NCBI GenBank assembly: GCA_024742835.1
Contig: JANSXS010000009.1
Location: 1 to 64,000, forward strand
Length of the DNA stretch: 64,000 nt
Direction of reading: 5' to 3'
Origin: Paracoccaceae bacterium
GTDB lineage: Bacteria > Pseudomonadota > Alphaproteobacteria > Rhodobacterales > Rhodobacteraceae
In this document: positions 1-64,000 of the stretch, in pieces
Numbering within the stretch: the stretch's first letter is position 1
How the letters are laid out: each line of letters opens with the position of its first letter
Position numbers and translations under genes: made by a program
Notes under the pieces: generated by a model
What the model saw: only the letters and a program-made list of their open reading frames with translations
Database searches by the model: none
What the model was told of the DNA's origin: nothing

Positions 1-239
1 ACCAGAACTTCGGCAAGGCCGGGCGCATGCGCCATTACGGCAAGCGGCCGTCGGTTCGCGGTGTCGTGATGAACCCGATCGATCACCCGCATGGTGGTGG
101 TGAGGGCCGGACCTCGGGTGGTCGCCACCCGGTCACGCCCTGGGGCAAGCCCACCAAGGGCGCGCGCACCCGCAACACCAACAAGGCGTCGCAGAAGCTT
201 ATCCTGCGCTCGCGCCACGCCAAGAAGAAGGGCCGTTAA
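1..239 (+). CDS. rplB: 50S ribosomal protein L2, C-terminal part (5' truncated by window edge)
   Basis: This is the last 78 residues of ribosomal protein L2, read in the frame beginning at base 3. The segment carries the HPHGGGEGR stretch that is nearly invariant in L2 and the usual basic tail ending in KKKGR. L2 binds 23S rRNA near the peptidyl transferase centre and is needed for subunit joining. The gene continues upstream of the window. It ends 3 bases before rpsS, as expected in an S10 operon. Identification is certain; only the N-terminal part is missing because of the window boundary. Confidence 0.98.
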
Positions 240-242
240 CAC

Positions 243-521
243 ATGAGCCGCTCTGTATGGAAAGGCCCCTTCGTCGATGCCTATGTCTTGAAAAAGGCCG
301 AGGCAACGCGCGAGTCGGGGCGCAAGGAAGTCATCAAGATCTGGTCGCGCCGCTCGACGATCCTGCCCCAATTCGTGGGTTTGACGTTTGGCGTCTATAA
401 CGGGCACAAGCATGTGCCGGTAAACGTGTCCGAGGACATGATTGGTCAGAAATTCGGCGAATACGCACCCACCCGTACCTATTACGGACATGCGGCCGAC
501 AAAAAAGCGAAGCGGAAGTAA
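243..521 (+). CDS. rpsS: 30S ribosomal protein S19
   Basis: The 92-residue product has the S19 hallmarks: the [12 protein letters not shown] start, a central [10 protein letters not shown] block, and the NGHKHVPV and GEYAPTRTY segments. S19 sits in the head of the 30S subunit with S13 and contacts the A-site finger and tRNA. Length is normal for the family. It lies between rplB and rplV, with 2-3 base gaps on both sides, so it is clearly translated as part of the S10 operon. Confidence 0.98.
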
Positions 522-524
522 GTC

Positions 525-905
525 ATGGGCAAGGAAAAGAACCCCCGCCGCGTGGCTGACAACGAAGCGATGGCAAAGCTCCGGATGCTTCGCACCAGCC
601 CGCAGAAACTGAACCTGGTGGCGGCGATGATCCGCGGCAAGAAGGTGGACAAGGCGTTGAACGACCTCACCTTCTCGAAAAAGCGGATCGCGCAGGACGT
701 GCGCAAGTGTCTGCAATCGGCCATCGCCAATGCCGAGAACAACCACAATCTTGATGTGGATGAGCTGATCGTGGCCGAGGCCTATGTCGGCAAGAACCTC
801 ATCATGAAGCGCGGTCGCCCGCGGGCACGGGGCCGGTTTGGCCGGATCCTGAAGCCGTTTTCCGAGCTGACGATCAAAGTGCGTGAAGTCGAGGAGCAAG
901 CCTGA
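525..905 (+). CDS. rplV: 50S ribosomal protein L22
   Basis: A 126-residue L22. The core ([22 protein letters not shown], and the later [14 protein letters not shown] hairpin loop that lines the exit tunnel) is clear. The N-terminus has a short extension ([15 protein letters not shown]), common in alphaproteobacteria, ahead of the usual start. L22 lines the nascent peptide tunnel, and macrolide resistance changes map to its hairpin. Its stop codon overlaps the start codon of rpsC by one base (TGATG), which implies translational coupling. Confidence 0.98.
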
Positions 906-1615
906 TGGGAAATAAAGTAAATCCGATTGGCATGCGCCTGCAGGTGAACCGCACATGGGACAGCCGCTGGTACGCCGACACGAAGGATTATGGCGATCTT
1001 CTGCTCGAAGATCTCGCGATCCGGGATTTCATCAAGACAGAGTGCAAGCAAGCCGGCATCAGCCGTGTGATCATTGAACGCCCACACAAGAAGTGCCGTG
1101 TGACGATCCACACGGCACGTCCGGGCGTGATCATTGGCAAGAAGGGCGCGGATATCGAAGGTCTGCGCAAGAAACTGGCCAAGATGACCGATAGCGAGCT
1201 GCATCTTAACATCGTCGAGGTGCGCAAGCCGGAACTCGACGCGGCACTCGTCGGTGAGAGCATCGCCCAACAACTCGAACGCCGCGTGTCGTTCCGCCGT
1301 GCCATGAAGCGTGCCGTGCAGAATGCCATGCGCATGGGTGCCCTTGGTATCCGTGTGAACGTCGCGGGCCGCCTTGGCGGGGCCGAGATTGCCCGGACCG
1401 AGTACTACCACGAGGGCTCTGTGCCGCTGCACACCCTTCGGGCCGATATCGACTATGCCAATGTGGAGGCGCAGACGCCCTACGGCATTATCGGCATCAA
1501 GGTCTGGATCTTTAAGGGCGAGATCCTTGAGCATGACCCCGCAGCGCGGGATCGTAAGGCGCAAGAGCTGCAGGACGGCCCGGCCCCACGTGGTGCCGGT
1601 GGCGGTCGCCGCTGA
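905..1615 (+). CDS. rpsC: 30S ribosomal protein S3
   Basis: A 236-residue S3, normal length. It begins [12 protein letters not shown], has a KH type II RNA-binding region around residues 60-110 with the [10 protein letters not shown] loop, and the C-terminal S3 domain with the [14 protein letters not shown] motif. S3 forms part of the mRNA entry channel and the ribosomal helicase. The start codon overlaps the rplV stop by one base. The end of the gene contains an AGGAGG-like stretch that serves rplP downstream. Confidence 0.98.
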
Positions 1616-1627
1616 GGAGGATAGGAT

Positions 1628-2041
1628 ATGCTTCAACCAAAGCGCACGAAATTCCGCAAGATGCACAAGGGCCGGATCAAGGGGGACGCCAAAGGTGGTT
1701 CCGATCTGAACTTTGGCACTTATGGTCTCAAGGCGACCCAGCCTGAGCGCGTTACTGCGCGTCAGATCGAGGCGGCACGCCGCGCCATGACGCGTCATAT
1801 GAAACGTCAGGGCCGTGTCTGGATCCGGATCTTCCCGGATACGCCCGTGACCTCCAAGCCTACCGAAGTCCGGATGGGTAAGGGTAAGGGCTCGGTTGAT
1901 TTCTGGGCCTGCAAGGTCAAGCCGGGTCGCGTGATGTTCGAGATCGACGGGGTGAGCGAAGAGATCGCGCAAGAGGCGCTGCGCCTTGCCGCGATGAAAC
2001 TGCCGCTCAAGACCCGCGTCGTGGTCCGCGAAGACTGGTAA
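1628..2041 (+). CDS. rplP: 50S ribosomal protein L16
   Basis: A 137-residue L16 beginning [15 protein letters not shown], with the conserved GTYGLKA and RMGKGKG segments. L16 contacts the A-site tRNA elbow and organises 23S rRNA. It is preceded by a good ribosome binding site (GAGGAGGATAGG). In most bacteria rpmC follows within a few bases. Here the next ribosomal gene is 1.9 kb away, and a hairpin with a T-run follows the stop, so L16 appears to end a transcription unit. Confidence 0.98.
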
Positions 2042-2064
2042 ATCCGGTCATTATCCAAAGAAAT

Positions 2065-2132
2065 GCGAAAAATATCGCCCCCGCCTTCACAGGTGGGGTC
2101 GCTGTTGTTGGGGGGGGGGGGGCGATTTTTGC
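2065..2132 (+). terminator. Hairpin with T-run downstream of rplP, containing a 13-G tract
   Basis: The arm at 2065-2082 (GCGAAAAATATCGCCCCC) is complementary, with small bulges, to 2118-2132 (GGGGGCGATTTTTGC). The loop includes a pure G tract of 13 bases at 2110-2122. The second arm ends in five Ts, and a further small inverted repeat (CGATTTTT, loop GCA, AAAAATCG) occupies 2123-2141. This looks like a terminator closing the S10 part of the operon after rplP. Nothing else recognisable was seen in the 2042-2320 gap. Confidence 0.5.
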
Positions 2133-2320
2133 AAAAAATCGGATCGGAATTTTTCAAATTCCGCCGCGCATACCGCCGATTGAAGGGCGTAACCGTCATT
2201 TTGTCTTGAAGTTTGTCGCGTTCAATCGAATTCAGCAGACCGCGCGAACGCCTTGTGCTTTCCAAGCGTCGCCTGTCAGGCATTTGATGAACCTATGATT
2301 TCGGCTGAGCGCGAAACGGT

Positions 2321-3046
2321 TCAGCCAGCACGGCGGGTCATTATCTGGCGGACGGTGCGGGAATATTTGTCATAGCTCAGCACCGCCTTGTTGCCTGCCA
2401 CGCCGTCGTAATAGCTGCGACCGGAGGGTACTGGAAACCCGGCCCAGATTTTTGCGAGGTTCAGCATGAATGTCTCGACCTGCATTTCGCCGTCTTCCAC
2501 TTTGCCAAGTCCCGCATCGTCCAAAAGCAGATCGGCAAGCCGGTCCTGGATCGTGGGGCTGAAGCGTGTTTGGGGCCGCAGGCCAAGCCTTTTGGCGGAC
2601 CTGCGCAGCGTTGGAGGGATGAATTGATACCGCCCGATGGCGTGGGGTTGGCCCGGCGTTTTGTCAATCCACGCGTAAATCTCTGCCAGGGTCATTTGTG
2701 TTGGCGCTTTGGGTGGCTTGATGCGTGCGCCGAGTTGCACCGCGTCGTACTCCGCGTTTCCGGCCTCTGCCTTGGCGATCAGATCGCGCAGGCGCGCCGC
2801 TTTGGTCCGGGTGCCCATATAGGGCAGGTCCAGCCGACCGGGAAGGGCCGTAAAAGGGCTGGTGCCCGTGCGGTCGTGGAACAGGCCCGCGCTACGCCGG
2901 GATGTGCCAGGCGGATCGGGGGGCGCGAAGAGTGGATGGCGCTGCGTAAACAGGGCCATGCCAAGGGTGCTTTGCGCCAACGTGGGCCCGCTTGAAAAGC
3001 AGAGTACAAGAAGCGCGCGAATGATGTGATTCCAGCGTCCGTTCAT
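2321..3046 (-). CDS. Secreted lysozyme-like (muramidase) protein
   Basis: This 241-residue protein is antisense to the ribosomal operon. The start at 3046 was chosen because it gives a clean signal peptide (basic MNGRWNHIIR, hydrophobic ALLVLCFSSG, cleavage near TLAQS). After a proline-rich linker, residues 85-240 resemble a phage-type muramidase fold: a helix LIAKAEAG with a plausible catalytic glutamate (E94), an EIYAWI helix, and the AIGRYQFIP segment shared with lysozyme-like proteins, then a TIQDRLADLLL helix. It probably acts on peptidoglycan in the periplasm. The fold call rests on motif memory; substrate is unknown. Its position between rplP and rpmC, on the opposite strand, is unusual. 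Confidence 0.75.
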   Translation of the reverse strand: MNGRWNHIIRALLVLCFSSGPTLAQSTLGMALFTQRHPLFAPPDPPGTSRRSAGLFHDRTGTSPFTALPGRLDLPYMGTRTKAARLRDLIAKAEAGNAEYDAVQLGARIKPPKAPTQMTLAEIYAWIDKTPGQPHAIGRYQFIPPTLRRSAKRLGLRPQTRFSPTIQDRLADLLLDDAGLGKVEDGEMQVETFMLNLAKIWAGFPVPSGRSYYDGVAGNKAVLSYDKYSRTVRQIMTRRAG

Positions 3047-3138
3047 GCCCCGAACCTGACGCAAAAGTCTGAAGAAACCCTTGCGCCGCGCGTGTGAACA
3101 TCGCAGACCCCGCACAACCACGGCCAAAAGGACGCATC

Positions 3139-3759
3139 ATGCCCGATATCAGCTCTCTTTTCGTCACCCGTCTCTATCGCGCGCAACTGGCCGAGCACCC
3201 ACCCGGCGTGGATAGCCAAGAGCTTGAATCCGCGTGCTATTCCATCGCCGAGGACGACGAGGCGGGCCAGACCTGGTGTGAAGAGAACGCCTATCCGGGC
3301 TATACTTCTTATGCGTCGCTGACGGATTTGCCATGGCGTTTCCCGATCTTCGCCGACCTGGTTCGCGCGCTGGATGCGCATGTGGCCACCTTTGTCGCCG
3401 ACCTGGAATTCGATCTTGATGGGCAGGACCTGAGTCTGGAAGATATCTGGATCAACATCCTGCCCGAGGGCGGCAGCCATGGCAGCCATATCCATCCGCA
3501 TTCGGTCATCTCGGGCACGACCTATGTTGCCATGCCGGATGGTACCTCTGCGCTGAAGCTGGAAGATCCCCGGTCCGGTCTGATGATGGCGGCCCCCGCC
3601 CGCATCAAGTGCGCGCGCAGGGAGCTCAAGACCTTTGTGCCGGTCGCGCCCAAGGTGGGGGATGTGCTGTTGTGGGAAAGCTGGCTGCGCCACGAGGTGC
3701 CCGTCAACATGGCCGAAGACGACCGTATCTCGGTCAGCTTCAACTATAGCTGGGGCTGA
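3139..3759 (+). CDS. Putative 2-oxoglutarate/Fe(II)-dependent oxygenase (TIGR02466-type)
   Basis: A 206-residue protein starting at MPDISSLF, preceded by AAAAGGAC at a good distance. It matches the family of small 2OG-Fe(II) oxygenases described as TIGR02466/PF13759. Visible features are the GSHGSHIHPHS segment, which supplies metal-binding histidines around residue 115-121, the SGTTYV strand, and a distal RHEVP histidine followed by DRISVSFNYSWG, where the arginine would bind 2-oxoglutarate. The substrate is unknown. It sits inside the interrupted ribosomal operon in the same direction as rpmC, 192 bases upstream of it, and is divergent from the muramidase-like gene. The first ATG of the open frame (3094) would overlap the divergent promoter region and is less likely. 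Confidence 0.8.
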   Translation: MPDISSLFVTRLYRAQLAEHPPGVDSQELESACYSIAEDDEAGQTWCEENAYPGYTSYASLTDLPWRFPIFADLVRALDAHVATFVADLEFDLDGQDLSLEDIWINILPEGGSHGSHIHPHSVISGTTYVAMPDGTSALKLEDPRSGLMMAAPARIKCARRELKTFVPVAPKVGDVLLWESWLRHEVPVNMAEDDRISVSFNYSWG

Positions 3760-3839
3760 GGATGGCGCATCTCCGGTGCCGGGGCAAGTTCCCCCTTGCT
3801 CAAGGGGGCTGCCTCCCTTATACGGCGCAAATCGACGTG

Positions 3840-3869
3840 CCCCGCCCTGTGCGGGGATTCGTTTATTTG
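3840..3869 (+). terminator. Hairpin with T-rich tail upstream of rpmC
   Basis: CCCCGC (3840-3845) pairs with GCGGGG (3851-3856) around the loop CCTGT and is followed by ATTCGTTTATTTG. A second hairpin, CCCCCTT/AAGGGGG, lies at 3791-3807. Together they probably terminate transcription of the 2OG oxygenase, so rpmC would need its own promoter in 3857-3951. I could not identify that promoter with confidence. Confidence 0.45.
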
Positions 3870-3951
3870 CAATTCATCCACCGGGTTTCAAGGTGACCCT
3901 GAGCTATCCGTCAGGGGCTTTCCGGTGTTTTGACGAAAGGAAGACAGCAAC

Positions 3952-4152
3952 ATGGATGCAACCGAGTTGCGCGACAAGACGCCAGACCAGCTTCGTGAAG
4001 AGCTGGCGACCCTCAAGAAAGAACAGTTCAACCTGCGCTTTCAGGCCGCCACAGGCTCGCTGGAAAACCCCGCACGGATCAGATTGATCCGTCGCAACGT
4101 GGCACGGGTCAAGACCGTGCTGAACGAAAAAGCCGCCTCGGCTGCTGAATAA
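3952..4152 (+). CDS. rpmC: 50S ribosomal protein L29
   Basis: A 66-residue L29 with the usual two-helix pattern: an [27 protein letters not shown] helix split and the [16 protein letters not shown] second helix. L29 lies at the tunnel exit next to L23 and helps form the docking site for SRP and trigger factor. A GAAAGGAAG ribosome binding site precedes the start. This gene restarts the ribosomal operon after the inserted block. Confidence 0.97.
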
Positions 4153-4163
4153 AGGAGAGCGAC

Positions 4164-4394
4164 ATGCCCAAGCGTATCCTGCAAGGCGTCGTGACCTCCG
4201 ACGCAAACGCCCAGACAGTCACCGTATCGGTCGAGCGCCGTTTCAAGCACCCGGTGATGCAAAAGACGATCCGTAAGTCCAAGAAATACCGGGCTCACGA
4301 CGAGAACAACACCTACAAGGTAGGTGACGCGGTCCGCATCATCGAATGTGCGCCGAAATCCAAGACGAAACGCTGGGAAGTTTTGCAGGCCTGA
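4164..4394 (+). CDS. rpsQ: 30S ribosomal protein S17
   Basis: A 76-residue S17 (OB fold) starting [10 protein letters not shown], with the conserved [21 protein letters not shown] block and the [15 protein letters not shown] end. It is a primary 16S rRNA binding protein of the 30S body. It follows rpmC by 11 bases with an AAAGGAGAG ribosome binding site, so the two are co-translated. Confidence 0.97.
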
Positions 4395-4461
4395 GGCCCG
4401 TGAAACCTTTCGGTTTGAGCGAAACCATGGGGTCGTTACCCCTTAGGTCGGGAGAAACCAT

Positions 4462-4830
4462 ATGATCCAGATGCAGACCAATCTGGATGTCGCTGACAAC
4501 TCCGGCGCACGCCGGGTGCAGTGCATCAAGGTCCTGGGTGGTTCCAAGCGTAAATACGCATCCGTCGGCGACATCATTGTCGTCTCGGTAAAGGAAGCCA
4601 TCCCCCGCGGCCGTGTCAAGAAAGGCGACGTGCGTAAAGCCGTCGTCGTACGCACCGCCAAGGAAATCCGTCGTGATGACGGCACCGCAATCCGCTTTGA
4701 CCGCAACGCCGCCGTGATCCTGAACAATGCAGGTGATCCGGTCGGTACCCGTATCTTCGGGCCGGTCGTGCGTGAGCTGCGCGCCAAGAACTTCATGAAG
4801 ATCATCTCGCTCGCCCCGGAGGTGCTTTGA
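4462..4830 (+). CDS. rplN: 50S ribosomal protein L14
   Basis: A 122-residue L14 of exact family length, starting [27 protein letters not shown] and ending in LAPEVL. It binds 23S rRNA at the subunit interface, where it is the target of the silencing factor RsfS. The start follows CGGGAGAAACC. A 67-base spacer separates it from rpsQ, and its stop is one base before the rplX start. Confidence 0.98.
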
Positions 4831-4831
4831 C

Positions 4832-5143
4832 ATGGCTGCAAAACTGAAAAAGGGCGACAAGGTCGTCGTGCTCGCGGGCAAGGACAAGGGCAAGGAGGGT
4901 ACGATCTCCTCTGTTGATCCCAAATCCGGCAAGGCCGTGGTCGAAGGCGTGAACATGGCCATCCGCCATACCCGCCAAAGCCAGACCAGCCAGGGCGGCC
5001 GTCTGCCCAAGGCGATGCCCATCGACCTTAGCAACCTGGCCCTGCTTGATGCCAACGGCAAGCCGACCCGCGTCGGCTTCAAGACCGAAGGCGACAAGAA
5101 GGTGCGTTACGCCAAGACCACGGGGGACGTGATTGATGCTTGA
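4832..5143 (+). CDS. rplX: 50S ribosomal protein L24
   Basis: A 103-residue L24 with an N-terminal KOW motif ([18 protein letters not shown], residues 6-23) and the [17 protein letters not shown] segment. L24 is an assembly initiator that binds the 5' domain of 23S rRNA. It starts one base after rplN, and its last codons overlap the rplE start by 8 bases. Confidence 0.98.
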
Positions 5144-5699
5144 TACAGAGAACTACGTCCCGCGCCTGCGCCAGCAGTTCAACGACACGATCCGTGCCGC
5201 GCTGAAGGAAGAGTTCGGTTACACGAACGACCTTCAGATCCCGCGTCTGGAAAAGATCGTCCTGAACATCGGCTGTGGCGCCGAAGCGGTGAAGGATTCC
5301 AAAAAGGCCAAATCGGCCCAGCAGGATCTGTCCACCATCGCCGGCCAGCACGCTGTCGTGACAATCGCCAAGAACTCCATCGCTGGCTTTCGCGTTCGCG
5401 AAGGTATGCCGATGGGTGCCAAGGTGACCCTGCGCGGCAATCGCATGTATGAATTCCTCGACCGGCTGATCACCGTCGCAATGCCCCGCATCCGGGACTT
5501 CCGCGGCGTGTCGGGCAAGTCGTTTGACGGTCGTGGCAACTATGCCATGGGCATCAAGGAACATATCGTTTTCCCCGAAATCAACTTCGACAAGGTCGAC
5601 GAAGTCTGGGGGATTGACGTTGTCATCGGAACCACGGCGCAGACCGACGCTGAAGCCAAGGCGCTGTTGAAGCATTTCAACATGCCCTTCAACAGCTAA
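5136..5699 (+). CDS. rplE: 50S ribosomal protein L5
   Basis: A 187-residue L5 starting [15 protein letters not shown]. The ATG at 5136 was preferred over an in-frame TTG three bases earlier. Recognisable blocks are the [20 protein letters not shown]-terminal strand, the [19 protein letters not shown] loop and the terminal [11 protein letters not shown]5 binds 5S rRNA and contacts the P-site tRNA. The start lies inside the rplX coding end, so translation is coupled. Confidence 0.98.
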
Positions 5700-5717
5700 G
5701 CCCGGAGGAATTGACAC

Positions 5718-6023
5718 ATGGCTAAGAAAGCAATGGTCGAACGCGAGAAGAAGCGCGAGCGCCTGGTGGCCAAATACGCCGCAAAGCGCGCCGCGCTCAA
5801 GGCGATCATCAACGATCAGGAAAAGCCGATGGAAGAGCGTTTCCGCGCTTCCCTCAAGCTGGCGGAACTGCCGCGCAACAGCTCGGCGACCCGCCTGCAC
5901 AACCGCTGCCAGCTCACCGGCCGGCCCCACGCCTATTACCGCAAGCTCAAGATCAGCCGGATTGCCCTGCGCAACCTTGGCTCATCGGGTCAGCTTCCGG
6001 GCATGGTCAAGTCGAGCTGGTAA
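5718..6023 (+). CDS. rpsN: 30S ribosomal protein S14 (zinc-free type)
   Basis: A 101-residue S14 with the conserved C-terminal block [20 protein letters not shown] followed by a LPGMVKSSW end. Only one cysteine is present, so it is the long, zinc-independent form usual in proteobacteria, not the short four-cysteine form. S14 is part of the 30S head near S3 and S10. CCGGAGGAAT precedes the start. Confidence 0.98.
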
Positions 6024-6035
6024 GGAGGGAATGAG

Positions 6036-6428
6036 ATGAACGATCCTATCGGCGATATGCTCACCCGTATCCGCAACGCGGGCATGCGTGGCAAATCCAC
6101 CGTCATGGTCCCGGCCTCCAAGATGCGCGTTCGCGTGCTTGGGGTTCTGGCCGACGAAGGCTACATCCGTGGGTTTGAAAACACCACGGGCACGAATGGC
6201 CACCCGGCCATCGAGGTCAGCCTGAAATACTTCGATGGCGTCCCTGTCATCCGCGAAATGAAACGGGTCTCCAAGCCCGGTCGCAGGGTGTATATGGGCG
6301 TCAAGGACATCCCGTCGGTCCGTCAGGGCCTGGGCGTGTCGATTGTCTCCACCCCCAAGGGTGTGATGTCGGATGCAAACGCACGCGCGGCCAATGTTGG
6401 CGGCGAAGTGCTTTGCACCGTATTCTAA
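6036..6428 (+). CDS. rpsH: 30S ribosomal protein S8
   Basis: A 130-residue S8 beginning [16 protein letters not shown] and ending [10 protein letters not shown]8 binds the central domain of 16S rRNA. In E. coli it is also the autoregulator of the spc operon, binding the mRNA near rplE; whether that holds here cannot be seen. The gene has a TAAGGAGGGAATG ribosome binding site overlapping the end of rpsN. Confidence 0.98.
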
Positions 6429-6438
6429 GGAGGCCAGT

Positions 6439-6972
6439 ATGTCTCGTATCGGTAAACAACCCGTGGCCCTGCCCGATGGCGTTTCCGCCACTGTGACGGG
6501 CCAGACGATTGAGGTCAAAGGCCCCAAGGCGACCAAAAGCTTCACCGCGACCGACGACGTGTCGATCGAGGTGGGCGATGGCGCTATCACAGTGACGCCG
6601 CGCGGCAAGTCCAAGCGCGCGCGTCAGCAGTGGGGCATGACCCGCACCATCGTGGCCAATCTCGTTCATGGCTCGCGCGAGGCGTTCAAGCAAGAGCTTG
6701 AAATCCGCGGCGTGGGCTATCGTGCGCAGCTTCAGGGCAATGTGCTCAAGCTGAATCTTGGCCTCAGCCACGATGTCGATTTCGAAATTCCGGAAGGTGT
6801 GACCGTCACCGCGCCCAAGCCCACCGAACTGGTGGTCGAAGGACATGACAAACAGCTCGTCGGCCAGGTTGCGGCAAATATCCGCGACTGGCGCCGGCCC
6901 GAGCCCTACAAGGGCAAGGGAATCCGCTACAAGGGCGAGTACATCTTCCAGAAGGAAGGCAAGAAGAAGTAA
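6439..6972 (+). CDS. rplF: 50S ribosomal protein L6
   Basis: A 177-residue L6. The start at 6439 ([12 protein letters not shown]) is the usual L6 start and follows AAGGAGG at 6427-6433; an upstream in-frame ATG would run back into rpsH. The two L6 repeats are visible, with the second carrying the [19 protein letters not shown] tail. L6 sits near the sarcin-ricin loop and factor-binding site. Confidence 0.98.
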
Positions 6973-6984
6973 GGAACGCGACAG

Positions 6985-7344
6985 ATGGCAAACAGCAAGA
7001 GACAACTGTTCCTCAAACGCCGCCTGCGCGTTCGGAACAAGCTTCGCAAGGTCAATTCCGGCCGTCCGAGGCTTTCGGTGCACCGCTCGTCCAAGAACAT
7101 GAGCGTGCAGATCATAGACGATGTGAACGGCGTGACGCTTGCGTCGGCCTCGACCCTTGAAAAGGATCTTGGCTTTTACGGCAAGAACACCGTCGAGGCT
7201 GCGGCGAAGATCGGCGAAACGATCGCCGAGCGCGCCAAAAGCGCCGGCATCACCGAAGCCCAGTTCGACCGTGGTGGATTTCTTTACCACGGGCGGATCA
7301 AGGTTCTGGCCGACGCCGCCCGCGAGGCTGGGCTGAAGCTCTGA
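6985..7344 (+). CDS. rplR: 50S ribosomal protein L18
   Basis: A 119-residue L18 starting [22 protein letters not shown], with the [18 protein letters not shown] strand and the [20 protein letters not shown] end characteristic of L18. It binds 5S rRNA along with L5. It follows rplF by 12 bases. Downstream is a 127-base gap before rpsE that contains a stable hairpin, unusual within an spc operon. Confidence 0.98.
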
Positions 7345-7354
7345 TGACAGTGCA

Positions 7355-7383
7355 GACGGCTCCGGATTATGTCCGGGGCCGTC
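7355..7383. repeat. 12-bp stem hairpin between rplR and rpsE
   Basis: GACGGCTCCGGA (7355-7366) pairs with TCCGGGGCCGTC (7372-7383) around the loop TTATG, with a single T-G wobble. No T-run follows directly, so it is more likely an mRNA structure or attenuator than a classical terminator. A short palindrome TCCGG-GCC-CCGGA follows near 7391. Confidence 0.4.
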
Positions 7384-7471
7384 TCGATGATCCGGGCCCC
7401 GGACCAGTTTCGGGGCACCTGGATTGAACCGAACGGGCGTGTCGACGCCACCAAGATAAAGGACGCCGCTT

Positions 7472-8047
7472 ATGGCAAGAGATGACAACCGGGGACGTGG
7501 TCGCGACCGCGACGAAAATCCCGAATTCGCCGATCGCCTTGTTGCGATCAACCGCGTTTCCAAGACCGTCAAGGGCGGCAAGCGTTTCGGCTTTGCGGCG
7601 CTGGTCGTCGTGGGCGATCAGAAGGGCCGCGTCGGATTCGGCAAGGGCAAGGCCAAAGAGGTGCCCGAGGCGATCCGTAAGGCAACAGAGCAGGCCAAGC
7701 GTCAGATGATGCGCGTGCCGCTGCGCGAAGGCCGCACCCTGCACCACGACATGGAAGGTCGCCACGGGGCCGGCAAGGTCGTGATGCGCACCGCCCCTCA
7801 GGGCACTGGTATCATCGCGGGTGGCCCGATGCGTGCCGTGTTCGAGATGCTGGGCGTGCAGGACGTGGTCGCGAAATCGACCGGGTCGCAGAACCCCTAC
7901 AACATGATCCGCGCCACGCTGAACGGCCTGAGCAAGGAAACCTCGCCCCGCATGGTCGCACAGCGTCGCGGCAAGAAGGTGGCAGATATCCTGCCCAAGC
8001 GCGACGAGGCCCCGGTCGCGTCCGCCCAAGTCGCTGAGGAGGCGTAA
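7472..8047 (+). CDS. rpsE: 30S ribosomal protein S5
   Basis: A 191-residue S5. The double-stranded RNA binding domain ([23 protein letters not shown]) and the C-terminal domain with [31 protein letters not shown] are clear. The N-terminus has a charged, disordered lead ([16 protein letters not shown]) and the C-terminus is extended. S5 shapes the mRNA entry tunnel and decoding fidelity. The next gene, rpmD, starts 3 bases after the stop. Confidence 0.98.
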
Positions 8048-8050
8048 ATC

Positions 8051-8239
8051 ATGGCCAAGACCATCGTCGTAAAGCAGATCGGTTCGCCCATCCGCCGCCC
8101 CCAGGTTCAGCGCCAGACGCTGATCGGGCTGGGTCTTAACAAGATGCACCGCACCCGCGAGCTGGAGGATACGCCCTCCATTCGTGGCATGATCCGCAAG
8201 ATCCCGCATCTCGTCGAGATCGTCGAAGAGCGGGGCTAA
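8051..8239 (+). CDS. rpmD: 50S ribosomal protein L30
   Basis: A 62-residue L30 with the short ferredoxin-like fold pattern: [31 protein letters not shown] split across strand-helix and the [12 protein letters not shown] end. Length is normal. It sits 3 bases after rpsE. The following 274-base gap before rplO contains a terminator-like hairpin and a candidate promoter. Confidence 0.97.
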
Positions 8240-8302
8240 AGCCCCGGCCGGGCTGAACCCCGGCTTACCAAACCTATCGGGTGGAGGTCTTTCCGCCGTG
8301 GG

Positions 8303-8340
8303 TGCCCCGGCCCGGATGGTCCGGGGCATTTCTCGTTCTG
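8303..8340 (+). terminator. Terminator-like hairpin between rpmD and rplO
   Basis: TGCCCCGG (8303-8310) pairs with CCGGGGCA (8321-8328) across a 10-base loop and is followed by TTTCTCGTTCT. The tail is only moderately T-rich, so read-through is likely. It would reduce transcription from the upstream spc genes just ahead of the candidate rplO promoter. Confidence 0.4.
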
Positions 8341-8388
8341 GCGTGTGGTGCCTTTCGGAGTCTTGATCGGGCGCTTTGACGGTGCCCC

Positions 8389-8417
8389 TTGAATGGGCCG
8401 ACGGTTGCGTCTATACG
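8389..8417 (+). promoter_or_regulatory. Candidate sigma-70-type promoter for rplO-secY-adk
   Basis: TTGAAT at 8389-8394 and TATACG at 8412-8417 are separated by exactly 17 bases. The element lies 60 bases after the terminator-like hairpin and about 95 bases before the rplO start, which itself has an AGGAGAAGCG ribosome binding site. Spacing and position support an internal promoter, but the call is from consensus inspection only. Confidence 0.45.
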
Positions 8418-8513
8418 CCCGCAAGTGGCCGGATGCGGTCACGGAATCACAGATAAGCATGCCGCGTTCACCCAGTCCGCTTCGGGGGTGTTTCCGGCTT
8501 AGGAGAAGCGACA

Positions 8514-8987
8514 ATGAAACTGAATGAACTGCGCGACAATCCCGGCGCAACCAAGAAACGCAAGCGCGTTGGTCGTGGTCCCGGCTCTGGCATGGGCAAG
8601 ACCGGCGGTCGTGGTATCAAGGGTCAAAAATCCCGCTCGGGCGTGGCCATCGGTGGCTATGAGGGCGGCCAAATGCCGCTCTATCAGCGTCTGCCCAAGC
8701 GTGGCTTCAACAAGCCCAACCGCAAGAAATTCGCGGTGGTCAACCTTGGTCTGATCCAGAAGTTCGTCGATGGCGGCAAGCTCGATGCGGGCCAGACCAT
8801 CACCGAGGATGCGCTTGTTGCCTCTGGCCTTGTGCGTCGCAAGCTTGATGGCGTGCGCGTTCTGGCAAAGGGCGATCTGACCATCAAGCTGACGCTTCAG
8901 GTCACCGGTGCATCCAAGTCCGCGGTCGAGGCCGTGGAAAAAGCGGGCGGGTCTTTGACCACAGCATCCGCGCAGGCGGCTGAATAA
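8514..8987 (+). CDS. rplO: 50S ribosomal protein L15
   Basis: A 157-residue L15 with the [12 protein letters not shown] start, the glycine/lysine-rich [25 protein letters not shown] segment split over rRNA-binding loops, the GFEGGQMP-like [18 protein letters not shown] block, and a normal C-terminal domain. L15 reaches into the 23S rRNA core during late assembly. A 111-base gap with a hairpin precedes secY. Confidence 0.98.
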
Positions 8988-9040
8988 GAGGTTGTGAGCG
9001 GGCCTTTGGCCCCTTACATATTCTCTAGTTTTCCCTGAAG

Positions 9041-9072
9041 CGCCGCCTGGTCGGAAAACGGCCATGGCGGCG
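9041..9072 (+). repeat. GC-rich hairpin between rplO and secY
   Basis: CGCCGCC (9041-9047) pairs with GGCGGCG (9066-9072), extended inside by TGG/CCA after a one-base bulge, and followed by TTTGTCAT. It may be a partial terminator or an mRNA structure ahead of secY, whose start lies 27 bases further on. Confidence 0.35.
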
Positions 9073-9098
9073 TTTGTCATAACGAAAAGAGACCGCGA

Positions 9099-10459
<1,361 letters not shown>

Positions 10460-10463
<4 letters not shown>

Positions 10464-11104
10464 ACATCATTCTTCTTGGACCGCCCGGTGCAGGCAAGGG
10501 CACGCAGGCGCAGATCCTGGTTGAGGAACGCGGCATGATTCAGCTTTCCACCGGCGACATGCTGCGCGAGGCCAAGGACAGCGGCACCGAAATGGGCAAG
10601 ATCGTGGCCGATGTAATGGCGCGCGGCGATCTTGTGACCGACGAGATCGTGATCGGGCTGATTCGCGAAAAGATCAGCGGCGATAGCGGCTCGGGCTTCA
10701 TCTTTGACGGGTTTCCGCGCACGCTGGCGCAGGCCGACGCGCTGGCCGACCTGATGTCAGAGACTGGTCAGACGCTGGACGCGGTGGTCGAAATGCGCGT
10801 CGATGACGGGGCGCTGATAAAGCGGATCACAGCCCGGTCTACCTGTGGCGGGTGCGGGGCGGTCTATAACGACCTGACCAAGCCCTGGCCAGCGGATGGT
10901 AAATGCGCCAATTGCGGCTCGACCGAGGTCAAGCGCCGCGCGGATGACAACGAGGACAGCCTCAAGCAGCGCCTGATGGAATATTACAAGAAAACATCGC
11001 CGCTGATCGGCTATTACCATGCCAAGGGCGAGCTTAAATCCATCGACGGACTGGGTGAGATTGACGAGGTCAAGGCCCGGATCGCGGGTGCGCTCGACGG
11101 ATGA
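10460..11104 (+). CDS. adk: Adenylate kinase (zinc-binding LID type)
   Basis: A 214-residue adenylate kinase interconverting ATP + AMP and 2 ADP. The P-loop [10 protein letters not shown] is at residues 7-16, the AMP-binding TGDMLR at 31-36 and DGFPRT at 83-88. The LID domain has four cysteines, C129, C132, C149 and C152, arranged as two CxxC pairs, the zinc-binding form found in Gram-positives and in some proteobacteria such as Paracoccus. The start overlaps the secY stop by 4 bases, so the two are translationally coupled, a common arrangement in bacteria. Confidence 0.98.
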
Positions 11105-11136
11105 GCAAGGCCGGTATCCGGCAAGGTGCCGGGCCA

Positions 11137-11159
11137 AACGGGGGCTTGACGCCCCCGTT
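11137..11159. repeat. 9-bp perfect hairpin between adk and rpsM
   Basis: AACGGGGGC (11137-11145) pairs with GCCCCCGTT (11151-11159) around TTGAC. The following sequence is not a T-run, so termination would be inefficient. The loop and right arm contain TTGACG, the -35 part of a candidate rpsM promoter, so folding and promoter use may interact only at different levels (RNA versus DNA). Confidence 0.45.
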
Positions 11160-11174
11160 GAATGCTTCTACCCA
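11146..11174 (+). promoter_or_regulatory. Candidate promoter for the alpha operon (rpsM)
   Basis: TTGACG (11146-11151) and TACCCA (11169-11174) are separated by 17 bases. The -35 is strong and the -10 weak, a pattern often seen for GC-rich alphaproteobacterial growth-rate promoters. It is 154 bases upstream of the rpsM start. Consensus inspection only. Confidence 0.35.
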
Positions 11175-11327
11175 GCATCATCTCGCAAGAGCCACATGAT
11201 TCCTCGCACGGGTCGCGCCCGTGTCGGGATGACCACCTTCAGCTGCGGCCCGGCGCGTTTCGCCTCGGGCCTACGTTGTGAAAAAAGGTTCCGGTGCTAC
11301 GGAACCGCAACGAAAAGGACATAAGAT

Positions 11328-11696
11328 TTGGCACGTATTGCCGGCGTAAACATCCCGACCCACAAGCGGGTCCCGATCGCCCTTACCTATATCACCGGAA
11401 TCGGACATTCCTCGGCCAAGGCCATCTGCGAGGCCGTAGGCATTGACGCGACCCGCCGCGTCAACGAACTTTCGGATTCCGAAGTGCTTGCCATGCGCGA
11501 GCATATCGACGCCAACTACACGGTCGAAGGCGACCTGCGCCGTGAGGTGCAGATGAACGTCAAGCGTCTGATGGATCTTGGCTGCTACCGTGGCCTGCGC
11601 CATCGTCGCAACCTCCCCGTTCGCGGGCAGCGCACGCATACCAATGCGCGCACCCGTAAAGGTCCGGCAAAAGCCATCGCCGGCAAGAAGAAATAA
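11328..11696 (+). CDS. rpsM: 30S ribosomal protein S13 (TTG start)
   Basis: A 122-residue S13, complete from [14 protein letters not shown] to the [13 protein letters not shown] tail. The first codon is TTG (11328-11330): no ATG or GTG in frame gives the conserved [10 protein letters not shown]-terminus, and AAAAGGAC lies a suitable distance upstream. S13 is in the 30S head and contacts both S19 and the P-site tRNA. The 223-base gap upstream and the TTG start may lower its translation relative to its neighbours. rpmJ, often found before rpsM, is absent here. Confidence 0.97.
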
Positions 11697-11711
11697 GGGA
11701 GACCAGCAGAC

Positions 11712-12101
11712 ATGGCACGAGATACCCGCCGGACCAAGAAAAAGGTCTCCAAGAACATCGCCACTGGTGTGGCGCATGTGAATTCATCCTTCAACAACAC
11801 CAAGATCCTGATCTCGGACGTTCAGGGCAACGCCATTGCCTGGTCGTCTGCCGGTACGATGGGTTTCAAGGGATCGCGCAAATCGACCCCTTATGCTGCC
11901 CAGATGGCCGCAGAAGATGCGGGCCGCAAGGCGCAGGAACACGGCATGAAGACACTCGAAGTCGAAGTGCAGGGGCCAGGCTCCGGTCGCGAATCCGCGC
12001 TGCGCGCCCTTGCCGCCGTTGGGTTCAACATCACGTCGATCCGTGACGTGACGCCGATCGCGCATAACGGCTGCCGCCCGCCGAAACGCCGCCGGGTCTG
12101 A
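11712..12101 (+). CDS. rpsK: 30S ribosomal protein S11
   Basis: A 129-residue S11 with the conserved [22 protein letters not shown] and [19 protein letters not shown] segments and the [11 protein letters not shown] end. S11 lies in the 30S platform and supports mRNA binding in the E-site region. It follows rpsM by 15 bases with a GGGAGA ribosome binding site. Confidence 0.98.
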
Positions 12102-12218
12102 TTGCAATTCTATCCGGGACGGGGCGCGTGCATCGGCACGGCCCCCTTCCGTCATTTTGAAACCTCGGGCGTTCACGGCCTTCGGACATGGGGCTGAGAA
12201 CAGGAATGGAGGGACCGC

Positions 12219-13235
12219 ATGATCCATAAGAATTGGGCTGAACTCATCAAGCCGACCCAGCTTGACATCAAGCCGGGCAATGACCCGCTGCGTCAGGCAA
12301 CGGTTGTCGCCGAGCCGCTGGAGCGCGGTTTCGGCCTTACGCTTGGCAATGCACTGCGCCGGGTTCTGTTGTCGTCGCTTCAGGGTGCGGCGATCACGTC
12401 TGTGCAGATCGACAACGTGCTGCACGAGTTTTCAAGCGTTGCCGGTGTGCGTGAAGACGTGACAGATATCGTTCTCAACCTCAAGGGCGGCGCCCTTCGC
12501 ATGGATGTCGAAGGCCCCAAGCGCCTATCGATCTCGGCCAAGGGGCCGGGTGTCGTGACCGCTGCCGATATCACCGACAGCGCCGGAATCGAGATCCTGA
12601 ACAAGGATCATGTGATCTGCCACCTCGACGAGGGCGCGGACCTGTTCATGGAACTGACCGTGAACCAAGGCAAGGGCTATGTTGCTGCCGACAAGAACAA
12701 GCCCGAGGATGCGCCCATCGGCCTGATCGCCATCGACGCGATCTATTCGCCGGTGGTCAAGGTCAGCTACGACGTGCAGCCCACCCGCGAAGGGCAGGTT
12801 CTGGACTATGATAAGCTGACCATGAAGCTGACAACAGATGGCTCGCTGACCCCGGAAGACGCCGTCGCCTATGCCGCGCGCATTCTTCAGGATCAATTGT
12901 CGATCTTCGTCAATTTCGACGAGCCGGAATCGGCGTCGCGTCAGGACGAGGACGACGGTCTGGAATTCAACCCGCTCCTGCTCAAGAAGGTGGACGAGCT
13001 GGAACTGTCCGTGCGGTCGGCAAACTGCCTGAAGAACGACAATATCGTTTATATCGGCGACCTGATCCAGAAGACCGAGGCCGAGATGCTTCGCACCCCG
13101 AACTTCGGCCGCAAATCTTTGAACGAGATCAAGGAAGTGTTGTCTGGCATGGGTCTGCATCTTGGCATGGATGTCGAGGACTGGCCGCCCGACAATATCG
13201 AGGATCTGGCCAAGAAGTTCGAAGACCAGTTCTGA
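12219..13235 (+). CDS. rpoA: DNA-directed RNA polymerase subunit alpha
   Basis: A 338-residue alpha subunit. The N-terminal dimerisation and assembly domain has [22 protein letters not shown] (about residues 30-50), and the C-terminal domain has [22 protein letters not shown] and [13 protein letters not shown], which bind UP-element DNA and activators. It assembles the beta and beta-prime subunits. A GGAGGGACCGC ribosome binding site precedes ATG. Its place between rpsK and rplQ is the standard alpha operon order. Confidence 0.98.
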
Positions 13236-13248
13236 TAAAAGATCACCC

Positions 13249-13325
13249 GCCCCGGGCTTGACCCGGGGCCTCGCGGGTCTGGGCCACACGCGAGAGATCA
13301 CGAAGTTCCGGGTCAGTCCCGGAAC
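13249..13325. repeat. Two perfect hairpins between rpoA and rplQ
   Basis: The first, GCCCCGGG (13249-13256) with CCCGGGGC (13262-13269) around CTTGA, resembles the short CCCGGGTCAAGCCCGGG-type palindromes scattered through many alphaproteobacterial genomes. The second, GTTCCGGG (13305-13312) with CCCGGAAC (13318-13325) around TCAGT, is separate. Neither has a T-run. They may stabilise or process the rpoA-rplQ mRNA, or be dispersed repeat copies. Confidence 0.5.
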
Positions 13326-13405
13326 AGGCCCCAAGGAGAGCCCGCGACACGCATCGCCGGCCGGACAAAGCAAAACGGCCCGTAGAGGGCAAAAGGAGAA
13401 AGAAA

Positions 13406-13831
13406 ATGCGTCACGCAAGAGGTTACCGCCGCCTGAACCGTACCCATGAGCACCGCAAGGCGCTTTGGGCAAACATGGCCGGCTCGCTCATCGAACATGA
13501 GCAGATCAAGACAACCCTGCCCAAGGCCAAGGAACTCAAGCGAGTCATCGAAAAGCTGGTCACGCTTGGCAAGCGCGGCGATCTTCATGCCCGCCGTCAG
13601 GCTGCTGCACAGCTCAAGCAGGATCAGTATGTCACCAAGCTGTTCGACATTCTTGGCCCCCGCTACAAGGAACGTCAGGGCGGTTACGTCCGTGTTCTGA
13701 AGGCCGGGTTCCGCTACGGCGACATGGCACCGATGGCGATCATCGAATTCGTGGATCGCGATCTGGATGCCAAAGGCGCCGCCGACAAGGCACGTACAGC
13801 CGCCGCAGAAGTCGAGACAGACGAAGAGTAA
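13406..13831 (+). CDS. rplQ: 50S ribosomal protein L17
   Basis: A 141-residue L17 beginning [45 protein letters not shown], with the [15 protein letters not shown] end of the core domain and a short alanine-rich tail. L17 lies near the tunnel exit. AAAGGAGAAAG precedes the start. It is the last gene of the superoperon and is followed by a strong terminator. Confidence 0.98.
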
Positions 13832-13859
13832 AGCTTTGATCCTGGTGCAGGTTCACATG

Positions 13860-13890
13860 GCCCCCGCTCTAAAGGCGGGGGCTTTGTCTT
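13860..13890 (+). terminator. Rho-independent terminator of the alpha operon
   Basis: GCCCCCGC (13860-13867) pairs with GCGGGGGC (13875-13882) around TCTAAAG and is followed by TTTGTCTT. It lies 28 bases after the rplQ stop. The stem is perfect and the tail T-rich, so this is the most convincing terminator in the ribosomal part of the window. Confidence 0.85.
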
Positions 13891-13945
13891 GTAAAGCGGC
13901 GCGGTTTTTTCCATATCGGATGCCACCGACTGACAGGGGGTGACC

Positions 13946-15439
13946 GTGAGGTATCTTGCTAATCTAAAGCCTTCCGCCATTAACCTGGGCCGTCAGCGAA
14001 AGGCGGAACACGCGCGACGATTCAGCGGCGCACCGGGTTTCGCGAAAATCTGCGCGGCAGGTTTTTCGCGAAACGCTTTGATCGGGTTCATTCTGGTTGC
14101 GCCCGCATGGGCCGATATGCGCGTGCCACAAACCCAGCCCGAGATTGCCATGGGCTTTGTGCCAGTGGTCGAGCGTGCGGCGCCTGCGGTGGTCAACATC
14201 TATGCCCGTCGCGTCGTCGAAACGCGCGCCAGCCCCTTTCGCAATGATCCGTTTTTTCGGGATCTTTTCCGGGACTTCGGCACGCCGCGCCCGCGTGTCC
14301 AGAATTCGCTTGGGTCTGGCGTGATCCTGAGCGAAGACGGGATCGTGGTGTCGAACTATCACGTCGTGGGTGAGGCGACGGATATCAGTGTTGTCCTGAA
14401 CGACCGCCGCGAATATTCGGCTAAGGTTCTGTTGTCCGACGAGGAAACAGATCTTGCCATTCTGCGGCTGGACGGGGCCTCTGGCCTGCAAGCGCTGGAG
14501 TTGCGCGACAGTGACAGCGTACAGGTCGGCGAGTTGGTGCTGGCCATCGGCAACCCGTTCGGCGTGGGTCAGACAGTGACCAGCGGGATCGTGTCCGGGC
14601 TGGCCCGGTCTGGTACGGCGACAGGCAACGCGCGCGGCTATTTCATCCAGACGGATGCGCCAATCAATCCGGGGAATTCGGGTGGGGCGCTGGTGGATGT
14701 GAATGGGCAACTTATCGGGATCAACACCCAAATCCTTAGCCGTTCGGGCGGGTCCAACGGGATCGGGTTTGCGATCCCGTCTGATCTGGTGTCACAATTC
14801 GTCGTGCAGGCCCGCGCGGGCGAAACCGCGTTTCAGCGTCCCTGGGCAGGGGTGAGCGGCCAGCCCGTGACCGCCGACATGGCCGAGGGGCTGGGGCTGT
14901 CACGCCCCGGTGGCATCATCCTGTCGGACTTGCATCCGCAAAGCAGCCTTTTCGCGGCGGGCATAGCGCCCGGTGATGTGATCACCGCTGTGGATGGCGC
15001 GCCGGTCAATACCCCGGCCGAGATGATCTATCACATGTCCGTGGCCGGGATCGGCGCGGTGACGCGGCTTTCCCTGATCCGCGCGGGGCAAGAGAAAGTC
15101 ATTGAAATCACGTTGAAAAAACCGCCAGAAGTGCCGCCGCGCGCCACGGTCGAAACCTCGCGGCGCAGCGCGATACCCGGCTTGCGGCTGTCCACGATAA
15201 ACCCGGCGGTGATCGCCGAACGGAATTTGCCGCTGACGATGCGGGGCGTTCTGGTGGAAGACCCCGGTCAGTTCGGGCTGCGCGCGGGTTTGCGCGAGGG
15301 TGATGTGCTGTTGAACATCAACGGGGTTCCAGTGCAGGATACAGCCTCTGCCCAGACGCTTTTGTCGGGGCAGGGCGCGTGGCTCAGCCTTGATATTCAG
15401 CGCGGGACACGGCGCAGCACCTTGCGATACAGGCTCTGA
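13946..15439 (+). CDS. Do-family periplasmic serine protease (DegP/DegQ/MucD type)
   Basis: A trypsin-like protease with two PDZ domains, involved in periplasmic protein quality control. Counting from the GTG at 13946, the catalytic triad is His139 (SNYHVV), Asp169 (EETDLAIL) and Ser245 (NPGNSGGAL). A signal-like hydrophobic stretch (ALIGFILVAPAWA) precedes the mature part, but about 40 residues lie ahead of it, so the true start may be further downstream. GTG 13946 was chosen over GTG 13940 because GGGGG sits 5 bases upstream of it. PDZ1 lies roughly at residues 280-365 and PDZ2 at 400-490. It follows the L17 terminator and ends 3 bases before rarA, so the two are probably co-transcribed. 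Confidence 0.9.
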   Translation: MRYLANLKPSAINLGRQRKAEHARRFSGAPGFAKICAAGFSRNALIGFILVAPAWADMRVPQTQPEIAMGFVPVVERAAPAVVNIYARRVVETRASPFRNDPFFRDLFRDFGTPRPRVQNSLGSGVILSEDGIVVSNYHVVGEATDISVVLNDRREYSAKVLLSDEETDLAILRLDGASGLQALELRDSDSVQVGELVLAIGNPFGVGQTVTSGIVSGLARSGTATGNARGYFIQTDAPINPGNSGGALVDVNGQLIGINTQILSRSGGSNGIGFAIPSDLVSQFVVQARAGETAFQRPWAGVSGQPVTADMAEGLGLSRPGGIILSDLHPQSSLFAAGIAPGDVITAVDGAPVNTPAEMIYHMSVAGIGAVTRLSLIRAGQEKVIEITLKKPPEVPPRATVETSRRSAIPGLRLSTINPAVIAERNLPLTMRGVLVEDPGQFGLRAGLREGDVLLNINGVPVQDTASAQTLLSGQGAWLSLDIQRGTRRSTLRYRL

Positions 15440-15442
15440 CCC

Positions 15443-16756
15443 ATGGTTGATCTTTTCGACACGAACACTGGCGCGCCCCCGCCGGACACCACGCCGCGCC
15501 CCCTTGCCGATCGTCTGCGCCCCCGCGTCCTGAGCGATGTCATCGGTCAGGATCAGGTGCTTGGCCCGGATGGGCCGCTGGGTGTGATGCTGTCGTCGGG
15601 TAGCCTGTCCTCGCTTGTCTTCTGGGGGCCGCCGGGCGTGGGCAAGACCACCATCGCGCGGCTTCTGGCGGATGAAACGGATCTGAATTTCGTGCAGATC
15701 AGCGCGATTTTCACCGGCGTTCCGGATTTGCGCAAGGTTTTCGAGCAGGCCCGGCATCGCCGTGCAAACGGGCAGGGGACGTTGCTTTTCGTGGACGAGA
15801 TCCACCGCTTCAACAAGGCGCAGCAGGACGGATTCCTGCCGCATATGGAGGACGGCACCCTGCTCCTGGTCGGAGCAACTACGGAAAATCCGTCCTTCGA
15901 GCTGAACGCGGCTCTGCTCAGCCGGTCGCAGGTGCTTGTTCTGAAACGGCTTGATCTGGCGGATCTGGAACGTCTTGCACAGCGGGCAGAGCGGGATCTG
16001 AACACATCCCTGCCGTTGACGGGCGCGGCGCGAGAGGCGTTGCTAGAGATGGCCGACGGCGATGGGCGCGCGCTTTTGAACCTGATCGAGCAGGTGGCGG
16101 CGTGGAAAACGCAAGACCGGCTTGATACCGATGCGCTGACCACGCGGCTTATGCGGCGCGCGGCCAAGTATGACAAATCCGGCGACGAGCATTACAACCT
16201 GATCTCTGCCTTGCACAAGTCTGTGCGCGGTTCTGACCCGGATGCCGCGCTTTACTGGCTGGCGCGGATGCTGACAGGGGGTGAGGATCCGTGCTATCTG
16301 GCGCGGCGCATCACCCGGATGGCGATCGAGGATATCGGGCTGGCCGATCCGCAGGCGCAGACGGTGTGCCTGCACGCATGGGAAATCTATGAACGGCTGG
16401 GCAGCCCCGAGGGCGAATTGGCACTGGGGCAGGCGGTGACCTATCTTGCGCTCGCGCCGAAATCGAATGCGGGCTATGCGGCCTACAAGGCGGCGCTGCG
16501 CGAGGCCAGGAAAACCGGGAGCGAGCCACCCCCCAAGCATATCCTGAACGCGCCCACGGCGCTGATGAAGGATCAGGGATATGGTGATGGTTACGCCTAT
16601 GACCATGACGCCGAGGATGCGTTTTCCGGCCAGAACTACTTTCCCGACGGTGTAAAGCGCCCGGTGCTTTACACGCCTGTCGAGCGTGGATTTGAACGCG
16701 AGCTTAAAAAGCGGCTGGATTATTTCAGCAAACTGCGGGAACGCCGCAAGGGCTGA
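15443..16756 (+). CDS. rarA: Replication-associated recombination protein RarA (MgsA), AAA+ ATPase
   Basis: A 437-residue AAA+ clamp-loader-like ATPase acting at stalled replication forks. Walker A is GPPGVGKTT (residues 62-70), Walker B LLFVDEIHRF (about 114-123), then a sensor-1 region GATTENPSF (about 143-151) and the MgsA C-terminal tetramerisation region with YPDGV-like NYFPDGV. The N-terminus carries RPLADRLRPR typical of the family. It starts 3 bases after the protease stop and is followed by a 296-base gap. Confidence 0.95.
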   Translation: MVDLFDTNTGAPPPDTTPRPLADRLRPRVLSDVIGQDQVLGPDGPLGVMLSSGSLSSLVFWGPPGVGKTTIARLLADETDLNFVQISAIFTGVPDLRKVFEQARHRRANGQGTLLFVDEIHRFNKAQQDGFLPHMEDGTLLLVGATTENPSFELNAALLSRSQVLVLKRLDLADLERLAQRAERDLNTSLPLTGAAREALLEMADGDGRALLNLIEQVAAWKTQDRLDTDALTTRLMRRAAKYDKSGDEHYNLISALHKSVRGSDPDAALYWLARMLTGGEDPCYLARRITRMAIEDIGLADPQAQTVCLHAWEIYERLGSPEGELALGQAVTYLALAPKSNAGYAAYKAALREARKTGSEPPPKHILNAPTALMKDQGYGDGYAYDHDAEDAFSGQNYFPDGVKRPVLYTPVERGFERELKKRLDYFSKLRERRKG

Positions 16757-17052
16757 GCGGCTCTCTGCCGATCCGGCGCCTATGTCGTTTTCTGACAAGT
16801 TTTCCGCGCCTTGGGCGGGAACGGCACCGCGATGGGCTGTCGCAGGTCAGGAGGCGAGCTTGCAAAAACTTAATTTGAAAGGGAAATTTTTTTCGCGCTC
16901 CGACACAGAAGACGCTGGATACCTCTGATTTTTCGTGTTTTGCTTACATCATGTCGCAAACAGACCTGTCTGGAGGGACGATAGAACCGAAGCTTTCTAG
17001 AAGTCGGCTCAAGACCGGGTTTGGCGACAAAAAAAATTCACAGGGAGACACT
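16757..17052. other. Intergenic region upstream of the peptide ABC importer
   Basis: This 296-base gap is distinctly more AT-rich than its surroundings, with runs such as AATTTTTTT near 16885 and eight As near 17028. It probably holds the promoter and leader of the ABC transporter operon. I found no convincing -35/-10 pair, no riboswitch fold and no clear operator. The AGGGAGA ribosome binding site at 17042-17048 belongs to the binding protein gene. Confidence 0.5.
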
Positions 17053-18663
17053 ATGACCAACGCGAAAGATCAAATCTTGCTGAATCGCCTCGCGGACGCA
17101 GCGCGCAGCGGCTCCGTATCGCGACGATCCTTCATGAACGCGGCCATGGCTGCGGGCATCACATCGACGGCTGCGACCGGGTTGTGGACAGGTTCGGCCA
17201 AGGCCGCACCGTCCAGCGGTGGCACGTTCCGTCTGGGGGCGCATGACGGCAACACATCCGACAACCATGATCCCGGCACCTATGTGACGTTTTCGATGAT
17301 CCAGGTCGCGCATACGTACCGTTCGTACCTGACCTTGATCGAGCCGGATGGCTCGCTTGGCCCGGATGTCGCCACGGAATGGAGTGCGTCACCCGACGCG
17401 AAGGAATGGACCTTTGTCATCAACGACAGGGCCACGTTCCATAGCGGCAACAAGGTGACGGCGGCGGATATCATCGCGTCGATGAACCATCACCGAGGCG
17501 AAGACAGCACCTCGGCGGCGAAGGCGTTGTTGTCGGATGTCGAGGAAATCAAGGACAATGGCGATAATTCGGTGACCTTCGTTCTGGCTGCCGGCAATGC
17601 TGACCTGCCGTGGCTGATGACGGATTACCACCTTGCCATCGTGCCCGCGAACGATGACGGCACCGCCAATTGGCAATCGGGCGATGGATGTGGCCCTTAC
17701 CGGATGACAAATGGCGAATTCGGGGTGCGCTACACGTTTGAGCGGCACGATGACTGGCATCTCGAAGGTGCCTATTTCGACGCGATCGAAATTATCGTGC
17801 TCAACGATCCGAACGCGCGCCAGACTGCGCTTGTCACCGGCGACGTGGACGCGATCACGCAGCTGGAGCTTAAAACGCTGTCCCTGTTGCAGCGCGACCC
17901 GAATATCGAGATCGACAACGTGCCCTCGGCGGCTGCGATCACCATGCCGATGTTCTGCGATGTCGCGCCGTTCGACAATGTCGATGTGCGCAACGCGCTC
18001 AAGCTGGCGATAAACCGTCAGGATCTGAACGACAAGATCACCTTTGGCGCGGCCACGGTGGGCAATGATTTCCACCACTCGCCCGCGATGCCTTATTGGC
18101 CCGAAGACATTCCGCAGCGCGAGTACGATCCGGATCAGGCCAAGGCGCTTTTGAAAAAGGCGGGCGCAGAAGGTCTGACCGTGAATATCAGCGTGGCGGA
18201 CTCGGTGTTTTCCGGGGCGGTGGACATGTGCGTGCTTTATGCCGAACATGCCAAGGCTGCGGGCATCACGATCAATGTCAGCCGCGAGCCGAATGACGGG
18301 TATTATTCCGATGTCTGGCTGAAAAAGCCGTGGTGCGTGGTGCAGTGGGGCGCGCGTCCGACGCCGGATGTGATGTATTCGCTGGCCTACAAGGACGACG
18401 CCGCCTGGAACGAAAGCCATTGGCAGAATGAGCGTTTCAACGAGCTTCTGCTTCAGGCCAAGTCCGAACTGGACAATGACCTGCGCGCCGAGATGTATGC
18501 CGAGATGGGGATGCTGGCGCGCAACGATGGCGGTACGATCATCCCGTTCTTCCCGAACTTCGTCTATGCGCGCCGCAACAATGTGCAGCATGGTGAAAAC
18601 CTTGCGGCAAGCTGGCAGATGGACGGCGCCCGCGCCTGTAGCCGCTGGTGGTTCGCAAGCTGA
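17053..18663 (+). CDS. Tat-exported substrate-binding protein of a peptide/nickel-type ABC importer
   Basis: A 536-residue solute-binding protein of the DppA/OppA class (SBP family 5). The start at 17053 follows AGGGAGA. The N-terminus has a twin-arginine signal, SRRSF at residues 23-27, followed by an alanine-rich hydrophobic stretch and a likely AKA-A cleavage. Family marks are DPGTYVTFS, the SLGPDVATEWSASPDAKEWTF region and YDPDQAKALLKKAG. Ligand cannot be told; family 5 proteins bind oligopeptides, glutathione, opines or other solutes. Tat export suggests folding before export. It is the first gene of a four-gene importer cluster. Confidence 0.9.
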   Translation: MTNAKDQILLNRLADAARSGSVSRRSFMNAAMAAGITSTAATGLWTGSAKAAPSSGGTFRLGAHDGNTSDNHDPGTYVTFSMIQVAHTYRSYLTLIEPDGSLGPDVATEWSASPDAKEWTFVINDRATFHSGNKVTAADIIASMNHHRGEDSTSAAKALLSDVEEIKDNGDNSVTFVLAAGNADLPWLMTDYHLAIVPANDDGTANWQSGDGCGPYRMTNGEFGVRYTFERHDDWHLEGAYFDAIEIIVLNDPNARQTALVTGDVDAITQLELKTLSLLQRDPNIEIDNVPSAAAITMPMFCDVAPFDNVDVRNALKLAINRQDLNDKITFGAATVGNDFHHSPAMPYWPEDIPQREYDPDQAKALLKKAGAEGLTVNISVADSVFSGAVDMCVLYAEHAKAAGITINVSREPNDGYYSDVWLKKPWCVVQWGARPTPDVMYSLAYKDDAAWNESHWQNERFNELLLQAKSELDNDLRAEMYAEMGMLARNDGGTIIPFFPNFVYARRNNVQHGENLAASWQMDGARACSRWWFAS

Positions 18664-18672
18664 CAAAGGACT

Positions 18673-18699
18673 TGTCCCGGCGCGCTCTGCGCCGGGACA
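18673..18699 (+). repeat. 11-bp perfect hairpin between binding protein and permease genes
   Basis: TGTCCCGGCGC (18673-18683) pairs with GCGCCGGGACA (18689-18699) around GCTCT, 10 bases after the binding protein stop. TCGCTGTTTTG follows. Hairpins at this place in ABC importer operons often cause partial termination and protect the upstream mRNA, giving more binding protein than membrane subunits. That role is inferred. Confidence 0.65.
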
Positions 18700-18860
18700 T
18701 CGCTGTTTTGCCCGGGCGATAACTGCCCGTTGTGAAACCAATTGCAGTGTCCGGCGTGCCGTCATTCTGCCTGCGTACGGAATACTGACAAGAAACCTGT
18801 TCTGCCATCTGGACGCGCCCCCGGCGCCTCCCGGTCCGGCACAAACAGCAGGAGGGATTC

Positions 18861-19817
18861 ATGGGAGACATCTTCAAGCTTGTCGGTAAGCGCCTTGGTC
18901 TGGGCCTACTGATCCTGCTTATCATTTCATTCATTATCTTCTTTATGGTCGAACTGCTGCCGGGCGACATCGCCCAAGCGGTGCTGGGCCAGGGCGCGAC
19001 CGAGGAAAACCTGAAGGCGCTGCGCACGAAGATGGGGCTGGACCAGCCCGCCATCGTTCGCTACCTCGCCTGGCTGGGCGACGCGGTGACCTTTGATTTC
19101 GGCAGCTCGATCGTGACCGACGAACGGGTGGTGAACATCATCGGTGAGCGATTTGCCAACACGCTTTTCCTTGCGGCCTATGCCGCCGTGATCGCCGTCC
19201 CCGTGTCGGTCATCCTTGGTGTGATCGTGGCGCTGTTGCGCAACTCGATCTTCGACAAGGTTGCCAACGTGGTCACGCTGTCTTTCATTTCTTCGCCCGA
19301 ATTCTTCCTTGGCTACATCCTCATCCTATTTTTCGCGGTCAAATGGGGCATGTTTCCCTCTATCGCGAGCCTAAGCGACACCATGACATTCGGAGAGCTT
19401 CTGAACCGGACCTTCCTGCCTGCGCTGACACTTGTTCTGGTGGTCATGGCCCATATGATGCGGATGACGCGGGCCGCGATCATCAATCTTCTGGCCTCCC
19501 CCTATATCGAGATGGCCCGGCTCAAGGGCACGCCGCCCTGGAAGGTGATCGTCAAGCACGCGCTGCCCAATGCGTGGGCGCCGATCATCAACGTGATCGC
19601 GCTGAACCTGGCCTATCTGATCACCGGCGTGGTGCTGGTCGAGGTGGTGTTTGTTTATCCCGGTATCGGACAGGCGCTGGTCGATGCGGTGTCCAAACGT
19701 GACTTCCCCGTGGTGCAGGCCTGTTGCCTCATCTTTGCCGCGACCTTCATTCTTCTTAATCTTGCAGCCGATGTTGGTGCGATCCTCACCAACCCGCGCC
19801 TGCGGCATCCGAAATAA
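18861..19817 (+). CDS. ABC transporter permease, DppB/OppB type
   Basis: A 318-residue inner-membrane permease with six predicted helices. It has the family's N-terminal VGKRLGLGLLILLIISFIIFFMVELLPGD helix pattern, TKMGLDQP, and the EAA loop EMARLKGTPPWKVIVKHALPNA (split about residues 220-240) that docks on the ATPase. AGGAGGG precedes the start. It pairs with the longer permease immediately downstream. Confidence 0.93.
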   Translation: MGDIFKLVGKRLGLGLLILLIISFIIFFMVELLPGDIAQAVLGQGATEENLKALRTKMGLDQPAIVRYLAWLGDAVTFDFGSSIVTDERVVNIIGERFANTLFLAAYAAVIAVPVSVILGVIVALLRNSIFDKVANVVTLSFISSPEFFLGYILILFFAVKWGMFPSIASLSDTMTFGELLNRTFLPALTLVLVVMAHMMRMTRAAIINLLASPYIEMARLKGTPPWKVIVKHALPNAWAPIINVIALNLAYLITGVVLVEVVFVYPGIGQALVDAVSKRDFPVVQACCLIFAATFILLNLAADVGAILTNPRLRHPK

Positions 19818-19828
19818 GGGGCGGTATC

Positions 19829-21067
19829 ATGAGCTTTTTCGTAATCGGATATTACGCCCTGCTGCTCGTCATTTCGTGTCTGGCAGCGTATTTCAATCAA
19901 AAGCGGGTGTTTGTCCTGGTCTTTGGCCTGACGCTTGTCTCTTTCGTGCTCGGCGTCGTGGGGGGCACACCGGCGCTGCGTGCGGTCACGATCTGCGTGG
20001 GATTGCTGTTGTTCGCGGGCATGGTGTCCTATGCGTTCCGCGAGTTCCTGATCCAGCTTGTGTCCGATGACATGGCCAAGGAATTGCGCACGGCACCGTT
20101 GACGGCGGCCTTTGGGATGTTCGTCATTTTCGTCTATGCGGTTCTGGGGATCTTTGCGCCCTGGATCGCCCCCTATGGCGAGGCAGAGGTAATCGCATCG
20201 GCCTTTGCCCCGGCGGATGAAAACCTGCTTCTTGGCGCGGATCAGCTTGGCCGCGACATGTTCAGCCGCATCGTCTTTGGTGCGCGCAATACCGTGGCGC
20301 TGGCGCTTGTGGGCACCGTGCTGGCCTTTATCCTGGGGGCTATGGCGGGGCTACTGGCCGCGACCAAGGGCGGTGTTTTCGACGGCATCATGGGACGCAT
20401 GGCGGATGTGATCATGTCGATCCCGTCGCTGATCTTTGCGCTGTTGATGCTGTCGATCTTTGGCGGGTCGCTTGCGGCACCCTCGACCAGTTTCTGGCTT
20501 TTGGTCGGGTTCTTCTGTGTTGTCGGATTCCTTTTCCTGATGGCGGCAGCCGAAGGGGCGCTTGGCTGGGTACTGGGGATCGCGATTGTCGTCGGCGTGG
20601 CCGTTGGCATGGGCACGTTCGGCACAACCATCTTCAACGCCTCCGAGGTTATCCTGATCCTTGTGGTCGCGATCATCTATTCGCCACGCGTGTATCGCCT
20701 GACACGGGCCGTCGCCGGCAACGTGGTGGTGATGGATTACATCGAGGCGGCAAAGCTGCGCGGTGAAGGCAACTGGTACCTTATCCGGCGCGAGATCCTG
20801 CCGAACTCCACCGCACCGCTGATCGCGGAATTCGGTCTGGAATTCTGCTTTGTGTTCCTGCTTATCGCCGGGCTCAGCTTTCTTGGCCTTGGCATCCAGC
20901 CGCCTACGGCGGACTGGGGGTCGATGGTGCGGGAAAACGCGACGCTTATCTCATTTGGTGACATCACCCCGCTGATCCCTGCGGCGGCGATTGCGCTGTT
21001 GACCGTGGCGGTCAATTTCGTTGTCGACTGGATGCTGCACCGGTCCTCGGGTCTGAAGGAGCAATGA
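19829..21067 (+). CDS. ABC transporter permease, DppC/OppC type, unusually long
   Basis: A 412-residue permease; the family is usually about 280-310. The normal core is present: a cytosolic LLGADQLGRDMFSRIVFGARN segment (residues 134-153), and the EAA loop EAAKLRGEGNWYLIRREILPN around 306-326. Two additions stand out: an N-terminal block of about 88 residues with two or three extra hydrophobic helices, and a hydrophobic insertion at about 214-272 between the normal third and fourth helices. The insertion would add one or two membrane passes. It starts 12 bases after the DppB-type gene and ends 2 bases before the ATPase. Confidence 0.9.
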   Translation: MSFFVIGYYALLLVISCLAAYFNQKRVFVLVFGLTLVSFVLGVVGGTPALRAVTICVGLLLFAGMVSYAFREFLIQLVSDDMAKELRTAPLTAAFGMFVIFVYAVLGIFAPWIAPYGEAEVIASAFAPADENLLLGADQLGRDMFSRIVFGARNTVALALVGTVLAFILGAMAGLLAATKGGVFDGIMGRMADVIMSIPSLIFALLMLSIFGGSLAAPSTSFWLLVGFFCVVGFLFLMAAAEGALGWVLGIAIVVGVAVGMGTFGTTIFNASEVILILVVAIIYSPRVYRLTRAVAGNVVVMDYIEAAKLRGEGNWYLIRREILPNSTAPLIAEFGLEFCFVFLLIAGLSFLGLGIQPPTADWGSMVRENATLISFGDITPLIPAAAIALLTVAVNFVVDWMLHRSSGLKEQ

Positions 21068-21068
21068 C

Positions 21069-22763
21069 ATGAAGTTCAAGAAAAACGACGTCCTTCTGAA
21101 AATCCGCGATCTCAAGATCCAGGGCTATTCCGACGAAACCTGGGTCGACATCATCAAGGGTGTCGACCTGACGCTCCACCGGGGCGAGGTGATGGGGCTG
21201 ATCGGGGAATCCGGCGCGGGCAAATCCACGATTGGCGCGGCGGCCATGGGCTATGCCCGCGACGGGACACGCATCTCGGATGGTACGATCGAGTTTGACG
21301 GCATGGAACTGACCACCGCATCGGAAGGCGACAGGCGGGCGTTGCGCGGGTCGCGCATCGCTTATGTGGCGCAATCGGCGGCGGCGTCGTTCAACCCGGC
21401 GCACAAGCTTATTGACCAGCACACCGAAGCGCCGGTGCAGTATCGCATCAAGAAGCGGCTGGAGGCGCAGGAAGACGCGATCGAGCTGTATGAGCGTCTG
21501 CGCCTGCCCAACCCCGCCGAGATCGGCTTTCGCTATCCGCACCAGGTGTCGGGCGGGCAGCTTCAGCGTGCGATGACGGCGATGGCCATGTCCTGTCGGC
21601 CCGACCTGATCATCTTTGACGAGCCGACGACCGCGCTTGACGTGACCACCCAGATCGAGGTGCTGGCCGCGATCCGCGACATCGTGGATCAATTCAACAC
21701 CGCGGCGATCTATATCACCCACGATTTGGCGGTGGTGGCGCAGATGGCCGACACGATCAAGGTTTTGCTCAAGGGGGAAGAGGTCGAAGAGGCCCCAACC
21801 GATCAGATGCTGGAAAACCCCAAAGAGGATTATACCAAAAGTCTGTGGGCCGTGCGTAGCTTTACCGTACCCCAGAAAGAGCGCCCCAAGGACGGCGTGC
21901 CGCTTATCTCGGTCAAGAATGTCGATGCGTCCTATTCCGCCGGGCCGAAAATCCTTAACGATGTGTCCTTTGACATCTACGAGGGCATGACCGTGGCCGT
22001 GGTCGGGGAATCCGGATCGGGAAAATCGACCACGGCGCGGGTGATCACGGGCCTTTTGCCCCCAAGCAAGGGCGACGTTCTGTTCAAGGGAGAGCCGTAC
22101 CCGCCCAGCTACAAGGATCGCAGCAAGGATCAGTTGCGCCAGTGCCAGATGATCTACCAAATGGCTGATACGGCGCTGAATCCCAAGGTCCAGATCTCGG
22201 AAATCATTGGACGACCGGCACAATTCTATTCCGGCCTCAGCGGGACCGCGCTGAAAAACCGGGTGGACGAGCTGCTGGACCTGATCGAGCTGGAACCGGC
22301 GAAATACTACAACCGCTATCCACCCGAACTGTCGGGCGGTCAGAAACAGCGTATCGGCATCGCCCGCGCTCTGGCCGCCGAGCCAAGTTTCATCATCTGC
22401 GACGAGGTGACATCGGCGCTGGATCAGTTGGTGGCGGAGGGTATCCTGCGCCTGCTGGATCGTTTGCAGCGGGAACTGAACCTTGCCTATATGTTCATCA
22501 CCCATGATCTGGCCACGGTGCGCGCGATCTCGGACGAGGTCGTGGTGATGCAGCACGGCAAGGTCGTGGAGCAGGGACCGAAGGACAAGATGTTCACGCC
22601 GCCGCACCACCCATATACGGATCTGTTGCTGAGTTCGGTGCCCGAGATGGACCCGAATTGGCTGACCACGCTGCTGGAAGAGCGCGGTGTCGACAATGTC
22701 GGGGACGCGGCCATGGCCAAGATCGACCCCAATGACAAGAAGGTCGAGGGCAGCAAGGTGTGA
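21069..22763 (+). CDS. Double ABC ATPase of a peptide-type importer (DppD-DppF fusion)
   Basis: A 564-residue protein with two full ATPase domains. Domain 1: Walker A GESGAGKST (residues 46-54), signature VSGGQLQRAM, Walker B LIIFDEPTTALD. Domain 2: Walker A GESGSGKST near residue 317-325, signature LSGGQKQRIG, Walker B FIICDEVTSALD. It energises import by the two permeases. Fused ATPases of this kind are common in family 5 importers. The start lies 2 bases after the permease stop. A terminator follows. Confidence 0.95.
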   Translation: MKFKKNDVLLKIRDLKIQGYSDETWVDIIKGVDLTLHRGEVMGLIGESGAGKSTIGAAAMGYARDGTRISDGTIEFDGMELTTASEGDRRALRGSRIAYVAQSAAASFNPAHKLIDQHTEAPVQYRIKKRLEAQEDAIELYERLRLPNPAEIGFRYPHQVSGGQLQRAMTAMAMSCRPDLIIFDEPTTALDVTTQIEVLAAIRDIVDQFNTAAIYITHDLAVVAQMADTIKVLLKGEEVEEAPTDQMLENPKEDYTKSLWAVRSFTVPQKERPKDGVPLISVKNVDASYSAGPKILNDVSFDIYEGMTVAVVGESGSGKSTTARVITGLLPPSKGDVLFKGEPYPPSYKDRSKDQLRQCQMIYQMADTALNPKVQISEIIGRPAQFYSGLSGTALKNRVDELLDLIELEPAKYYNRYPPELSGGQKQRIGIARALAAEPSFIICDEVTSALDQLVAEGILRLLDRLQRELNLAYMFITHDLATVRAISDEVVVMQHGKVVEQGPKDKMFTPPHHPYTDLLLSSVPEMDPNWLTTLLEERGVDNVGDAAMAKIDPNDKKVEGSKV

Positions 22764-22782
22764 TCGCGATGGGCTGAAACAG

Positions 22783-22817
22783 GAAACGGCGGCCTATCCG
22801 GGCCACCGTTTCTTTTT
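22783..22817 (+). terminator. Terminator after the ABC importer operon
   Basis: GAAACGG-C-GGCC (22783-22794) pairs with GGCC-A-CCGTTTC (22801-22812), with one mismatch and the loop TATCCG, followed by TTTTT. It lies 20 bases after the ATPase stop and faces the small minus-strand gene that ends at 22839, so it may act in both directions. Confidence 0.75.
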
Positions 22818-22838
22818 GGTGCTGGCATTGGCTGACGG

Positions 22839-22961
22839 TCAGCCGGTGATGGCCATGCCGGACAGGATCATTGCCGCAACGATTGTGCCATAGACGATCA
22901 CCACGGATTGCCAGGTTGCGCTGTGCATACGCAGTTCCTTGATGAGCTGATCGCGGGTCAT
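22839..22961 (-). CDS. 40-residue membrane microprotein, copy 1
   Basis: A 40-residue frame starting MTRDQLIKELRMHSATWQSV, with the remaining 20 residues forming one hydrophobic helix ending SGMAITG. A GAGGGC ribosome binding site lies upstream on the minus strand. It is 26/40 identical to the neighbouring copy at 23034-23156, with the same length and no gaps, which argues strongly that both are translated. The likely topology is a short cytosolic amphipathic N-terminus and one membrane helix. I do not recognise the family. Function unknown. Confidence 0.75.
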   Translation of the reverse strand: MTRDQLIKELRMHSATWQSVVIVYGTIVAAMILSGMAITG

Positions 22962-23033
22962 TGAAAGCCCTCATGAATTACAGGGTGGCGGATACTGGCA
23001 AAGGGTGGTTGAGGACGGGGGCAGGCCCGGCTT

Positions 23034-23156
23034 TCAGGCGATGATGGACATCGCGGAAAAAACAAGCGTTGCCACAATGGCACCGTAGACAACCGCTACG
23101 GACTGCCAGGTGGCACTATGCATGCGAAGTTCGCGGTTCAGTTCGTCGCGGGTCAT
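23034..23156 (-). CDS. 40-residue membrane microprotein, copy 2
   Basis: A 40-residue protein, MTRDELNRELRMHSATWQSV followed by a single hydrophobic helix (AVVYGAIVATLVFSAMSIIA). The start at 23156 follows a near-perfect AGGAGG five bases upstream; a longer frame reaching 23219 has no such site and the extension is absent from the paralogue. The shared LRMHSATWQSV block, just before the membrane, is fully conserved between the copies and is probably functional. The two genes are in tandem, 72 bases apart, downstream of nothing obvious on that strand. Function unknown. Confidence 0.8.
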   Translation of the reverse strand: MTRDELNRELRMHSATWQSVAVVYGAIVATLVFSAMSIIA

Positions 23157-23341
23157 GTTGGCCTCCTGGTATCTCTGATGCTTGCGATTGTGGGCGCTGT
23201 CGGCGTCCACATTCGGCACATATACAAAAATCCGGGTTCCGCAATTCTTTTTCGATTAAAAATTCATGCATTTTCGTCATGCCGGATCAGCTATCCGTGC
23301 ATAGTTCAAGGCGTGTCGAAAAAGGATCGTGAAAGCAAATA

Positions 23342-23363
23342 CTTGCGGGCTTTCGCCCGCAAG
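23342..23363 (-). terminator. Terminator downstream of carB
   Basis: CTTGCGGGC (23342-23350) and GCCCGCAAG (23355-23363) form a perfect 9-bp stem with a 4-base loop, 12 bases beyond the carB stop on the minus strand. The sequence after it on that strand (TATTTGCTTTC) is moderately T-rich. Confidence 0.65.
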
Positions 23364-23375
23364 GCACATGGGGCC

Positions 23376-26300
23376 TTAGACGTTGCCCTGTAGCGGCATG
23401 ACCACAAGCTCACCCTCCTGGCGGGCCTTCATCGCCAAGGCGGCGGCGTGGGCACCCGCTGCGGTGGTGAAGTAGGGGATCTTGTCATAAAGCGCGACCG
23501 AACGGATTTCGCGGCTGTCCTCGACGGCCTGCGCACCCTCGGTGGTGTTCATAACGATAGAGATTTGACCGTCTTTCAGCATGTCCACCACATCGGGGCG
23601 ACCCTCGTAGACCTTGTTCACGACCTCGCAGGCGATGCCGTGCTCATCCAGAAAACCCGCCGTGCCGCGCGTCGCGACAAGATCGAACCCCAGATCGACA
23701 AGCGTCTGCGCTGTTTCTACAAGCTGCGCGGTCTTGTCGTCATCCTTGATGGAAAAGAAGACCTTGCCGCTATCCGGGAAAAGTGTGCCCGCCCCCATCT
23801 GCGCCTTGAGAAAGGCCCGCGGGAAGGACACGTCCCAGCCCATCACCTCGCCGGTAGAGCGCATTTCGGGGCCAAGGATCGTATCCACACCGGGGAAGCG
23901 CGCAAAGGGCATGACCGCCTCCTTGACCGAAAACCACGGCATCGCCGGATCTGCAAGTGTCAGTTGATCCGCGCTTGGCAGGGAGCCGGGCAGCGCGTTT
24001 TCGGGGTAGGGGCCGCGATGCGGGAAAGCGTCCATCATCTCGCCCGCCATCAGACGCGCGGCAATGGAGGCAATGGCGCTGTCGGTGGCCTTGGCAACGA
24101 AGGGCACGGTGCGCGACGCGCGGGGATTGACCTCGATCAGGAAGATATCCTCGCCCTGAACCGCGAACTGCACGTTCATCAGGCCGCGCACGTTCAGCGC
24201 CAGCGCCAGCGCCTTGGTCTGCGCCTCGATCTCGTCGATGATATGGCGGGGCAGGGAATAGGGCGGCAGCGAACAGGCGCTGTCGCCGGAATGCACCCCG
24301 GCCTCTTCGATGTGTTGCAGGATGCCCGCGACATGTACATTGGTGCCGTCGCAAAGCGCATCCACATCGCATTCTATCGCACCCGCAAGATAGCCATCCA
24401 GCAAAACGGGGCTGTCGCCCGACACCACGACGGCCTCCTTGATGTAGCGTTCCAGATGCGCCATGTCGCGCACGATCTCCATCGCGCGCCCGCCCAGAAC
24501 GTAGGAGGGGCGGATCACCAGCGGAAAACCGATGGAGTCGGCAATGGCAAGCGCCTGTGCGTCGGTGCTGGCGATCCCGTTCTGGGGCTGCTTCAGGCCA
24601 AGCTGATTGACCAGCGCCTGAAACCGTTCGCGATCCTCGGCAAGGTCGATGGCGTCGGGCGACGTGCCCAGGATCGGGATGCCCTCTGCCTCCAGCGCGC
24701 GGGCCAGCTTTAGCGGGGTTTGCCCGCCGAATTGCACGATGACACCGTGCAGCGTGCCGTTCTCCAGCTCGACGCGCAGGATTTCCATGACATGCTCAAA
24801 GGTCAGCGGCTCGAAATACAGCCGATCCGAGGTGTCGTAATCGGTCGAAACCGTCTCGGGGTTGCAGTTGACCATGATCGTCTCGTAGCCCGCTTCTGTC
24901 AGTGCGTAACAGGCATGACAGCAGCAATAGTCGAACTCGATCCCCTGACCGATGCGGTTCGGGCCGCCGCCGAGGATCACGACCTTGTTGCGCTCGGACG
25001 GGCGCGCCTCGCATTCGACGTCGCCCATCATCGGGGCCTCGTAGGTGGAATACATGTAGGGCGTCTGTGCCTCGAATTCGGCCGCGCAGGTGTCGATCCG
25101 CTTGAACACCGCCGTGACGCCCTTGGCATGGCGGGCGCGGCGTACATCGGCTTCGGTAAAGCCGGTCAGCTTGGCAAGCCGGGCATCGGTGAAGCCCATC
25201 ATCTTGAGCCTGCGCAGGCCCTGTTCGTCCGTCGGGAGACCTTCCTGCCTCACGTGCTGTTCGGCCTCCACGATCTCGCGGATGCGGGCCAGGAACCATG
25301 GATCGTATTTGGTGGCCAGAAAGATCTCGTCATCGCTCAGACCCTCGCGCATGGCCTGCGCGATGGTGCGGATGCGATCCGGTGTCTGCTTGCTCAGCGC
25401 CTTGACGATGGCGGCCCGGTCCGGGCTGCCCTCGATGTCGATCTCGTCGAAACCGGTCAGGCCGGTTTCCATGCTCGCCAGGGCCTTTTGCAGCGATTCG
25501 TGGATCGTACGGCCGATTGCCATCGCCTCGCCCACGGATTTCATAGCCGTGGTCAGATGCGGTTCGGAACCGGGAAACTTTTCAAAGGCAAAGCGCGGGA
25601 TCTTGGTGACCACGTAGTCGATCGTCGGCTCGAAGCTGGCGGGCGTGACCTTGGTGATATCGTTGTCCAGCTCGTCCAGAGTGTAGCCCACGGCCAGCTT
25701 GGCGGCGATCTTGGCGATGGGGAAACCCGTCGCCTTGGACGCCAGCGCCGAGGAGCGCGACACGCGCGGGTTCATCTCGATCACCACCATGCGCCCGTCA
25801 TCGGGGTTGATGGCCCATTGCACGTTCGAGCCGCCGGTTTCCACGCCGATCTCGCGCAGCACGGCGATAGAGCCGTTGCGCATGATCTGGTATTCCTTGT
25901 CGGTCAGCGTCAGCGCGGGCGCGACGGTGATGCTATCGCCGGTATGCACGCCCATGGGGTCGACGTTTTCGATGGCGCAGACGATGATGGCGTTGTCGGC
26001 ACGGTCGCGCACGACCTCCATCTCGAATTCCTTCCAGCCCAGAAGCGATTCGTCGATCAGGATCTGGCTGACCGGCGAGGCGTCGAGACCGGATTTGCAG
26101 TAATATTCATAATCCGCGCGGTTATAGGCCACCCCACCGCCGGTTCCGCCAAGCGTGAAGGCCGGGCGAATGATCGCGGGCAGGCCGACATAATCAATCG
26201 CGGCCATGCATTCTTCCATGTTGTTGGCGATGGTGGCCTTGGGGTTCTCGATCCCAAGACGGTCCATCGCCTCGCGGAACAATTTCCGGTCTTCGGCCAT

Positions 26301-26672
26301 TTCGATGGCTTCGCGGTTGGCACCGATCAGCTCGACGCCGAATTTCTCCAGCACGCCCATATCGGCCACGGCCAGTGCGGTGTTCAGCCCCGTCTGCCCG
26401 CCCATCGTCGGCAACAGCGCGTCGGGGCGTTCCTTTTCGATGATCCGGGCGACGACCTCGGGGGTGATCGGCTCGATATAGGTGGCATCGGCCAGCCCCG
26501 GATCGGTCATGATCGTGGCAGGGTTTGAGTTCACGAGGATGACGCGGTACCCTTCCTCGCGCAGGGCCTTGCAGGCCTGTGCGCCGGAATAGTCGAACTC
26601 GCAGGCTTGCCCGATGATTATGGGGCCTGCTCCGATGATCATGATGGAGTGAATATCGGTTCTTTTCGGCAT
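23376..26672 (-). CDS. carB: Carbamoyl-phosphate synthase large subunit
   Basis: A 1098-residue CarB, making carbamoyl phosphate from bicarbonate, ATP and ammonia for arginine and pyrimidine synthesis. It begins [22 protein letters not shown]. The two homologous ATP-grasp halves are visible: FTLGGTGGG near residue 168-178 in the first, and the second beginning [21 protein letters not shown], with SYVLGGRAM. The C-terminal allosteric MGS-like domain contains [14 protein letters not shown]. It is slightly longer than the 1073-residue E. coli protein, as is common in alphaproteobacteria. carA is not adjacent; the upstream neighbour is divergent pabB. Confidence 0.97.
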
Positions 26673-26704
26673 GTCGTTCCCCGGGGCAGCGCAAATTGTT
26701 GGCG

Positions 26705-26732
26705 GTTATATCCATCGCGTAGCCAACTACAA
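26705..26732 (-). promoter_or_regulatory. Candidate promoter for carB
   Basis: Read on the minus strand, TTGTAG (26732-26727) and TATAAC (26710-26705) are separated by 16 bases. The implied transcript would begin about 26 bases before the carB ATG. The -10 is good and the -35 partial. Consensus inspection only. Confidence 0.45.
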
Positions 26733-26827
26733 GGGGCATCGGAAAAAGCCCGTGATGCGGCGCATTTGCGGGTGGCAACTGCGTTGGGTCACTTTAAATA
26801 GCGGTCGAACAGGAAAGGACGCGCGGT

Positions 26828-27952
26828 TTGGAGATTCGGTTCGATCATGGCCCTGACGGCGTTGCGGCGGCGTTCGAGGCCCCCACCCGGCTGATCACCG
26901 CTTTCGATGCGGAAGAAGTGCCGCGCGCGCTTGATGCGCTGGACGCCGCGCGCGAGGGCGGCGCGTGGCTGGCGGGCTTTGCCAGCTACGAGCTTGGCTA
27001 TGCGCTGGAACCAAGGCTGGCACCGTTGATGCCAAGACGCCGCCGTGTGCCGCTTTTGCAATTCGGTGTGTACGGGGCGCCGGGCCGCGTGCCGCCCTTG
27101 CCGCAGTCATCCGCCGTGCTGGCAGAGTTTACCGCCGCATGGGACGAGGCCCGCTATGTCGAGGCTTTCCAAGCCGTGCACGACCATATCGGCGCGGGTG
27201 ATATCTATCAGGCCAATCTGACCTTTCCCGCGCGCATGACCACTACCGCCCGGCCCGAGGCGCTTTACGCGGCGCTGGCCCGCTTGCAGCCGGTGCGATT
27301 TGGCGCTTTCGTGCGGGCGCAGGGCTTGCCCGCGATCCTGTCACGCTCGCCAGAGCTGTTTTTCAGCACTGACGGGGCCGGGGGCATTGAAACCCGGCCG
27401 ATGAAGGGCACGCAACCGCGCAGCGATGACCCGGCAGAGGATGCCCGCCGCCGCGATTTCCTGCGGACCGATGAAAAGAACCGGGCGGAAAACCTGATGA
27501 TCGTGGATCTTCTGCGCAACGATATCAGCCGCATCTGCGAACCGGGCAGCGTGAAGGTGCCCGACCTGTTCCGGGTCGAGACCTACACGACGCTGCACCA
27601 GATGATTTCGCGCATCACGGGGCGCGTGGTACCGGGCACGCAATTGTCGGATATCTTTCGCGCGCTTTTCCCTTGTGGCTCGATCACCGGCGCGCCCAAG
27701 CTGCGCGCGATGCAGATCATCGCCGGGCAGGAGGCGGGCGCGCGCGATATCTATTGCGGCACCATCGGGTGGGCGGCACCCGACGGGCGGTCGGAATTCA
27801 ACGTGGCCATCCGCACGCTGCTGGCGGATCGGGGGGAAATCACGCTCAACATGGGGGGCGGCGTGGTTTATGACAGCACCGGTCCGTCGGAATACGAAGA
27901 GGCGCTTTGGAAAGCCCGCTTTGCCCGTCAGCTTGTGCCGGTCTTCGTCTGA
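26828..27952 (+). CDS. pabB: Aminodeoxychorismate synthase component I
   Basis: A 374-residue chorismate-utilising enzyme. With a PabA-type glutamine amidotransferase it converts chorismate to 4-amino-4-deoxychorismate for folate synthesis. Family motifs: GDIYQANLTF near residue 125, RPMKGTQPR near 193, AENLMIVDLLRND, FPCGSITGAPK and the GGGVVYDSTGPSEYEE end. The start appears to be TTG (26828), preceded by AGGAAAGGA; no ATG gives a full N-terminus. Anthranilate synthase TrpE is related but longer. It is divergent from carB and its stop is only 3 bases from the convergent cfa stop. Confidence 0.9.
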   Translation: MEIRFDHGPDGVAAAFEAPTRLITAFDAEEVPRALDALDAAREGGAWLAGFASYELGYALEPRLAPLMPRRRRVPLLQFGVYGAPGRVPPLPQSSAVLAEFTAAWDEARYVEAFQAVHDHIGAGDIYQANLTFPARMTTTARPEALYAALARLQPVRFGAFVRAQGLPAILSRSPELFFSTDGAGGIETRPMKGTQPRSDDPAEDARRRDFLRTDEKNRAENLMIVDLLRNDISRICEPGSVKVPDLFRVETYTTLHQMISRITGRVVPGTQLSDIFRALFPCGSITGAPKLRAMQIIAGQEAGARDIYCGTIGWAAPDGRSEFNVAIRTLLADRGEITLNMGGGVVYDSTGPSEYEEALWKARFARQLVPVFV

Positions 27953-27955
27953 TCG

Positions 27956-29188
27956 CTATTCGGCAGCGTGGCGCATGTCCCCGGCCGCCTCGGGCGCATA
28001 AAGGTAATCGCGCGTCAGCGGTACGTTGACCTGCTTCGGGGCAAGCTGGAACTGGAATACCACCTGTCTGTTGAACCGAAAGGTCTGTTCACAGGCGACA
28101 AGGTAATAGCGCCACATCCGGCAGAAACGGTCGTCATAAAGCGTGCGGGCGGCGTCGATATTGGCCATGAACCTGTCATGCCAGTGCCGCAGCGTTTCGG
28201 CGTAATGCAGGCGCCAGACCTCGACATCGGTGGTGTGGATGTGCTGCTCCTCGATAGCGCGCAGCGCCTCTGACATCGACGGGACGTAACCGCCGGGAAA
28301 GATATATTTTGCGATCCATGGGCTGGTGGTGCCGGGCGGCTCGCACCGTCCGATCGTGTGGACAAGCGCGATCCCGTCGTCATGCAGCCGCGCGCGGACA
28401 TTGCGAAAGTATTCGCGGTAATGCGGCACGCCGACATGCTCGAACATGCCCACGGACACGATCCTGTCAAAGGTGCCGGTCACGTCACGGTAATCCATCA
28501 GCCTGAACCGGGCCTTGCCCGCCAGCCCCGCCTTTTCGGCCCGCGCGCAGGCCAGGCTGTGCTGTTCGCGCGACAGCGTCACACCCAGCACCTCGGCGCC
28601 ATAATCGCGCGCCAGCGTCAGGCCCATGCCGCCCCAACCACAGCCGATATCCAGCACCTTCATGCCCGGCTCGATCAGCAGCTTGCGCGCGATATGGTGT
28701 TTCTTGGCCTCTTGCGCTTCTTCCAGCGTCATGTCGGGCCGCGCGAAATAGGCGCAGGAATATTGCCGGTCCGCGTCAAGAAAAAGATCGTAAAGCGCGC
28801 CCGACAGATCATAGTGATGGGCCACGTTCCTGCGCGACCGGGGCGCGGGGTTGAACTGTTGCAGGCAGCGCCCCAGATGCCGCAACGCCACCATAGGGCG
28901 ACGAAACCAAGGCAGCCCGGCTTGGGCCATATTGTGGATGGCCAGCCCCAGAAACCCGTGCAGGTCATCGTTCTCGATGCTCAGCCGCCCATCCATATAG
29001 GCCTCGCCCACCGCCATGTCCGGGGACACCACGATCCGGCGCGCAAGGGCGGGATCATGCAGCGTCACCGCCACGCGGGGTGTATTGCCATTGCCATATG
29101 CGCGGATCGTGCCGTCGGGAAAGGCGACGCGCAAATCGCCCTTATTGAACAAATGCGACAGGTAGGCATCCAGAATGCTGTTCCACAT
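27956..29188 (-). CDS. cfa: Cyclopropane-fatty-acyl-phospholipid synthase family methyltransferase
   Basis: A 410-residue SAM-dependent enzyme that methylenates unsaturated acyl chains of membrane phospholipids. The start at 29188 (MWNSILDAYLSHLF) follows GGGGGTG. The methyltransferase core has VLDIGCGWGGMG around residue 178-189, EHVGVPHY, and the FPGGYVPS and Cfa-typical HYDLSGALYDLFLD segment before it. The open frame runs far upstream antisense to aspS, but that part is not coding. It may be a cyclopropane synthase or a related lipid methyltransferase; the Cfa family does not separate these. Confidence 0.9.
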   Translation of the reverse strand: MWNSILDAYLSHLFNKGDLRVAFPDGTIRAYGNGNTPRVAVTLHDPALARRIVVSPDMAVGEAYMDGRLSIENDDLHGFLGLAIHNMAQAGLPWFRRPMVALRHLGRCLQQFNPAPRSRRNVAHHYDLSGALYDLFLDADRQYSCAYFARPDMTLEEAQEAKKHHIARKLLIEPGMKVLDIGCGWGGMGLTLARDYGAEVLGVTLSREQHSLACARAEKAGLAGKARFRLMDYRDVTGTFDRIVSVGMFEHVGVPHYREYFRNVRARLHDDGIALVHTIGRCEPPGTTSPWIAKYIFPGGYVPSMSEALRAIEEQHIHTTDVEVWRLHYAETLRHWHDRFMANIDAARTLYDDRFCRMWRYYLVACEQTFRFNRQVVFQFQLAPKQVNVPLTRDYLYAPEAAGDMRHAAE

Positions 29189-29358
29189 GATTTCACCCCC
29201 ATTGTGACGCGCCACCCGCGCGCAAAGGACATGATGCGAAACCCGCCTGATGACCGGAATGTTCCCGGTTTCCTGCTCGACCTTTCCAAGTTTTCTGAAA
29301 ATTGGCTGTTTTGTAAATGTTTTTGCGGTGCTCTTTGGCTTCGTGGCGGCTTGTTGCC

Positions 29359-29387
29359 TTGACTTTGGGCGCTTGCCAATGTGTATC
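29359..29387 (+). promoter_or_regulatory. Candidate promoter for aspS
   Basis: TTGACT (29359-29364) and TGTATC (29382-29387) are separated by 17 bases, 48 bases before the aspS start. The 246-base gap with the divergent cfa gene must hold promoters in both directions. Consensus inspection only. Confidence 0.45.
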
Positions 29388-29434
29388 GGCGCGGACCGTG
29401 AAACGCGCCGGGCCCCGCGCCCAGAGAGGACGAC

Positions 29435-31213
29435 ATGCACGCATATCGCAGCCACACTTGCGCCGAGCTTACCAAATCCAATGTCGGGGACACCGTCCGC
29501 CTGTCGGGCTGGGTCCACCGTATCCGCGATCATGGCGGCGTTCTGTTCGTCGATCTGCGCGATCATTACGGGATGACGCAGGTTCTGTGCGATCCTGACA
29601 GCCCGGTGTTCGCCGATGTGGAAAAGCTGCGCAGCGAATGGTGCGTGCGCATCGACGGCGAGGTGAAGGCGCGCGATGAAAGCCTTGTGAACCCCAAGAT
29701 CGTGACCGGCGAGATCGAGGTGTTCATCCGCGACATGGAAGTGCTTGGCGCGTCGAACGAATTGCCGCTGATGGTGTTCGGCGATCAGGAATATCCGGAA
29801 GAAACCCGCCTGCGCTATCGCTATCTCGACCTGCGCCGCGAGGCGATGCAGGACAACATGAAACTGCGTTCCGACGTGGTGGCAAGCATCCGCAAGCGTA
29901 TGTGGGATATCGGCTTTCGCGAATACCAGACGCCGATCATCACCGCCTCCTCGCCCGAGGGCGCGCGCGATTTTCTGGTGCCGTCGCGCCTGCATCCGGG
30001 CAAGTTCTACGCGCTGCCGCAAGCCCCGCAGCAGTTCAAGCAGCTCATCATGGTGTCTGGCTTTGACAAGTATTTCCAGATCGCGCCATGCTTTCGCGAC
30101 GAAGACCCGCGCGCAGACCGGTCGCCCACCGATTTCTACCAGCTTGATCTGGAAATGAGCTTTGTCGAGCAGCAGGACGTGTTCGACACGATCCAGCCGG
30201 TGGTCAAGGGCCTGTTCGACGAGTTCGGCGGGGGCAAGGCCGTGGACGAGCAATGGCCGCAGATCAGCTATCGCGATGCCGCACTTTGGTACGGCACCGA
30301 CAAGCCCGACCTGCGCAACCCGATCAAGATGCAGGACGTGTCCGAGCATTTCCGGGGCAGCGGCTTTGCCATCTTCGCCAAGCTGCTGGAACAGGACGCC
30401 ACAGAAATCCGCGACATCCCCGCGCCAAAGGGCGGCAGCCGCAAGTTTTGCGACCGCATGAACGCTTTCGCCCAGAAAGAGGGCTTGCCGGGGATGGGGT
30501 ATATTTTCTGGCGTGATCAGGGCGACGGCATGGAAGCCGCCGGCCCATTGGCCAAGAATATCGGCCCCGAGCGCACCGAGGCGATCCGGCAGCAGCTTGG
30601 TCTTGGCGTGGGCGACGCGGCGTTCTTCCTTGGTGGCAAGCCGCAGGCGTTCGAGCGGGTGGCGGCGCGCGCGCGTGTCACCATCGGCGAGGAATTGGGC
30701 CTGACGGATGAAAACCGTTTCGCCTTTGCCTGGATCGTGGATTTCCCGATGTACGAGGCGGACGAGGAAACGGGCGAGATCGACTTCTCCCACAACCCGT
30801 TTTCCATGCCGCAGGGCGGTGTGGAGGCGCTTCAGGGCAATCCGCTCGACGTGTTGGGCTATCAGTACGACCTGAGCTGCAATGGCTACGAGCTGATTTC
30901 GGGTGCGATCCGGAACCACAAGCTGGAAACCATGATCAAGACGTTCGAGCTGGCAGGCTATGACGAGGCCGAGGTCCACAAGCGGTTCGGCGGTATGGTG
31001 GGCGCGTTCCAATACGGCGCGCCGCCGCATGGTGGCTGCGCGGCGGGCATCGACCGGATCGTGATGCTGCTGGCGGGTACGTCGAACATCCGCGAGGTCA
31101 TCATGTTTCCGATGAATCAGCGGGCGGAAGACCTGATGATGAACGCCCCCAGCGATCCGACCCCGGATCAGCTTATGGAACTGGGGCTGCGCGTCATTCC
31201 GCAAGAGGACTAA
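29435..31213 (+). CDS. aspS: Aspartate--tRNA ligase
   Basis: A 592-residue class II synthetase of the bacterial type. An N-terminal OB-fold anticodon domain ([29 protein letters not shown], within residues 15-45) precedes motif 2 ([11 protein letters not shown] near residue 218-228), the large GAD insertion, and motif 3 near the C-terminus ([22 protein letters not shown]). It charges tRNA-Asp, and in alphaproteobacteria without asparaginyl-tRNA synthetase it often charges tRNA-Asn as well for later amidation. AGAGAGGAC precedes the start. Confidence 0.97.
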
Positions 31214-31269
31214 AGCGAACCGGTGGCGATGGCGAAACCATGCCGGGCCGGAAACGAAAGATGTGGTCG

Positions 31270-31294
31270 CGCGCGTAATATGATAGTATGCGCG
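31270..31294. promoter_or_regulatory. Imperfect dyad upstream of the DUF1800 gene
   Basis: CGCGCGTAATA (31270-31280) and TAGTATGCGCG (31284-31294) form an inverted repeat with 9 of 11 positions matching around TGA. It lies 28 bases upstream of the DUF1800 start, where an operator would be expected. No regulator gene is adjacent. Confidence 0.3.
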
Positions 31295-31322
31295 TGTCTC
31301 TTTCGTATTTCGAGGGCTGTTC

Positions 31323-32705
31323 ATGCGTTTCGATCCCCAGCGGGCCGCCATCCGGTTTGGCTGTGGCCTGTCCCCGAAAATTGCGCCGCCATCGTCCGTT
31401 GCCGCGACGCTGGCGCTTTTGCAGGGGGCGGATAACGCCGCCGCTGACTTTCCGATCCCCGGTTTCGAGCAGACCCGCACCGCACTGCTTGAGATACGGC
31501 AGGCCCGGCGCGGCATCCGCAAGGCCCCTACAGACGCAGAGCGCGATGCGGCGCGCAAATACCAGCGCCAGCTTCGCCGCAAGCTGCGTGCCGACGCGGT
31601 GGGCTGGTTCCGGCAGGGGCTTTTGCGCCGCGCCTTCACCGAGGACGGCTTTCGCGAAAGATTGACCTTTTTCTGGGCCGATCACTTTACCGCCAAGGGC
31701 GACAGCGCCCGCTCCCGTGATGGCGTGATGCCCTATGTCGAAGAGGCGATTCGCCCGCATGTGGCGGGACGTTTTGCCGATATGCTCAAATCCGTGGTGA
31801 CCCACCCGGTCATGCTGGATTACCTCGACCAGATCCGGTCGGTCGGTCCGAACAGTGATTTTGCGCAAAAGCGCCAGCGCAATGAGGGTGTGAACGAAAA
31901 TTTCGCCCGCGAGCTTCTGGAACTGCACATCATGGGTGCGGATGGCCCCCATACCCAAGCTGACATTCGCCAAATGGCCAAGCTGTTGACGGGCCTGCAT
32001 TTCGATCTCAAACGCGGGTTCACCTTTCGTGGTGAACGCGCAGAGCCGGGTGCCGAAACCGTTCTTGGCCAAAGCTATGGGGGCGGGCCGCCCCGGCTGG
32101 CCGATATATTCGATGCGCTGGAGCATTTGGTCCGACATCCCGCAACCGCTCGGCATATCGCGCGAAAGCTGGCGGTGCATTTCGTCTCTGACACGCCCGA
32201 CACTGATCTGTTGGCCGATCTTGCAGCGGCCTTCACGCAGACCGAGGGAGATCTGATCGCCGTCTACGAGGTCTTGCTGAGCCATCCCGCCGCTTGGCGG
32301 GACGGGCCGGGCAATGTCAAGCAACCGATTGATTTCATTGGGTCGTCACTGCGCGCGCTTGATCTTGTGCCGCGCCATGTGCCAACGGGTGTGCGCGCTC
32401 TGCGGCGTGTCGCGCTTGGTCCGCTGACGCTGATGGGACAGGACTGGACCAATCCCGTCGGCCCCGACGGCTGGCCCGAAGCGGATGCCGACTGGATCAC
32501 GCCGCAGCGCATGGCCGCGCGCATTCACTGGGCCATGAGCGCGCCGTTTCTGCTGCGCCGCGTGTTGCCGGACCCACGCGATTTCGTGCAGGTCGCGCTT
32601 GGCGGTGCCGGGCGTGACGATCTGATCTTCGCGGCCCGCGCCGCCGAAACCCGCGCCGAGGGTATCGGCATCATTCTCGCCTCACCGCAGTTTCAGCGTA
32701 CATGA
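31323..32705 (+). CDS. DUF1800 family protein
   Basis: A 460-residue protein matching the DUF1800 family by its overall sequence pattern: AAIRFGCGLSP at the N-terminus, FWADHFTAKG near residue 115, NENFARELLELHIMGADGPHTQADI near residue 188-212, and HIARKLAVHFVSDTP. DUF1800 proteins are almost always paired with DUF1501 proteins, as here. The function is not established. No signal peptide is evident. The stop overlaps the DUF1501 start by ATGA, so the pair is translationally coupled. Confidence 0.85.
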   Translation: MRFDPQRAAIRFGCGLSPKIAPPSSVAATLALLQGADNAAADFPIPGFEQTRTALLEIRQARRGIRKAPTDAERDAARKYQRQLRRKLRADAVGWFRQGLLRRAFTEDGFRERLTFFWADHFTAKGDSARSRDGVMPYVEEAIRPHVAGRFADMLKSVVTHPVMLDYLDQIRSVGPNSDFAQKRQRNEGVNENFARELLELHIMGADGPHTQADIRQMAKLLTGLHFDLKRGFTFRGERAEPGAETVLGQSYGGGPPRLADIFDALEHLVRHPATARHIARKLAVHFVSDTPDTDLLADLAAAFTQTEGDLIAVYEVLLSHPAAWRDGPGNVKQPIDFIGSSLRALDLVPRHVPTGVRALRRVALGPLTLMGQDWTNPVGPDGWPEADADWITPQRMAARIHWAMSAPFLLRRVLPDPRDFVQVALGGAGRDDLIFAARAAETRAEGIGIILASPQFQRT

Positions 32706-33952
32706 CAAGGACAGCCAAGATGGCATCCGCTTCCCCCCTTTCCCGCCGCGCCCTGATGACCCGCAGCCTCGCCCTGGGGTGTTCGCTGGCGGCAAGCCCG
32801 CTGATCACGCCGGTCACCATGGCCAGTGCGCCCTGGGATGGGCGGCTGGTGGTGATCATCCTGCGCGGGGCGATGGATGGGCTGGATGCGGTGCGTCCCG
32901 TGGGCGACCCGGCCTTCGCGGCCCTGCGACCGGACGTGACCGGCGATGCCCCCGATCTGGACGGGTTCTTTGCGCTGAACCCCGCGCTGACCGGGCTGAT
33001 GCCGCTTTGGCGCGCCGGAGAGATGGGTTTTGTTCATGCGGTTTCGACGCCCTATCGCGATAAGCGCAGCCATTTTGACGGGCAGGACATTCTGGAGGCA
33101 GGCTCCGGCACGGACATCGCGGGCCGTCTGCGCGATGGCTGGCTCAACCGCCTGTTGCAGGAAATGCCGGGCATCGAAAGCGACACCGCCTATGCGGTTG
33201 GTCGGGGGGATATGCTTTTGCTCAAGGGGGCGGCGGAGGTTGCCAACTGGGCCCCTGATTCCGCGCTTGCGCTTAGTCCGCAGGCGCAACGCCTGCTGGA
33301 TCTCGTGATGCATGACGACCCGCTTTTCCGCGACGCCATGACCGAGGCGATAGAGCTTTCGCAGGGTCGGATCGACGCGCTGACCGGCGGCGAGGATCTG
33401 GACAACGCGACGATGATGAACACGATGCAGGATATGATGCGCCCAAAACGTGGGGCTGACAGCGCCGAGACCATCGCAGCTTTTGCTGCGGAACGGTTGC
33501 GCGGTGACAGCCGGATCGCGGCCTTTTCGCTCTTGGGGTTTGACACCCACGCGCGGCAAACGGTGCAATTGCCCCGCGCCCTGGACCGCTTGCAGACGGC
33601 GATCATGACCTTGCGGCGGGATCTGGGGGAAGTCTGGCAAAAGACGGCTATCGTTGCGATGACAGAATTCGGGCGCACCGCGCGCGTCAACGGAACCAGC
33701 GGCACGGATCATGGCACGGGTGGCGCGATGATCCTTGCCGGTGGGGCCTTGCGCGGCGGTCGGGTTCTGGGCGCATGGCCGGGCCTGACAGAGGCGGATC
33801 TGTATCAGCGGCGCGATCTGATGCCGACGCGCGATGTGCGGGCCTATGCGGGCTGGATCATGCGCGACCTGTTTCAGCTGTCTCCGGATGTGATCGAGCG
33901 CACGGTTTTTCCGGGTGTGGATCTGGGGGCGGACCCACGCCTGATCCTGTAA
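32702..33952 (+). CDS. DUF1501 family protein, Tat-exported
   Basis: A 416-residue protein of the DUF1501 family, distantly related to alkaline-phosphatase-superfamily enzymes. The N-terminus has a twin-arginine signal, SRRALM, followed by a hydrophobic stretch and an ASA cleavage region. Family blocks are VVIILRGAMDGLDAV, GFDTHARQ, and the MTEFGRTARVNGTSGTDHGTGGAMILAGG region, in which the aspartate and histidines resemble a metal site. It is probably periplasmic. The partner DUF1800 gene overlaps it upstream. The activity is unknown. Confidence 0.88.
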   Translation: MTRTAKMASASPLSRRALMTRSLALGCSLAASPLITPVTMASAPWDGRLVVIILRGAMDGLDAVRPVGDPAFAALRPDVTGDAPDLDGFFALNPALTGLMPLWRAGEMGFVHAVSTPYRDKRSHFDGQDILEAGSGTDIAGRLRDGWLNRLLQEMPGIESDTAYAVGRGDMLLLKGAAEVANWAPDSALALSPQAQRLLDLVMHDDPLFRDAMTEAIELSQGRIDALTGGEDLDNATMMNTMQDMMRPKRGADSAETIAAFAAERLRGDSRIAAFSLLGFDTHARQTVQLPRALDRLQTAIMTLRRDLGEVWQKTAIVAMTEFGRTARVNGTSGTDHGTGGAMILAGGALRGGRVLGAWPGLTEADLYQRRDLMPTRDVRAYAGWIMRDLFQLSPDVIERTVFPGVDLGADPRLIL

Positions 33953-34000
33953 CGGGGGTGTCAATCGGCGCGCAGGGGGGCGGGGGCCACCGGCCCGCCG

Positions 34001-34717
34001 TCAGAGCGCGATTTGAGCCGTGATACGCTCCTGCACAAGTCGGCGCACCCGTGCGATGGCTTCGGCGCTGTTGCGCCCTTGGGTGCGATGCGTGGCAAGA
34101 TCCTGTGCCGCCTCGGCCAGCACGTTGTCTTCCGCCGATCGCGCAACGCCGCGCAGGAATTGCGCCACGTAATCGAGAATTCGCTCGTCGCTGTCTTCTT
34201 CCAGAAGGGAGCCTGCATGGGTCATGTCGTCGCGATAGGCCATGCGATCCGGGATCACCGTGTCGTCGTAAAGAATCCGTGGTCCCAGCGGTTGCTGCGC
34301 CTCGGGCAACACCGCCAGAACGGCCTGTTGAAATTCCGCAAGGCTGGCCATCGGTTTGGTCAGGAAACCGTCGGCACCCGCCTGCCTTGCATGTGCCTCG
34401 GTTTCGGGATCGCCGCTTAGCCCCAACAGCCCGCTGATCCGTGGTGTGGCCTCTGCAAGTTCGGCGATCAGATCCACGCCGGACCCATCGGGCAGGCCCA
34501 TATCCACGATCACGACGGAGGGGCGATAAACCTGCAAATGCCGCCGCGCGGACCGAAGGCAATCGGCGCGCCGCACCCGCGCACCGCTGCGCAGGCAAAT
34601 GAGCCGGATGGTTTCGCAGGTATAAAGGCTATCTTCGACTGCCAGAATGGTCAGACCCAGAAGCGGGCGGCGCGCCGTTGGCGTTTGCATTGGGAAATCG
34701 GTGTCGATGGCGGGCAT
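34001..34717 (-). CDS. Stand-alone receiver-domain response regulator
   Basis: A 238-residue protein with one receiver domain (about residues 20-140). The acidic pair E28/D29 (AVEDS), the phosphoacceptor D72 (VIVDMGLPDGSG) and K121 (FLTKPM) are all present, so it is likely phosphorylated by a histidine kinase. No DNA-binding or enzymatic output domain is seen; the C-terminal 95 residues are helical and charged. No kinase gene is adjacent. GGAG lies 8 bases before the start. It is divergent from the epimerase gene. Confidence 0.85.
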   Translation of the reverse strand: MPAIDTDFPMQTPTARRPLLGLTILAVEDSLYTCETIRLICLRSGARVRRADCLRSARRHLQVYRPSVVIVDMGLPDGSGVDLIAELAEATPRISGLLGLSGDPETEAHARQAGADGFLTKPMASLAEFQQAVLAVLPEAQQPLGPRILYDDTVIPDRMAYRDDMTHAGSLLEEDSDERILDYVAQFLRGVARSAEDNVLAEAAQDLATHRTQGRNSAEAIARVRRLVQERITAQIAL

Positions 34718-34905
34718 TGCAAGTCTCCAACGGCTAAGGGACGTCTGTGGCCCGGAGCCTACGAATCCTTGCCTAACGAAGCGTTAAGCGGCAGCCGATG
34801 CGCGGCAGATCGACCGGGTGAGCGCGTCAAAGCGGGCCGCGCTCTTGTCTCAGGGCCGGCAAATCCCCATAAGAGATGGGACTTCATCACACGGGACATC
34901 TTACC

Positions 34906-35310
34906 ATGATCGGACGTTTGAACCACGTTGCCATTGCCGTGCCGGATCTGGAGGCCGCCGCCGCGCAATACAGCACCGCGCTTGGGGCCAAGGTCGGCCC
35001 GCCGCAGGACGAGCCCGATCACGGCGTGACCGTCATTTTCATCGAACTGCCGAACACCAAGATCGAGCTGCTTTACCCCCTCGGCGAGGATAGTCCGATC
35101 AACGGATTTCTGGAAAAGAACCCGTCGGGCGGCATTCATCATGTCTGCTACGAGGTGGATGACATTCTTGCGGCGCGGGATCATCTCAAGGAAACCGGCG
35201 CGCGCGTCTTGGGTACTGGAGAGCCGAAAATCGGGGCACATGGCAAGCCGGTGCTGTTCCTGCACCCCAAGGATTTCAACGGCTGTCTTGTGGAACTGGA
35301 GCAGGTCTGA
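34906..35310 (+). CDS. mce: Methylmalonyl-CoA epimerase
   Basis: A 134-residue vicinal oxygen chelate protein interconverting the (R) and (S) forms of methylmalonyl-CoA in the propionyl-CoA pathway. The start at 34906 (MIGRLNHVAIAVPDLEAA) is standard. Two glyoxalase-like repeats carry the metal ligands: H in NHVAIAV, Q or E in the first half, the conserved HHVCYEVDD and the terminal ECLVELEQ-like NGCLVELEQV. Length matches the family exactly. It overlaps the DUF1467 gene by one base. Confidence 0.93.
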   Translation: MIGRLNHVAIAVPDLEAAAAQYSTALGAKVGPPQDEPDHGVTVIFIELPNTKIELLYPLGEDSPINGFLEKNPSGGIHHVCYEVDDILAARDHLKETGARVLGTGEPKIGAHGKPVLFLHPKDFNGCLVELEQV

Positions 35311-35600
35311 TGGGTATCGCCTCTGGTATTGTTCTTTTCATGGTCATCTGGTTCATGACGTTTCTATGCGTCCTGCCGATCCGCATTCAAACACAGGGCG
35401 AGGCGGGCACGACCGTGGCCGGTACGCATCACGGCTCCCCCGAGCAACATCATCTGAGAAAGAAATTCATCATCACAACGGCCATCGCCTTTGTGCTGTG
35501 GGTGATTTCGGCCACGATCATTCTGTCGGGATGGATCACCGTGCGCGATATAGATTATTTCGAACGAATGGGCCCGCGCAGCGAAGAACCTGCTGACTGA
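35310..35600 (+). CDS. DUF1467 family membrane protein
   Basis: A 96-residue protein with two membrane helices: GIASGIVLFMVIWFMTFLCVLP at the N-terminus and IITTAIAFVLWVISATIILSG around residues 53-73, joined by a charged loop with QTQGEAG. This matches DUF1467, which in Rhodobacteraceae and Rhizobiales regularly sits next to the methylmalonyl-CoA epimerase gene. The start overlaps the epimerase stop by one base (TGATG). Its role is unknown. Confidence 0.85.
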   Translation: MGIASGIVLFMVIWFMTFLCVLPIRIQTQGEAGTTVAGTHHGSPEQHHLRKKFIITTAIAFVLWVISATIILSGWITVRDIDYFERMGPRSEEPAD

Positions 35601-35657
35601 CCGGGGCAAAGGTCGCCGGAGCGGGCCTTTGGCGTGGCTGCAAGGCGGATTTTAAAG

Positions 35658-35696
35658 GGATAACGCCGGGGGCGGGCAATGCACCCGGCGTTATCC
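35658..35696. terminator. 13-bp stem hairpin between DUF1467 and icd
   Basis: GGATAACGCCGGG (35658-35670) and CCCGGCGTTATCC (35684-35696) form a perfect 13-bp stem with a 13-base loop, between two convergent genes. The minus-strand tail CCTTTAAAATCC is weakly T-rich. A bidirectional terminator for DUF1467 and icd is the likely role. Confidence 0.65.
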
Positions 35697-35702
35697 ATAT
35701 CC

Positions 35703-37907
<2,205 letters not shown>

Positions 37908-38108
37908 CGGTGATCCCTTTCGATCAGGTTTCAAGTCGTGCGGCGCGGTCTCTGACGGGGTGTGTTTGGTCGTGTCCGGGGCGGCGAAAAGGGCGCGAAT
38001 AAAGGCCCGCTGCGCCGCTTTTCCGGTTCGGATCAGGAATCGCGGTTGCCTGCGTCATAGCGGATCGGTTCCGGTCTGGAAAGACCGTATGCGACAGTAT
38101 ACCAAAAA

Positions 38109-39344
38109 TTATGCGCGGTGACGCTCTTCCGCCCGGACCGCCCGCATCAGCCACAATGCCAGCCCGACCAGCACCAGCGCCCCCACCATCAGCGGCACCG
38201 GCGTGCCGTCAAAGGCAAGGCCGATGGGGGCGGCGAGCAGGATAGACGCCACGGTTGCCAGCCCGGTCGTCATGCTGGCGGCCATGCCCGCGATATGGCC
38301 CAGCGGTTCCAGCGCCAGCGCGTTGAGATTGCCAAGCGTCAGCCCGACCTGAAAGAACACGCTCATCTGCCAGATGAAATAGACCGCAAAGGCCTGCCCG
38401 TCGGCAAGGCCCGTCAGAAACAGCATAAGGGCAATCCCCGTCAGCACGCATTCCACGGCAAGCGCGGTGTGAATCAGCTTGCGCATCCCCAGCCGCATGA
38501 CCAACGCCGCGTTCAAAAGGCTGCTGAAGGCTGCCCCAAGCGCAATGAGCGCGAACCAATAGGGAAACGCGTCGCCCCGGTCAAAGGTGATGTCCATGAT
38601 CTGCTGTATCGAACTGATCGAGGCGAACAAAAGCCCCAAAGCCAGCGTTTGAACCGCCATCGCAAGCCGTACCATGCGAATGGCAAAGATTTCGCGCAGC
38701 CCCAGGGCCAGTGTCTGCATGGATATCGGCACGCGCCGGTCCGGGGCCAGCGGTTCGGGCAGGCGCAGCCCCATCCAGCCAGCAGAAACAAGCGCGAACA
38801 GGATGAAGGACCAGAAAATCCCGTGCCAGTCCGAGACGGCGATGATCGCGCTGCCCGCCATCGGGGCCACCGCGGGCACAAGCGTAAAGACCAGCATCAC
38901 AAAGCTCATCAGCCGGGCCATTTCCCGCCCCGAGAACATGTCGCGGATAATCGCCACCGCCACCACCCGCGCCGCGGCGGCACCAAGCCCCTGTACGACC
39001 CGCGCCGCGATGAGCGTGTCCAGACCCGGCGCATAGACAGCCGCCAACGCGGCCACGGCATAAAGACAGCTTCCGGCCACGATAACCGGCTTGCGCCCGA
39101 ACCGGTCCGACAGGGGGCCGACAAAAAACGTTCCCACCCCCAGCCCAAGGATGAACGCGCCCACCACAAGCTGTGCGCGGTTGGGCGCGTCGGGTGAAAA
39201 CTCTGCGCCGATGCCGGGCAGGGCAGGCAGCATCGCGTCGATGGAAAAGGCAACGGTGGCGACAAGCATGGCCATCATCGCCACGAATTCCACCCGTCCG
39301 GGTGGACGCGCGGTTTTCAGCGGGCGAGAGGCGGCGTCAGTCAT
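38109..39344 (-). CDS. MFS drug efflux transporter, Bcr/CflA family
   Basis: A 411-residue protein with twelve predicted membrane helices. The start at 39344 (MTDAASRPLK) is the likely one, as the open frame extends upstream without support. The MFS signature between TM2 and TM3, GPLSDRFGRKPVI, is present near residue 75-87, and TM1 carries the SIDAMLPALP motif of the DHA1/Bcr-CflA group. It probably exports small toxic compounds. It lies in line with, but is separate from, the ligase-oxidoreductase pair upstream. Confidence 0.88.
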   Translation of the reverse strand: MTDAASRPLKTARPPGRVEFVAMMAMLVATVAFSIDAMLPALPGIGAEFSPDAPNRAQLVVGAFILGLGVGTFFVGPLSDRFGRKPVIVAGSCLYAVAALAAVYAPGLDTLIAARVVQGLGAAAARVVAVAIIRDMFSGREMARLMSFVMLVFTLVPAVAPMAGSAIIAVSDWHGIFWSFILFALVSAGWMGLRLPEPLAPDRRVPISMQTLALGLREIFAIRMVRLAMAVQTLALGLLFASISSIQQIMDITFDRGDAFPYWFALIALGAAFSSLLNAALVMRLGMRKLIHTALAVECVLTGIALMLFLTGLADGQAFAVYFIWQMSVFFQVGLTLGNLNALALEPLGHIAGMAASMTTGLATVASILLAAPIGLAFDGTPVPLMVGALVLVGLALWLMRAVRAEERHRA

Positions 39345-39449
39345 GGGGCGGGCGCTATCATGGCCCCGAACCCTGCGCCAGAGCCCGCGCCGCACGGTTC
39401 GGTTCCCATTGGCGCATAGCGAAATGTCGTGCCGGACGCCGCGTGCGTT

Positions 39450-40100
39450 TCAGACCTCTCCGTCCTGATCGAGCTTTGCGTTGATCTCGTCGATGACCTT
39501 GATCCAGGTCTCGGGCAGCTGGCATCCGGGCACCGCATGTTTGCCCGCGACGATGAAACAGGGCACGCCGGTGATCCCCATCTTGCGGAACCCCGCATCC
39601 TTGTCCCGGATGCCTTGGGTATCCGCGTCAGAGCCAAGCAGCTTGAGCACCACCGCCGCATCCATGCCCGCGCTATCCGCGATATCTGCCAGCACCTCGT
39701 GCGAACCGATATCGCGGCCTTCCTCGAAATAGGCCCGGAAGAGGGACATCGCGACCACCATCTGCCGATCCTCGATCCCCGCCCAATGGATCAGGCGGTG
39801 CGCATCCAGCGTATTGGGTGTCCGCTTGATGCCCTCGAAATCAATCGCAAGGCCCGCCGCCTCGGCCTGTTGCACGACTGGCATATAGGCCTGCACCGCG
39901 CCCTCCTTGCCGCCGAACTTCGCCTCAAGATAGGCGCGCCGGTCCATGCCTTCGCGCGGCATGTCGGGGTTAAGCTGATAGGGGTGCCACTCGATCTCGA
40001 ACGGGTGGCGCGGGCGCTCCCCTATGGCCTTGTCCAGATACGCCTTGCCGATATAGCACCACGGGCAGACCGGGTCGGAGATGATGTCAAGTTTTACCAT
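39450..40100 (-). CDS. DsbA-family oxidoreductase (FrnE-like)
   Basis: A 216-residue thioredoxin-fold protein. Its N-terminus is MVKLDIISDPVCPWCYIGK, with a CPWC redox motif at residues 12-15, and it has the helical insertion of the FrnE/2-hydroxychromene-2-carboxylate isomerase group. The cis-proline loop is TGVPCFIV near residue 165. No signal peptide is present, so it acts in the cytosol. Its first 14 bases overlap the end of the acyl-CoA ligase gene, indicating coupled expression. It may be an isomerase, or a glutathione-dependent disulfide reductase. Confidence 0.88.
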   Translation of the reverse strand: MVKLDIISDPVCPWCYIGKAYLDKAIGERPRHPFEIEWHPYQLNPDMPREGMDRRAYLEAKFGGKEGAVQAYMPVVQQAEAAGLAIDFEGIKRTPNTLDAHRLIHWAGIEDRQMVVAMSLFRAYFEEGRDIGSHEVLADIADSAGMDAAVVLKLLGSDADTQGIRDKDAGFRKMGITGVPCFIVAGKHAVPGCQLPETWIKVIDEINAKLDQDGEV

Positions 40101-41610
40101 TGAGAGCCTCGTAAATGCGCGCCAACTCTCGGCGCTGAAGTTTACCATTTGCGCCGGTGGGCAGCGCGTCCAGATGAAAATAGTCTCTTGGCTGCTTGTA
40201 ACCAGCCAAACGCTCGGCTGCAAAACGGTGCAGCGCGTCCGCGTCAAGAGGCGCGGGGCCGATGTAAAAGGCCATGATCAGCCGCGCATCGCGCTTGACC
40301 TCGATGTCGGTGACGGCGGCTTGGCCGATGCCGGGATGGGTGTTCAGCACGGCTTCGACCTCCAGTGGTGACACGCGAAAGCCGCCGGCATTCATCATGT
40401 CATCCGCGCGCCCCAGATAGGTGATCTCGCCGCCAGCGTCCATCACTCCCTGATCGCCGGTCAGAAACCACGCGCCCTGCATCCGCGCCTCGGTCGCGTC
40501 GGGCGCGCCCAGATAGCCCAACATCAGGCCGGAATCGCCGCGATGCACCGCGATGGTGCCTTCCTCGCCGCGCGGCACCGGGCCGTCGGGGCCAAGGATG
40601 GCCACGCGCCGGCCCGGTTGGGGCCGACCCAGTGTGCCGGGGGTGCCGGGGTCATCCGGGCTGGCGGAAATGAAGGTGGAACATTCCGACATCCCGAACG
40701 CCTCGTAAATCTGCGTTCCGGTGGATGTTTCCCATGACTGCCGGATCGTTTCCGACAGCTTCTCGCCCGCCGATAGCGCATGGCGCAGACGCGGTAGGGT
40801 GGGCATCTGCCCACCCGGCATCTTGCGGAACACACCCGGTGCCGCGGCAAAGATCGTCGCGTCGTGGCGCTTCATCAACAGTGGCAGTTGTGCCGGGGTG
40901 ATTCCGGCACTGGGGATCAGTGCGGTTGCGCCCGCCGCCCACGGGTCCATCAGCCCGGTACCAAGCGTATAGGTCCAGTTGAATGCACCCGCATGTAGCA
41001 GCCGGTCATCTTGACGCAGCCCGTACCAGCCCTCAACCATCATTTGCCGCGCCCAGATGGCGCGATGCGCATGAACCACGGCGCGCGGAATGCCCGATGT
41101 GCCGGAGGTGAAGACGATATAGCCGGGCCTGTCAGGGTCGCCCATTGCGTAGTGCGCGGCCGGCAGATCGCGCATGTCTGACAGTGCGCCCGTTCTAATC
41201 ACTGGCAGGTCCGTGTCGGGGCAGGCCACGCCCTCGGCCAGCAGGATCGCACGCGGCGTGACGGTCTCGATGATCCCCGCCACCTCGCGCGATGTCAGTT
41301 GTGCCGATGTCGGCACAGGCACCAGCCCCACCGCAAGCGCGCCGAGATAGGCCACCGGGAAATCCACGGTGTTTCCCAGCCGCATCAGAACCCTGTCGCC
41401 GGGATACAGCCCTGCCTGCAACAGCCCCGTGCCGGTCCCCAGCACCGCCGCCTTCAGCCGCGCAAAGCTCCAGCGTTTGGCACCCGACAGCCCCAGCACC
41501 GCAAGCGCCACCTTGTCGGGCAGCGCGTCCGCATGGCGCAGCACATGCGCGGCCATGTTGAACGGCGCGGGGCAGGGCGGAAAGGGCGTGGACCTGATCT
41601 CGGACAGCAT
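40087..41610 (-). CDS. AMP-dependent acyl/aryl-CoA synthetase
   Basis: A 507-residue member of the ANL superfamily that makes acyl-CoA through an acyl-adenylate. The P-loop-like A3 motif is FTSGTSGIPRAVVH near residue 158-171. The EAFGMSECS block follows, and the C-terminal catalytic lysine is K490 in ANGKLQRRE. The sequence resembles benzoate-CoA ligase-type enzymes, but the substrate cannot be told. Start choice between M1 and M19 is open since no clear ribosome binding site is visible. The XRE-cupin regulator lies divergently 66 bases away, likely controlling it. Confidence 0.85.
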   Translation of the reverse strand: MLSEIRSTPFPPCPAPFNMAAHVLRHADALPDKVALAVLGLSGAKRWSFARLKAAVLGTGTGLLQAGLYPGDRVLMRLGNTVDFPVAYLGALAVGLVPVPTSAQLTSREVAGIIETVTPRAILLAEGVACPDTDLPVIRTGALSDMRDLPAAHYAMGDPDRPGYIVFTSGTSGIPRAVVHAHRAIWARQMMVEGWYGLRQDDRLLHAGAFNWTYTLGTGLMDPWAAGATALIPSAGITPAQLPLLMKRHDATIFAAAPGVFRKMPGGQMPTLPRLRHALSAGEKLSETIRQSWETSTGTQIYEAFGMSECSTFISASPDDPGTPGTLGRPQPGRRVAILGPDGPVPRGEEGTIAVHRGDSGLMLGYLGAPDATEARMQGAWFLTGDQGVMDAGGEITYLGRADDMMNAGGFRVSPLEVEAVLNTHPGIGQAAVTDIEVKRDARLIMAFYIGPAPLDADALHRFAAERLAGYKQPRDYFHLDALPTGANGKLQRRELARIYEALNGKT

Positions 41611-41676
41611 GGCACGGGCTTAGGGGCCGACCGGGCCAGTTGCAAGTGCGCCAGCCGCTGCGTATAGCTTTCCAAC

Positions 41677-42300
41677 ATGGAAGATCGCTCGCCCGTCAGC
41701 CTGATCCGCATCGCCCGCGAAAGCGGGGCCGAGGACTCGGCAGAACCGCTCAACCTGGGCGAGCGGGTGCGCGAATTGCGCAAGTCTCGCGGCTGGACGC
41801 TGGAACAGGCGGCGAAACAGGCCGGGCTTGCGCGCTCTACCCTGTCCAAGATCGAAAATGGCCAGATGTCGCCCACCTACGAGGCGCTCAAGAAGCTGGC
41901 CGAGGGGTTGCAGATTTCCGTCCCGCAGCTTTTTACGCCGCCGCAACAGGACCGCATCAGCGGGCGCATGGCGGTGACCAAGGCGGGGCAGGGCACGCAT
42001 CACGCCACCACCACCTACGAGCACGAGTTGCTGGCCGATATGCTGTCGAAAAAGCGGATGCTGCCCTACCGCGCAAGGATCCGGGCGCGATCCGTCGACG
42101 AGTTCGACGGCTGGGTGCGCCATGACGGCGAGGAATTTCTGTACGTCCTGACCGGCGTGGTCCGGCTTTATACCGAATTTTACGAACCCATCGAAATGCG
42201 CCGCGGCGACAGCGCCTATTACGACGCGACGATGGGTCACAATGTCGTGTCCGTGTCCGAGGAGGATGCGACGATCCTGTGGATCACCTCGCTCGGCTGA
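41677..42300 (+). CDS. XRE-family regulator with C-terminal cupin domain
   Basis: A 207-residue protein. Residues 27-82 form a helix-turn-helix of the XRE type (LGERVRELRKSRGWTLEQ, then AGLARSTLSKIENGQMSP). Residues about 110-205 are a cupin, with HDGEEFLYVLTGVV and the later GDSAYYDATMGH segment, probably binding a small effector. Such proteins regulate catabolic genes. Its divergent placement with the acyl-CoA ligase suggests it controls that operon through the 66-base gap. Confidence 0.9.
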   Translation: MEDRSPVSLIRIARESGAEDSAEPLNLGERVRELRKSRGWTLEQAAKQAGLARSTLSKIENGQMSPTYEALKKLAEGLQISVPQLFTPPQQDRISGRMAVTKAGQGTHHATTTYEHELLADMLSKKRMLPYRARIRARSVDEFDGWVRHDGEEFLYVLTGVVRLYTEFYEPIEMRRGDSAYYDATMGHNVVSVSEEDATILWITSLG

Positions 42301-42307
42301 GCGGCGC

Positions 42308-43015
42308 TCAGCCCGACGCGACGGGTCGGTGTGCATTCACCTTGTGAAAGATATGGGTAAATGTCGCGGCCCCCAGGATCGGCACCAGCAGGTTCACCAC
42401 CGGCACGGTCAGCGGGATTGCCATAAGCGCGCCCGCAGCCCAGATCGTGCCGCGATTGGCCTTGCGCAGCGCCTTGGCGTTTTGGCGGCCGATGCGGCGC
42501 ATCGCGGCAAGCTGGAAATACTCCATCCCCAGCAAATAGCCGTTCAACCCCCAGAAGATGAAGGGCGCTAGAGGGGCAAAGATTGCGTAAAAGAACAGCG
42601 CCACGATATTGGCCGCCATGATGACGCCGAGAAAATTGACCGAGTCCCTGAACGCCTCGGTCATGGGTTGCGGCTCTGGTCTTGGCAGGGCGGGGTAATG
42701 CTTGTCCTCGACCGCCTGCGCCACCTCGTCCAGAAAGATCGACGTGATCGCCGAGGCGACAGGAACCATCAGCACGATGGACAAAAGCAGCATCACGCCA
42801 AGCCCCGCCACGCTAAGCAGATCGTCGAGCCAGCGGATCTCTCCCAACAGCCAGATCTGCGCCGTGTCGCCGCTCAGCCATTGTATGAACCACAACACAC
42901 CCACGGTCGCCGCGATCAAAAGCGCAAGCGTCAGCCCGACGCCCAACAGCAACACGCGCCGAAACCTTGGGTCGCCAAGCTGGCCAAGCGCCTTGAAAAA
43001 CGCACCAAAGATCAT
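42308..43015 (-). CDS. EI24 domain (CysZ-like) membrane protein
   Basis: A 235-residue membrane protein of the EI24/CysZ family. Four to six hydrophobic segments can be seen: VLLLGVGLTLALLIAATVGVLWF, VAGLGVMLLLSIVLMVPVASA, VIMAANIVALFFYAIFAPLAPFIF and a last WAAGALMAIPLTVPVVNLLVPI. The start at 43015 is favoured because it overlaps the upstream nitroreductase stop as ATGA; an ATG four codons earlier is also possible. CysZ of E. coli takes up sulfate; this protein has no sulfur genes around it, so the substrate is unknown. Confidence 0.8.
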   Translation of the reverse strand: MIFGAFFKALGQLGDPRFRRVLLLGVGLTLALLIAATVGVLWFIQWLSGDTAQIWLLGEIRWLDDLLSVAGLGVMLLLSIVLMVPVASAITSIFLDEVAQAVEDKHYPALPRPEPQPMTEAFRDSVNFLGVIMAANIVALFFYAIFAPLAPFIFWGLNGYLLGMEYFQLAAMRRIGRQNAKALRKANRGTIWAAGALMAIPLTVPVVNLLVPILGAATFTHIFHKVNAHRPVASG

Positions 43016-43623
43016 TCCGCCATCCATGTGGTTATGCTGGCCAGATCGGGACGCGGCCGCTCTGGCGGGGCGCTTGTTTCGGTGCCGATATGGATAATGC
43101 CCGCGATCCGCTCATCCGGGGCAAGGTCAAGCCCCGCTTCGACAAATTCCCGATCATGCGAGGCCCAGCCGGACAGCCAGTTGGCCCCCCAACCCGAGGC
43201 AAGCGCGGCATTCAACAGCGCCAGACAGACCGCGCCGGCTGAATATGTCTGTTCCACAGGGGGGATCTTGGCAGATGGCTTTTGCACCTCGACCACCGCA
43301 ACGGCCAGAGGCGAATCCGTGAACTGGCTGCGCGCCTTGGCGATATCGTTCTCGCTGCGCCCAAGGCTGTTGCCGCGCGCCGTTGCCAGCTCGGCCAGTC
43401 GTTTCAACGCGGGCCGTTCCAGCACGACAAAGCGCCACGGCTCCAGCTTGCCGTGATCGGGCGTGCGCGCGGCGGCGGTCAGGATCGGCCCCAGCGCGGC
43501 GCGATCGGGCGCGGGCCCTGTCAGCGTCTTGGCGGGCCGCGACCGGCGCGACAAAAGGAACTTGAGGACTGCATCGTTGGGTTGGGGCAAGGCGGGCCTC
43601 TTTGGGCTGTGGGCTATGGGCAT
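43012..43623 (-). CDS. Nitroreductase family protein (YdjA-like)
   Basis: A 203-residue FMN-dependent oxidoreductase of the small YdjA-type subgroup. Family features are FLLSRRSRPAKTL near residue 22-34, TPDHGKLEPWRFVVL near 54-68, and the GWGANWLSGW glycine-rich helix. The start is uncertain: homologues usually begin at the equivalent of LPQPNDAV, so a TTG at 43590 with AGAGG upstream is an alternative to ATG 43623. It precedes the EI24 gene with a short overlap. Physiological substrate unknown. Confidence 0.85.
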   Translation of the reverse strand: MPIAHSPKRPALPQPNDAVLKFLLSRRSRPAKTLTGPAPDRAALGPILTAAARTPDHGKLEPWRFVVLERPALKRLAELATARGNSLGRSENDIAKARSQFTDSPLAVAVVEVQKPSAKIPPVEQTYSAGAVCLALLNAALASGWGANWLSGWASHDREFVEAGLDLAPDERIAGIIHIGTETSAPPERPRPDLASITTWMAE

Positions 43624-43675
43624 AGATGTCGGCGCGCCAGCGCGTTCTTCAAGGGTGAAAACGTGGCATAGGGGA

Positions 43676-43915
43676 TCAACGCTTGAGGCGTTGCAGGCTA
43701 TACACGCCCTCCGGCAGGTTCAGCGCCGCGCCAAGATCGCGCAATTGCTCATTGGAAAGAGTGATTTTCTGCACCCGGTCCGTGCGCGGATCGTATTGTT
43801 CTATTGTGACGCATTCCTCGAAGGCGTTGATGACCACATCCTCCTGAAGCGGCGCGCGACCATCATCCACAAGCGTTACAACGGTCGAGTCGAATTCGTG
43901 TTCAATTGAAAACAT
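43676..43915 (-). CDS. Conserved-looking small protein of unknown function
   Basis: A 79-residue acidic protein starting MFSIEHEFDSTVVTLVDDG and ending GVYSLQRLKR. It has no signal peptide, membrane segment or recognisable motif. A central ECVTIEQYD and the LSNEQLRDLGAALNLPEGVY stretch look like a folded beta-alpha domain. AGGG lies about 8 bases before the ATG. It is divergent from the M48 protease lipoprotein gene. I do not recognise the family. Confidence 0.65.
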   Translation of the reverse strand: MFSIEHEFDSTVVTLVDDGRAPLQEDVVINAFEECVTIEQYDPRTDRVQKITLSNEQLRDLGAALNLPEGVYSLQRLKR

Positions 43916-44052
43916 GTGAAAACCCTAACGCGTCGAGCGCGAGGCGCAATCGGCTTTTATGCGCCGAGGCCGGTCAGCGCCCCGGCGAACGGGGTGGCAA
44001 GATGGTCAAACCCTGCTACAAAAGCGGCTCATTATCAAATCGGGAAACGGAC

Positions 44053-44757
44053 ATGCGCTGGATTGCCTTGCTTGCCTTTGCCTTTCTTGTCGCCTGCGAC
44101 GTGGCACCGACCCAGACCGGGCCCGTGGAGCCATCACAGGTGCAAAGCCGCACCCCGCAAACGCCAACCACCACGCAAATGCGGCTCTTTGAGCAGGTCG
44201 TTACCCAAGTCGAGCCGGAGGCGGAAAGATACTGCCGCGCGCGGATCGACAACGGAAATTGCGATTTCAACATCGTGATAGACGACCGCAAGGGCCAACC
44301 GGCCAACGCGTTCCAGACGCTTGACCGCAATGGCCGGCCCATCATCGCCTTCACGCTTGCGCTGATCGCGGATGCGCAAAACGACGACGAGCTTGCCTTT
44401 GTCCTCAGCCACGAGGCCGCGCATCACATCGCGGGCCATATCCCGCGACAGCAACAGAACGCGACAGCCGGTGCGATCCTTCTGGGCGGGTTGGCCAGCC
44501 TTGCCGGTGCCGGGGCAAGCGCGGTGGACGCCGCCACGAATATCGGCGCTTCGGTGGGCGCGCGCAGTTACTCCAAGGATTTCGAGCTTGAAGCCGATGC
44601 CATGGGCACGGTGATCGCCAAACGTTCGGGCTATGATCCGGTGCGCGGCGCGGCCTATTTCAACCGTATCCCCGACCCCGGCGACCGTTTCCTGGGCACA
44701 CACCCGCCCAATGCACAGCGGATCGAAACCGTGCGCCGGGTCAATAGCGGCATATGA
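44053..44757 (+). CDS. M48-family metalloprotease, lipoprotein
   Basis: A 234-residue zinc protease. The start at 44053 gives a lipoprotein signal, MRWIALLAFAFLVAC, with lipobox LVAC and lipidated C15. The zinc motif HEAAH is at residues 120-124, and the third ligand is probably E in FELEADAMG near residue 178-184. It is likely anchored in the outer or inner membrane facing the periplasm, like BepA/LoiP proteins, and could act in outer-membrane quality control. The next gene starts immediately at its stop. Confidence 0.88.
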   Translation: MRWIALLAFAFLVACDVAPTQTGPVEPSQVQSRTPQTPTTTQMRLFEQVVTQVEPEAERYCRARIDNGNCDFNIVIDDRKGQPANAFQTLDRNGRPIIAFTLALIADAQNDDELAFVLSHEAAHHIAGHIPRQQQNATAGAILLGGLASLAGAGASAVDAATNIGASVGARSYSKDFELEADAMGTVIAKRSGYDPVRGAAYFNRIPDPGDRFLGTHPPNAQRIETVRRVNSGI

Positions 44758-45126
44758 ATGCGGCAACTGACCGGCGTCATAAGCGACAGGGGCTCCAAAT
44801 ACGCCGTCTCGGGCGGGCCCGCGCCCGACCGCGATGCGGTGGATCGCTTTGTCAAGACGCTGAAGCGTGACAAGAAATTCGCCAAGGCCACCCATAACAC
44901 ATGGGCGATGCTGCCCGCCCAGGGCCCGCCGCTCAAGTCCGATGACGGCGAGGCGGGGGCGGGTATGGTCATCCTGCGGATGCTGGAACGCGCCGACCTG
45001 CGCGATCACGTGGTTGTTGTCACCCGCTGGTTCGGCGGAAAGCATCTGGGCGGTGATCGTTTTCGCCATGTGCAGGACTGCGTGACCGCCTATCTTGAGG
45101 CGCTTGACGCAGATCAAGGCGTCTAG
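44758..45126 (+). CDS. IMPACT/YigZ-like (UPF0029) protein
   Basis: A 122-residue protein covering the N-terminal IMPACT domain of the YigZ family: the SKYAVSGG start region, THNTWAML, SDDGEAGAGMVILRML and the VVVTRWFGGKHLGGDRF block are diagnostic. It lacks the C-terminal domain of the 200-residue YigZ proteins. The start directly follows the protease stop with no gap. Role unknown; some relatives are linked to translation or nucleotide binding. Confidence 0.85.
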   Translation: MRQLTGVISDRGSKYAVSGGPAPDRDAVDRFVKTLKRDKKFAKATHNTWAMLPAQGPPLKSDDGEAGAGMVILRMLERADLRDHVVVVTRWFGGKHLGGDRFRHVQDCVTAYLEALDADQGV

Positions 45127-45176
45127 GCCGCGCCTGTCACAGGGTGCTTCCATCCACATAGGAAAGGATGCGCCCT

Positions 45177-45443
45177 ATGCCCGAGACACTGACCATCAAA
45201 CGTCACGCCGCCCTGGTCGACCGCATGGCCGAAACGCTTGGCGTCGATCTAGAAGAGGCCACGCTGAAAGGGCAGATCACGCCGGATACGCTTTGCGACG
45301 TGGTGCTGCGCTGTACCGGATGCACCAATCCTGACGGGTGCGGGCACTGGCTTGACGCGCATCAAGACGGGGCCGACACGGTCCCCGACATGTGCCGAAA
45401 CGGCGATATCTTTCAGCTTTTGCAGGCCGGAAACCGCGTCTGA
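45177..45443 (+). CDS. DUF6455 family cysteine-rich small protein
   Basis: An 88-residue protein starting MPETLTIKRHAALVDRM. GGAAAGG lies 9 bases before ATG 45177, better placed than for ATG 45168. It carries a LRCTGCTNPDGCGHWL motif with C46, C49 and C55, plus C73 near the end, a pattern I associate with DUF6455, found widely in Rhodobacteraceae. The cysteine spacing suggests a metal or Fe-S site, but no function is known. It stands alone before the convergent rimO. Confidence 0.7.
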   Translation: MPETLTIKRHAALVDRMAETLGVDLEEATLKGQITPDTLCDVVLRCTGCTNPDGCGHWLDAHQDGADTVPDMCRNGDIFQLLQAGNRV

Positions 45444-45547
45444 GTGGCACCGGCCATGTCTGCCGCAACGTGTGGCATCTTCGTGCACGGTGCGAGAACG
45501 ACCGCGCAACATAAGGTCACAAAGACGTATTGGTACGCGTCAGGCGC

Positions 45548-46945
45548 TCAGCCGTGCCGCAGACGCCGCCCCCAAAGATCGTATTCGCCTGCCTCGTCCA
45601 CCTCGACCGTCACGATATCGCCCGGCGATAGCCCATCGGTATCCTCGTCGATGAACAGACAGCCGTCGATTTCCGGGGCATCCGCCTTGGTGCGGCAGGT
45701 GGCGATGCCGTCCGCGTCGATATCATCGACGATGACTTCTTGCACGGATCCAACCTTGGCCGCCAACTTATCCACGGAAATCGCCTGTGCGACCTCCATA
45801 AAGCGATCCCAGCGATCCTGCTTGACCTCGGCGGGCACATGATCGGGCAGCGTGTTGGAGCGTGCCCCGGCGACGTTCTCATATTGAAAGCATCCCACCC
45901 GATCCAGCCGCGCCTCGCGCAGCCAGTCCAGCAGGGTCTGGAATTCTTCCTCCGTCTCGCCGGGGTAGCCCACGATAAAGGTAGAGCGCAGCGCGATATC
46001 CGGGCAGGCGGCGCGCCACGCGGCGATCTCATCCAGCGTTTTCGCCGCCGCAGCGGGCCGCGCCATGCGCCTGAGCGTGTCGGGATGCGCGTGCTGGAAC
46101 GGGATGTCCAGATAGGGCAAAAGCCCGTTCGCCGGATCGGCCATGATCGGGATCAGGTCGCGCACATGCGGATAGGGATAGACGTAATGCAGCCGCACCC
46201 ATGCGCCCAGATCGCCAAGCGCGCGGGACAGATCGACGATGTGACTGCGCAGGTCGCCGCCCTTCCAGGGGTTTACGTCATGCTTTCGGTCCACACCGTA
46301 AGCACTTGTATCCTGAGAGATTACCAGAAGTTCGCGCACCCCGCTTTCCACCAGCTTTTCCGCTTCGCGCAGGATCGCGTGGCCCGGGCGCGAGGCAAGA
46401 CGCCCGCGCATGTCGGGGATGATGCAAAACTTGCACTTGTGGTTGCAACCCTCTGAAATCTTTAGATAACTGTAATGGCGCGGCGTCAGCTTGACGCCGC
46501 CCGCGGGCAGCAGGTCCACGAACGGGTCCGGATCGGGCGGCACGGCGCGATGTACGGCATCCAGAACCTGTTCGTATTGATGCGGGCCGGTCACGGCCAT
46601 CACCTTTGGATGCGCGCCGGTGATATAGTCCGGCTCGGCCCCCAGACAGCCGGTCACGATCACGCGGCCATTCTCGCGCAGCGCCTCGCCTATGGCCTCA
46701 AGGCTTTCGGCCTTGGCACTGTCCAGAAACCCGCAGGTGTTCACGATCACCGCATCCGCGCCTGCATAATCGGGCGAAATCCCGTAGCCTTCGGCGCGCA
46801 GTCGGGTCAGGATGCGTTCGCTGTCGACCAGCGCCTTGGGACAGCCAAGCGACACCATCCCGATCACGGGTTGACCGGGGCGCGTGCGGGCGCTCAGGTC
46901 GGGATTGGCGCGGTCGGGGCGCAGGTCTGGGGGGTTCGTGCTCAT
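45548..46945 (-). CDS. rimO: Ribosomal protein S12 methylthiotransferase RimO
   Basis: A 465-residue radical SAM enzyme that adds a methylthio group to Asp88 of ribosomal protein S12. The start MSTNPPD at 46945 was chosen over an upstream ATG. The N-terminal domain has three cysteines for the auxiliary cluster (C35, C71, C100, in [22 protein letters not shown] and TGCLGA), and the radical SAM cluster is C167-x3-C171-x2-C174. The TRAM domain closes the protein ([15 protein letters not shown]). The [10 protein letters not shown] form distinguishes RimO from MiaB. It is divergent from the AsmA-like gene. Confidence 0.96.
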
Positions 46946-47046
46946 GTGGCGGGCTATATCCCGCCGCGCGGTGCCGGAAAAGCACAAAACGGTTGTTGGC
47001 GGCAGACCGCCTTCCTACACTTCCAGGGAAACGCAAGGAGAGCGGA

Positions 47047-49017
47047 ATGCGCTGGATCATCCGTCTTGTCGGGCTTGTCATGCTTCTGGCTGTTGTCGCG
47101 GTCGGCTCCGTTTTCTTGCTGCCAAGCGACAGGATCGCGCGGATCGCCGCCGACCAGATCACCCGCATGACCGGGCGCGAGGTGACACTGGAAGGCGAGA
47201 CACGTTTGAGCCTTTATCCGGTTCTGGGCGTCAGCACCGGGGCCGTGACCATCGCCAACGCGCCATGGGCGGGGGATACGCCGATGTTTCGCGCCGAAAG
47301 CCTCAAGATCGGGGTGAAGCCAGAAGCGCTTTGGGGGGGCGATATCCGCATTACCGGGCTGGAGGCGGTCGCCCCGGAAATCACGCTTCACCGCGCCGCT
47401 GATGGGCGCGTGAACTGGGAACTTGGTGTGGACAACGTGGCACCTTCGGGACAGTCCGCCCCCGAGGCGGGTGCCGACGCACCGGCACAGTCGCGCAGCC
47501 TTGCCCTGACACTTGACCGGGCGCTGATCACCAACGCCACCCTGACCTATATCGACGCTACTGCGGGCCGGACCCTGCGGCAGACGGGCGTCGATTTCGA
47601 TCTGCGCTGGCCGGACTACGACGGCACCGCGACCTTTGACGCGGTTCTGCGCCCGGCGGGTGTCTCGGTGGCCCTGTCGGGCCATCTCGACCGGGTGGCT
47701 CATTTCATTGACGGCGGCGTGTCTGACATGGCGCTGAGCGTAAGCTCCGACGCGGGGTCGGTGATGTTCGACGGGCGCGCGGGCACCGCCCCCGAGGTGG
47801 TGGGCAGGCTGCGCCTTGATTTCAGCGATACCGCCGGTTTTCTGGCCGCGCTTGGTTTGGGGGATCTTGATGTCCCCGCCGGATTGGGCCGGGTGGCCAG
47901 CGGCGCGGCGGACCTGACCTTTACGCCCGACGCGCGGCTGGCACTGCGCGATCTGGCCCTTGATCTGGAGGGTAACGCGCTGCGCGGGGCCGCCGATCTG
48001 GATCTGGCGGGGGACACGCCGCGCCTTGAGCTGCAACTGAACGCGGGCGCGCTGGATTTCAGCGCCGCAGGCGCAGGCCAGGCCGGGGCCAATGACAGCG
48101 CCACGCCCGACGCCTCGGGGCCCGGCGGCTGGTCCACCGCCCAGATCGACGCCTCCGCGCTGGCGCTTCTGGATGCGCAGGTGGCGTTTGTGGCCGAGCG
48201 CATCGACCTGGGCGATGTTCGTCTCGGGGCAACCCGGATCCTTGCGAACCTGGACCGTGCGCGCGCGGTCTTCGACATCCGCGAATTGCGCGCCTATGAC
48301 GGGTTGATCACCGGGCAATTCGTGGTCAACAACCGCTCTGGCCTGTCGGTGGGGGGCGATCTGACGGCGAATGAGCTGAACCTGCAAACCCTGCTCAGAG
48401 AAACCATGCAGGTCACGCGCCTGTCCGGCACCGCCGACGGCACGCTGCAATTTCTTGGGGTTGGCAACACGGTGCAGGCGATCATGTCGTCCTTGTCCGG
48501 CGAGGGCGCGGTCAAGACCGGGCGGGGTGTGATCTCTGGTTTTGATCTGGACCGGCTTATGCGGTCTGGCGACGCCACCGGGGGCACCACCGTCTTTGAC
48601 AGCGCCTCTGCCAGCTTCAGGATGGAAAACGGCGATCTGTTCAATGAGGATCTGTTGATGATCCTGCCGCTTGCCCGCGCCTCGGGAGAGGGGCGCGTGG
48701 GGCTTGGCGCGCGCGATATCGACTATGTGTTCACCCCGGTTCTGCTGGATGGCGGGTCCGGCGGCGGGCTGGCGATTCCGGTCCGCATTCGCGGGCCATG
48801 GACCAATCCGCGCATCAAGCCGGATCTGGAAGCCGCCATCGACCTGAATTTCGAGGCCGAAAAGAAAGAACTGGAAAGCAAGGCCCGGCAGGAGGTGGAG
48901 CGCGAGGTCGAAAAGCAGCTTGGGCTTGAGCGGAAAGAGGGCCAATCGCTGGAGGATGCGGCCAAGGACGCGCTGGAAAAAGAACTGGAGCGCGGCATAC
49001 TCAAGCTCTTTGATTGA
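47047..49017 (+). CDS. AsmA family protein
   Basis: A 656-residue protein with an N-terminal membrane anchor (RWIIRLVGLVMLLAVVAVGSVFLL) and a long periplasmic part, the AsmA architecture. The N-terminal GREVTLEGETRLSLYPVLGVSTGAV and the C-terminal SLSGEGAVKTGRGVISGFDLDRL blocks are diagnostic. The tail after residue 600 is a charged, probable coiled coil (EAEKKELESKARQEVEREVE). Such proteins help move phospholipids or assemble the outer membrane. AAGGAGAGCGGA precedes the ATG at 47047. It is followed closely by the FAD-linked dehydrogenase. Confidence 0.9.
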   Translation: MRWIIRLVGLVMLLAVVAVGSVFLLPSDRIARIAADQITRMTGREVTLEGETRLSLYPVLGVSTGAVTIANAPWAGDTPMFRAESLKIGVKPEALWGGDIRITGLEAVAPEITLHRAADGRVNWELGVDNVAPSGQSAPEAGADAPAQSRSLALTLDRALITNATLTYIDATAGRTLRQTGVDFDLRWPDYDGTATFDAVLRPAGVSVALSGHLDRVAHFIDGGVSDMALSVSSDAGSVMFDGRAGTAPEVVGRLRLDFSDTAGFLAALGLGDLDVPAGLGRVASGAADLTFTPDARLALRDLALDLEGNALRGAADLDLAGDTPRLELQLNAGALDFSAAGAGQAGANDSATPDASGPGGWSTAQIDASALALLDAQVAFVAERIDLGDVRLGATRILANLDRARAVFDIRELRAYDGLITGQFVVNNRSGLSVGGDLTANELNLQTLLRETMQVTRLSGTADGTLQFLGVGNTVQAIMSSLSGEGAVKTGRGVISGFDLDRLMRSGDATGGTTVFDSASASFRMENGDLFNEDLLMILPLARASGEGRVGLGARDIDYVFTPVLLDGGSGGGLAIPVRIRGPWTNPRIKPDLEAAIDLNFEAEKKELESKARQEVEREVEKQLGLERKEGQSLEDAAKDALEKELERGILKLFD

Positions 49018-49048
49018 CCCGGCCCCGCCTGCGGCTTACCTCAAGGCC

Positions 49049-50473
49049 ATGACACTGAACCCCGCCGACACCGCCTTCACCGCGCAGCTGCAAAGCGTTC
49101 TGCCCGCAGCGGCCTTTCGCGAGGCGTCAGCCGCCTATCTGGAAGAGCCGCGTGGGCGCTGGCATGGTCAGGCCGGTGTTGTCGTGGCCCCCGGCAGCGC
49201 CGAGGAAGTCTCCGCGACCATCCGCGCCGCGGGCGCGGCGCGCGTGCCGGTCATTCCTTATGGCGGCGGCACGGGGCTTGTCGGCGGGCAGATCGCAGAG
49301 GACGGGCCCGCGCCGCTTTTGCTGAGCCTTGAGCGGATGCGCGCCATACGCGGCATCTGGCCCGAGGAAAACGTGATGGTCGCCGAGGCCGGCGCGATCC
49401 TGTCGGATCTGCACGCGGCGGCGGGCGCGGAAAACCGGCTTTACCCGCTGTCTATCGCCTCCAAGGGCAGCGCCCGTCTTGGTGGGCTGCTGGCGGCCAA
49501 TGCGGGCGGCGTCAACGTGCTGCGCTATGGCAATGCACGCGACCTGTGTCTGGGCATCGAGGCCGTCATGCCCGACGGGTCGATCTGGCACGGGCTGAAA
49601 CGGCTGCGCAAGGACAATACGGGTTATGATCTGCGCAATCTGCTGATCGGCTCCGAGGGCACGCTTGGCGTGATCACCGCCGCCTCGCTCAAGCTTTTTG
49701 CGGTTCCCGCGGCACGCGGCGTCGCGCTGATGGTGGTGCCCGGCCCCGAGGCGGCGCTGTCGCTTCTGGCGCTGGCGCGCGACCACATGGGAGAGGCGAT
49801 TTCAGCCTTCGAGCTGATGCACCGGACCGGGCTTGATTTCCTGGCCGAAACGATGCCCGACCTGCGCCAGCCCTTTGCGGACCGCCCCGAATGGGTCGTG
49901 TTGATGGATGTCGGGCTGGCCAAGGGGCTAAAGGCGGATGCCGCTTTGGAAGCATTGTTTGCCGCCGCCGCGAAGGTGGGGCTGGTCCATGACGGGCTGA
50001 TCGCCCAGTCAGAACAACAGCGGCGGGAATTCTGGGACATCCGCGAAACCATGCCCGAGGCGAACCGCCGGATCGGATCTGTTTCAAGCCATGATATTTC
50101 CCTGCCGCTTGGCGCGGTGCCAGAGTTTATCCGGGCAGGCAATGCCGCGCTGGCAGAAATTGGGCCGTTTCGGATCAATTGTTTCGGTCATTTGGGCGAT
50201 GGCAACCTGCATTACAATGTGTTCCCGCCCAAGGGACAAAGCCGCGACGCCTATACGGATCAGCGCATTACGATCAAGCGATGCGTGCATGACCTGACCC
50301 ATGCCATGGGCGGCTCTGTTTCGGCAGAGCACGGGATCGGGCGGCTCAAGGTTGCCGACCTGGAACGCTATGGCGATCCGGCGAAACTGGCCGCGATGCG
50401 CAAGATAAAATCGGCGCTGGACCCTTTGGGCATCATGAATCCCGGCGCCGTCCTGCGACAGGCGGCACGTTGA
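49049..50473 (+). CDS. FAD-linked oxidase/dehydrogenase (2-hydroxy acid dehydrogenase type)
   Basis: A 474-residue flavoprotein with an N-terminal FAD-binding PCMH domain (VPVIPYGGGTGLVGGQ and the GARLGGLLAANAGGVNVLRYGNARD-like stretch) and a C-terminal FAD-linked oxidase domain ending with the SAEHGIGRLK and NPGAVL blocks. It resembles D-2-hydroxyglutarate or D-lactate dehydrogenases. Residues His and Asn in NCFGHLGDGNLHYNVFPP match the family's metal and substrate site. Exact substrate unknown. Start at 49049 is the MTLNPAD start. Confidence 0.9.
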   Translation: MTLNPADTAFTAQLQSVLPAAAFREASAAYLEEPRGRWHGQAGVVVAPGSAEEVSATIRAAGAARVPVIPYGGGTGLVGGQIAEDGPAPLLLSLERMRAIRGIWPEENVMVAEAGAILSDLHAAAGAENRLYPLSIASKGSARLGGLLAANAGGVNVLRYGNARDLCLGIEAVMPDGSIWHGLKRLRKDNTGYDLRNLLIGSEGTLGVITAASLKLFAVPAARGVALMVVPGPEAALSLLALARDHMGEAISAFELMHRTGLDFLAETMPDLRQPFADRPEWVVLMDVGLAKGLKADAALEALFAAAAKVGLVHDGLIAQSEQQRREFWDIRETMPEANRRIGSVSSHDISLPLGAVPEFIRAGNAALAEIGPFRINCFGHLGDGNLHYNVFPPKGQSRDAYTDQRITIKRCVHDLTHAMGGSVSAEHGIGRLKVADLERYGDPAKLAAMRKIKSALDPLGIMNPGAVLRQAAR

Positions 50474-50523
50474 AGCATGTCGCGTTCCACCTGTAGCGGC
50501 GCGGCCTTGAGTTGCCGCTTCGG

Positions 50524-51003
50524 CTATTCGTCCAAAGAGCCGTGGATCGCGAATTGTTCCAGCCCGGCATCCTGTGCCTCTATCGTGCGGTAGGTTTCGC
50601 GCACACCCGCTTGGGACAGGTCGCGTGCGACTGTAAGCAGGGTGTTGGGGTTGTGGTCTGCGCACATCTCGGCCATCTGCGCGATCTCTTCGGCGGCAAC
50701 AGGGCGCGCGGCGGCCAGATCCGGCGCACCATAGACATCGACGAAATGTTGGGCCAGCGCGTCTGTCACCTGCGCCATCTCCTTGGTTTCGATCTGCGTG
50801 ACCGCCACGAAGGTCACGCGGCCAAAGGTTTCCAGCCCGAGCCAGCCGTTGGAAAACGCCTGTTTCTGCTTGCCCGTCAGGTCGCCCTCGGTCCAGTTGG
50901 AAAACTCGAACCCGCCCGATATGCACCATTCCCCCGTCCGCGCGGGAGAGTGATACACGCGCGTGTCGCTTTCATCGAAATGGATCGCCCGTGCCAGTTT
51001 CAT
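50524..51003 (-). CDS. DUF6505 family protein
   Basis: A 159-residue protein of unknown function, MKLARAIHFDESDTRVY, with FSNWTEGDLTGKQKQAFSNGW and FGRVTFVAVTQI segments. I associate it with DUF6505. It starts with a 4-base overlap (ATGA) with the upstream ligase-like gene and is the last of a four-gene operon, DUF6494-mrp-ligase-like-DUF6505. That operon lies directly beside the formate dehydrogenase genes, so a role in maturing that enzyme is plausible but unproven. Confidence 0.75.
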   Translation of the reverse strand: MKLARAIHFDESDTRVYHSPARTGEWCISGGFEFSNWTEGDLTGKQKQAFSNGWLGLETFGRVTFVAVTQIETKEMAQVTDALAQHFVDVYGAPDLAAARPVAAEEIAQMAEMCADHNPNTLLTVARDLSQAGVRETYRTIEAQDAGLEQFAIHGSLDE

Positions 51004-51713
51004 GCCGATGTCTCCAATACTGTGCTGAGCGGGATCAGGCGGGTATCGTCGCCGCGCCTGAAGAGCATTCCGAAATGCTCGTCCACGCCCAGAAACGTGC
51101 CGGTTTCCGCGTCTATGTCGATCTCTTCACCGATGCCATGCGCCAGCCCGCGCCATTGCCCGTGCAGCGCGCGCGCGCCGTCCTCGTCCCAGCGGGTGAT
51201 CCAGACCAGCGTATGCCGCGCCCAGGCCTCCAGCAGATCCACGGGATCAACCTCGGCGCAGCCTTCCTCGTAGAGTGCTGTGCGGTCGGGTGTTTCACCG
51301 GGGGCAAGGCCGACCAGCATCAAGGGCAGGTCAAGCCCCACCACAAGCCAGCCGGGCAGCGCGCCAGGATCCGACCCGCCCGCCGCAACCCGCAGCCGAC
51401 CGCAGGCCGCGCCGTTCACGCGCAGCCCGCCCGCCCATTCCAGATGGACCGCCACCTCGGGCGGGGCCAGCGCGCCAAGCGCGTTCTGAAAGCCGATGCC
51501 GCAGGCCGGAAGCATGGCCATCGCCTGTTCCAGCGGCACTTCGGGGGCCATGACCAGCGCCGCCTTCAGCCGGTCGACGCCCGGCGCATAGACGATCAGC
51601 CCCGCGTCACAGCCAAGCGCGGCCATGGCACAGGCCTTTTCGAACGGGTCGATGCCCGCGTCGATGGCGTGGCCGGTCATCAGGGGCGGAAAGGCCGGTG
51701 CGCGCTCTGTCAT
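51000..51713 (-). CDS. Degenerate biotin/lipoate-protein ligase-like protein (DUF4444 type)
   Basis: A 237-residue protein whose fold resembles biotin/lipoate protein ligases, with a C-terminal DUF4444-like domain (about residues 170-235, ending HFGMLFRRGDDTRLIPLSTVL). The N-terminal catalytic core lacks the GRGRxGRxW motif of BirA, and the block equivalent to KWPND...GKKLGGIL reads LEWAGGLRVNGAACGRLRVA, without the catalytic lysine. It is therefore unlikely to make biotinyl- or lipoyl-AMP. The start at 51713 (MTERAPAFP) overlaps the mrp stop by ATGA. Its position with mrp and next to the formate dehydrogenase suggests a cofactor-assembly role; this is inference. Confidence 0.75.
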   Translation of the reverse strand: MTERAPAFPPLMTGHAIDAGIDPFEKACAMAALGCDAGLIVYAPGVDRLKAALVMAPEVPLEQAMAMLPACGIGFQNALGALAPPEVAVHLEWAGGLRVNGAACGRLRVAAGGSDPGALPGWLVVGLDLPLMLVGLAPGETPDRTALYEEGCAEVDPVDLLEAWARHTLVWITRWDEDGARALHGQWRGLAHGIGEEIDIDAETGTFLGVDEHFGMLFRRGDDTRLIPLSTVLETSA

Positions 51714-52774
51714 GCCACGCCGGCCTTTATCAGTTGGCGCGCGACGTCGCGAAACGCCTGCGATTGCGGCGCGTCGGGCTTTGACACCACGATGGGTGCG
51801 CCCCCGTCCGATGCCAGCCGGATGTCGATATGCAGCGGCACTTCGGCCAGCAGGGGCACGCCCAGCTTGGCCGCCTCGGTGGCAACGCCGCCATGGCCGA
51901 ACACATGCTCTTCGTGCCCGCAACTGGAGCAGATATGCGTCGACATGTTCTCGATCATGCCCAGCACCGGCACATGCAGTTGGTTGAACATGTCGATGCC
52001 CTTGCGCGCATCCAGAAGCGCCACGTCCTGTGGCGTGGACACGATCACAGCGCCGTCGACCACGGCCTTTTGCGCCAGTGTCATCTGCACATCGCCGGTG
52101 CCGGGCGGCAGATCGACCAGCAGCACGTCGAGCGCGCCCCATTGCACCTGCATCAGCATCTGTTGCAACGCGCCCATCAGCATCGGACCACGCCAGACAA
52201 CGGCCTGATCCTCGTTCGTCATAAGGCCCATGGACATCATCGTGACGCCGTGGTTGCGCATCGGCAGGATGGTTTTGCCATCCGGGCTGGCGGGGCGGCC
52301 AGAGACGCCCAGCATTCGCGGCTGTGACGGCCCGTAGACATCCGCATCCAGAAGGCCGACGCGGCGGCCCTCGGCGGCCAGCGCGCAGGCAAGGTTGGCG
52401 GATACGGTCGATTTGCCCACGCCGCCCTTGCCGGAGGCGATGGCGATGATGTGATCGACACCCGGCACGCGCTGCGGGCCTTGCTGGGTGGCGGCGGGTT
52501 TGGGTTTGAGATCGGGCGGGGCCTTGGCCTGATGCGCGGTCAGGACAGCCGACACCTCTGTCGCGCCGTCAAGCGCCTGCACCGCCGCATGGGCCGCGTC
52601 GCGCACGGGTTCGTACAGTTTGGCCTTGGCCGGGTCGATCTCCAGTACAAAGCGTACAACCCCGCCTTCGACATTCAGACCGCGTGTCACACCGGCCGTA
52701 ACAATGTCGGACCCGGATACCGGATCGGTGATTGTCTTGAGCGCGTCCAGCACGCTCTCTCGTGTCAGTGCCAC
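51710..52774 (-). CDS. apbC: Mrp/NBP35-type Fe-S cluster carrier ATPase
   Basis: A 354-residue P-loop ATPase that carries and delivers 4Fe-4S clusters. An N-terminal MIP18-like domain (about residues 1-85) is followed by the deviant Walker A IASGKGGVGKSTVS, the Walker A-prime region DADVYGPSQP, the LLVDLPPGTGDVQ block, and the CSSCGHEEHVFG motif near residue 272, whose cysteines bind the shared cluster. The start appears to be GTG at 52774, one base after the DUF6494 stop; AAGGGCGG lies upstream. It overlaps the ligase-like gene downstream. It is likely to serve the Fe-S subunits of the formate dehydrogenase beside it. Confidence 0.9.
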   Translation of the reverse strand: MALTRESVLDALKTITDPVSGSDIVTAGVTRGLNVEGGVVRFVLEIDPAKAKLYEPVRDAAHAAVQALDGATEVSAVLTAHQAKAPPDLKPKPAATQQGPQRVPGVDHIIAIASGKGGVGKSTVSANLACALAAEGRRVGLLDADVYGPSQPRMLGVSGRPASPDGKTILPMRNHGVTMMSMGLMTNEDQAVVWRGPMLMGALQQMLMQVQWGALDVLLVDLPPGTGDVQMTLAQKAVVDGAVIVSTPQDVALLDARKGIDMFNQLHVPVLGMIENMSTHICSSCGHEEHVFGHGGVATEAAKLGVPLLAEVPLHIDIRLASDGGAPIVVSKPDAPQSQAFRDVARQLIKAGVA

Positions 52775-52775
52775 G

Positions 52776-52970
52776 TTATGCGCCGCCCTTGATCTTGCCA
52801 ATGACCTCGTGCTGCACGTCGATGCCGTCGACGGTCAGCGTGACCTTGGCGGTGAATTCCTTGCCCTCGGTATCGGGGGTGTTGCGCATTCCCTCTTCGA
52901 TGGCCTGCTGCGAGGTCACGCCGACCTGCTTGAGGAATTTGCGCATCGACATGTTGAAATCGTCGTTCAT
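52776..52970 (-). CDS. DUF6494 family small protein
   Basis: A 64-residue protein starting MNDDFNMSMRKFLKQVGVTSQQ and ending GKIKGGA. It matches the pattern I associate with DUF6494, a family usually found just upstream of mrp in alphaproteobacteria. It has no membrane helix or motif. GGGAGAGA lies upstream of the start. It is the first gene of the mrp operon. Function unknown. Confidence 0.75.
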   Translation of the reverse strand: MNDDFNMSMRKFLKQVGVTSQQAIEEGMRNTPDTEGKEFTAKVTLTVDGIDVQHEVIGKIKGGA

Positions 52971-53035
52971 CTGTCTCTCCCGTTTGTTGTCGTTCCTGTT
53001 GACGCATGGGGTACGCTGTTTCTAACGTGAATCCC

Positions 53036-53797
53036 ATGCACCGGTTCAATAGATATCTGCAACTTGCGATCCTTGCCATTTCGGGGGCCGGGATGGCCGC
53101 GCCCGCGATGGCAGATGACGTCCGCCTTGCCGCGCCGCCCGCGCTGATCGAGTCGGGCCTGCTCAAGTATGTGCTGCCGCGGTTCTCTCTCAAGACCGGG
53201 ATACGGATCGAGCTCGTCAGCCCCGATGCGGCCGCGCAAATCGTGTTGGCTCCCGATGCGGATGGCCCGCGTGTGTTTACCGGGCCGGATGCCACATGGC
53301 GCATGGGGCTGGCCGCGCCGGACGATGCCGATGCCGCAAGATTTGCCGACTGGCTGCTGTCGGATATCGGACAACGGACAATCACCGCCTATGAACGTGA
53401 CGGGAGCGCACCCTTTTCCCTGCCCGCCAAGGCGGAGATCGAGGTCGCGCCGGTGTCCTATGACGGCGATCCGGTTGCGGGAAAGGCGTTGTCCGTGCTG
53501 CATTGTGCCCGCTGTCACGCGGTCAGCGAGGCCACCCGGATGAATGCCATCGGCTCCAGCCCCAGCTTTTTCGTGCTGCGCGCGATGCGTGACTGGGACA
53601 TGCGGTTTGCCGCCTTCTACGCGCTCAACCCGCATCCCGCCTTCACCCAGATCAAGGATGTCACCCCGCCCTTTCCGATCAACCGCCCGTCGCCCATCGT
53701 CCCGCTTGAGATGACGATAGACGACCTGGACGCGATCCTTGCCTATGTGGCGGGGATGCCCCCCGCCGATCTTGGCGCGCCTATCCGGCATCAGTGA
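53036..53797 (+). CDS. Periplasmic c-type cytochrome with a shortened TupA-like domain
   Basis: A 253-residue protein with a signal peptide (MHRFNRYLQLAILAISGAG, cleavage near AMA-DD). Residues 38-61 (LIESGLLKYVLPRF, KTGIRIELV) match the start of tungstate-binding TupA-type proteins, and 102-129 (RFADWLLSDIGQRTI, YERDGSAPFSLP) match their C-terminal strands; the middle is missing. Residues about 145-250 are a monohaem cytochrome, with CARCH (C157, C160, H161). The TTTS-type ligand motif of TupA is replaced (LAAPPAL), so tungstate binding is doubtful. Start at 53036 is preferred over 53006 because it opens directly with the signal peptide. Its stop overlaps the convergent ferredoxin gene by 7 bases. 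Confidence 0.8.
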   Translation: MHRFNRYLQLAILAISGAGMAAPAMADDVRLAAPPALIESGLLKYVLPRFSLKTGIRIELVSPDAAAQIVLAPDADGPRVFTGPDATWRMGLAAPDDADAARFADWLLSDIGQRTITAYERDGSAPFSLPAKAEIEVAPVSYDGDPVAGKALSVLHCARCHAVSEATRMNAIGSSPSFFVLRAMRDWDMRFAAFYALNPHPAFTQIKDVTPPFPINRPSPIVPLEMTIDDLDAILAYVAGMPPADLGAPIRHQ

Positions 53798-55749
53798 TCC
53801 TTGCGCTTCGAGAAGTAATCCTCGGAGGTGCGCACGCGTGGCTTTTCCCCGCTGGTGAACGGATTGTCCTTTGCTTGGAACTGGGCCTTGACGCGGCAAT
53901 CGTCGCACATCTGGATCATCCGCGCGGCGCTGTCGGTGCCGAACATCGAATGCTTGCCCGCCAGCTTTTCGGTGATCCGCTCGATGGTGGATTTCACCCC
54001 GAACAGTGATCCGCATTCGACGCAGGCGAACGGCTCTTCCTCGTTCAGCACGACCTGGCCCAACGCCTCGTCGCGCAGGTTCATGCGCGGCTCGTAGGTG
54101 ATGGCATCCTCGGGGCAGACATTCGCGCACAGTCCGCATTGCAGGCAGGCGTCTTCCTGAAAGCGCAGTTCCGGCTTGTCGGGGTTTTCCACCAGCGCAC
54201 CCGATGGGCACAGCGACACACAGCTCAGGCAAAGCGTGCAGGCATCGGTATCCACCAGCACCGCACCATAGGGTGCGTCAGAGGGCAGGGGCAGGATATC
54301 GTCCTCGCCGCGCAGCGCGCGCGCGGCCAGCCGCGCCACCTGACGGCGGCTGCCCATCGGCAGAACGGGTGTTTCCAGCGGCGCGGGCGCGGCCTTTGCC
54401 CCGTACAGCGCGTCACACAGCGCATCGGGATCGTTGACATCCAGCAGCCGCAGCTTGTCCGGCCCTGCGATGGCCTCTGCCAGCGGCACTTCGCGGTCAA
54501 GCGCGTCACGCTCTGTCATGGGGGCCAGCAGGATCGTCACATCGGCAAAGCCCGATGCCAGCGCGGCCAGCATCTCCGCATGGCCAAAGGCGGACAGCGC
54601 GGGGATTTCCAGCGGGATCACGTCGGCGGGCAGGCCGCGCGCGTAGCGGGCGGCAAGCGCGATCATCTCTTGCCCGTGGCCCGTGTCGCAGACCAGCAGG
54701 CGGGGCGCATCGCCGCCCGCCTTGCGATAGGTCGAGGCCAGCACCTGTATCCTGCGAAAGATCGTGCCGGGGGCGGGCGCGTCATAGCTGATCGCCCCTG
54801 ACGGGCACAGCGCCGAACACGCGCCGCAGCCCGCGCAGATCATCGGATCGACGGTGACATGATCGCCATCCGGCATGATCGCGCCCGTGGGGCAGACATC
54901 CAGACAATTGGTGCAGCCGATTTTCGAGGCGCGCGAATGGGCGCAAAGCAGCGGTTCCGTCTTGACGTAAAGCGGCTTCTCAAACGTGCCCACCATCTGG
55001 CTGGCCTCGAACACCGCGTCGGCCACCGCCGGGATGCTGCCAGGATCGGCGCGCAGGTAGCCTTCGCGCTTTTGCGGGGCGGGAAACAGCGGCGTGCCGC
55101 CCGTCAGGTCAAGAATGATATCGCATTCGGTGAGCGCGCCGTCCTTGGGTGCGGTCCATTGCAGGGGGCCGCGACCCGCCGGGTCGATCTGTTGCAACCC
55201 GTCGATGCGCAGGCTGAACCCCCCGAGCGCGCCGTCCGCGCGTTTCAGATCCCCTCGGATCACGTCATAGGTGCGGGTATCGGGCGGGTCGCTGGCATCG
55301 GTGATAAGCACCGTTACGCCCAGCACGTCTTTCAGACGCTCGGCCGCGGCAAGCGCGACATCGCCCGCGCCAAGTATCAGGCACAGCCCCTCGGAGATTA
55401 CGTCAAGCGTCTTGCCGCCGGGCACCTGCATCGCGGCCTCGGCCATGAGCGCGGCCATTTTCGGCTGTGTCGAGCGCGAATCATCCGTCCAACCGGCGCG
55501 ATCGCGCAGGTCGGTCAGGGGCGGTGCGGGCTGGTCCAGCTCGGCGGCCAGATCCTCGAAGAAGCGGTGCTCCTGCCGACAGCAAATCAGCGCGTCGCCT
55601 TCTGCGATGGCGGCGGCGGCCTGATCGCCCTGGGTGGTGCAAAGGGCGGAATGCACCGCGCTGCACCGCAGGCCCGTGGCCTGTTCCAGACCTGCCTTGT
55701 CGATGTCTTGTGTGCCAGAACAGTTGCACAATATCAATTGTTTAGCCAT
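53791..55749 (-). CDS. Large multi-cluster 4Fe-4S ferredoxin-like protein of the formate dehydrogenase island
   Basis: A 652-residue cytosolic protein with four 4Fe-4S motifs in two pairs: residues 279-316 (CTNCLDVCPTG and CAGCGACSALCPSG) and 504-546 (CTLCLSCVSLCPSG and CLQCGLCANVCPED). A further set near the C-terminus, C576, C579, C615 and C618 as two CxxC pairs, could bind zinc or iron. The N-terminal 250 residues are unusual, with CNCSGTQD and an ICCRQEHRFFE segment and an NAD-like LILGAGDVAL. The protein is typical of the alphaproteobacterial formate dehydrogenase neighbourhood. It lacks a signal peptide. An electron-transfer or maturation role is inferred. Confidence 0.85.
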   Translation of the reverse strand: MAKQLILCNCSGTQDIDKAGLEQATGLRCSAVHSALCTTQGDQAAAAIAEGDALICCRQEHRFFEDLAAELDQPAPPLTDLRDRAGWTDDSRSTQPKMAALMAEAAMQVPGGKTLDVISEGLCLILGAGDVALAAAERLKDVLGVTVLITDASDPPDTRTYDVIRGDLKRADGALGGFSLRIDGLQQIDPAGRGPLQWTAPKDGALTECDIILDLTGGTPLFPAPQKREGYLRADPGSIPAVADAVFEASQMVGTFEKPLYVKTEPLLCAHSRASKIGCTNCLDVCPTGAIMPDGDHVTVDPMICAGCGACSALCPSGAISYDAPAPGTIFRRIQVLASTYRKAGGDAPRLLVCDTGHGQEMIALAARYARGLPADVIPLEIPALSAFGHAEMLAALASGFADVTILLAPMTERDALDREVPLAEAIAGPDKLRLLDVNDPDALCDALYGAKAAPAPLETPVLPMGSRRQVARLAARALRGEDDILPLPSDAPYGAVLVDTDACTLCLSCVSLCPSGALVENPDKPELRFQEDACLQCGLCANVCPEDAITYEPRMNLRDEALGQVVLNEEEPFACVECGSLFGVKSTIERITEKLAGKHSMFGTDSAARMIQMCDDCRVKAQFQAKDNPFTSGEKPRVRTSEDYFSKRKDH

Positions 55750-56092
55750 TGGTATCCGGTGCTCCCCTCACCATGCCCGGACATCAGTGATGCGTGAGCA
55801 GCGTCACAGTAGGCACGATTCGCACAGCGCGTAAACCGATGCCCCGCTTTGATCGCCGCGCGTATCGCACCAGCCCTTGGGCGCTGCGAGTCATCCGTCG
55901 GCGGTCGGGATCTTGCAAGTGGCAATGCCGTCCGGGGCGTTGATTCGGTCATTCTGTCCATGGCGTTGTCGTGGCGGGCTTTCGCCTGCCCATTTTGTCC
56001 AATCGGTCGCATTGTCCACGAACGCATGCAGAATTTTCTTTCCCCTCGATCAGGTTTTGCCCAATCTGAAGGCAACGGGAGAAGAGACCAGC
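55750..56092. promoter_or_regulatory. Divergent control region of the formate dehydrogenase island
   Basis: This 343-base gap lies between the divergent ferredoxin and DUF3305 genes and must contain promoters for both. I see no convincing sigma-70 or sigma-54 element. Three short direct repeats of the form CATT(n)TGTCCA occur at 55950-55960, 55991-56001 and 56010-56018, the last lacking one base. An imperfect dyad (GTGATGC...GCGTCAC, one mismatch) spans 55797-55806 and 55800s to 55807. Any of these could bind a regulator of the island. Confidence 0.4.
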
Positions 56093-56662
56093 ATGATCCA
56101 CAATCCGGACATGTACGCCACGATGCCAATCGGGATCGTGATGCGTCGCACACCAGGCGTCACACGATGGGCGGCATGGGCATGGCGTGCCGTGGCTGTG
56201 CTGCCCGGTGCGGCACCGGCCGATTGGCGTGTGCTGCGCGAGGATGGCGAAACCATCGAGTATCACGCCGACACGCTGACGCTGGAACTGCACGGGGCCG
56301 AGACGGAAGCCTATCTCCATGGCCTGTCGTCGCGGACCCCGTCCATATACGTGGTGCTGCGCAACGAGCGCTCGGGCGATTGCCCGCTTGAGGCGGTCCT
56401 TGTCACCGCGTCCCCCTACGAGGCGCAGGATTATGCCGATAACGGCGAGGATATCGTCGAGAAAGTGCCGATGCCCGACGGGCTGGTTGCGTGGGTGCGG
56501 GACTTTGCGCTGGCGTATCACAGCGAAGAGGAATTCAAGAAGCGCCGCCGCGACCGGGTCGATGTGGAGCGCAAGGAAGACGGGATCGGTGATCCGCGCA
56601 TCCGACAGACACGGGACGTGTTCCGCTCGCCCTCTGTGGCAAGAAAGGAGCGTCTGCAATGA
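56093..56662 (+). CDS. DUF3305 domain protein
   Basis: A 189-residue protein of the DUF3305 family, regularly found beside molybdenum/tungsten formate dehydrogenases in proteobacteria. The core is MYATMPIGIVMRRTPGVTRWAAWAWRAVAVLPGA near the N-terminus, then a beta-rich region with PSIYVVLR. The start at 56093 follows GGGAGAAGAGA; the open frame upstream is not supported. It overlaps DUF3306 by ATGA. A chaperone or assembly function for the dehydrogenase is likely from context but not proven. Confidence 0.88.
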   Translation: MIHNPDMYATMPIGIVMRRTPGVTRWAAWAWRAVAVLPGAAPADWRVLREDGETIEYHADTLTLELHGAETEAYLHGLSSRTPSIYVVLRNERSGDCPLEAVLVTASPYEAQDYADNGEDIVEKVPMPDGLVAWVRDFALAYHSEEEFKKRRRDRVDVERKEDGIGDPRIRQTRDVFRSPSVARKERLQ

Positions 56663-57318
56663 GCCGCAGTGCCGATTTCTGGTCCCGCCGCAAAGCGCAG
56701 GTCGAAGCCGAAGAGCGCGCCGAGGCCGAGGCGCAGGAGGCCGCGCATCTGGCCGCGCGCGACGAGGCGCTCCAGGAAAAGACCGACGAAGAGATCCTGG
56801 AAGATCTGGGCCTGCCCGATCCGGACACGCTGGAACAAGGCGCGGATTTCAAGGCTTTCATGGCCAAGGCCGTGCCCGAGCGTATCCGCCGCCGGGCGCT
56901 GCGCCGGCTTTGGCTGTCCAACCCGGCGCTGGCCAATCTGGACGGGTTGCTGGATTACGGCGAGGATTTTACCAACAAAGCGACCGTGATTGAGAACATG
57001 CAAACCGCCTACCAGGTGGGCAAGGGCATGACCGCCCATGTCGAGGAGCTGGCCCGGCAGGAAACCGCGCGCGAGGCGGGCGAGGATCCGTTCGCCGCGC
57101 CACCCCGTTCCGCGCCCGACGAGGCGCCTGAAGACAGCGACGAGACGCCAGATATCGCCGAAGCAGAGGGCGATGGCGTGGATGACACCGCCGCGCCGGA
57201 GCCGCTTGCCGCAGTGCAGGATGACCCCGTTGCGTCGCAAGACGATCTGGCCGATGATGCGACACCCCGCCGCAGGATGCGCTTTGCCTTCGACGACCAC
57301 GCAGGGGGCGCGGCATGA
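56659..57318 (+). CDS. DUF3306 domain protein
   Basis: A 219-residue protein of DUF3306: MSRSADFWSRRKAQVEAEERAEAEA opens with a charged helix, followed by the diagnostic PDPDTLEQGADFKAFMAKAVPERIRRRALRRLWLSNPALANLDGL-type stretch (residues 52-96) and YGEDFTNK. The C-terminal third is acidic and low-complexity, ending with basic RRRMRF. It always accompanies DUF3305 and formate dehydrogenase. It overlaps both neighbours by ATGA. Confidence 0.9.
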   Translation: MSRSADFWSRRKAQVEAEERAEAEAQEAAHLAARDEALQEKTDEEILEDLGLPDPDTLEQGADFKAFMAKAVPERIRRRALRRLWLSNPALANLDGLLDYGEDFTNKATVIENMQTAYQVGKGMTAHVEELARQETAREAGEDPFAAPPRSAPDEAPEDSDETPDIAEAEGDGVDDTAAPEPLAAVQDDPVASQDDLADDATPRRRMRFAFDDHAGGAA

Positions 57319-57956
57319 CCAAGCATGAGGGACGCATGAGCACCACCGAGGCCACTTACACAATTGCCGCCGAAGACCGACTGCGGGCTGATCTTTACGA
57401 TTTCCTCGGCCTGCTTCTGGCCACGCCGCCGGGCGAGCCGCTGTTGAAGCAGACCGCCAGCCTGACCGGCGATGACGACACCGATCTGGGCACCGCCGTC
57501 GCGGCCCTGTCGCGCATCGCCCGGCACAGCCGCCCCGAAGCGGTGGAACGCGAATTCAACGCGCTGTTTATCGGGTTGGGCCGGGGGGAGTTGCTGCCCT
57601 ACGCCAGCTATTACCTGACCGGGTTTCTCAATGAAAAGCCGCTGGCCACGCTGCGCCGCGACATGGCTGCACGCGGCATGACCCGCGCGCCGAATGTCTA
57701 CGAGCCCGAAGACAACATCGCCTCTTTGATGGAGATGATGGCAGGCCTGATCACGGGCCGGTTCGGCAAGCCCGCGTCGCTCGCCGATCAGAAAACGTTC
57801 TTCAACAAGCATATCGGCCCCTGGGCCGGACATTTCTACACGGATTTGGAGGCCGCGAAGAACTCGGTTTTCTATGCCTCGGTCGGCGCTGTCGGCCGGG
57901 TGTTCATGGAGATCGAGGCAGAAGGTTTCCGGATGAGCGCGGAGCGATCCGCATGA
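57315..57956 (+). CDS. TorD-like molecular chaperone for a molybdoenzyme
   Basis: A 213-residue all-helical protein of the TorD/DmsD family of system-specific chaperones for Tat-exported molybdoproteins. The characteristic EFNALFIGLGRGELLPYASYYLTG segment is at residues 78-101. It should bind the twin-arginine signal of FdhA during cofactor insertion. It overlaps DUF3306 by ATGA, though an in-frame ATG seven codons on is possible. It is placed just upstream of the Tat-signalled dehydrogenase genes, as expected. Confidence 0.9.
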   Translation: MTKHEGRMSTTEATYTIAAEDRLRADLYDFLGLLLATPPGEPLLKQTASLTGDDDTDLGTAVAALSRIARHSRPEAVEREFNALFIGLGRGELLPYASYYLTGFLNEKPLATLRRDMAARGMTRAPNVYEPEDNIASLMEMMAGLITGRFGKPASLADQKTFFNKHIGPWAGHFYTDLEAAKNSVFYASVGAVGRVFMEIEAEGFRMSAERSA

Positions 57957-57999
57957 ACCGGCGGGCTTGCCCGTCATCAGAGCCGAGAGGAGGACTCTC

Positions 58000-58188
58000 A
58001 TGAGCCAGAAAACCGAAGGCAGCAGCCGTCGCGATTTTCTCAAACTGGCCGCGACCGGCGCGCCCGCTGTCGCGGTTGCAACCATTGCGACCACCGGCAC
58101 GGCCGAAGCCGCAGCCCCCGACCTGACATCCGAAAAGATGCAGGATACCGCGCATACCCGCGCCTATTTCGACAGCGCCCGCTTTTAA
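58000..58188 (+). CDS. Formate dehydrogenase region Tat-target microprotein
   Basis: A 62-residue protein consisting almost only of a twin-arginine signal: MSQKTEGSSRRDFLKLAATGAP, an alanine-rich stretch, and a short tail ending TRAYFDSARF. It matches the family described as TIGR02811, small Tat targets found next to formate dehydrogenase genes. The start follows GAGAGGAGGAC at 57985-57995. It may be a membrane-anchored or periplasmic accessory of the enzyme, or a decoy substrate for the TorD-like chaperone. Its function is unknown. Confidence 0.88.
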   Translation: MSQKTEGSSRRDFLKLAATGAPAVAVATIATTGTAEAAAPDLTSEKMQDTAHTRAYFDSARF

Positions 58189-58271
58189 AGGCGGACGTCG
58201 TCACATTCCACTGCGCCGGCAACTGGTAGCGATTGGCCCGACAGCCCGGCGTTTACCATCCTTAGTACCCA

Positions 58272-58290
58272 ACCCCTGATCGACAGGGGT
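58272..58290 (+). repeat. Hairpin just upstream of fdhA
   Basis: ACCCCTG (58272-58278) pairs with CAGGGGT (58284-58290) around ATCGA. It ends 3 bases before the AGGGAGGAGAG ribosome binding site of fdhA and could affect access of ribosomes or mRNA stability. Confidence 0.4.
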
Positions 58291-58309
58291 ACAGGGAGGA
58301 GAGACAAAC

Positions 58310-61207
58310 ATGCTTAGGAAAAAGACCAACGGGGTTGCGAAACGCCCCCAGCGGACAAGTATCCTGTCCGAGGTCGCCGGATCTTCCGTCGACCGCCGCG
58401 CGTTCCTGCGTGGCTCCGGCCTGGCCATCGGTGGCCTTGCCGCAATCGGCGCAATGGGCGGCACCGTCACCCGCGCCAACGCTCAGACCGCCGCGACGCA
58501 GGCGGTTCAGACAATCAAGTCGGTCTGCACACACTGTTCCGTCGGCTGCACGGTCGTTGCCGAAGTCAGCAATGGTGTCTGGACGGGGCAGGAGCCCGGC
58601 TGGGACAGCCCGTTCAACCTTGGAGCGCATTGCGCCAAGGGTGCCGCGGTGCGCGAGCACGCCCATGGCGAACGCCGGCTCAAGTACCCGATGAAGAAAG
58701 AGGGCGGCGAGTGGAAGCGGATCAGCTGGGAACAGGCGATCAACGAGATCGGCGACGGGATGCTGAACATCCGCGAGGAAAGCGGACCGGATTCCGTATA
58801 CTGGCTGGGAAGCGCCAAGCATAACAACGAACAGGCCTATCTGTTCCGCAAGTTCGCCGCGTACTGGGGCACGAACAACGTGGATCACCAGGCCCGGATC
58901 TGTCATTCGACCACCGTGGCGGGCGTTGCGAATACATGGGGCTACGGCGCCATGACCAATTCGTATAACGATATCCACAATTCCAAGGCCATCTTCATCA
59001 TCGGCGGCAACCCCGCCGAGGCGCACCCGGTCAGCCTGTTGCACGTGCTCAAGGCCAAGGAGCAGAACAACGCGCCGATGATCGTCTGCGACCCGCGCTT
59101 TACCCGCACGGCCGCTCATGCCGATGAATATGTCCGGTTCCGTCCCGGTTCTGACGTGGCGCTGGTCTGGGGTATCTTGTGGCACATCTTCGAGAATGGC
59201 TGGGAAGACAAGGAATTCATCCGCACCCGTGTCTGGGGCATGGACCAGATCAAGGCAGAAGTCGCCAAGTGGACCCCCGAAGAGGTCGAGCGCGTCACCG
59301 GCGCGCCGGGTGAACAGCTTCGCCGCGTCGCGCGCACGCTGGCCAACAACCGTCCGGGCACCGTGATCTGGTGCATGGGGGGCACCCAGCACACCAACGG
59401 CAACAACAACACGCGTGCCTATTGCGTGCTTCAGCTTGCCCTTGGCAACATGGGCGTGTCGGGTGGCGGCACCAACATCTTCCGCGGCCATGACAATGTT
59501 CAAGGTGCCACGGACCTTGGTGTTCTCAGCCACACGCTGCCGGGCTATTACGGCCTGTCGGCGGGCGCATGGGCGCATTGGGCGCGTGTCTGGGGCGAAG
59601 ATCCCGAATGGCTCGCCGGCAATTTCGACAGCATCACCGGCAAGGACGGCAAGGAGAAATCTCTGCAAAACCTCAAGGGGATTCCCGTCAGCCGCTGGAT
59701 CGACGGCGTACTGGAAGACGAAGCCAACATGGATCAGCCCGCAAAGGTGCGTGCCATGGTGCTTTGGGGCCACGCGCCCAACTCCCAGACCCGCATGACC
59801 GAGATGAAGACGGCGATGGAAAAGCTCGACATGCTTGTCGTGATCGATCCGTTCCCGACCGTCTCGGCGGTTCTGCATGACCGCACCGATGGCTGTTACC
59901 TTCTGCCCGCGACCACGCAGTTCGAGACACACGGCTCGGTCACGGCGTCTAACCGGTCTATCCAGTGGCGCGAAAAGGTGATGGACCCGCTCTTTGAATC
60001 AAAGACGGATCACGAGATCATCGGCCTTTTCTCGAAGAAGTTCGGGTTTCACGACCGGATTTTCCGCAATATCGGCATCGAGGCCGATGGCGTGACCCCC
60101 AATATCGAGGACACGACCCGCGAATTCAACAGCGGCATGTGGACCATCGGCTACACGGGTCAGTCGCCCGAGCGTCTGAAACTGCACATGGCCAATCAGC
60201 ACACGTTTGACAAGACGACGTTGAAGGCTGTGGGCGGACCGGCGGATGGCGACTATTACGGTTTGCCATGGCCAAGCTGGGGCACGCCCGAGATGAACCA
60301 TCCGGGCACGCCGAACCTGTACGACATGTCCAAGCCGGTGGCCGATGGTGGCCTGACCTTCCGCGCGCGTTTCGGCGTCGAGCGGGATGGCGACAACCTG
60401 CTGGCCGAGGGCGTGTATTCCAAAGGGTCGGAGATTCAGGACGGCTATCCGGAATTCACCATGCAGATGCTGATGGATCTGGGCTGGGACGGCGATCTGA
60501 CCGCAGAGGAACGCGCCGCGATCGACGCCATTGCCGGGCCGAACACCAACTGGAAGACCGACCTGTCGGGCGGCATCCAGCGGGTGGCCATCAAGCATGG
60601 CTGTGCACCCTTCGGCAACGCCAAGGCGCGGGCCGTGGTATGGACCTTCCCCGATCCGGTGCCGGTACACCGCGAGCCGCTTTATACCAACCGGTATGAT
60701 CTGGTCGCGGATTACCCAACCTACGAGGACCGTCACGACTATCGTCTTCCCACCTTGTATGCGTCGATCCAGAAGAACGACTTTTCCAAGGATTTCCCGA
60801 TCATCCTGACCTCGGGACGTCTTGTGGAATACGAGGGCGGCGGCGACGAGACACGGTCGAACCCGTGGCTTGCCGAGCTTCAGCAGGACATGTTCGTGGA
60901 GATGAACCCGCGCGATGCCAACAATCTTGGTGTGCGGGACGGTGAGCAGGTCTGGGTCGAAGGGCCCGAAGGCGGCAAGGTGAAGGTCATGGCGATGGTC
61001 ACCAACCGGGTGGGCGAGGGCGTTGCCTTCATGCCGTTCCACTTTGGCGGCCATTACCAGGGCGAGGACCAGCGGAGCAAGTATCCCGATGGCGCCGACC
61101 CCTATGTGCTGGGTGAATCCACGAACACCGCCCAGACCTATGGCTACGATTCCGTAACCCAGATGCAGGAGACGAAGGCGACTCTCTGCAAAATCAGCGC
61201 AGCTTAA
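58310..61207 (+). CDS. fdhA: Formate dehydrogenase, catalytic alpha subunit
   Basis: A 965-residue molybdopterin oxidoreductase exported by the Tat pathway (DRRAFLRGSGL at residues 28-38). A 4Fe-4S cluster site follows, C73-x2-C76-x3-C80-x27-C108. The metal ligand is C198 in QARICHSTTV, so the enzyme is the cysteine, not selenocysteine, type. The large bis-MGD domains include FIIGGNPAEAHPV near residue 224 and the C-terminal pterin-binding region with WLAELQQDMFVEMNP. It oxidises formate to CO2 in the periplasm and passes electrons to FdhB. The metal may be molybdenum or tungsten. AGGGAGGAGAGAC precedes the start. Confidence 0.95.
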   Translation: MLRKKTNGVAKRPQRTSILSEVAGSSVDRRAFLRGSGLAIGGLAAIGAMGGTVTRANAQTAATQAVQTIKSVCTHCSVGCTVVAEVSNGVWTGQEPGWDSPFNLGAHCAKGAAVREHAHGERRLKYPMKKEGGEWKRISWEQAINEIGDGMLNIREESGPDSVYWLGSAKHNNEQAYLFRKFAAYWGTNNVDHQARICHSTTVAGVANTWGYGAMTNSYNDIHNSKAIFIIGGNPAEAHPVSLLHVLKAKEQNNAPMIVCDPRFTRTAAHADEYVRFRPGSDVALVWGILWHIFENGWEDKEFIRTRVWGMDQIKAEVAKWTPEEVERVTGAPGEQLRRVARTLANNRPGTVIWCMGGTQHTNGNNNTRAYCVLQLALGNMGVSGGGTNIFRGHDNVQGATDLGVLSHTLPGYYGLSAGAWAHWARVWGEDPEWLAGNFDSITGKDGKEKSLQNLKGIPVSRWIDGVLEDEANMDQPAKVRAMVLWGHAPNSQTRMTEMKTAMEKLDMLVVIDPFPTVSAVLHDRTDGCYLLPATTQFETHGSVTASNRSIQWREKVMDPLFESKTDHEIIGLFSKKFGFHDRIFRNIGIEADGVTPNIEDTTREFNSGMWTIGYTGQSPERLKLHMANQHTFDKTTLKAVGGPADGDYYGLPWPSWGTPEMNHPGTPNLYDMSKPVADGGLTFRARFGVERDGDNLLAEGVYSKGSEIQDGYPEFTMQMLMDLGWDGDLTAEERAAIDAIAGPNTNWKTDLSGGIQRVAIKHGCAPFGNAKARAVVWTFPDPVPVHREPLYTNRYDLVADYPTYEDRHDYRLPTLYASIQKNDFSKDFPIILTSGRLVEYEGGGDETRSNPWLAELQQDMFVEMNPRDANNLGVRDGEQVWVEGPEGGKVKVMAMVTNRVGEGVAFMPFHFGGHYQGEDQRSKYPDGADPYVLGESTNTAQTYGYDSVTQMQETKATLCKISAA

Positions 61208-61220
61208 GGAGATATGGGAT

Positions 61221-61814
61221 ATGGCAAGAGCTAAATTCCTCTGTGACGCCGAACGCTGCATCGAATGCAACGCCTGCGTGACCGCTTGCAAGAACGAGCA
61301 TGAGGTGCCTTGGGGCATCAACCGCCGCCGCGTGGTGACCATCGAGGATGGCAACCCCGGCGAACGCTCGATCTCGGTGGCGTGTATGCATTGTTCCGAT
61401 GCGCCCTGCATGGCGGTCTGTCCGGTAGATTGTTTCTACCAGAACGAGGAGGGCGTCGTCCTTCACTCGAAAGACCTTTGCATCGGCTGTGGTTATTGCT
61501 TTTACGCGTGCCCGTTCGGCGCGCCGCAATTCCCGCAGGCCGGCAACTTCGGCAGCCGTGGCAAGATGGACAAATGCACCTTCTGTGCCGGTGGCCCCGA
61601 AGAAAACAACAGCCAGGCAGAGTTCCAGAAGTACGGACGCAACCGGATCGCGGAAGGCAAGCTGCCGATCTGCGCCGAGATGTGCTCGACCAAGGCGCTT
61701 CTGGCCGGGGACGGGGACATCGTCGCGAATATCTATCGCGAGCGTGTTGTCTCCCGTGGCTTCGGCTCTGGCGCGTGGGGCTGGGGCACAGCCTACGAAC
61801 AGAAGGGCGGCTGA
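61221..61814 (+). CDS. fdhB: Formate dehydrogenase iron-sulfur beta subunit
   Basis: A 197-residue electron-transfer subunit with 16 cysteines for four 4Fe-4S clusters: C13/16/19/23, C55/58/63/67, C87/90/93/97 and C119/122/151/155. It takes electrons from FdhA and delivers them to the cytochrome b subunit. There is no signal peptide, so it is probably exported together with FdhA by the Tat pathway. It is shorter than the E. coli FdnH and lacks its C-terminal membrane anchor. AAGGAGATAT precedes the start. A REP-like hairpin follows. Confidence 0.95.
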   Translation: MARAKFLCDAERCIECNACVTACKNEHEVPWGINRRRVVTIEDGNPGERSISVACMHCSDAPCMAVCPVDCFYQNEEGVVLHSKDLCIGCGYCFYACPFGAPQFPQAGNFGSRGKMDKCTFCAGGPEENNSQAEFQKYGRNRIAEGKLPICAEMCSTKALLAGDGDIVANIYRERVVSRGFGSGAWGWGTAYEQKGG

Positions 61815-61818
61815 TCCT

Positions 61819-61845
61819 GTAGGGTGGGCAGATTGCCCACCCTAC
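61819..61845. repeat. Perfect 12-bp inverted repeat (REP-like) between fdhB and the gamma subunit
   Basis: GTAGGGTGGGCA (61819-61830) and TGCCCACCCTAC (61834-61845) are perfect complements around GAT, 5 bases after the fdhB stop. This GTAGGGTGGGCA sequence resembles dispersed REP-like palindromes of many proteobacteria. A second hairpin, GGGCGGCC (61866-61873) with GGCCGCCC (61880-61887), follows. They probably affect mRNA stability or termination between the subunit genes. Confidence 0.65.
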
Positions 61846-61924
61846 GATCGGACGACAATCTTGGTGGGCGGCCTCGACGGGCCGCCCCCTGTCCAATGTC
61901 CACAGGCATTCAGGAATCATACCC

Positions 61925-63139
61925 ATGGCGCGCATTCTGCTTACCATTGCACTTTTGTTCAGCCTTGCCCTGCCCGGCATGGCGCAAGACGTCGATGCAC
62001 CTGCATCCGGCGCGACCGATCCGCGCGCGGCAACCGGGGGCGCGCAGACGCTTGACGATATCCTTGCCCGACAGCGTGGCGAAGAAGTGCCGAGCCGCGA
62101 GCGCTCGGAAGACCCTGACAGCGCCGGGGCCATGGCCGGGCAGCTTGGGTCGCTGGGCGGGTCGTCTGACTCGGAGGTCTGGAGCGCGCTGCGTTTCGGC
62201 ACCGCCGACGTGACCGTGTCCGCCGGTGGCGCGCCCGCCCGCGTCCTGATCCAGGATCGTGGCATGTGGTGGCTGGAATTTCGCGAAGGCCCGCTGACCA
62301 CCTATGGTGGCTGGCTGTTGCTGGGCACGCTTGCGCTATTGGCGATATTCTACGTGATCCGGGGCCGCATCACCATCGACGGGCGTAAAACCGGCCGCAC
62401 AGTCACGCGCTTCGGCGCCGCCGAACGCTTTACCCATTGGCTCATGGCGGGTTCTTTCATCCTGTTGGGGATCACCGGTCTTCTGGTTCTGATGGGGCGG
62501 CAATTCATCATTCCAACGTTCGGGCACGAGGCTTTCTCGACCGTTGCCATCGGCTCCAAGTGGATCCACAACAATGTGTCCTGGGCCTTCATGCTGGGGA
62601 TCATTCTGTCCTTCTTTTTCTGGATCAGCCACAACATCCCCAACAAGACGGACCTGAAATGGCTGGCTGTTGGCGGTGGAATCTTCAAGAAGGGGGTTCA
62701 CCCGCCCGCCAAGAAATTCAACGCCGGGCAAAAGGTGATCTTCTGGTCGGTCATCCTGCTGGGCGGTTCGATCTCGGTGTCGGGGTTGTCACTGCTCTTT
62801 CCGTTCGAAATGCCGATGTTCGCCAAGACCTTTGCGATCCTGAACGAGACGGGTCTGCCGCAGACGCTTGGCTTTGGCGCGTTGCCAACGCAGCTTGCGC
62901 CGCATGAAGAGATGCAATTCGCGCAGCTTTGGCACTCCATTGTCAGCTTTGTGCTCATGGCGATCATCATCGCGCATATCTATATCGGCTCTGTCGGTAT
63001 GGAGGGGGCCTATGACGCCATGGGGTCCGGCGAGGTAGAGGAGCAATGGGCGCGCGAGCACCAGTCGCTGTGGCTTGAAGAGCTGGAGGAAGAGGGCAAG
63101 CTGCCCGATACGTCCAAGGCGGCGACACCTGCGGAATGA
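61925..63139 (+). CDS. Formate dehydrogenase gamma subunit (cytochrome b556)
   Basis: A 404-residue membrane subunit. It has a signal peptide (MARILLTIALLFSLALPGMA), a periplasmic domain of about 105 residues, and five hydrophobic segments at roughly 128-146, 171-190, 217-235, 270-292 and 336-355. Candidate haem ligands are H171, H215, H337 and H351. It would take electrons from FdhB and reduce quinone. It is much longer than the 217-residue FdnI of E. coli, owing to the N-terminal exported domain, a form common in alphaproteobacteria. No strong ribosome binding site is visible. The next gene starts one base after its stop. Confidence 0.92.
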   Translation: MARILLTIALLFSLALPGMAQDVDAPASGATDPRAATGGAQTLDDILARQRGEEVPSRERSEDPDSAGAMAGQLGSLGGSSDSEVWSALRFGTADVTVSAGGAPARVLIQDRGMWWLEFREGPLTTYGGWLLLGTLALLAIFYVIRGRITIDGRKTGRTVTRFGAAERFTHWLMAGSFILLGITGLLVLMGRQFIIPTFGHEAFSTVAIGSKWIHNNVSWAFMLGIILSFFFWISHNIPNKTDLKWLAVGGGIFKKGVHPPAKKFNAGQKVIFWSVILLGGSISVSGLSLLFPFEMPMFAKTFAILNETGLPQTLGFGALPTQLAPHEEMQFAQLWHSIVSFVLMAIIIAHIYIGSVGMEGAYDAMGSGEVEEQWAREHQSLWLEELEEEGKLPDTSKAATPAE

Positions 63140-63140
63140 C

Positions 63141-64000
63141 ATGCGCGCGCCGCTGACATGTCTGTTGGCCGGTCTGGCCGTGGCGGCACTGCCCGCCGCG
63201 GCACAGGAGTTTACGACGCTCAAGGGACATGGGGGGCCGGTCATGGGGCTGGATGTGCATGAGGGGACGGGCCGCGTCGCCACCGCCAGTTTCGACAATT
63301 CCGTGGGACTTTGGGAGGCAGGCCGCCCGCGCTGGCTTGAGGCGCACGAGGCGGCGGTGACCACGGTCCGGTTCCTCGATGCCGACACGGCCATGTCCGG
63401 CGGCGACGATTTCGCCGTGGTGCTCTGGTCGCTGGATACCGGGCTGGCGACCCGGCTGGAAGGACATCAGGGCAAGGTGGCGCAGCTTGCGCCGTCGCCG
63501 GACGGACAGACCATCGCTTCGGCCAGTTGGGATGGGTCTATCGGCTTGTGGCCTCGAACAGGCGGCACCCCGGTATTCTTGCGCGGCCATGCTGCCGGGG
63601 TCAGTGATCTGGCTTATGCGGCGGACGGTGGGCGGCTTTATTCCGCCTCGGCGGACGGGACGATCCGGGTCTGGAACCCCGAGCAGCCCGACACGGGGGC
63701 GCGCGTGATTGTCGATCAGGGGTTCGGCGTCAACCGGCTGATCCTGCCGCGGGATGAAACATGGCTGGCTTACGGGGCTGTCGATGGCGTGACTCGGGTT
63801 GTGGACCCGGTGACCGGCGAGACGCTGCGGGATTTCTCGCTGGACCGGCGGCCGGTGCTGGCGATGGCCCATCACGAGGCAACGGGGCAATTGGCCGTTG
63901 GCGACGGGGATGGCTATATCATGATGATCGACACGGCGACCTGGCGCATCACGCGCGATTTCCGCGCCATGGCGCAGGGTCCGGTCTGGGCGCTGGATTT
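63141..64000 (+). CDS. Exported WD40-repeat protein (3' truncated by window edge)
   Basis: The window ends inside this gene; 286 codons are seen. It starts MRAPLTCLLAGLAVAALPAAA, a signal peptide, followed by WD40-like repeats: LKGHGGPV...DNSVGLW, LEGHQGKV...DGSIGLW, LRGHAAGV...DGTIRVW, with two or more weaker ones. In related alphaproteobacterial clusters such proteins carry a c-type cytochrome domain at the C-terminus, but that part lies beyond the window, so it is not shown here. It begins one base after the gamma-subunit stop and is clearly part of the formate dehydrogenase operon. A periplasmic scaffold or electron-transfer partner is the likely role. Confidence 0.88.
   Translation, partial: MRAPLTCLLAGLAVAALPAAAQEFTTLKGHGGPVMGLDVHEGTGRVATASFDNSVGLWEAGRPRWLEAHEAAVTTVRFLDADTAMSGGDDFAVVLWSLDTGLATRLEGHQGKVAQLAPSPDGQTIASASWDGSIGLWPRTGGTPVFLRGHAAGVSDLAYAADGGRLYSASADGTIRVWNPEQPDTGARVIVDQGFGVNRLILPRDETWLAYGAVDGVTRVVDPVTGETLRDFSLDRRPVLAMAHHEATGQLAVGDGDGYIMMIDTATWRITRDFRAMAQGPVWALD

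Follow-up and report, generated by a model that had tools for sequence, protein, structure and literature searches.

The window (the whole stretch of DNA that was analysed, 64,000 nucleotides) carries a gene for a cytochrome c of 253 amino acids, in which a variable linker joins an N-terminal domain corresponding to one lobe of the tungstate-binding protein TupA to a cytochrome c domain. The open reading frame and its translation bore out the position and the two domains of the original prediction, including its monohaem cytochrome, whose CXXCH motif lies at residues 157-161. An alternative in-frame ATG is found upstream, at 53006; we prefer 53036 as the start because the signal peptide is cleaner than from 53006. 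The gene has the following features.

53036..53797, plus strand: TupA-lobe cytochrome c gene, product predicted to be exported, 253 aa (open reading frame, family-wide homologues)
53036..53113, plus strand: signal peptide, residues 1-26, cleavage after AMA (by eye)
53114..53431, plus strand: N-terminal domain (residues 27-132, approximately), comprising lobe A of TupA and lacking lobe B
53180..53194, plus strand: R49...K53 on helix 1 of the N-terminal domain (conservation count)
53465..53794, plus strand: cytochrome c domain, residues 144-253 (Pfam Cytochrom_C below gathering, plus conservation)
53504..53518, plus strand: haem-binding CARCH, residues 157-161 (C, R, C and H each in 105/105)
53633..53635, plus strand: His200 of NPHPAF, sole invariant candidate sixth haem ligand (conservation)

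Conservation was counted over 105 fused sequences, namely 109 orthologue reading frames minus five removed by a length filter (the domain-less L044 and L045, L056 at a contig end, and L048 and L050 with misjudged starts) plus the window protein. Pfam Cytochrom_C matched the window protein with an E value of 0.0078 and 17.9 bits, short of the gathering score of 21.3, and matched 18 of 27 family members at E ≤ 0.01. All 105 fused sequences carry CXXCH, and the PH dipeptide containing His200 is present in all 119 cytochrome sequences. No methionine is invariant: position 226 is L in 46, M in 31, I in 18 and V in 10 of the fused sequences, and the commonest methionine, M169 (73/105), lies 8 residues after CXXCH and is unlikely to be a haem ligand. 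Five of the 119 sequences have no methionine after CXXCH, and in six a methionine lies within 5 residues after PH. The haem is thus predicted from the sequences to have no methionine ligand and to be either His/His or five-coordinate, and for that reason to be of low potential. A class I c-type cytochrome in the sample (L158, 164 aa, NPHPxMPxF) shares the CXXCH, the NPHP motif and the C-terminal helix; in contrast to it, the TupA-lobe cytochrome appears not to have kept the axial methionine, has about 18 residues inserted after NPHP and ends in a DLGAP-like C-terminal tail. In two divergent fused members, L041 and L043, the NPHP motif reads RPHL and SPHL.

Genes of the formate dehydrogenase island

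The surrounding genes were identified as listed below.

50524-51701, minus strand: DUF6505 gene and biotin/lipoate-ligase-like gene (BPL_LplA_LipB_2 plus DUF4444), after Mrp (Pfam)
51710..52801, minus strand: Mrp/ApbC-type iron-sulfur carrier ATPase (profile match, synteny)
52776..52970, minus strand: DUF6494 gene, 64 aa, divergent neighbour beside Mrp (Pfam, synteny)
53791..55749, minus strand: 652-aa multi-4Fe-4S protein of the formate dehydrogenase (FDH) island (profile match, synteny)
56093..56662, plus strand: DUF3305 protein (name from the annotated Sagittula island, start by eye)
56659..57318, plus strand: DUF3306 protein (profile match)
57336..57956, plus strand: TorD/NarJ-type chaperone (profile match)
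58000..58188, plus strand: small twin-arginine-signal protein (start by eye, annotated at the same place in Sagittula)
58310..61207, plus strand: formate dehydrogenase alpha subunit, FdhA (profile match, twin-arginine leader by eye)
61221..61814, plus strand: formate dehydrogenase FDH3 beta subunit, FdhB (344.9 bits, cut-off 240)
61925..63139, plus strand: formate dehydrogenase gamma subunit, cytochrome b, FdhC (129.9 bits, cut-off 115.85)
63141-64000, plus strand, incomplete at the window end: WD40-repeat protein, immediately following FdhC

We compared 110 loci, the window and 109 fetched ones with flanks of about 7 kb, some of them shorter. The order Mrp, DUF6494, cytochrome, 4Fe-4S protein, DUF3305, DUF3306, TorD, FdhA recurs among them. 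The 4Fe-4S gene, DUF3305 and DUF3306 were each found in 106 loci, TorD in 104, FdhA in 103, Mrp in 101 and DUF6494 in 94. Four loci lack the 4Fe-4S gene: L042 and L056 end with their contigs, and L044 and L045 hold a domain-less cytochrome away from the island. FdhA was missing from L044 and L045 and from loci whose contig or fetched stretch stops too early. Together with the FdhB of the window, which passes the FDH3 cut-off, these counts place the gene in a formate dehydrogenase island, as had been proposed. The 3′ ends of the cytochrome gene and the 4Fe-4S gene overlap by 7 bases; the two genes are convergent, and thus the cytochrome is not transcribed with this neighbour. DUF6494 may have a part in Fe-S delivery.

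In Sagittula stellata E-37 this island is plasmid-borne, and its cytochrome is annotated as 'hypothetical protein'; among five plasmid records with a homologue, four use that name and one 'c-type cytochrome'. The DUF6505/ligase-like pair also occurs in the Sagittula plasmid island.

TupA was found in 41 loci and TupB in 39. The TupA count is 41 rather than 42 because the match in L116 is the cytochrome's own N-terminal domain, and no TupA was found in the fetched flank of the remaining 69 loci (flanks of about 7 kb, some shorter). In the genome of the window the tup genes lie on a contig other than that of the cytochrome (TupA is L002, contig C55), with the permease and ATPase named by their position next to tupA. 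The TupA proteins of the fetched loci mostly carry TTSF, and a few TTST (L002 of this genome, L037, L073 and L125); the TTSF genes often precede the cytochrome by about 3.3 kb, and their products are 44-53% identical to the TupA of this genome.

The genes after FdhB were compared in 10 hand-picked loci with the cytochrome and 10 without it. An FdhC-like gene was present in 10/10 and 9/10, respectively, so that a replacement of FdhC by the TupA-lobe cytochrome is unsupported; the exception, L212, shows no FDH gene in the fetched stretch. A WD40-cytochrome c gene follows FdhC in 7/10 loci with the cytochrome and in 4/10 without it. In relatives of this WD40 protein (e.g., L197, L199 and L203), the C-terminal part is a cytochrome c domain that contains a Met motif, for example PGSKMPMQ. 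Judging from the sequences of these relatives, the FDH3 island would encode two cytochrome fusions, the WD40 protein being the second. In L202 and L205, FdhC is merely 29-33% identical to that of the window, while FdhA and FdhB are 84-94% identical; their FdhC is perhaps an exchanged cytochrome b subunit.

A single lobe of TupA

The TupA resemblance of the N-terminal domain, as read from sequence comparisons, is weak from the single sequence and strong from the family. The best PDB match of the window protein was 3muq, called a TupA in PMC5517513: phmmer aligned residues 26-82 with its N terminus (E 5.8e-4) and residues 100-119 with its C terminus, the second piece not being significant alone. 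The NCBIfam TupA model matched the window protein alone with an E value of 0.11 and 11.9 bits, below its cut-off of 400 bits; this cut-off is uninformative alone because the complete TupA of the same genome scores only 223.9. At E ≤ 0.01 the model matched 4 of 27 family members, with a best E value of 1.8e-6, and Pfam SBP_bac_11 was matched by two of the 27.

A profile of the N-terminal domain alone, built from the 105 fused sequences, was searched against the 4877 open reading frames of at least 100 aa in loci L001-L140. At E ≤ 10 it returned 150 matches, comprising 108 cytochromes, 42 TupA proteins and nothing else. In all 42 TupA proteins both an N-terminal and a C-terminal stretch were matched (residues 22-65 and 233-268 in the TupA of the same genome), some of the N-terminal stretches being weak when scored singly. 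Against the 42 TupA proteins the real profile scored 15.2-54 bits, and none of thirty column-shuffled controls exceeded 7.1 bits. Profile-profile alignment with hhalign gave a probability of 98.6 globally and of 96.0 and 95.4 for two local pieces.

A model built from six sequences (mean pLDDT 65.6 and pTM 0.51 overall) was good over precursor residues 27-126 or so, whereas its cytochrome half was poor; a single-sequence AF2 model of the N-terminal domain was poor (mean pLDDT 51.9) and was set aside. In the fold comparison, lobe A of TupA ranked best and other binding proteins, including ModA, came next. Foldseek alone was weak, with a best E value of 1.3e-3 and none below 0.001. Because the background of the profile search holds few other solute-binding families, the greater closeness to TupA than to ModA rests on the NCBIfam matches (4/27) and the fold ranking. 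The weak NCBIfam score of the single sequence would fit a chance resemblance; the specificity of the profile, the shuffled controls and the fold match refute it and leave it a negligible probability. We conclude that the N-terminal half of the cytochrome is one lobe, lobe A, of TupA.

According to PMC5517513, which gives the lobe boundaries and ligand residues of TupA, lobe B comprises TupA residues 91-200. In the profile alignment only 24 columns of the fused family face 167 residues in the TupA of the same genome, and the stretch that holds the lobe-B ligand residues R118, T124 and D170 has no counterpart in the fused protein. The model of the domain covers one lobe, and not the two lobes around a cleft that characterize TupA. 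TTS was found in the loop region of none of the 105 fused sequences, as against 41 of the 42 TupA proteins. Thus, the fused protein has lost lobe B and with it half of the oxyanion site, and another sequence stands where lobe A of TupA has its TTTS loop. The original prediction of a shrunken TupA domain that matches both ends of TupA and lacks its middle and its ligand loop agrees with these results on each point; the absence of a binding-protein fold, named there as a refuting outcome, did not occur, since lobe A of TupA was recovered. The boundary of the excision is drawn less sharply by the alignments: the roughly 24 middle columns could match strand 3 and the hinge of TupA or, in the second local hhalign alignment, the last strand of lobe B.

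Intermediates with a full-length TupA joined to the cytochrome were considered in G244 and G168, where matches were split; L037 and L038 turned out to be merely about 26-28 residues longer than the window protein. By length, a full TupA domain fits in none of the 109 orthologue reading frames save L048 and L050, in both of which the start was misjudged and the short domain can be seen.

Compared with TupA (5my5, 3muq; L002), with which it shares the sequence of both ends and the fold of lobe A, the fused protein is further distinguished by its cytochrome and by basic residues on helix 1. R49 is present in 105/105 and K53 in 104/105 fused sequences. None of 41 TupA proteins has R at the place of R49 (E 14, A 11, Q 8, I 4, K 2, G 1, M 1), and at the place of K53 they have D or E in 37, K in 3 and A in 1. 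This change bears on the idea that lobe A recognises the permease TupB and that the redox state of the cytochrome gates tungstate import during formate oxidation. The derivation of the lobe from TupA and the presence of TupA and TupB near the cytochrome in 41 and 39 of the 110 loci speak for such docking; however, the acidic helix-1 position of TupA has become lysine in nearly all fused proteins and in 69 loci the fetched flank is without TupA, and we consider this role quite unlikely.

The N-terminal domain is under purifying selection. Its dN/dS values were 0.12-0.40, compared with 0.13-0.27 for the cytochrome domain, in the six usable of seven pairs more than 66% identical, one pair being saturated. 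Its lower conservation (mean pair identity 0.39, compared with 0.54 for the cytochrome) and the occurrence of a domain-less version in the same slot in L161 would suit a functionless, decaying relic attached to a cytochrome that alone matters. Against this reading, which is distinctly improbable, stand the dN/dS values, the retention of G41, P48, R49, F50, K53, W106 and G112 in 104-105 of the 105 fused sequences, and that of the domain itself in 103 of the 105 family genomes with the gene. The purifying selection and the R49/K53 pair are more readily reconciled with a functional interaction module than with a relic in decay, and lend good support in form to the earlier suspicion of a repurposed relic.

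Distribution and relatives of the fused cytochrome

The 295 genomes of the family were searched for the cytochrome (cut-off E below 1e-20) and for the island's 4Fe-4S gene (cut-off E up to 1e-60): both occur in 103 genomes, just the cytochrome in 2, just the 4Fe-4S gene in 34 and neither in 156; the cytochrome recurs in about a hundred genera. G004 and G054, counted among the 103, carry a domain-less cytochrome on a contig separate from that of the 4Fe-4S gene. Both genomes with the cytochrome alone, G008 and G102, are fragmented assemblies in which the contig breaks off inside the gene or shortly behind it; a whole-genome search found no 4Fe-4S gene in either. We inspected the slot of the cytochrome in 20 of the 34 loci without it, hand-picked and mostly with better 4Fe-4S matches. 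In 19 the slot was closed up, with no match to the cytochrome domain and 16-259 bases to the next neighbour; in the remaining one, L195, no neighbour was found. As the slot is closed up in 19 of the 20 islands inspected, the cytochrome is accessory, and was lost or not gained several times.

Wider samples comprised 385 genomes of the class and 398 of the phylum. Ten of the 398 matched at E ≤ 1e-9, all from the same class or closer; weak matches of the class scan (E above 1e-12), which among the matches listed covered parts of the query only, were not counted. In other alphaproteobacterial families, cytochromes homologous in the haem domain and lacking the TupA-derived domain occur near FDH-island genes (L161, L162, L163, L164, L166, L168 and L171), with L161 holding a 144-aa domain-less version in the identical slot. 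Three more domain-less cytochromes have no FDH-island gene in the fetched stretch (L165, L167 and L172). A further family contributed two genomes with the fused form. Its gene in L169 is separated from the 4Fe-4S gene by about 3 kb; in L170 (genome G579) its neighbours are Mrp and DUF6494, and a different contig carries the 4Fe-4S gene.

A tree of 119 cytochrome domains (115 columns) had few supported forks and three changes of state, and a single fused clade was not rejected (p-AU 0.657). The likeliest history is that a standalone FDH cytochrome gained a piece of tupA once, probably when a tupA nearby was duplicated in part. In L161 and L175, where the tree cannot tell gain from loss, the domain may have been lost.

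The arrangement of the genes also raises the question of whether the cytochrome belongs functionally to the Mrp/DUF6494 unit or to some other pathway, its position next to the FDH genes being incidental. Its gene points away from DUF6494-Mrp and towards the 4Fe-4S gene, Mrp and DUF6494 accompany it in 101 and 94 of the 110 loci, and L170 has both in a genome whose 4Fe-4S gene is elsewhere. However, the standalone cytochromes of L164, L168 and L171 lie near FDH-island genes with no Mrp in the fetched stretch, and only the two fragmented genomes with contig ends, of 105, have the cytochrome with no island gene. Such a partnership is therefore rather improbable.

Candidate roles beside FDH3

The nearest precedent, by analogy, is XoxGJ, in which the binding protein XoxJ is joined to a cytochrome c and which accepts electrons from the methanol dehydrogenase XoxF; PQQ insertion and binding to the methanol dehydrogenase have been proposed for XoxJ (PMC8170126, PMC8498564 and PMC8779874). 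The TupA-lobe cytochrome resembles XoxGJ, or cytochrome cGJ of Methylacidiphilum, in kind, as a cytochrome c, likewise periplasmic by prediction, with a binding-protein-like domain, here one lobe only, next to a metal dehydrogenase. It is set apart from XoxGJ, by the published description of the latter, by the formate rather than methanol dehydrogenase and by the TupA lobe in place of XoxJ. The original prediction had known of no described protein of this architecture. For fusions of cytochrome c with periplasmic binding proteins in general, this did not stand, given XoxGJ; for the TupA-lobe cytochrome it did, in that no description was found in titles and abstract openings of the open-access literature. 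Thus, cytochrome-binding-protein fusions are known, and the single surviving lobe is new here.

By the same analogy, we tentatively favour a role of the protein as a periplasmic redox partner of FDH3, with the single TupA lobe reused for docking and no longer binding tungstate. The signal peptide would direct export to the periplasm, where the haem, predicted to be of low potential and either His/His or five-coordinate, might take electrons from the Fe-S chain of FDH3 or hand them to an alternative carrier, in parallel with the transfer to quinone by way of FdhC. The remaining lobe would serve as a protein-protein docking and positioning module, possibly through the new basic face on helix 1 (R49, K53), and would have been added once to a cytochrome that was first a standalone member of the island.

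FDH3 seems not to need the cytochrome, because 34 of the 137 genomes with the island gene are without it, the slot is closed in 19/20 of these islands inspected and FdhC is kept in 9 of the 10 cytochrome-less islands compared. Several further observations count against a partnership with FDH3. A second haem protein, the WD40-cytochrome c, is present in 11 of the 20 islands compared and would be a competing acceptor; the fused gene of G579 sits with Mrp and DUF6494 away from the 4Fe-4S gene, and the domain-less cytochromes of G004 and G054 lie away from the island gene. In addition, lysine occurs at the place of K53 in 3/41 TupA proteins, the cytochrome half of the model is poor, and the tup genes of this genome are on another contig.

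Alternatively, the protein might be a maturation factor, in which the lobe binds FDH3 and the haem keeps the redox state of a thiol or cofactor right during assembly. Its fusion partner is of a class like XoxJ, with its proposed PQQ insertion, and genes for a chaperone and an Fe-S carrier are among the neighbours. An FDH with a twin-arginine leader is loaded with its cofactor in the cytoplasm, while the cytochrome has a signal peptide; it is, moreover, absent from 34/137 genomes with the island gene, and we regard a maturation role as unlikely. Highly improbable, beyond these, is an arrangement in which the Met-less cytochrome is tied by a one-lobe, ligand-less adaptor to both FDH and tungstate import, such that one molecule would sense metal supply and the redox state of the enzyme.

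The N-terminal domain provides a clear case of a transport binding protein that lost a whole lobe and its ligand loop and has been kept under selection inside an electron-transfer protein. For a widespread group of marine bacteria, the role favoured here offers a concrete candidate partner for FDH3, a type of enzyme of interest for CO2/formate interconversion. Taken with XoxGJ, the protein suggests that binding-protein folds may have been taken up repeatedly as adaptors that link cytochromes to metal dehydrogenases, an idea that can be tested directly.
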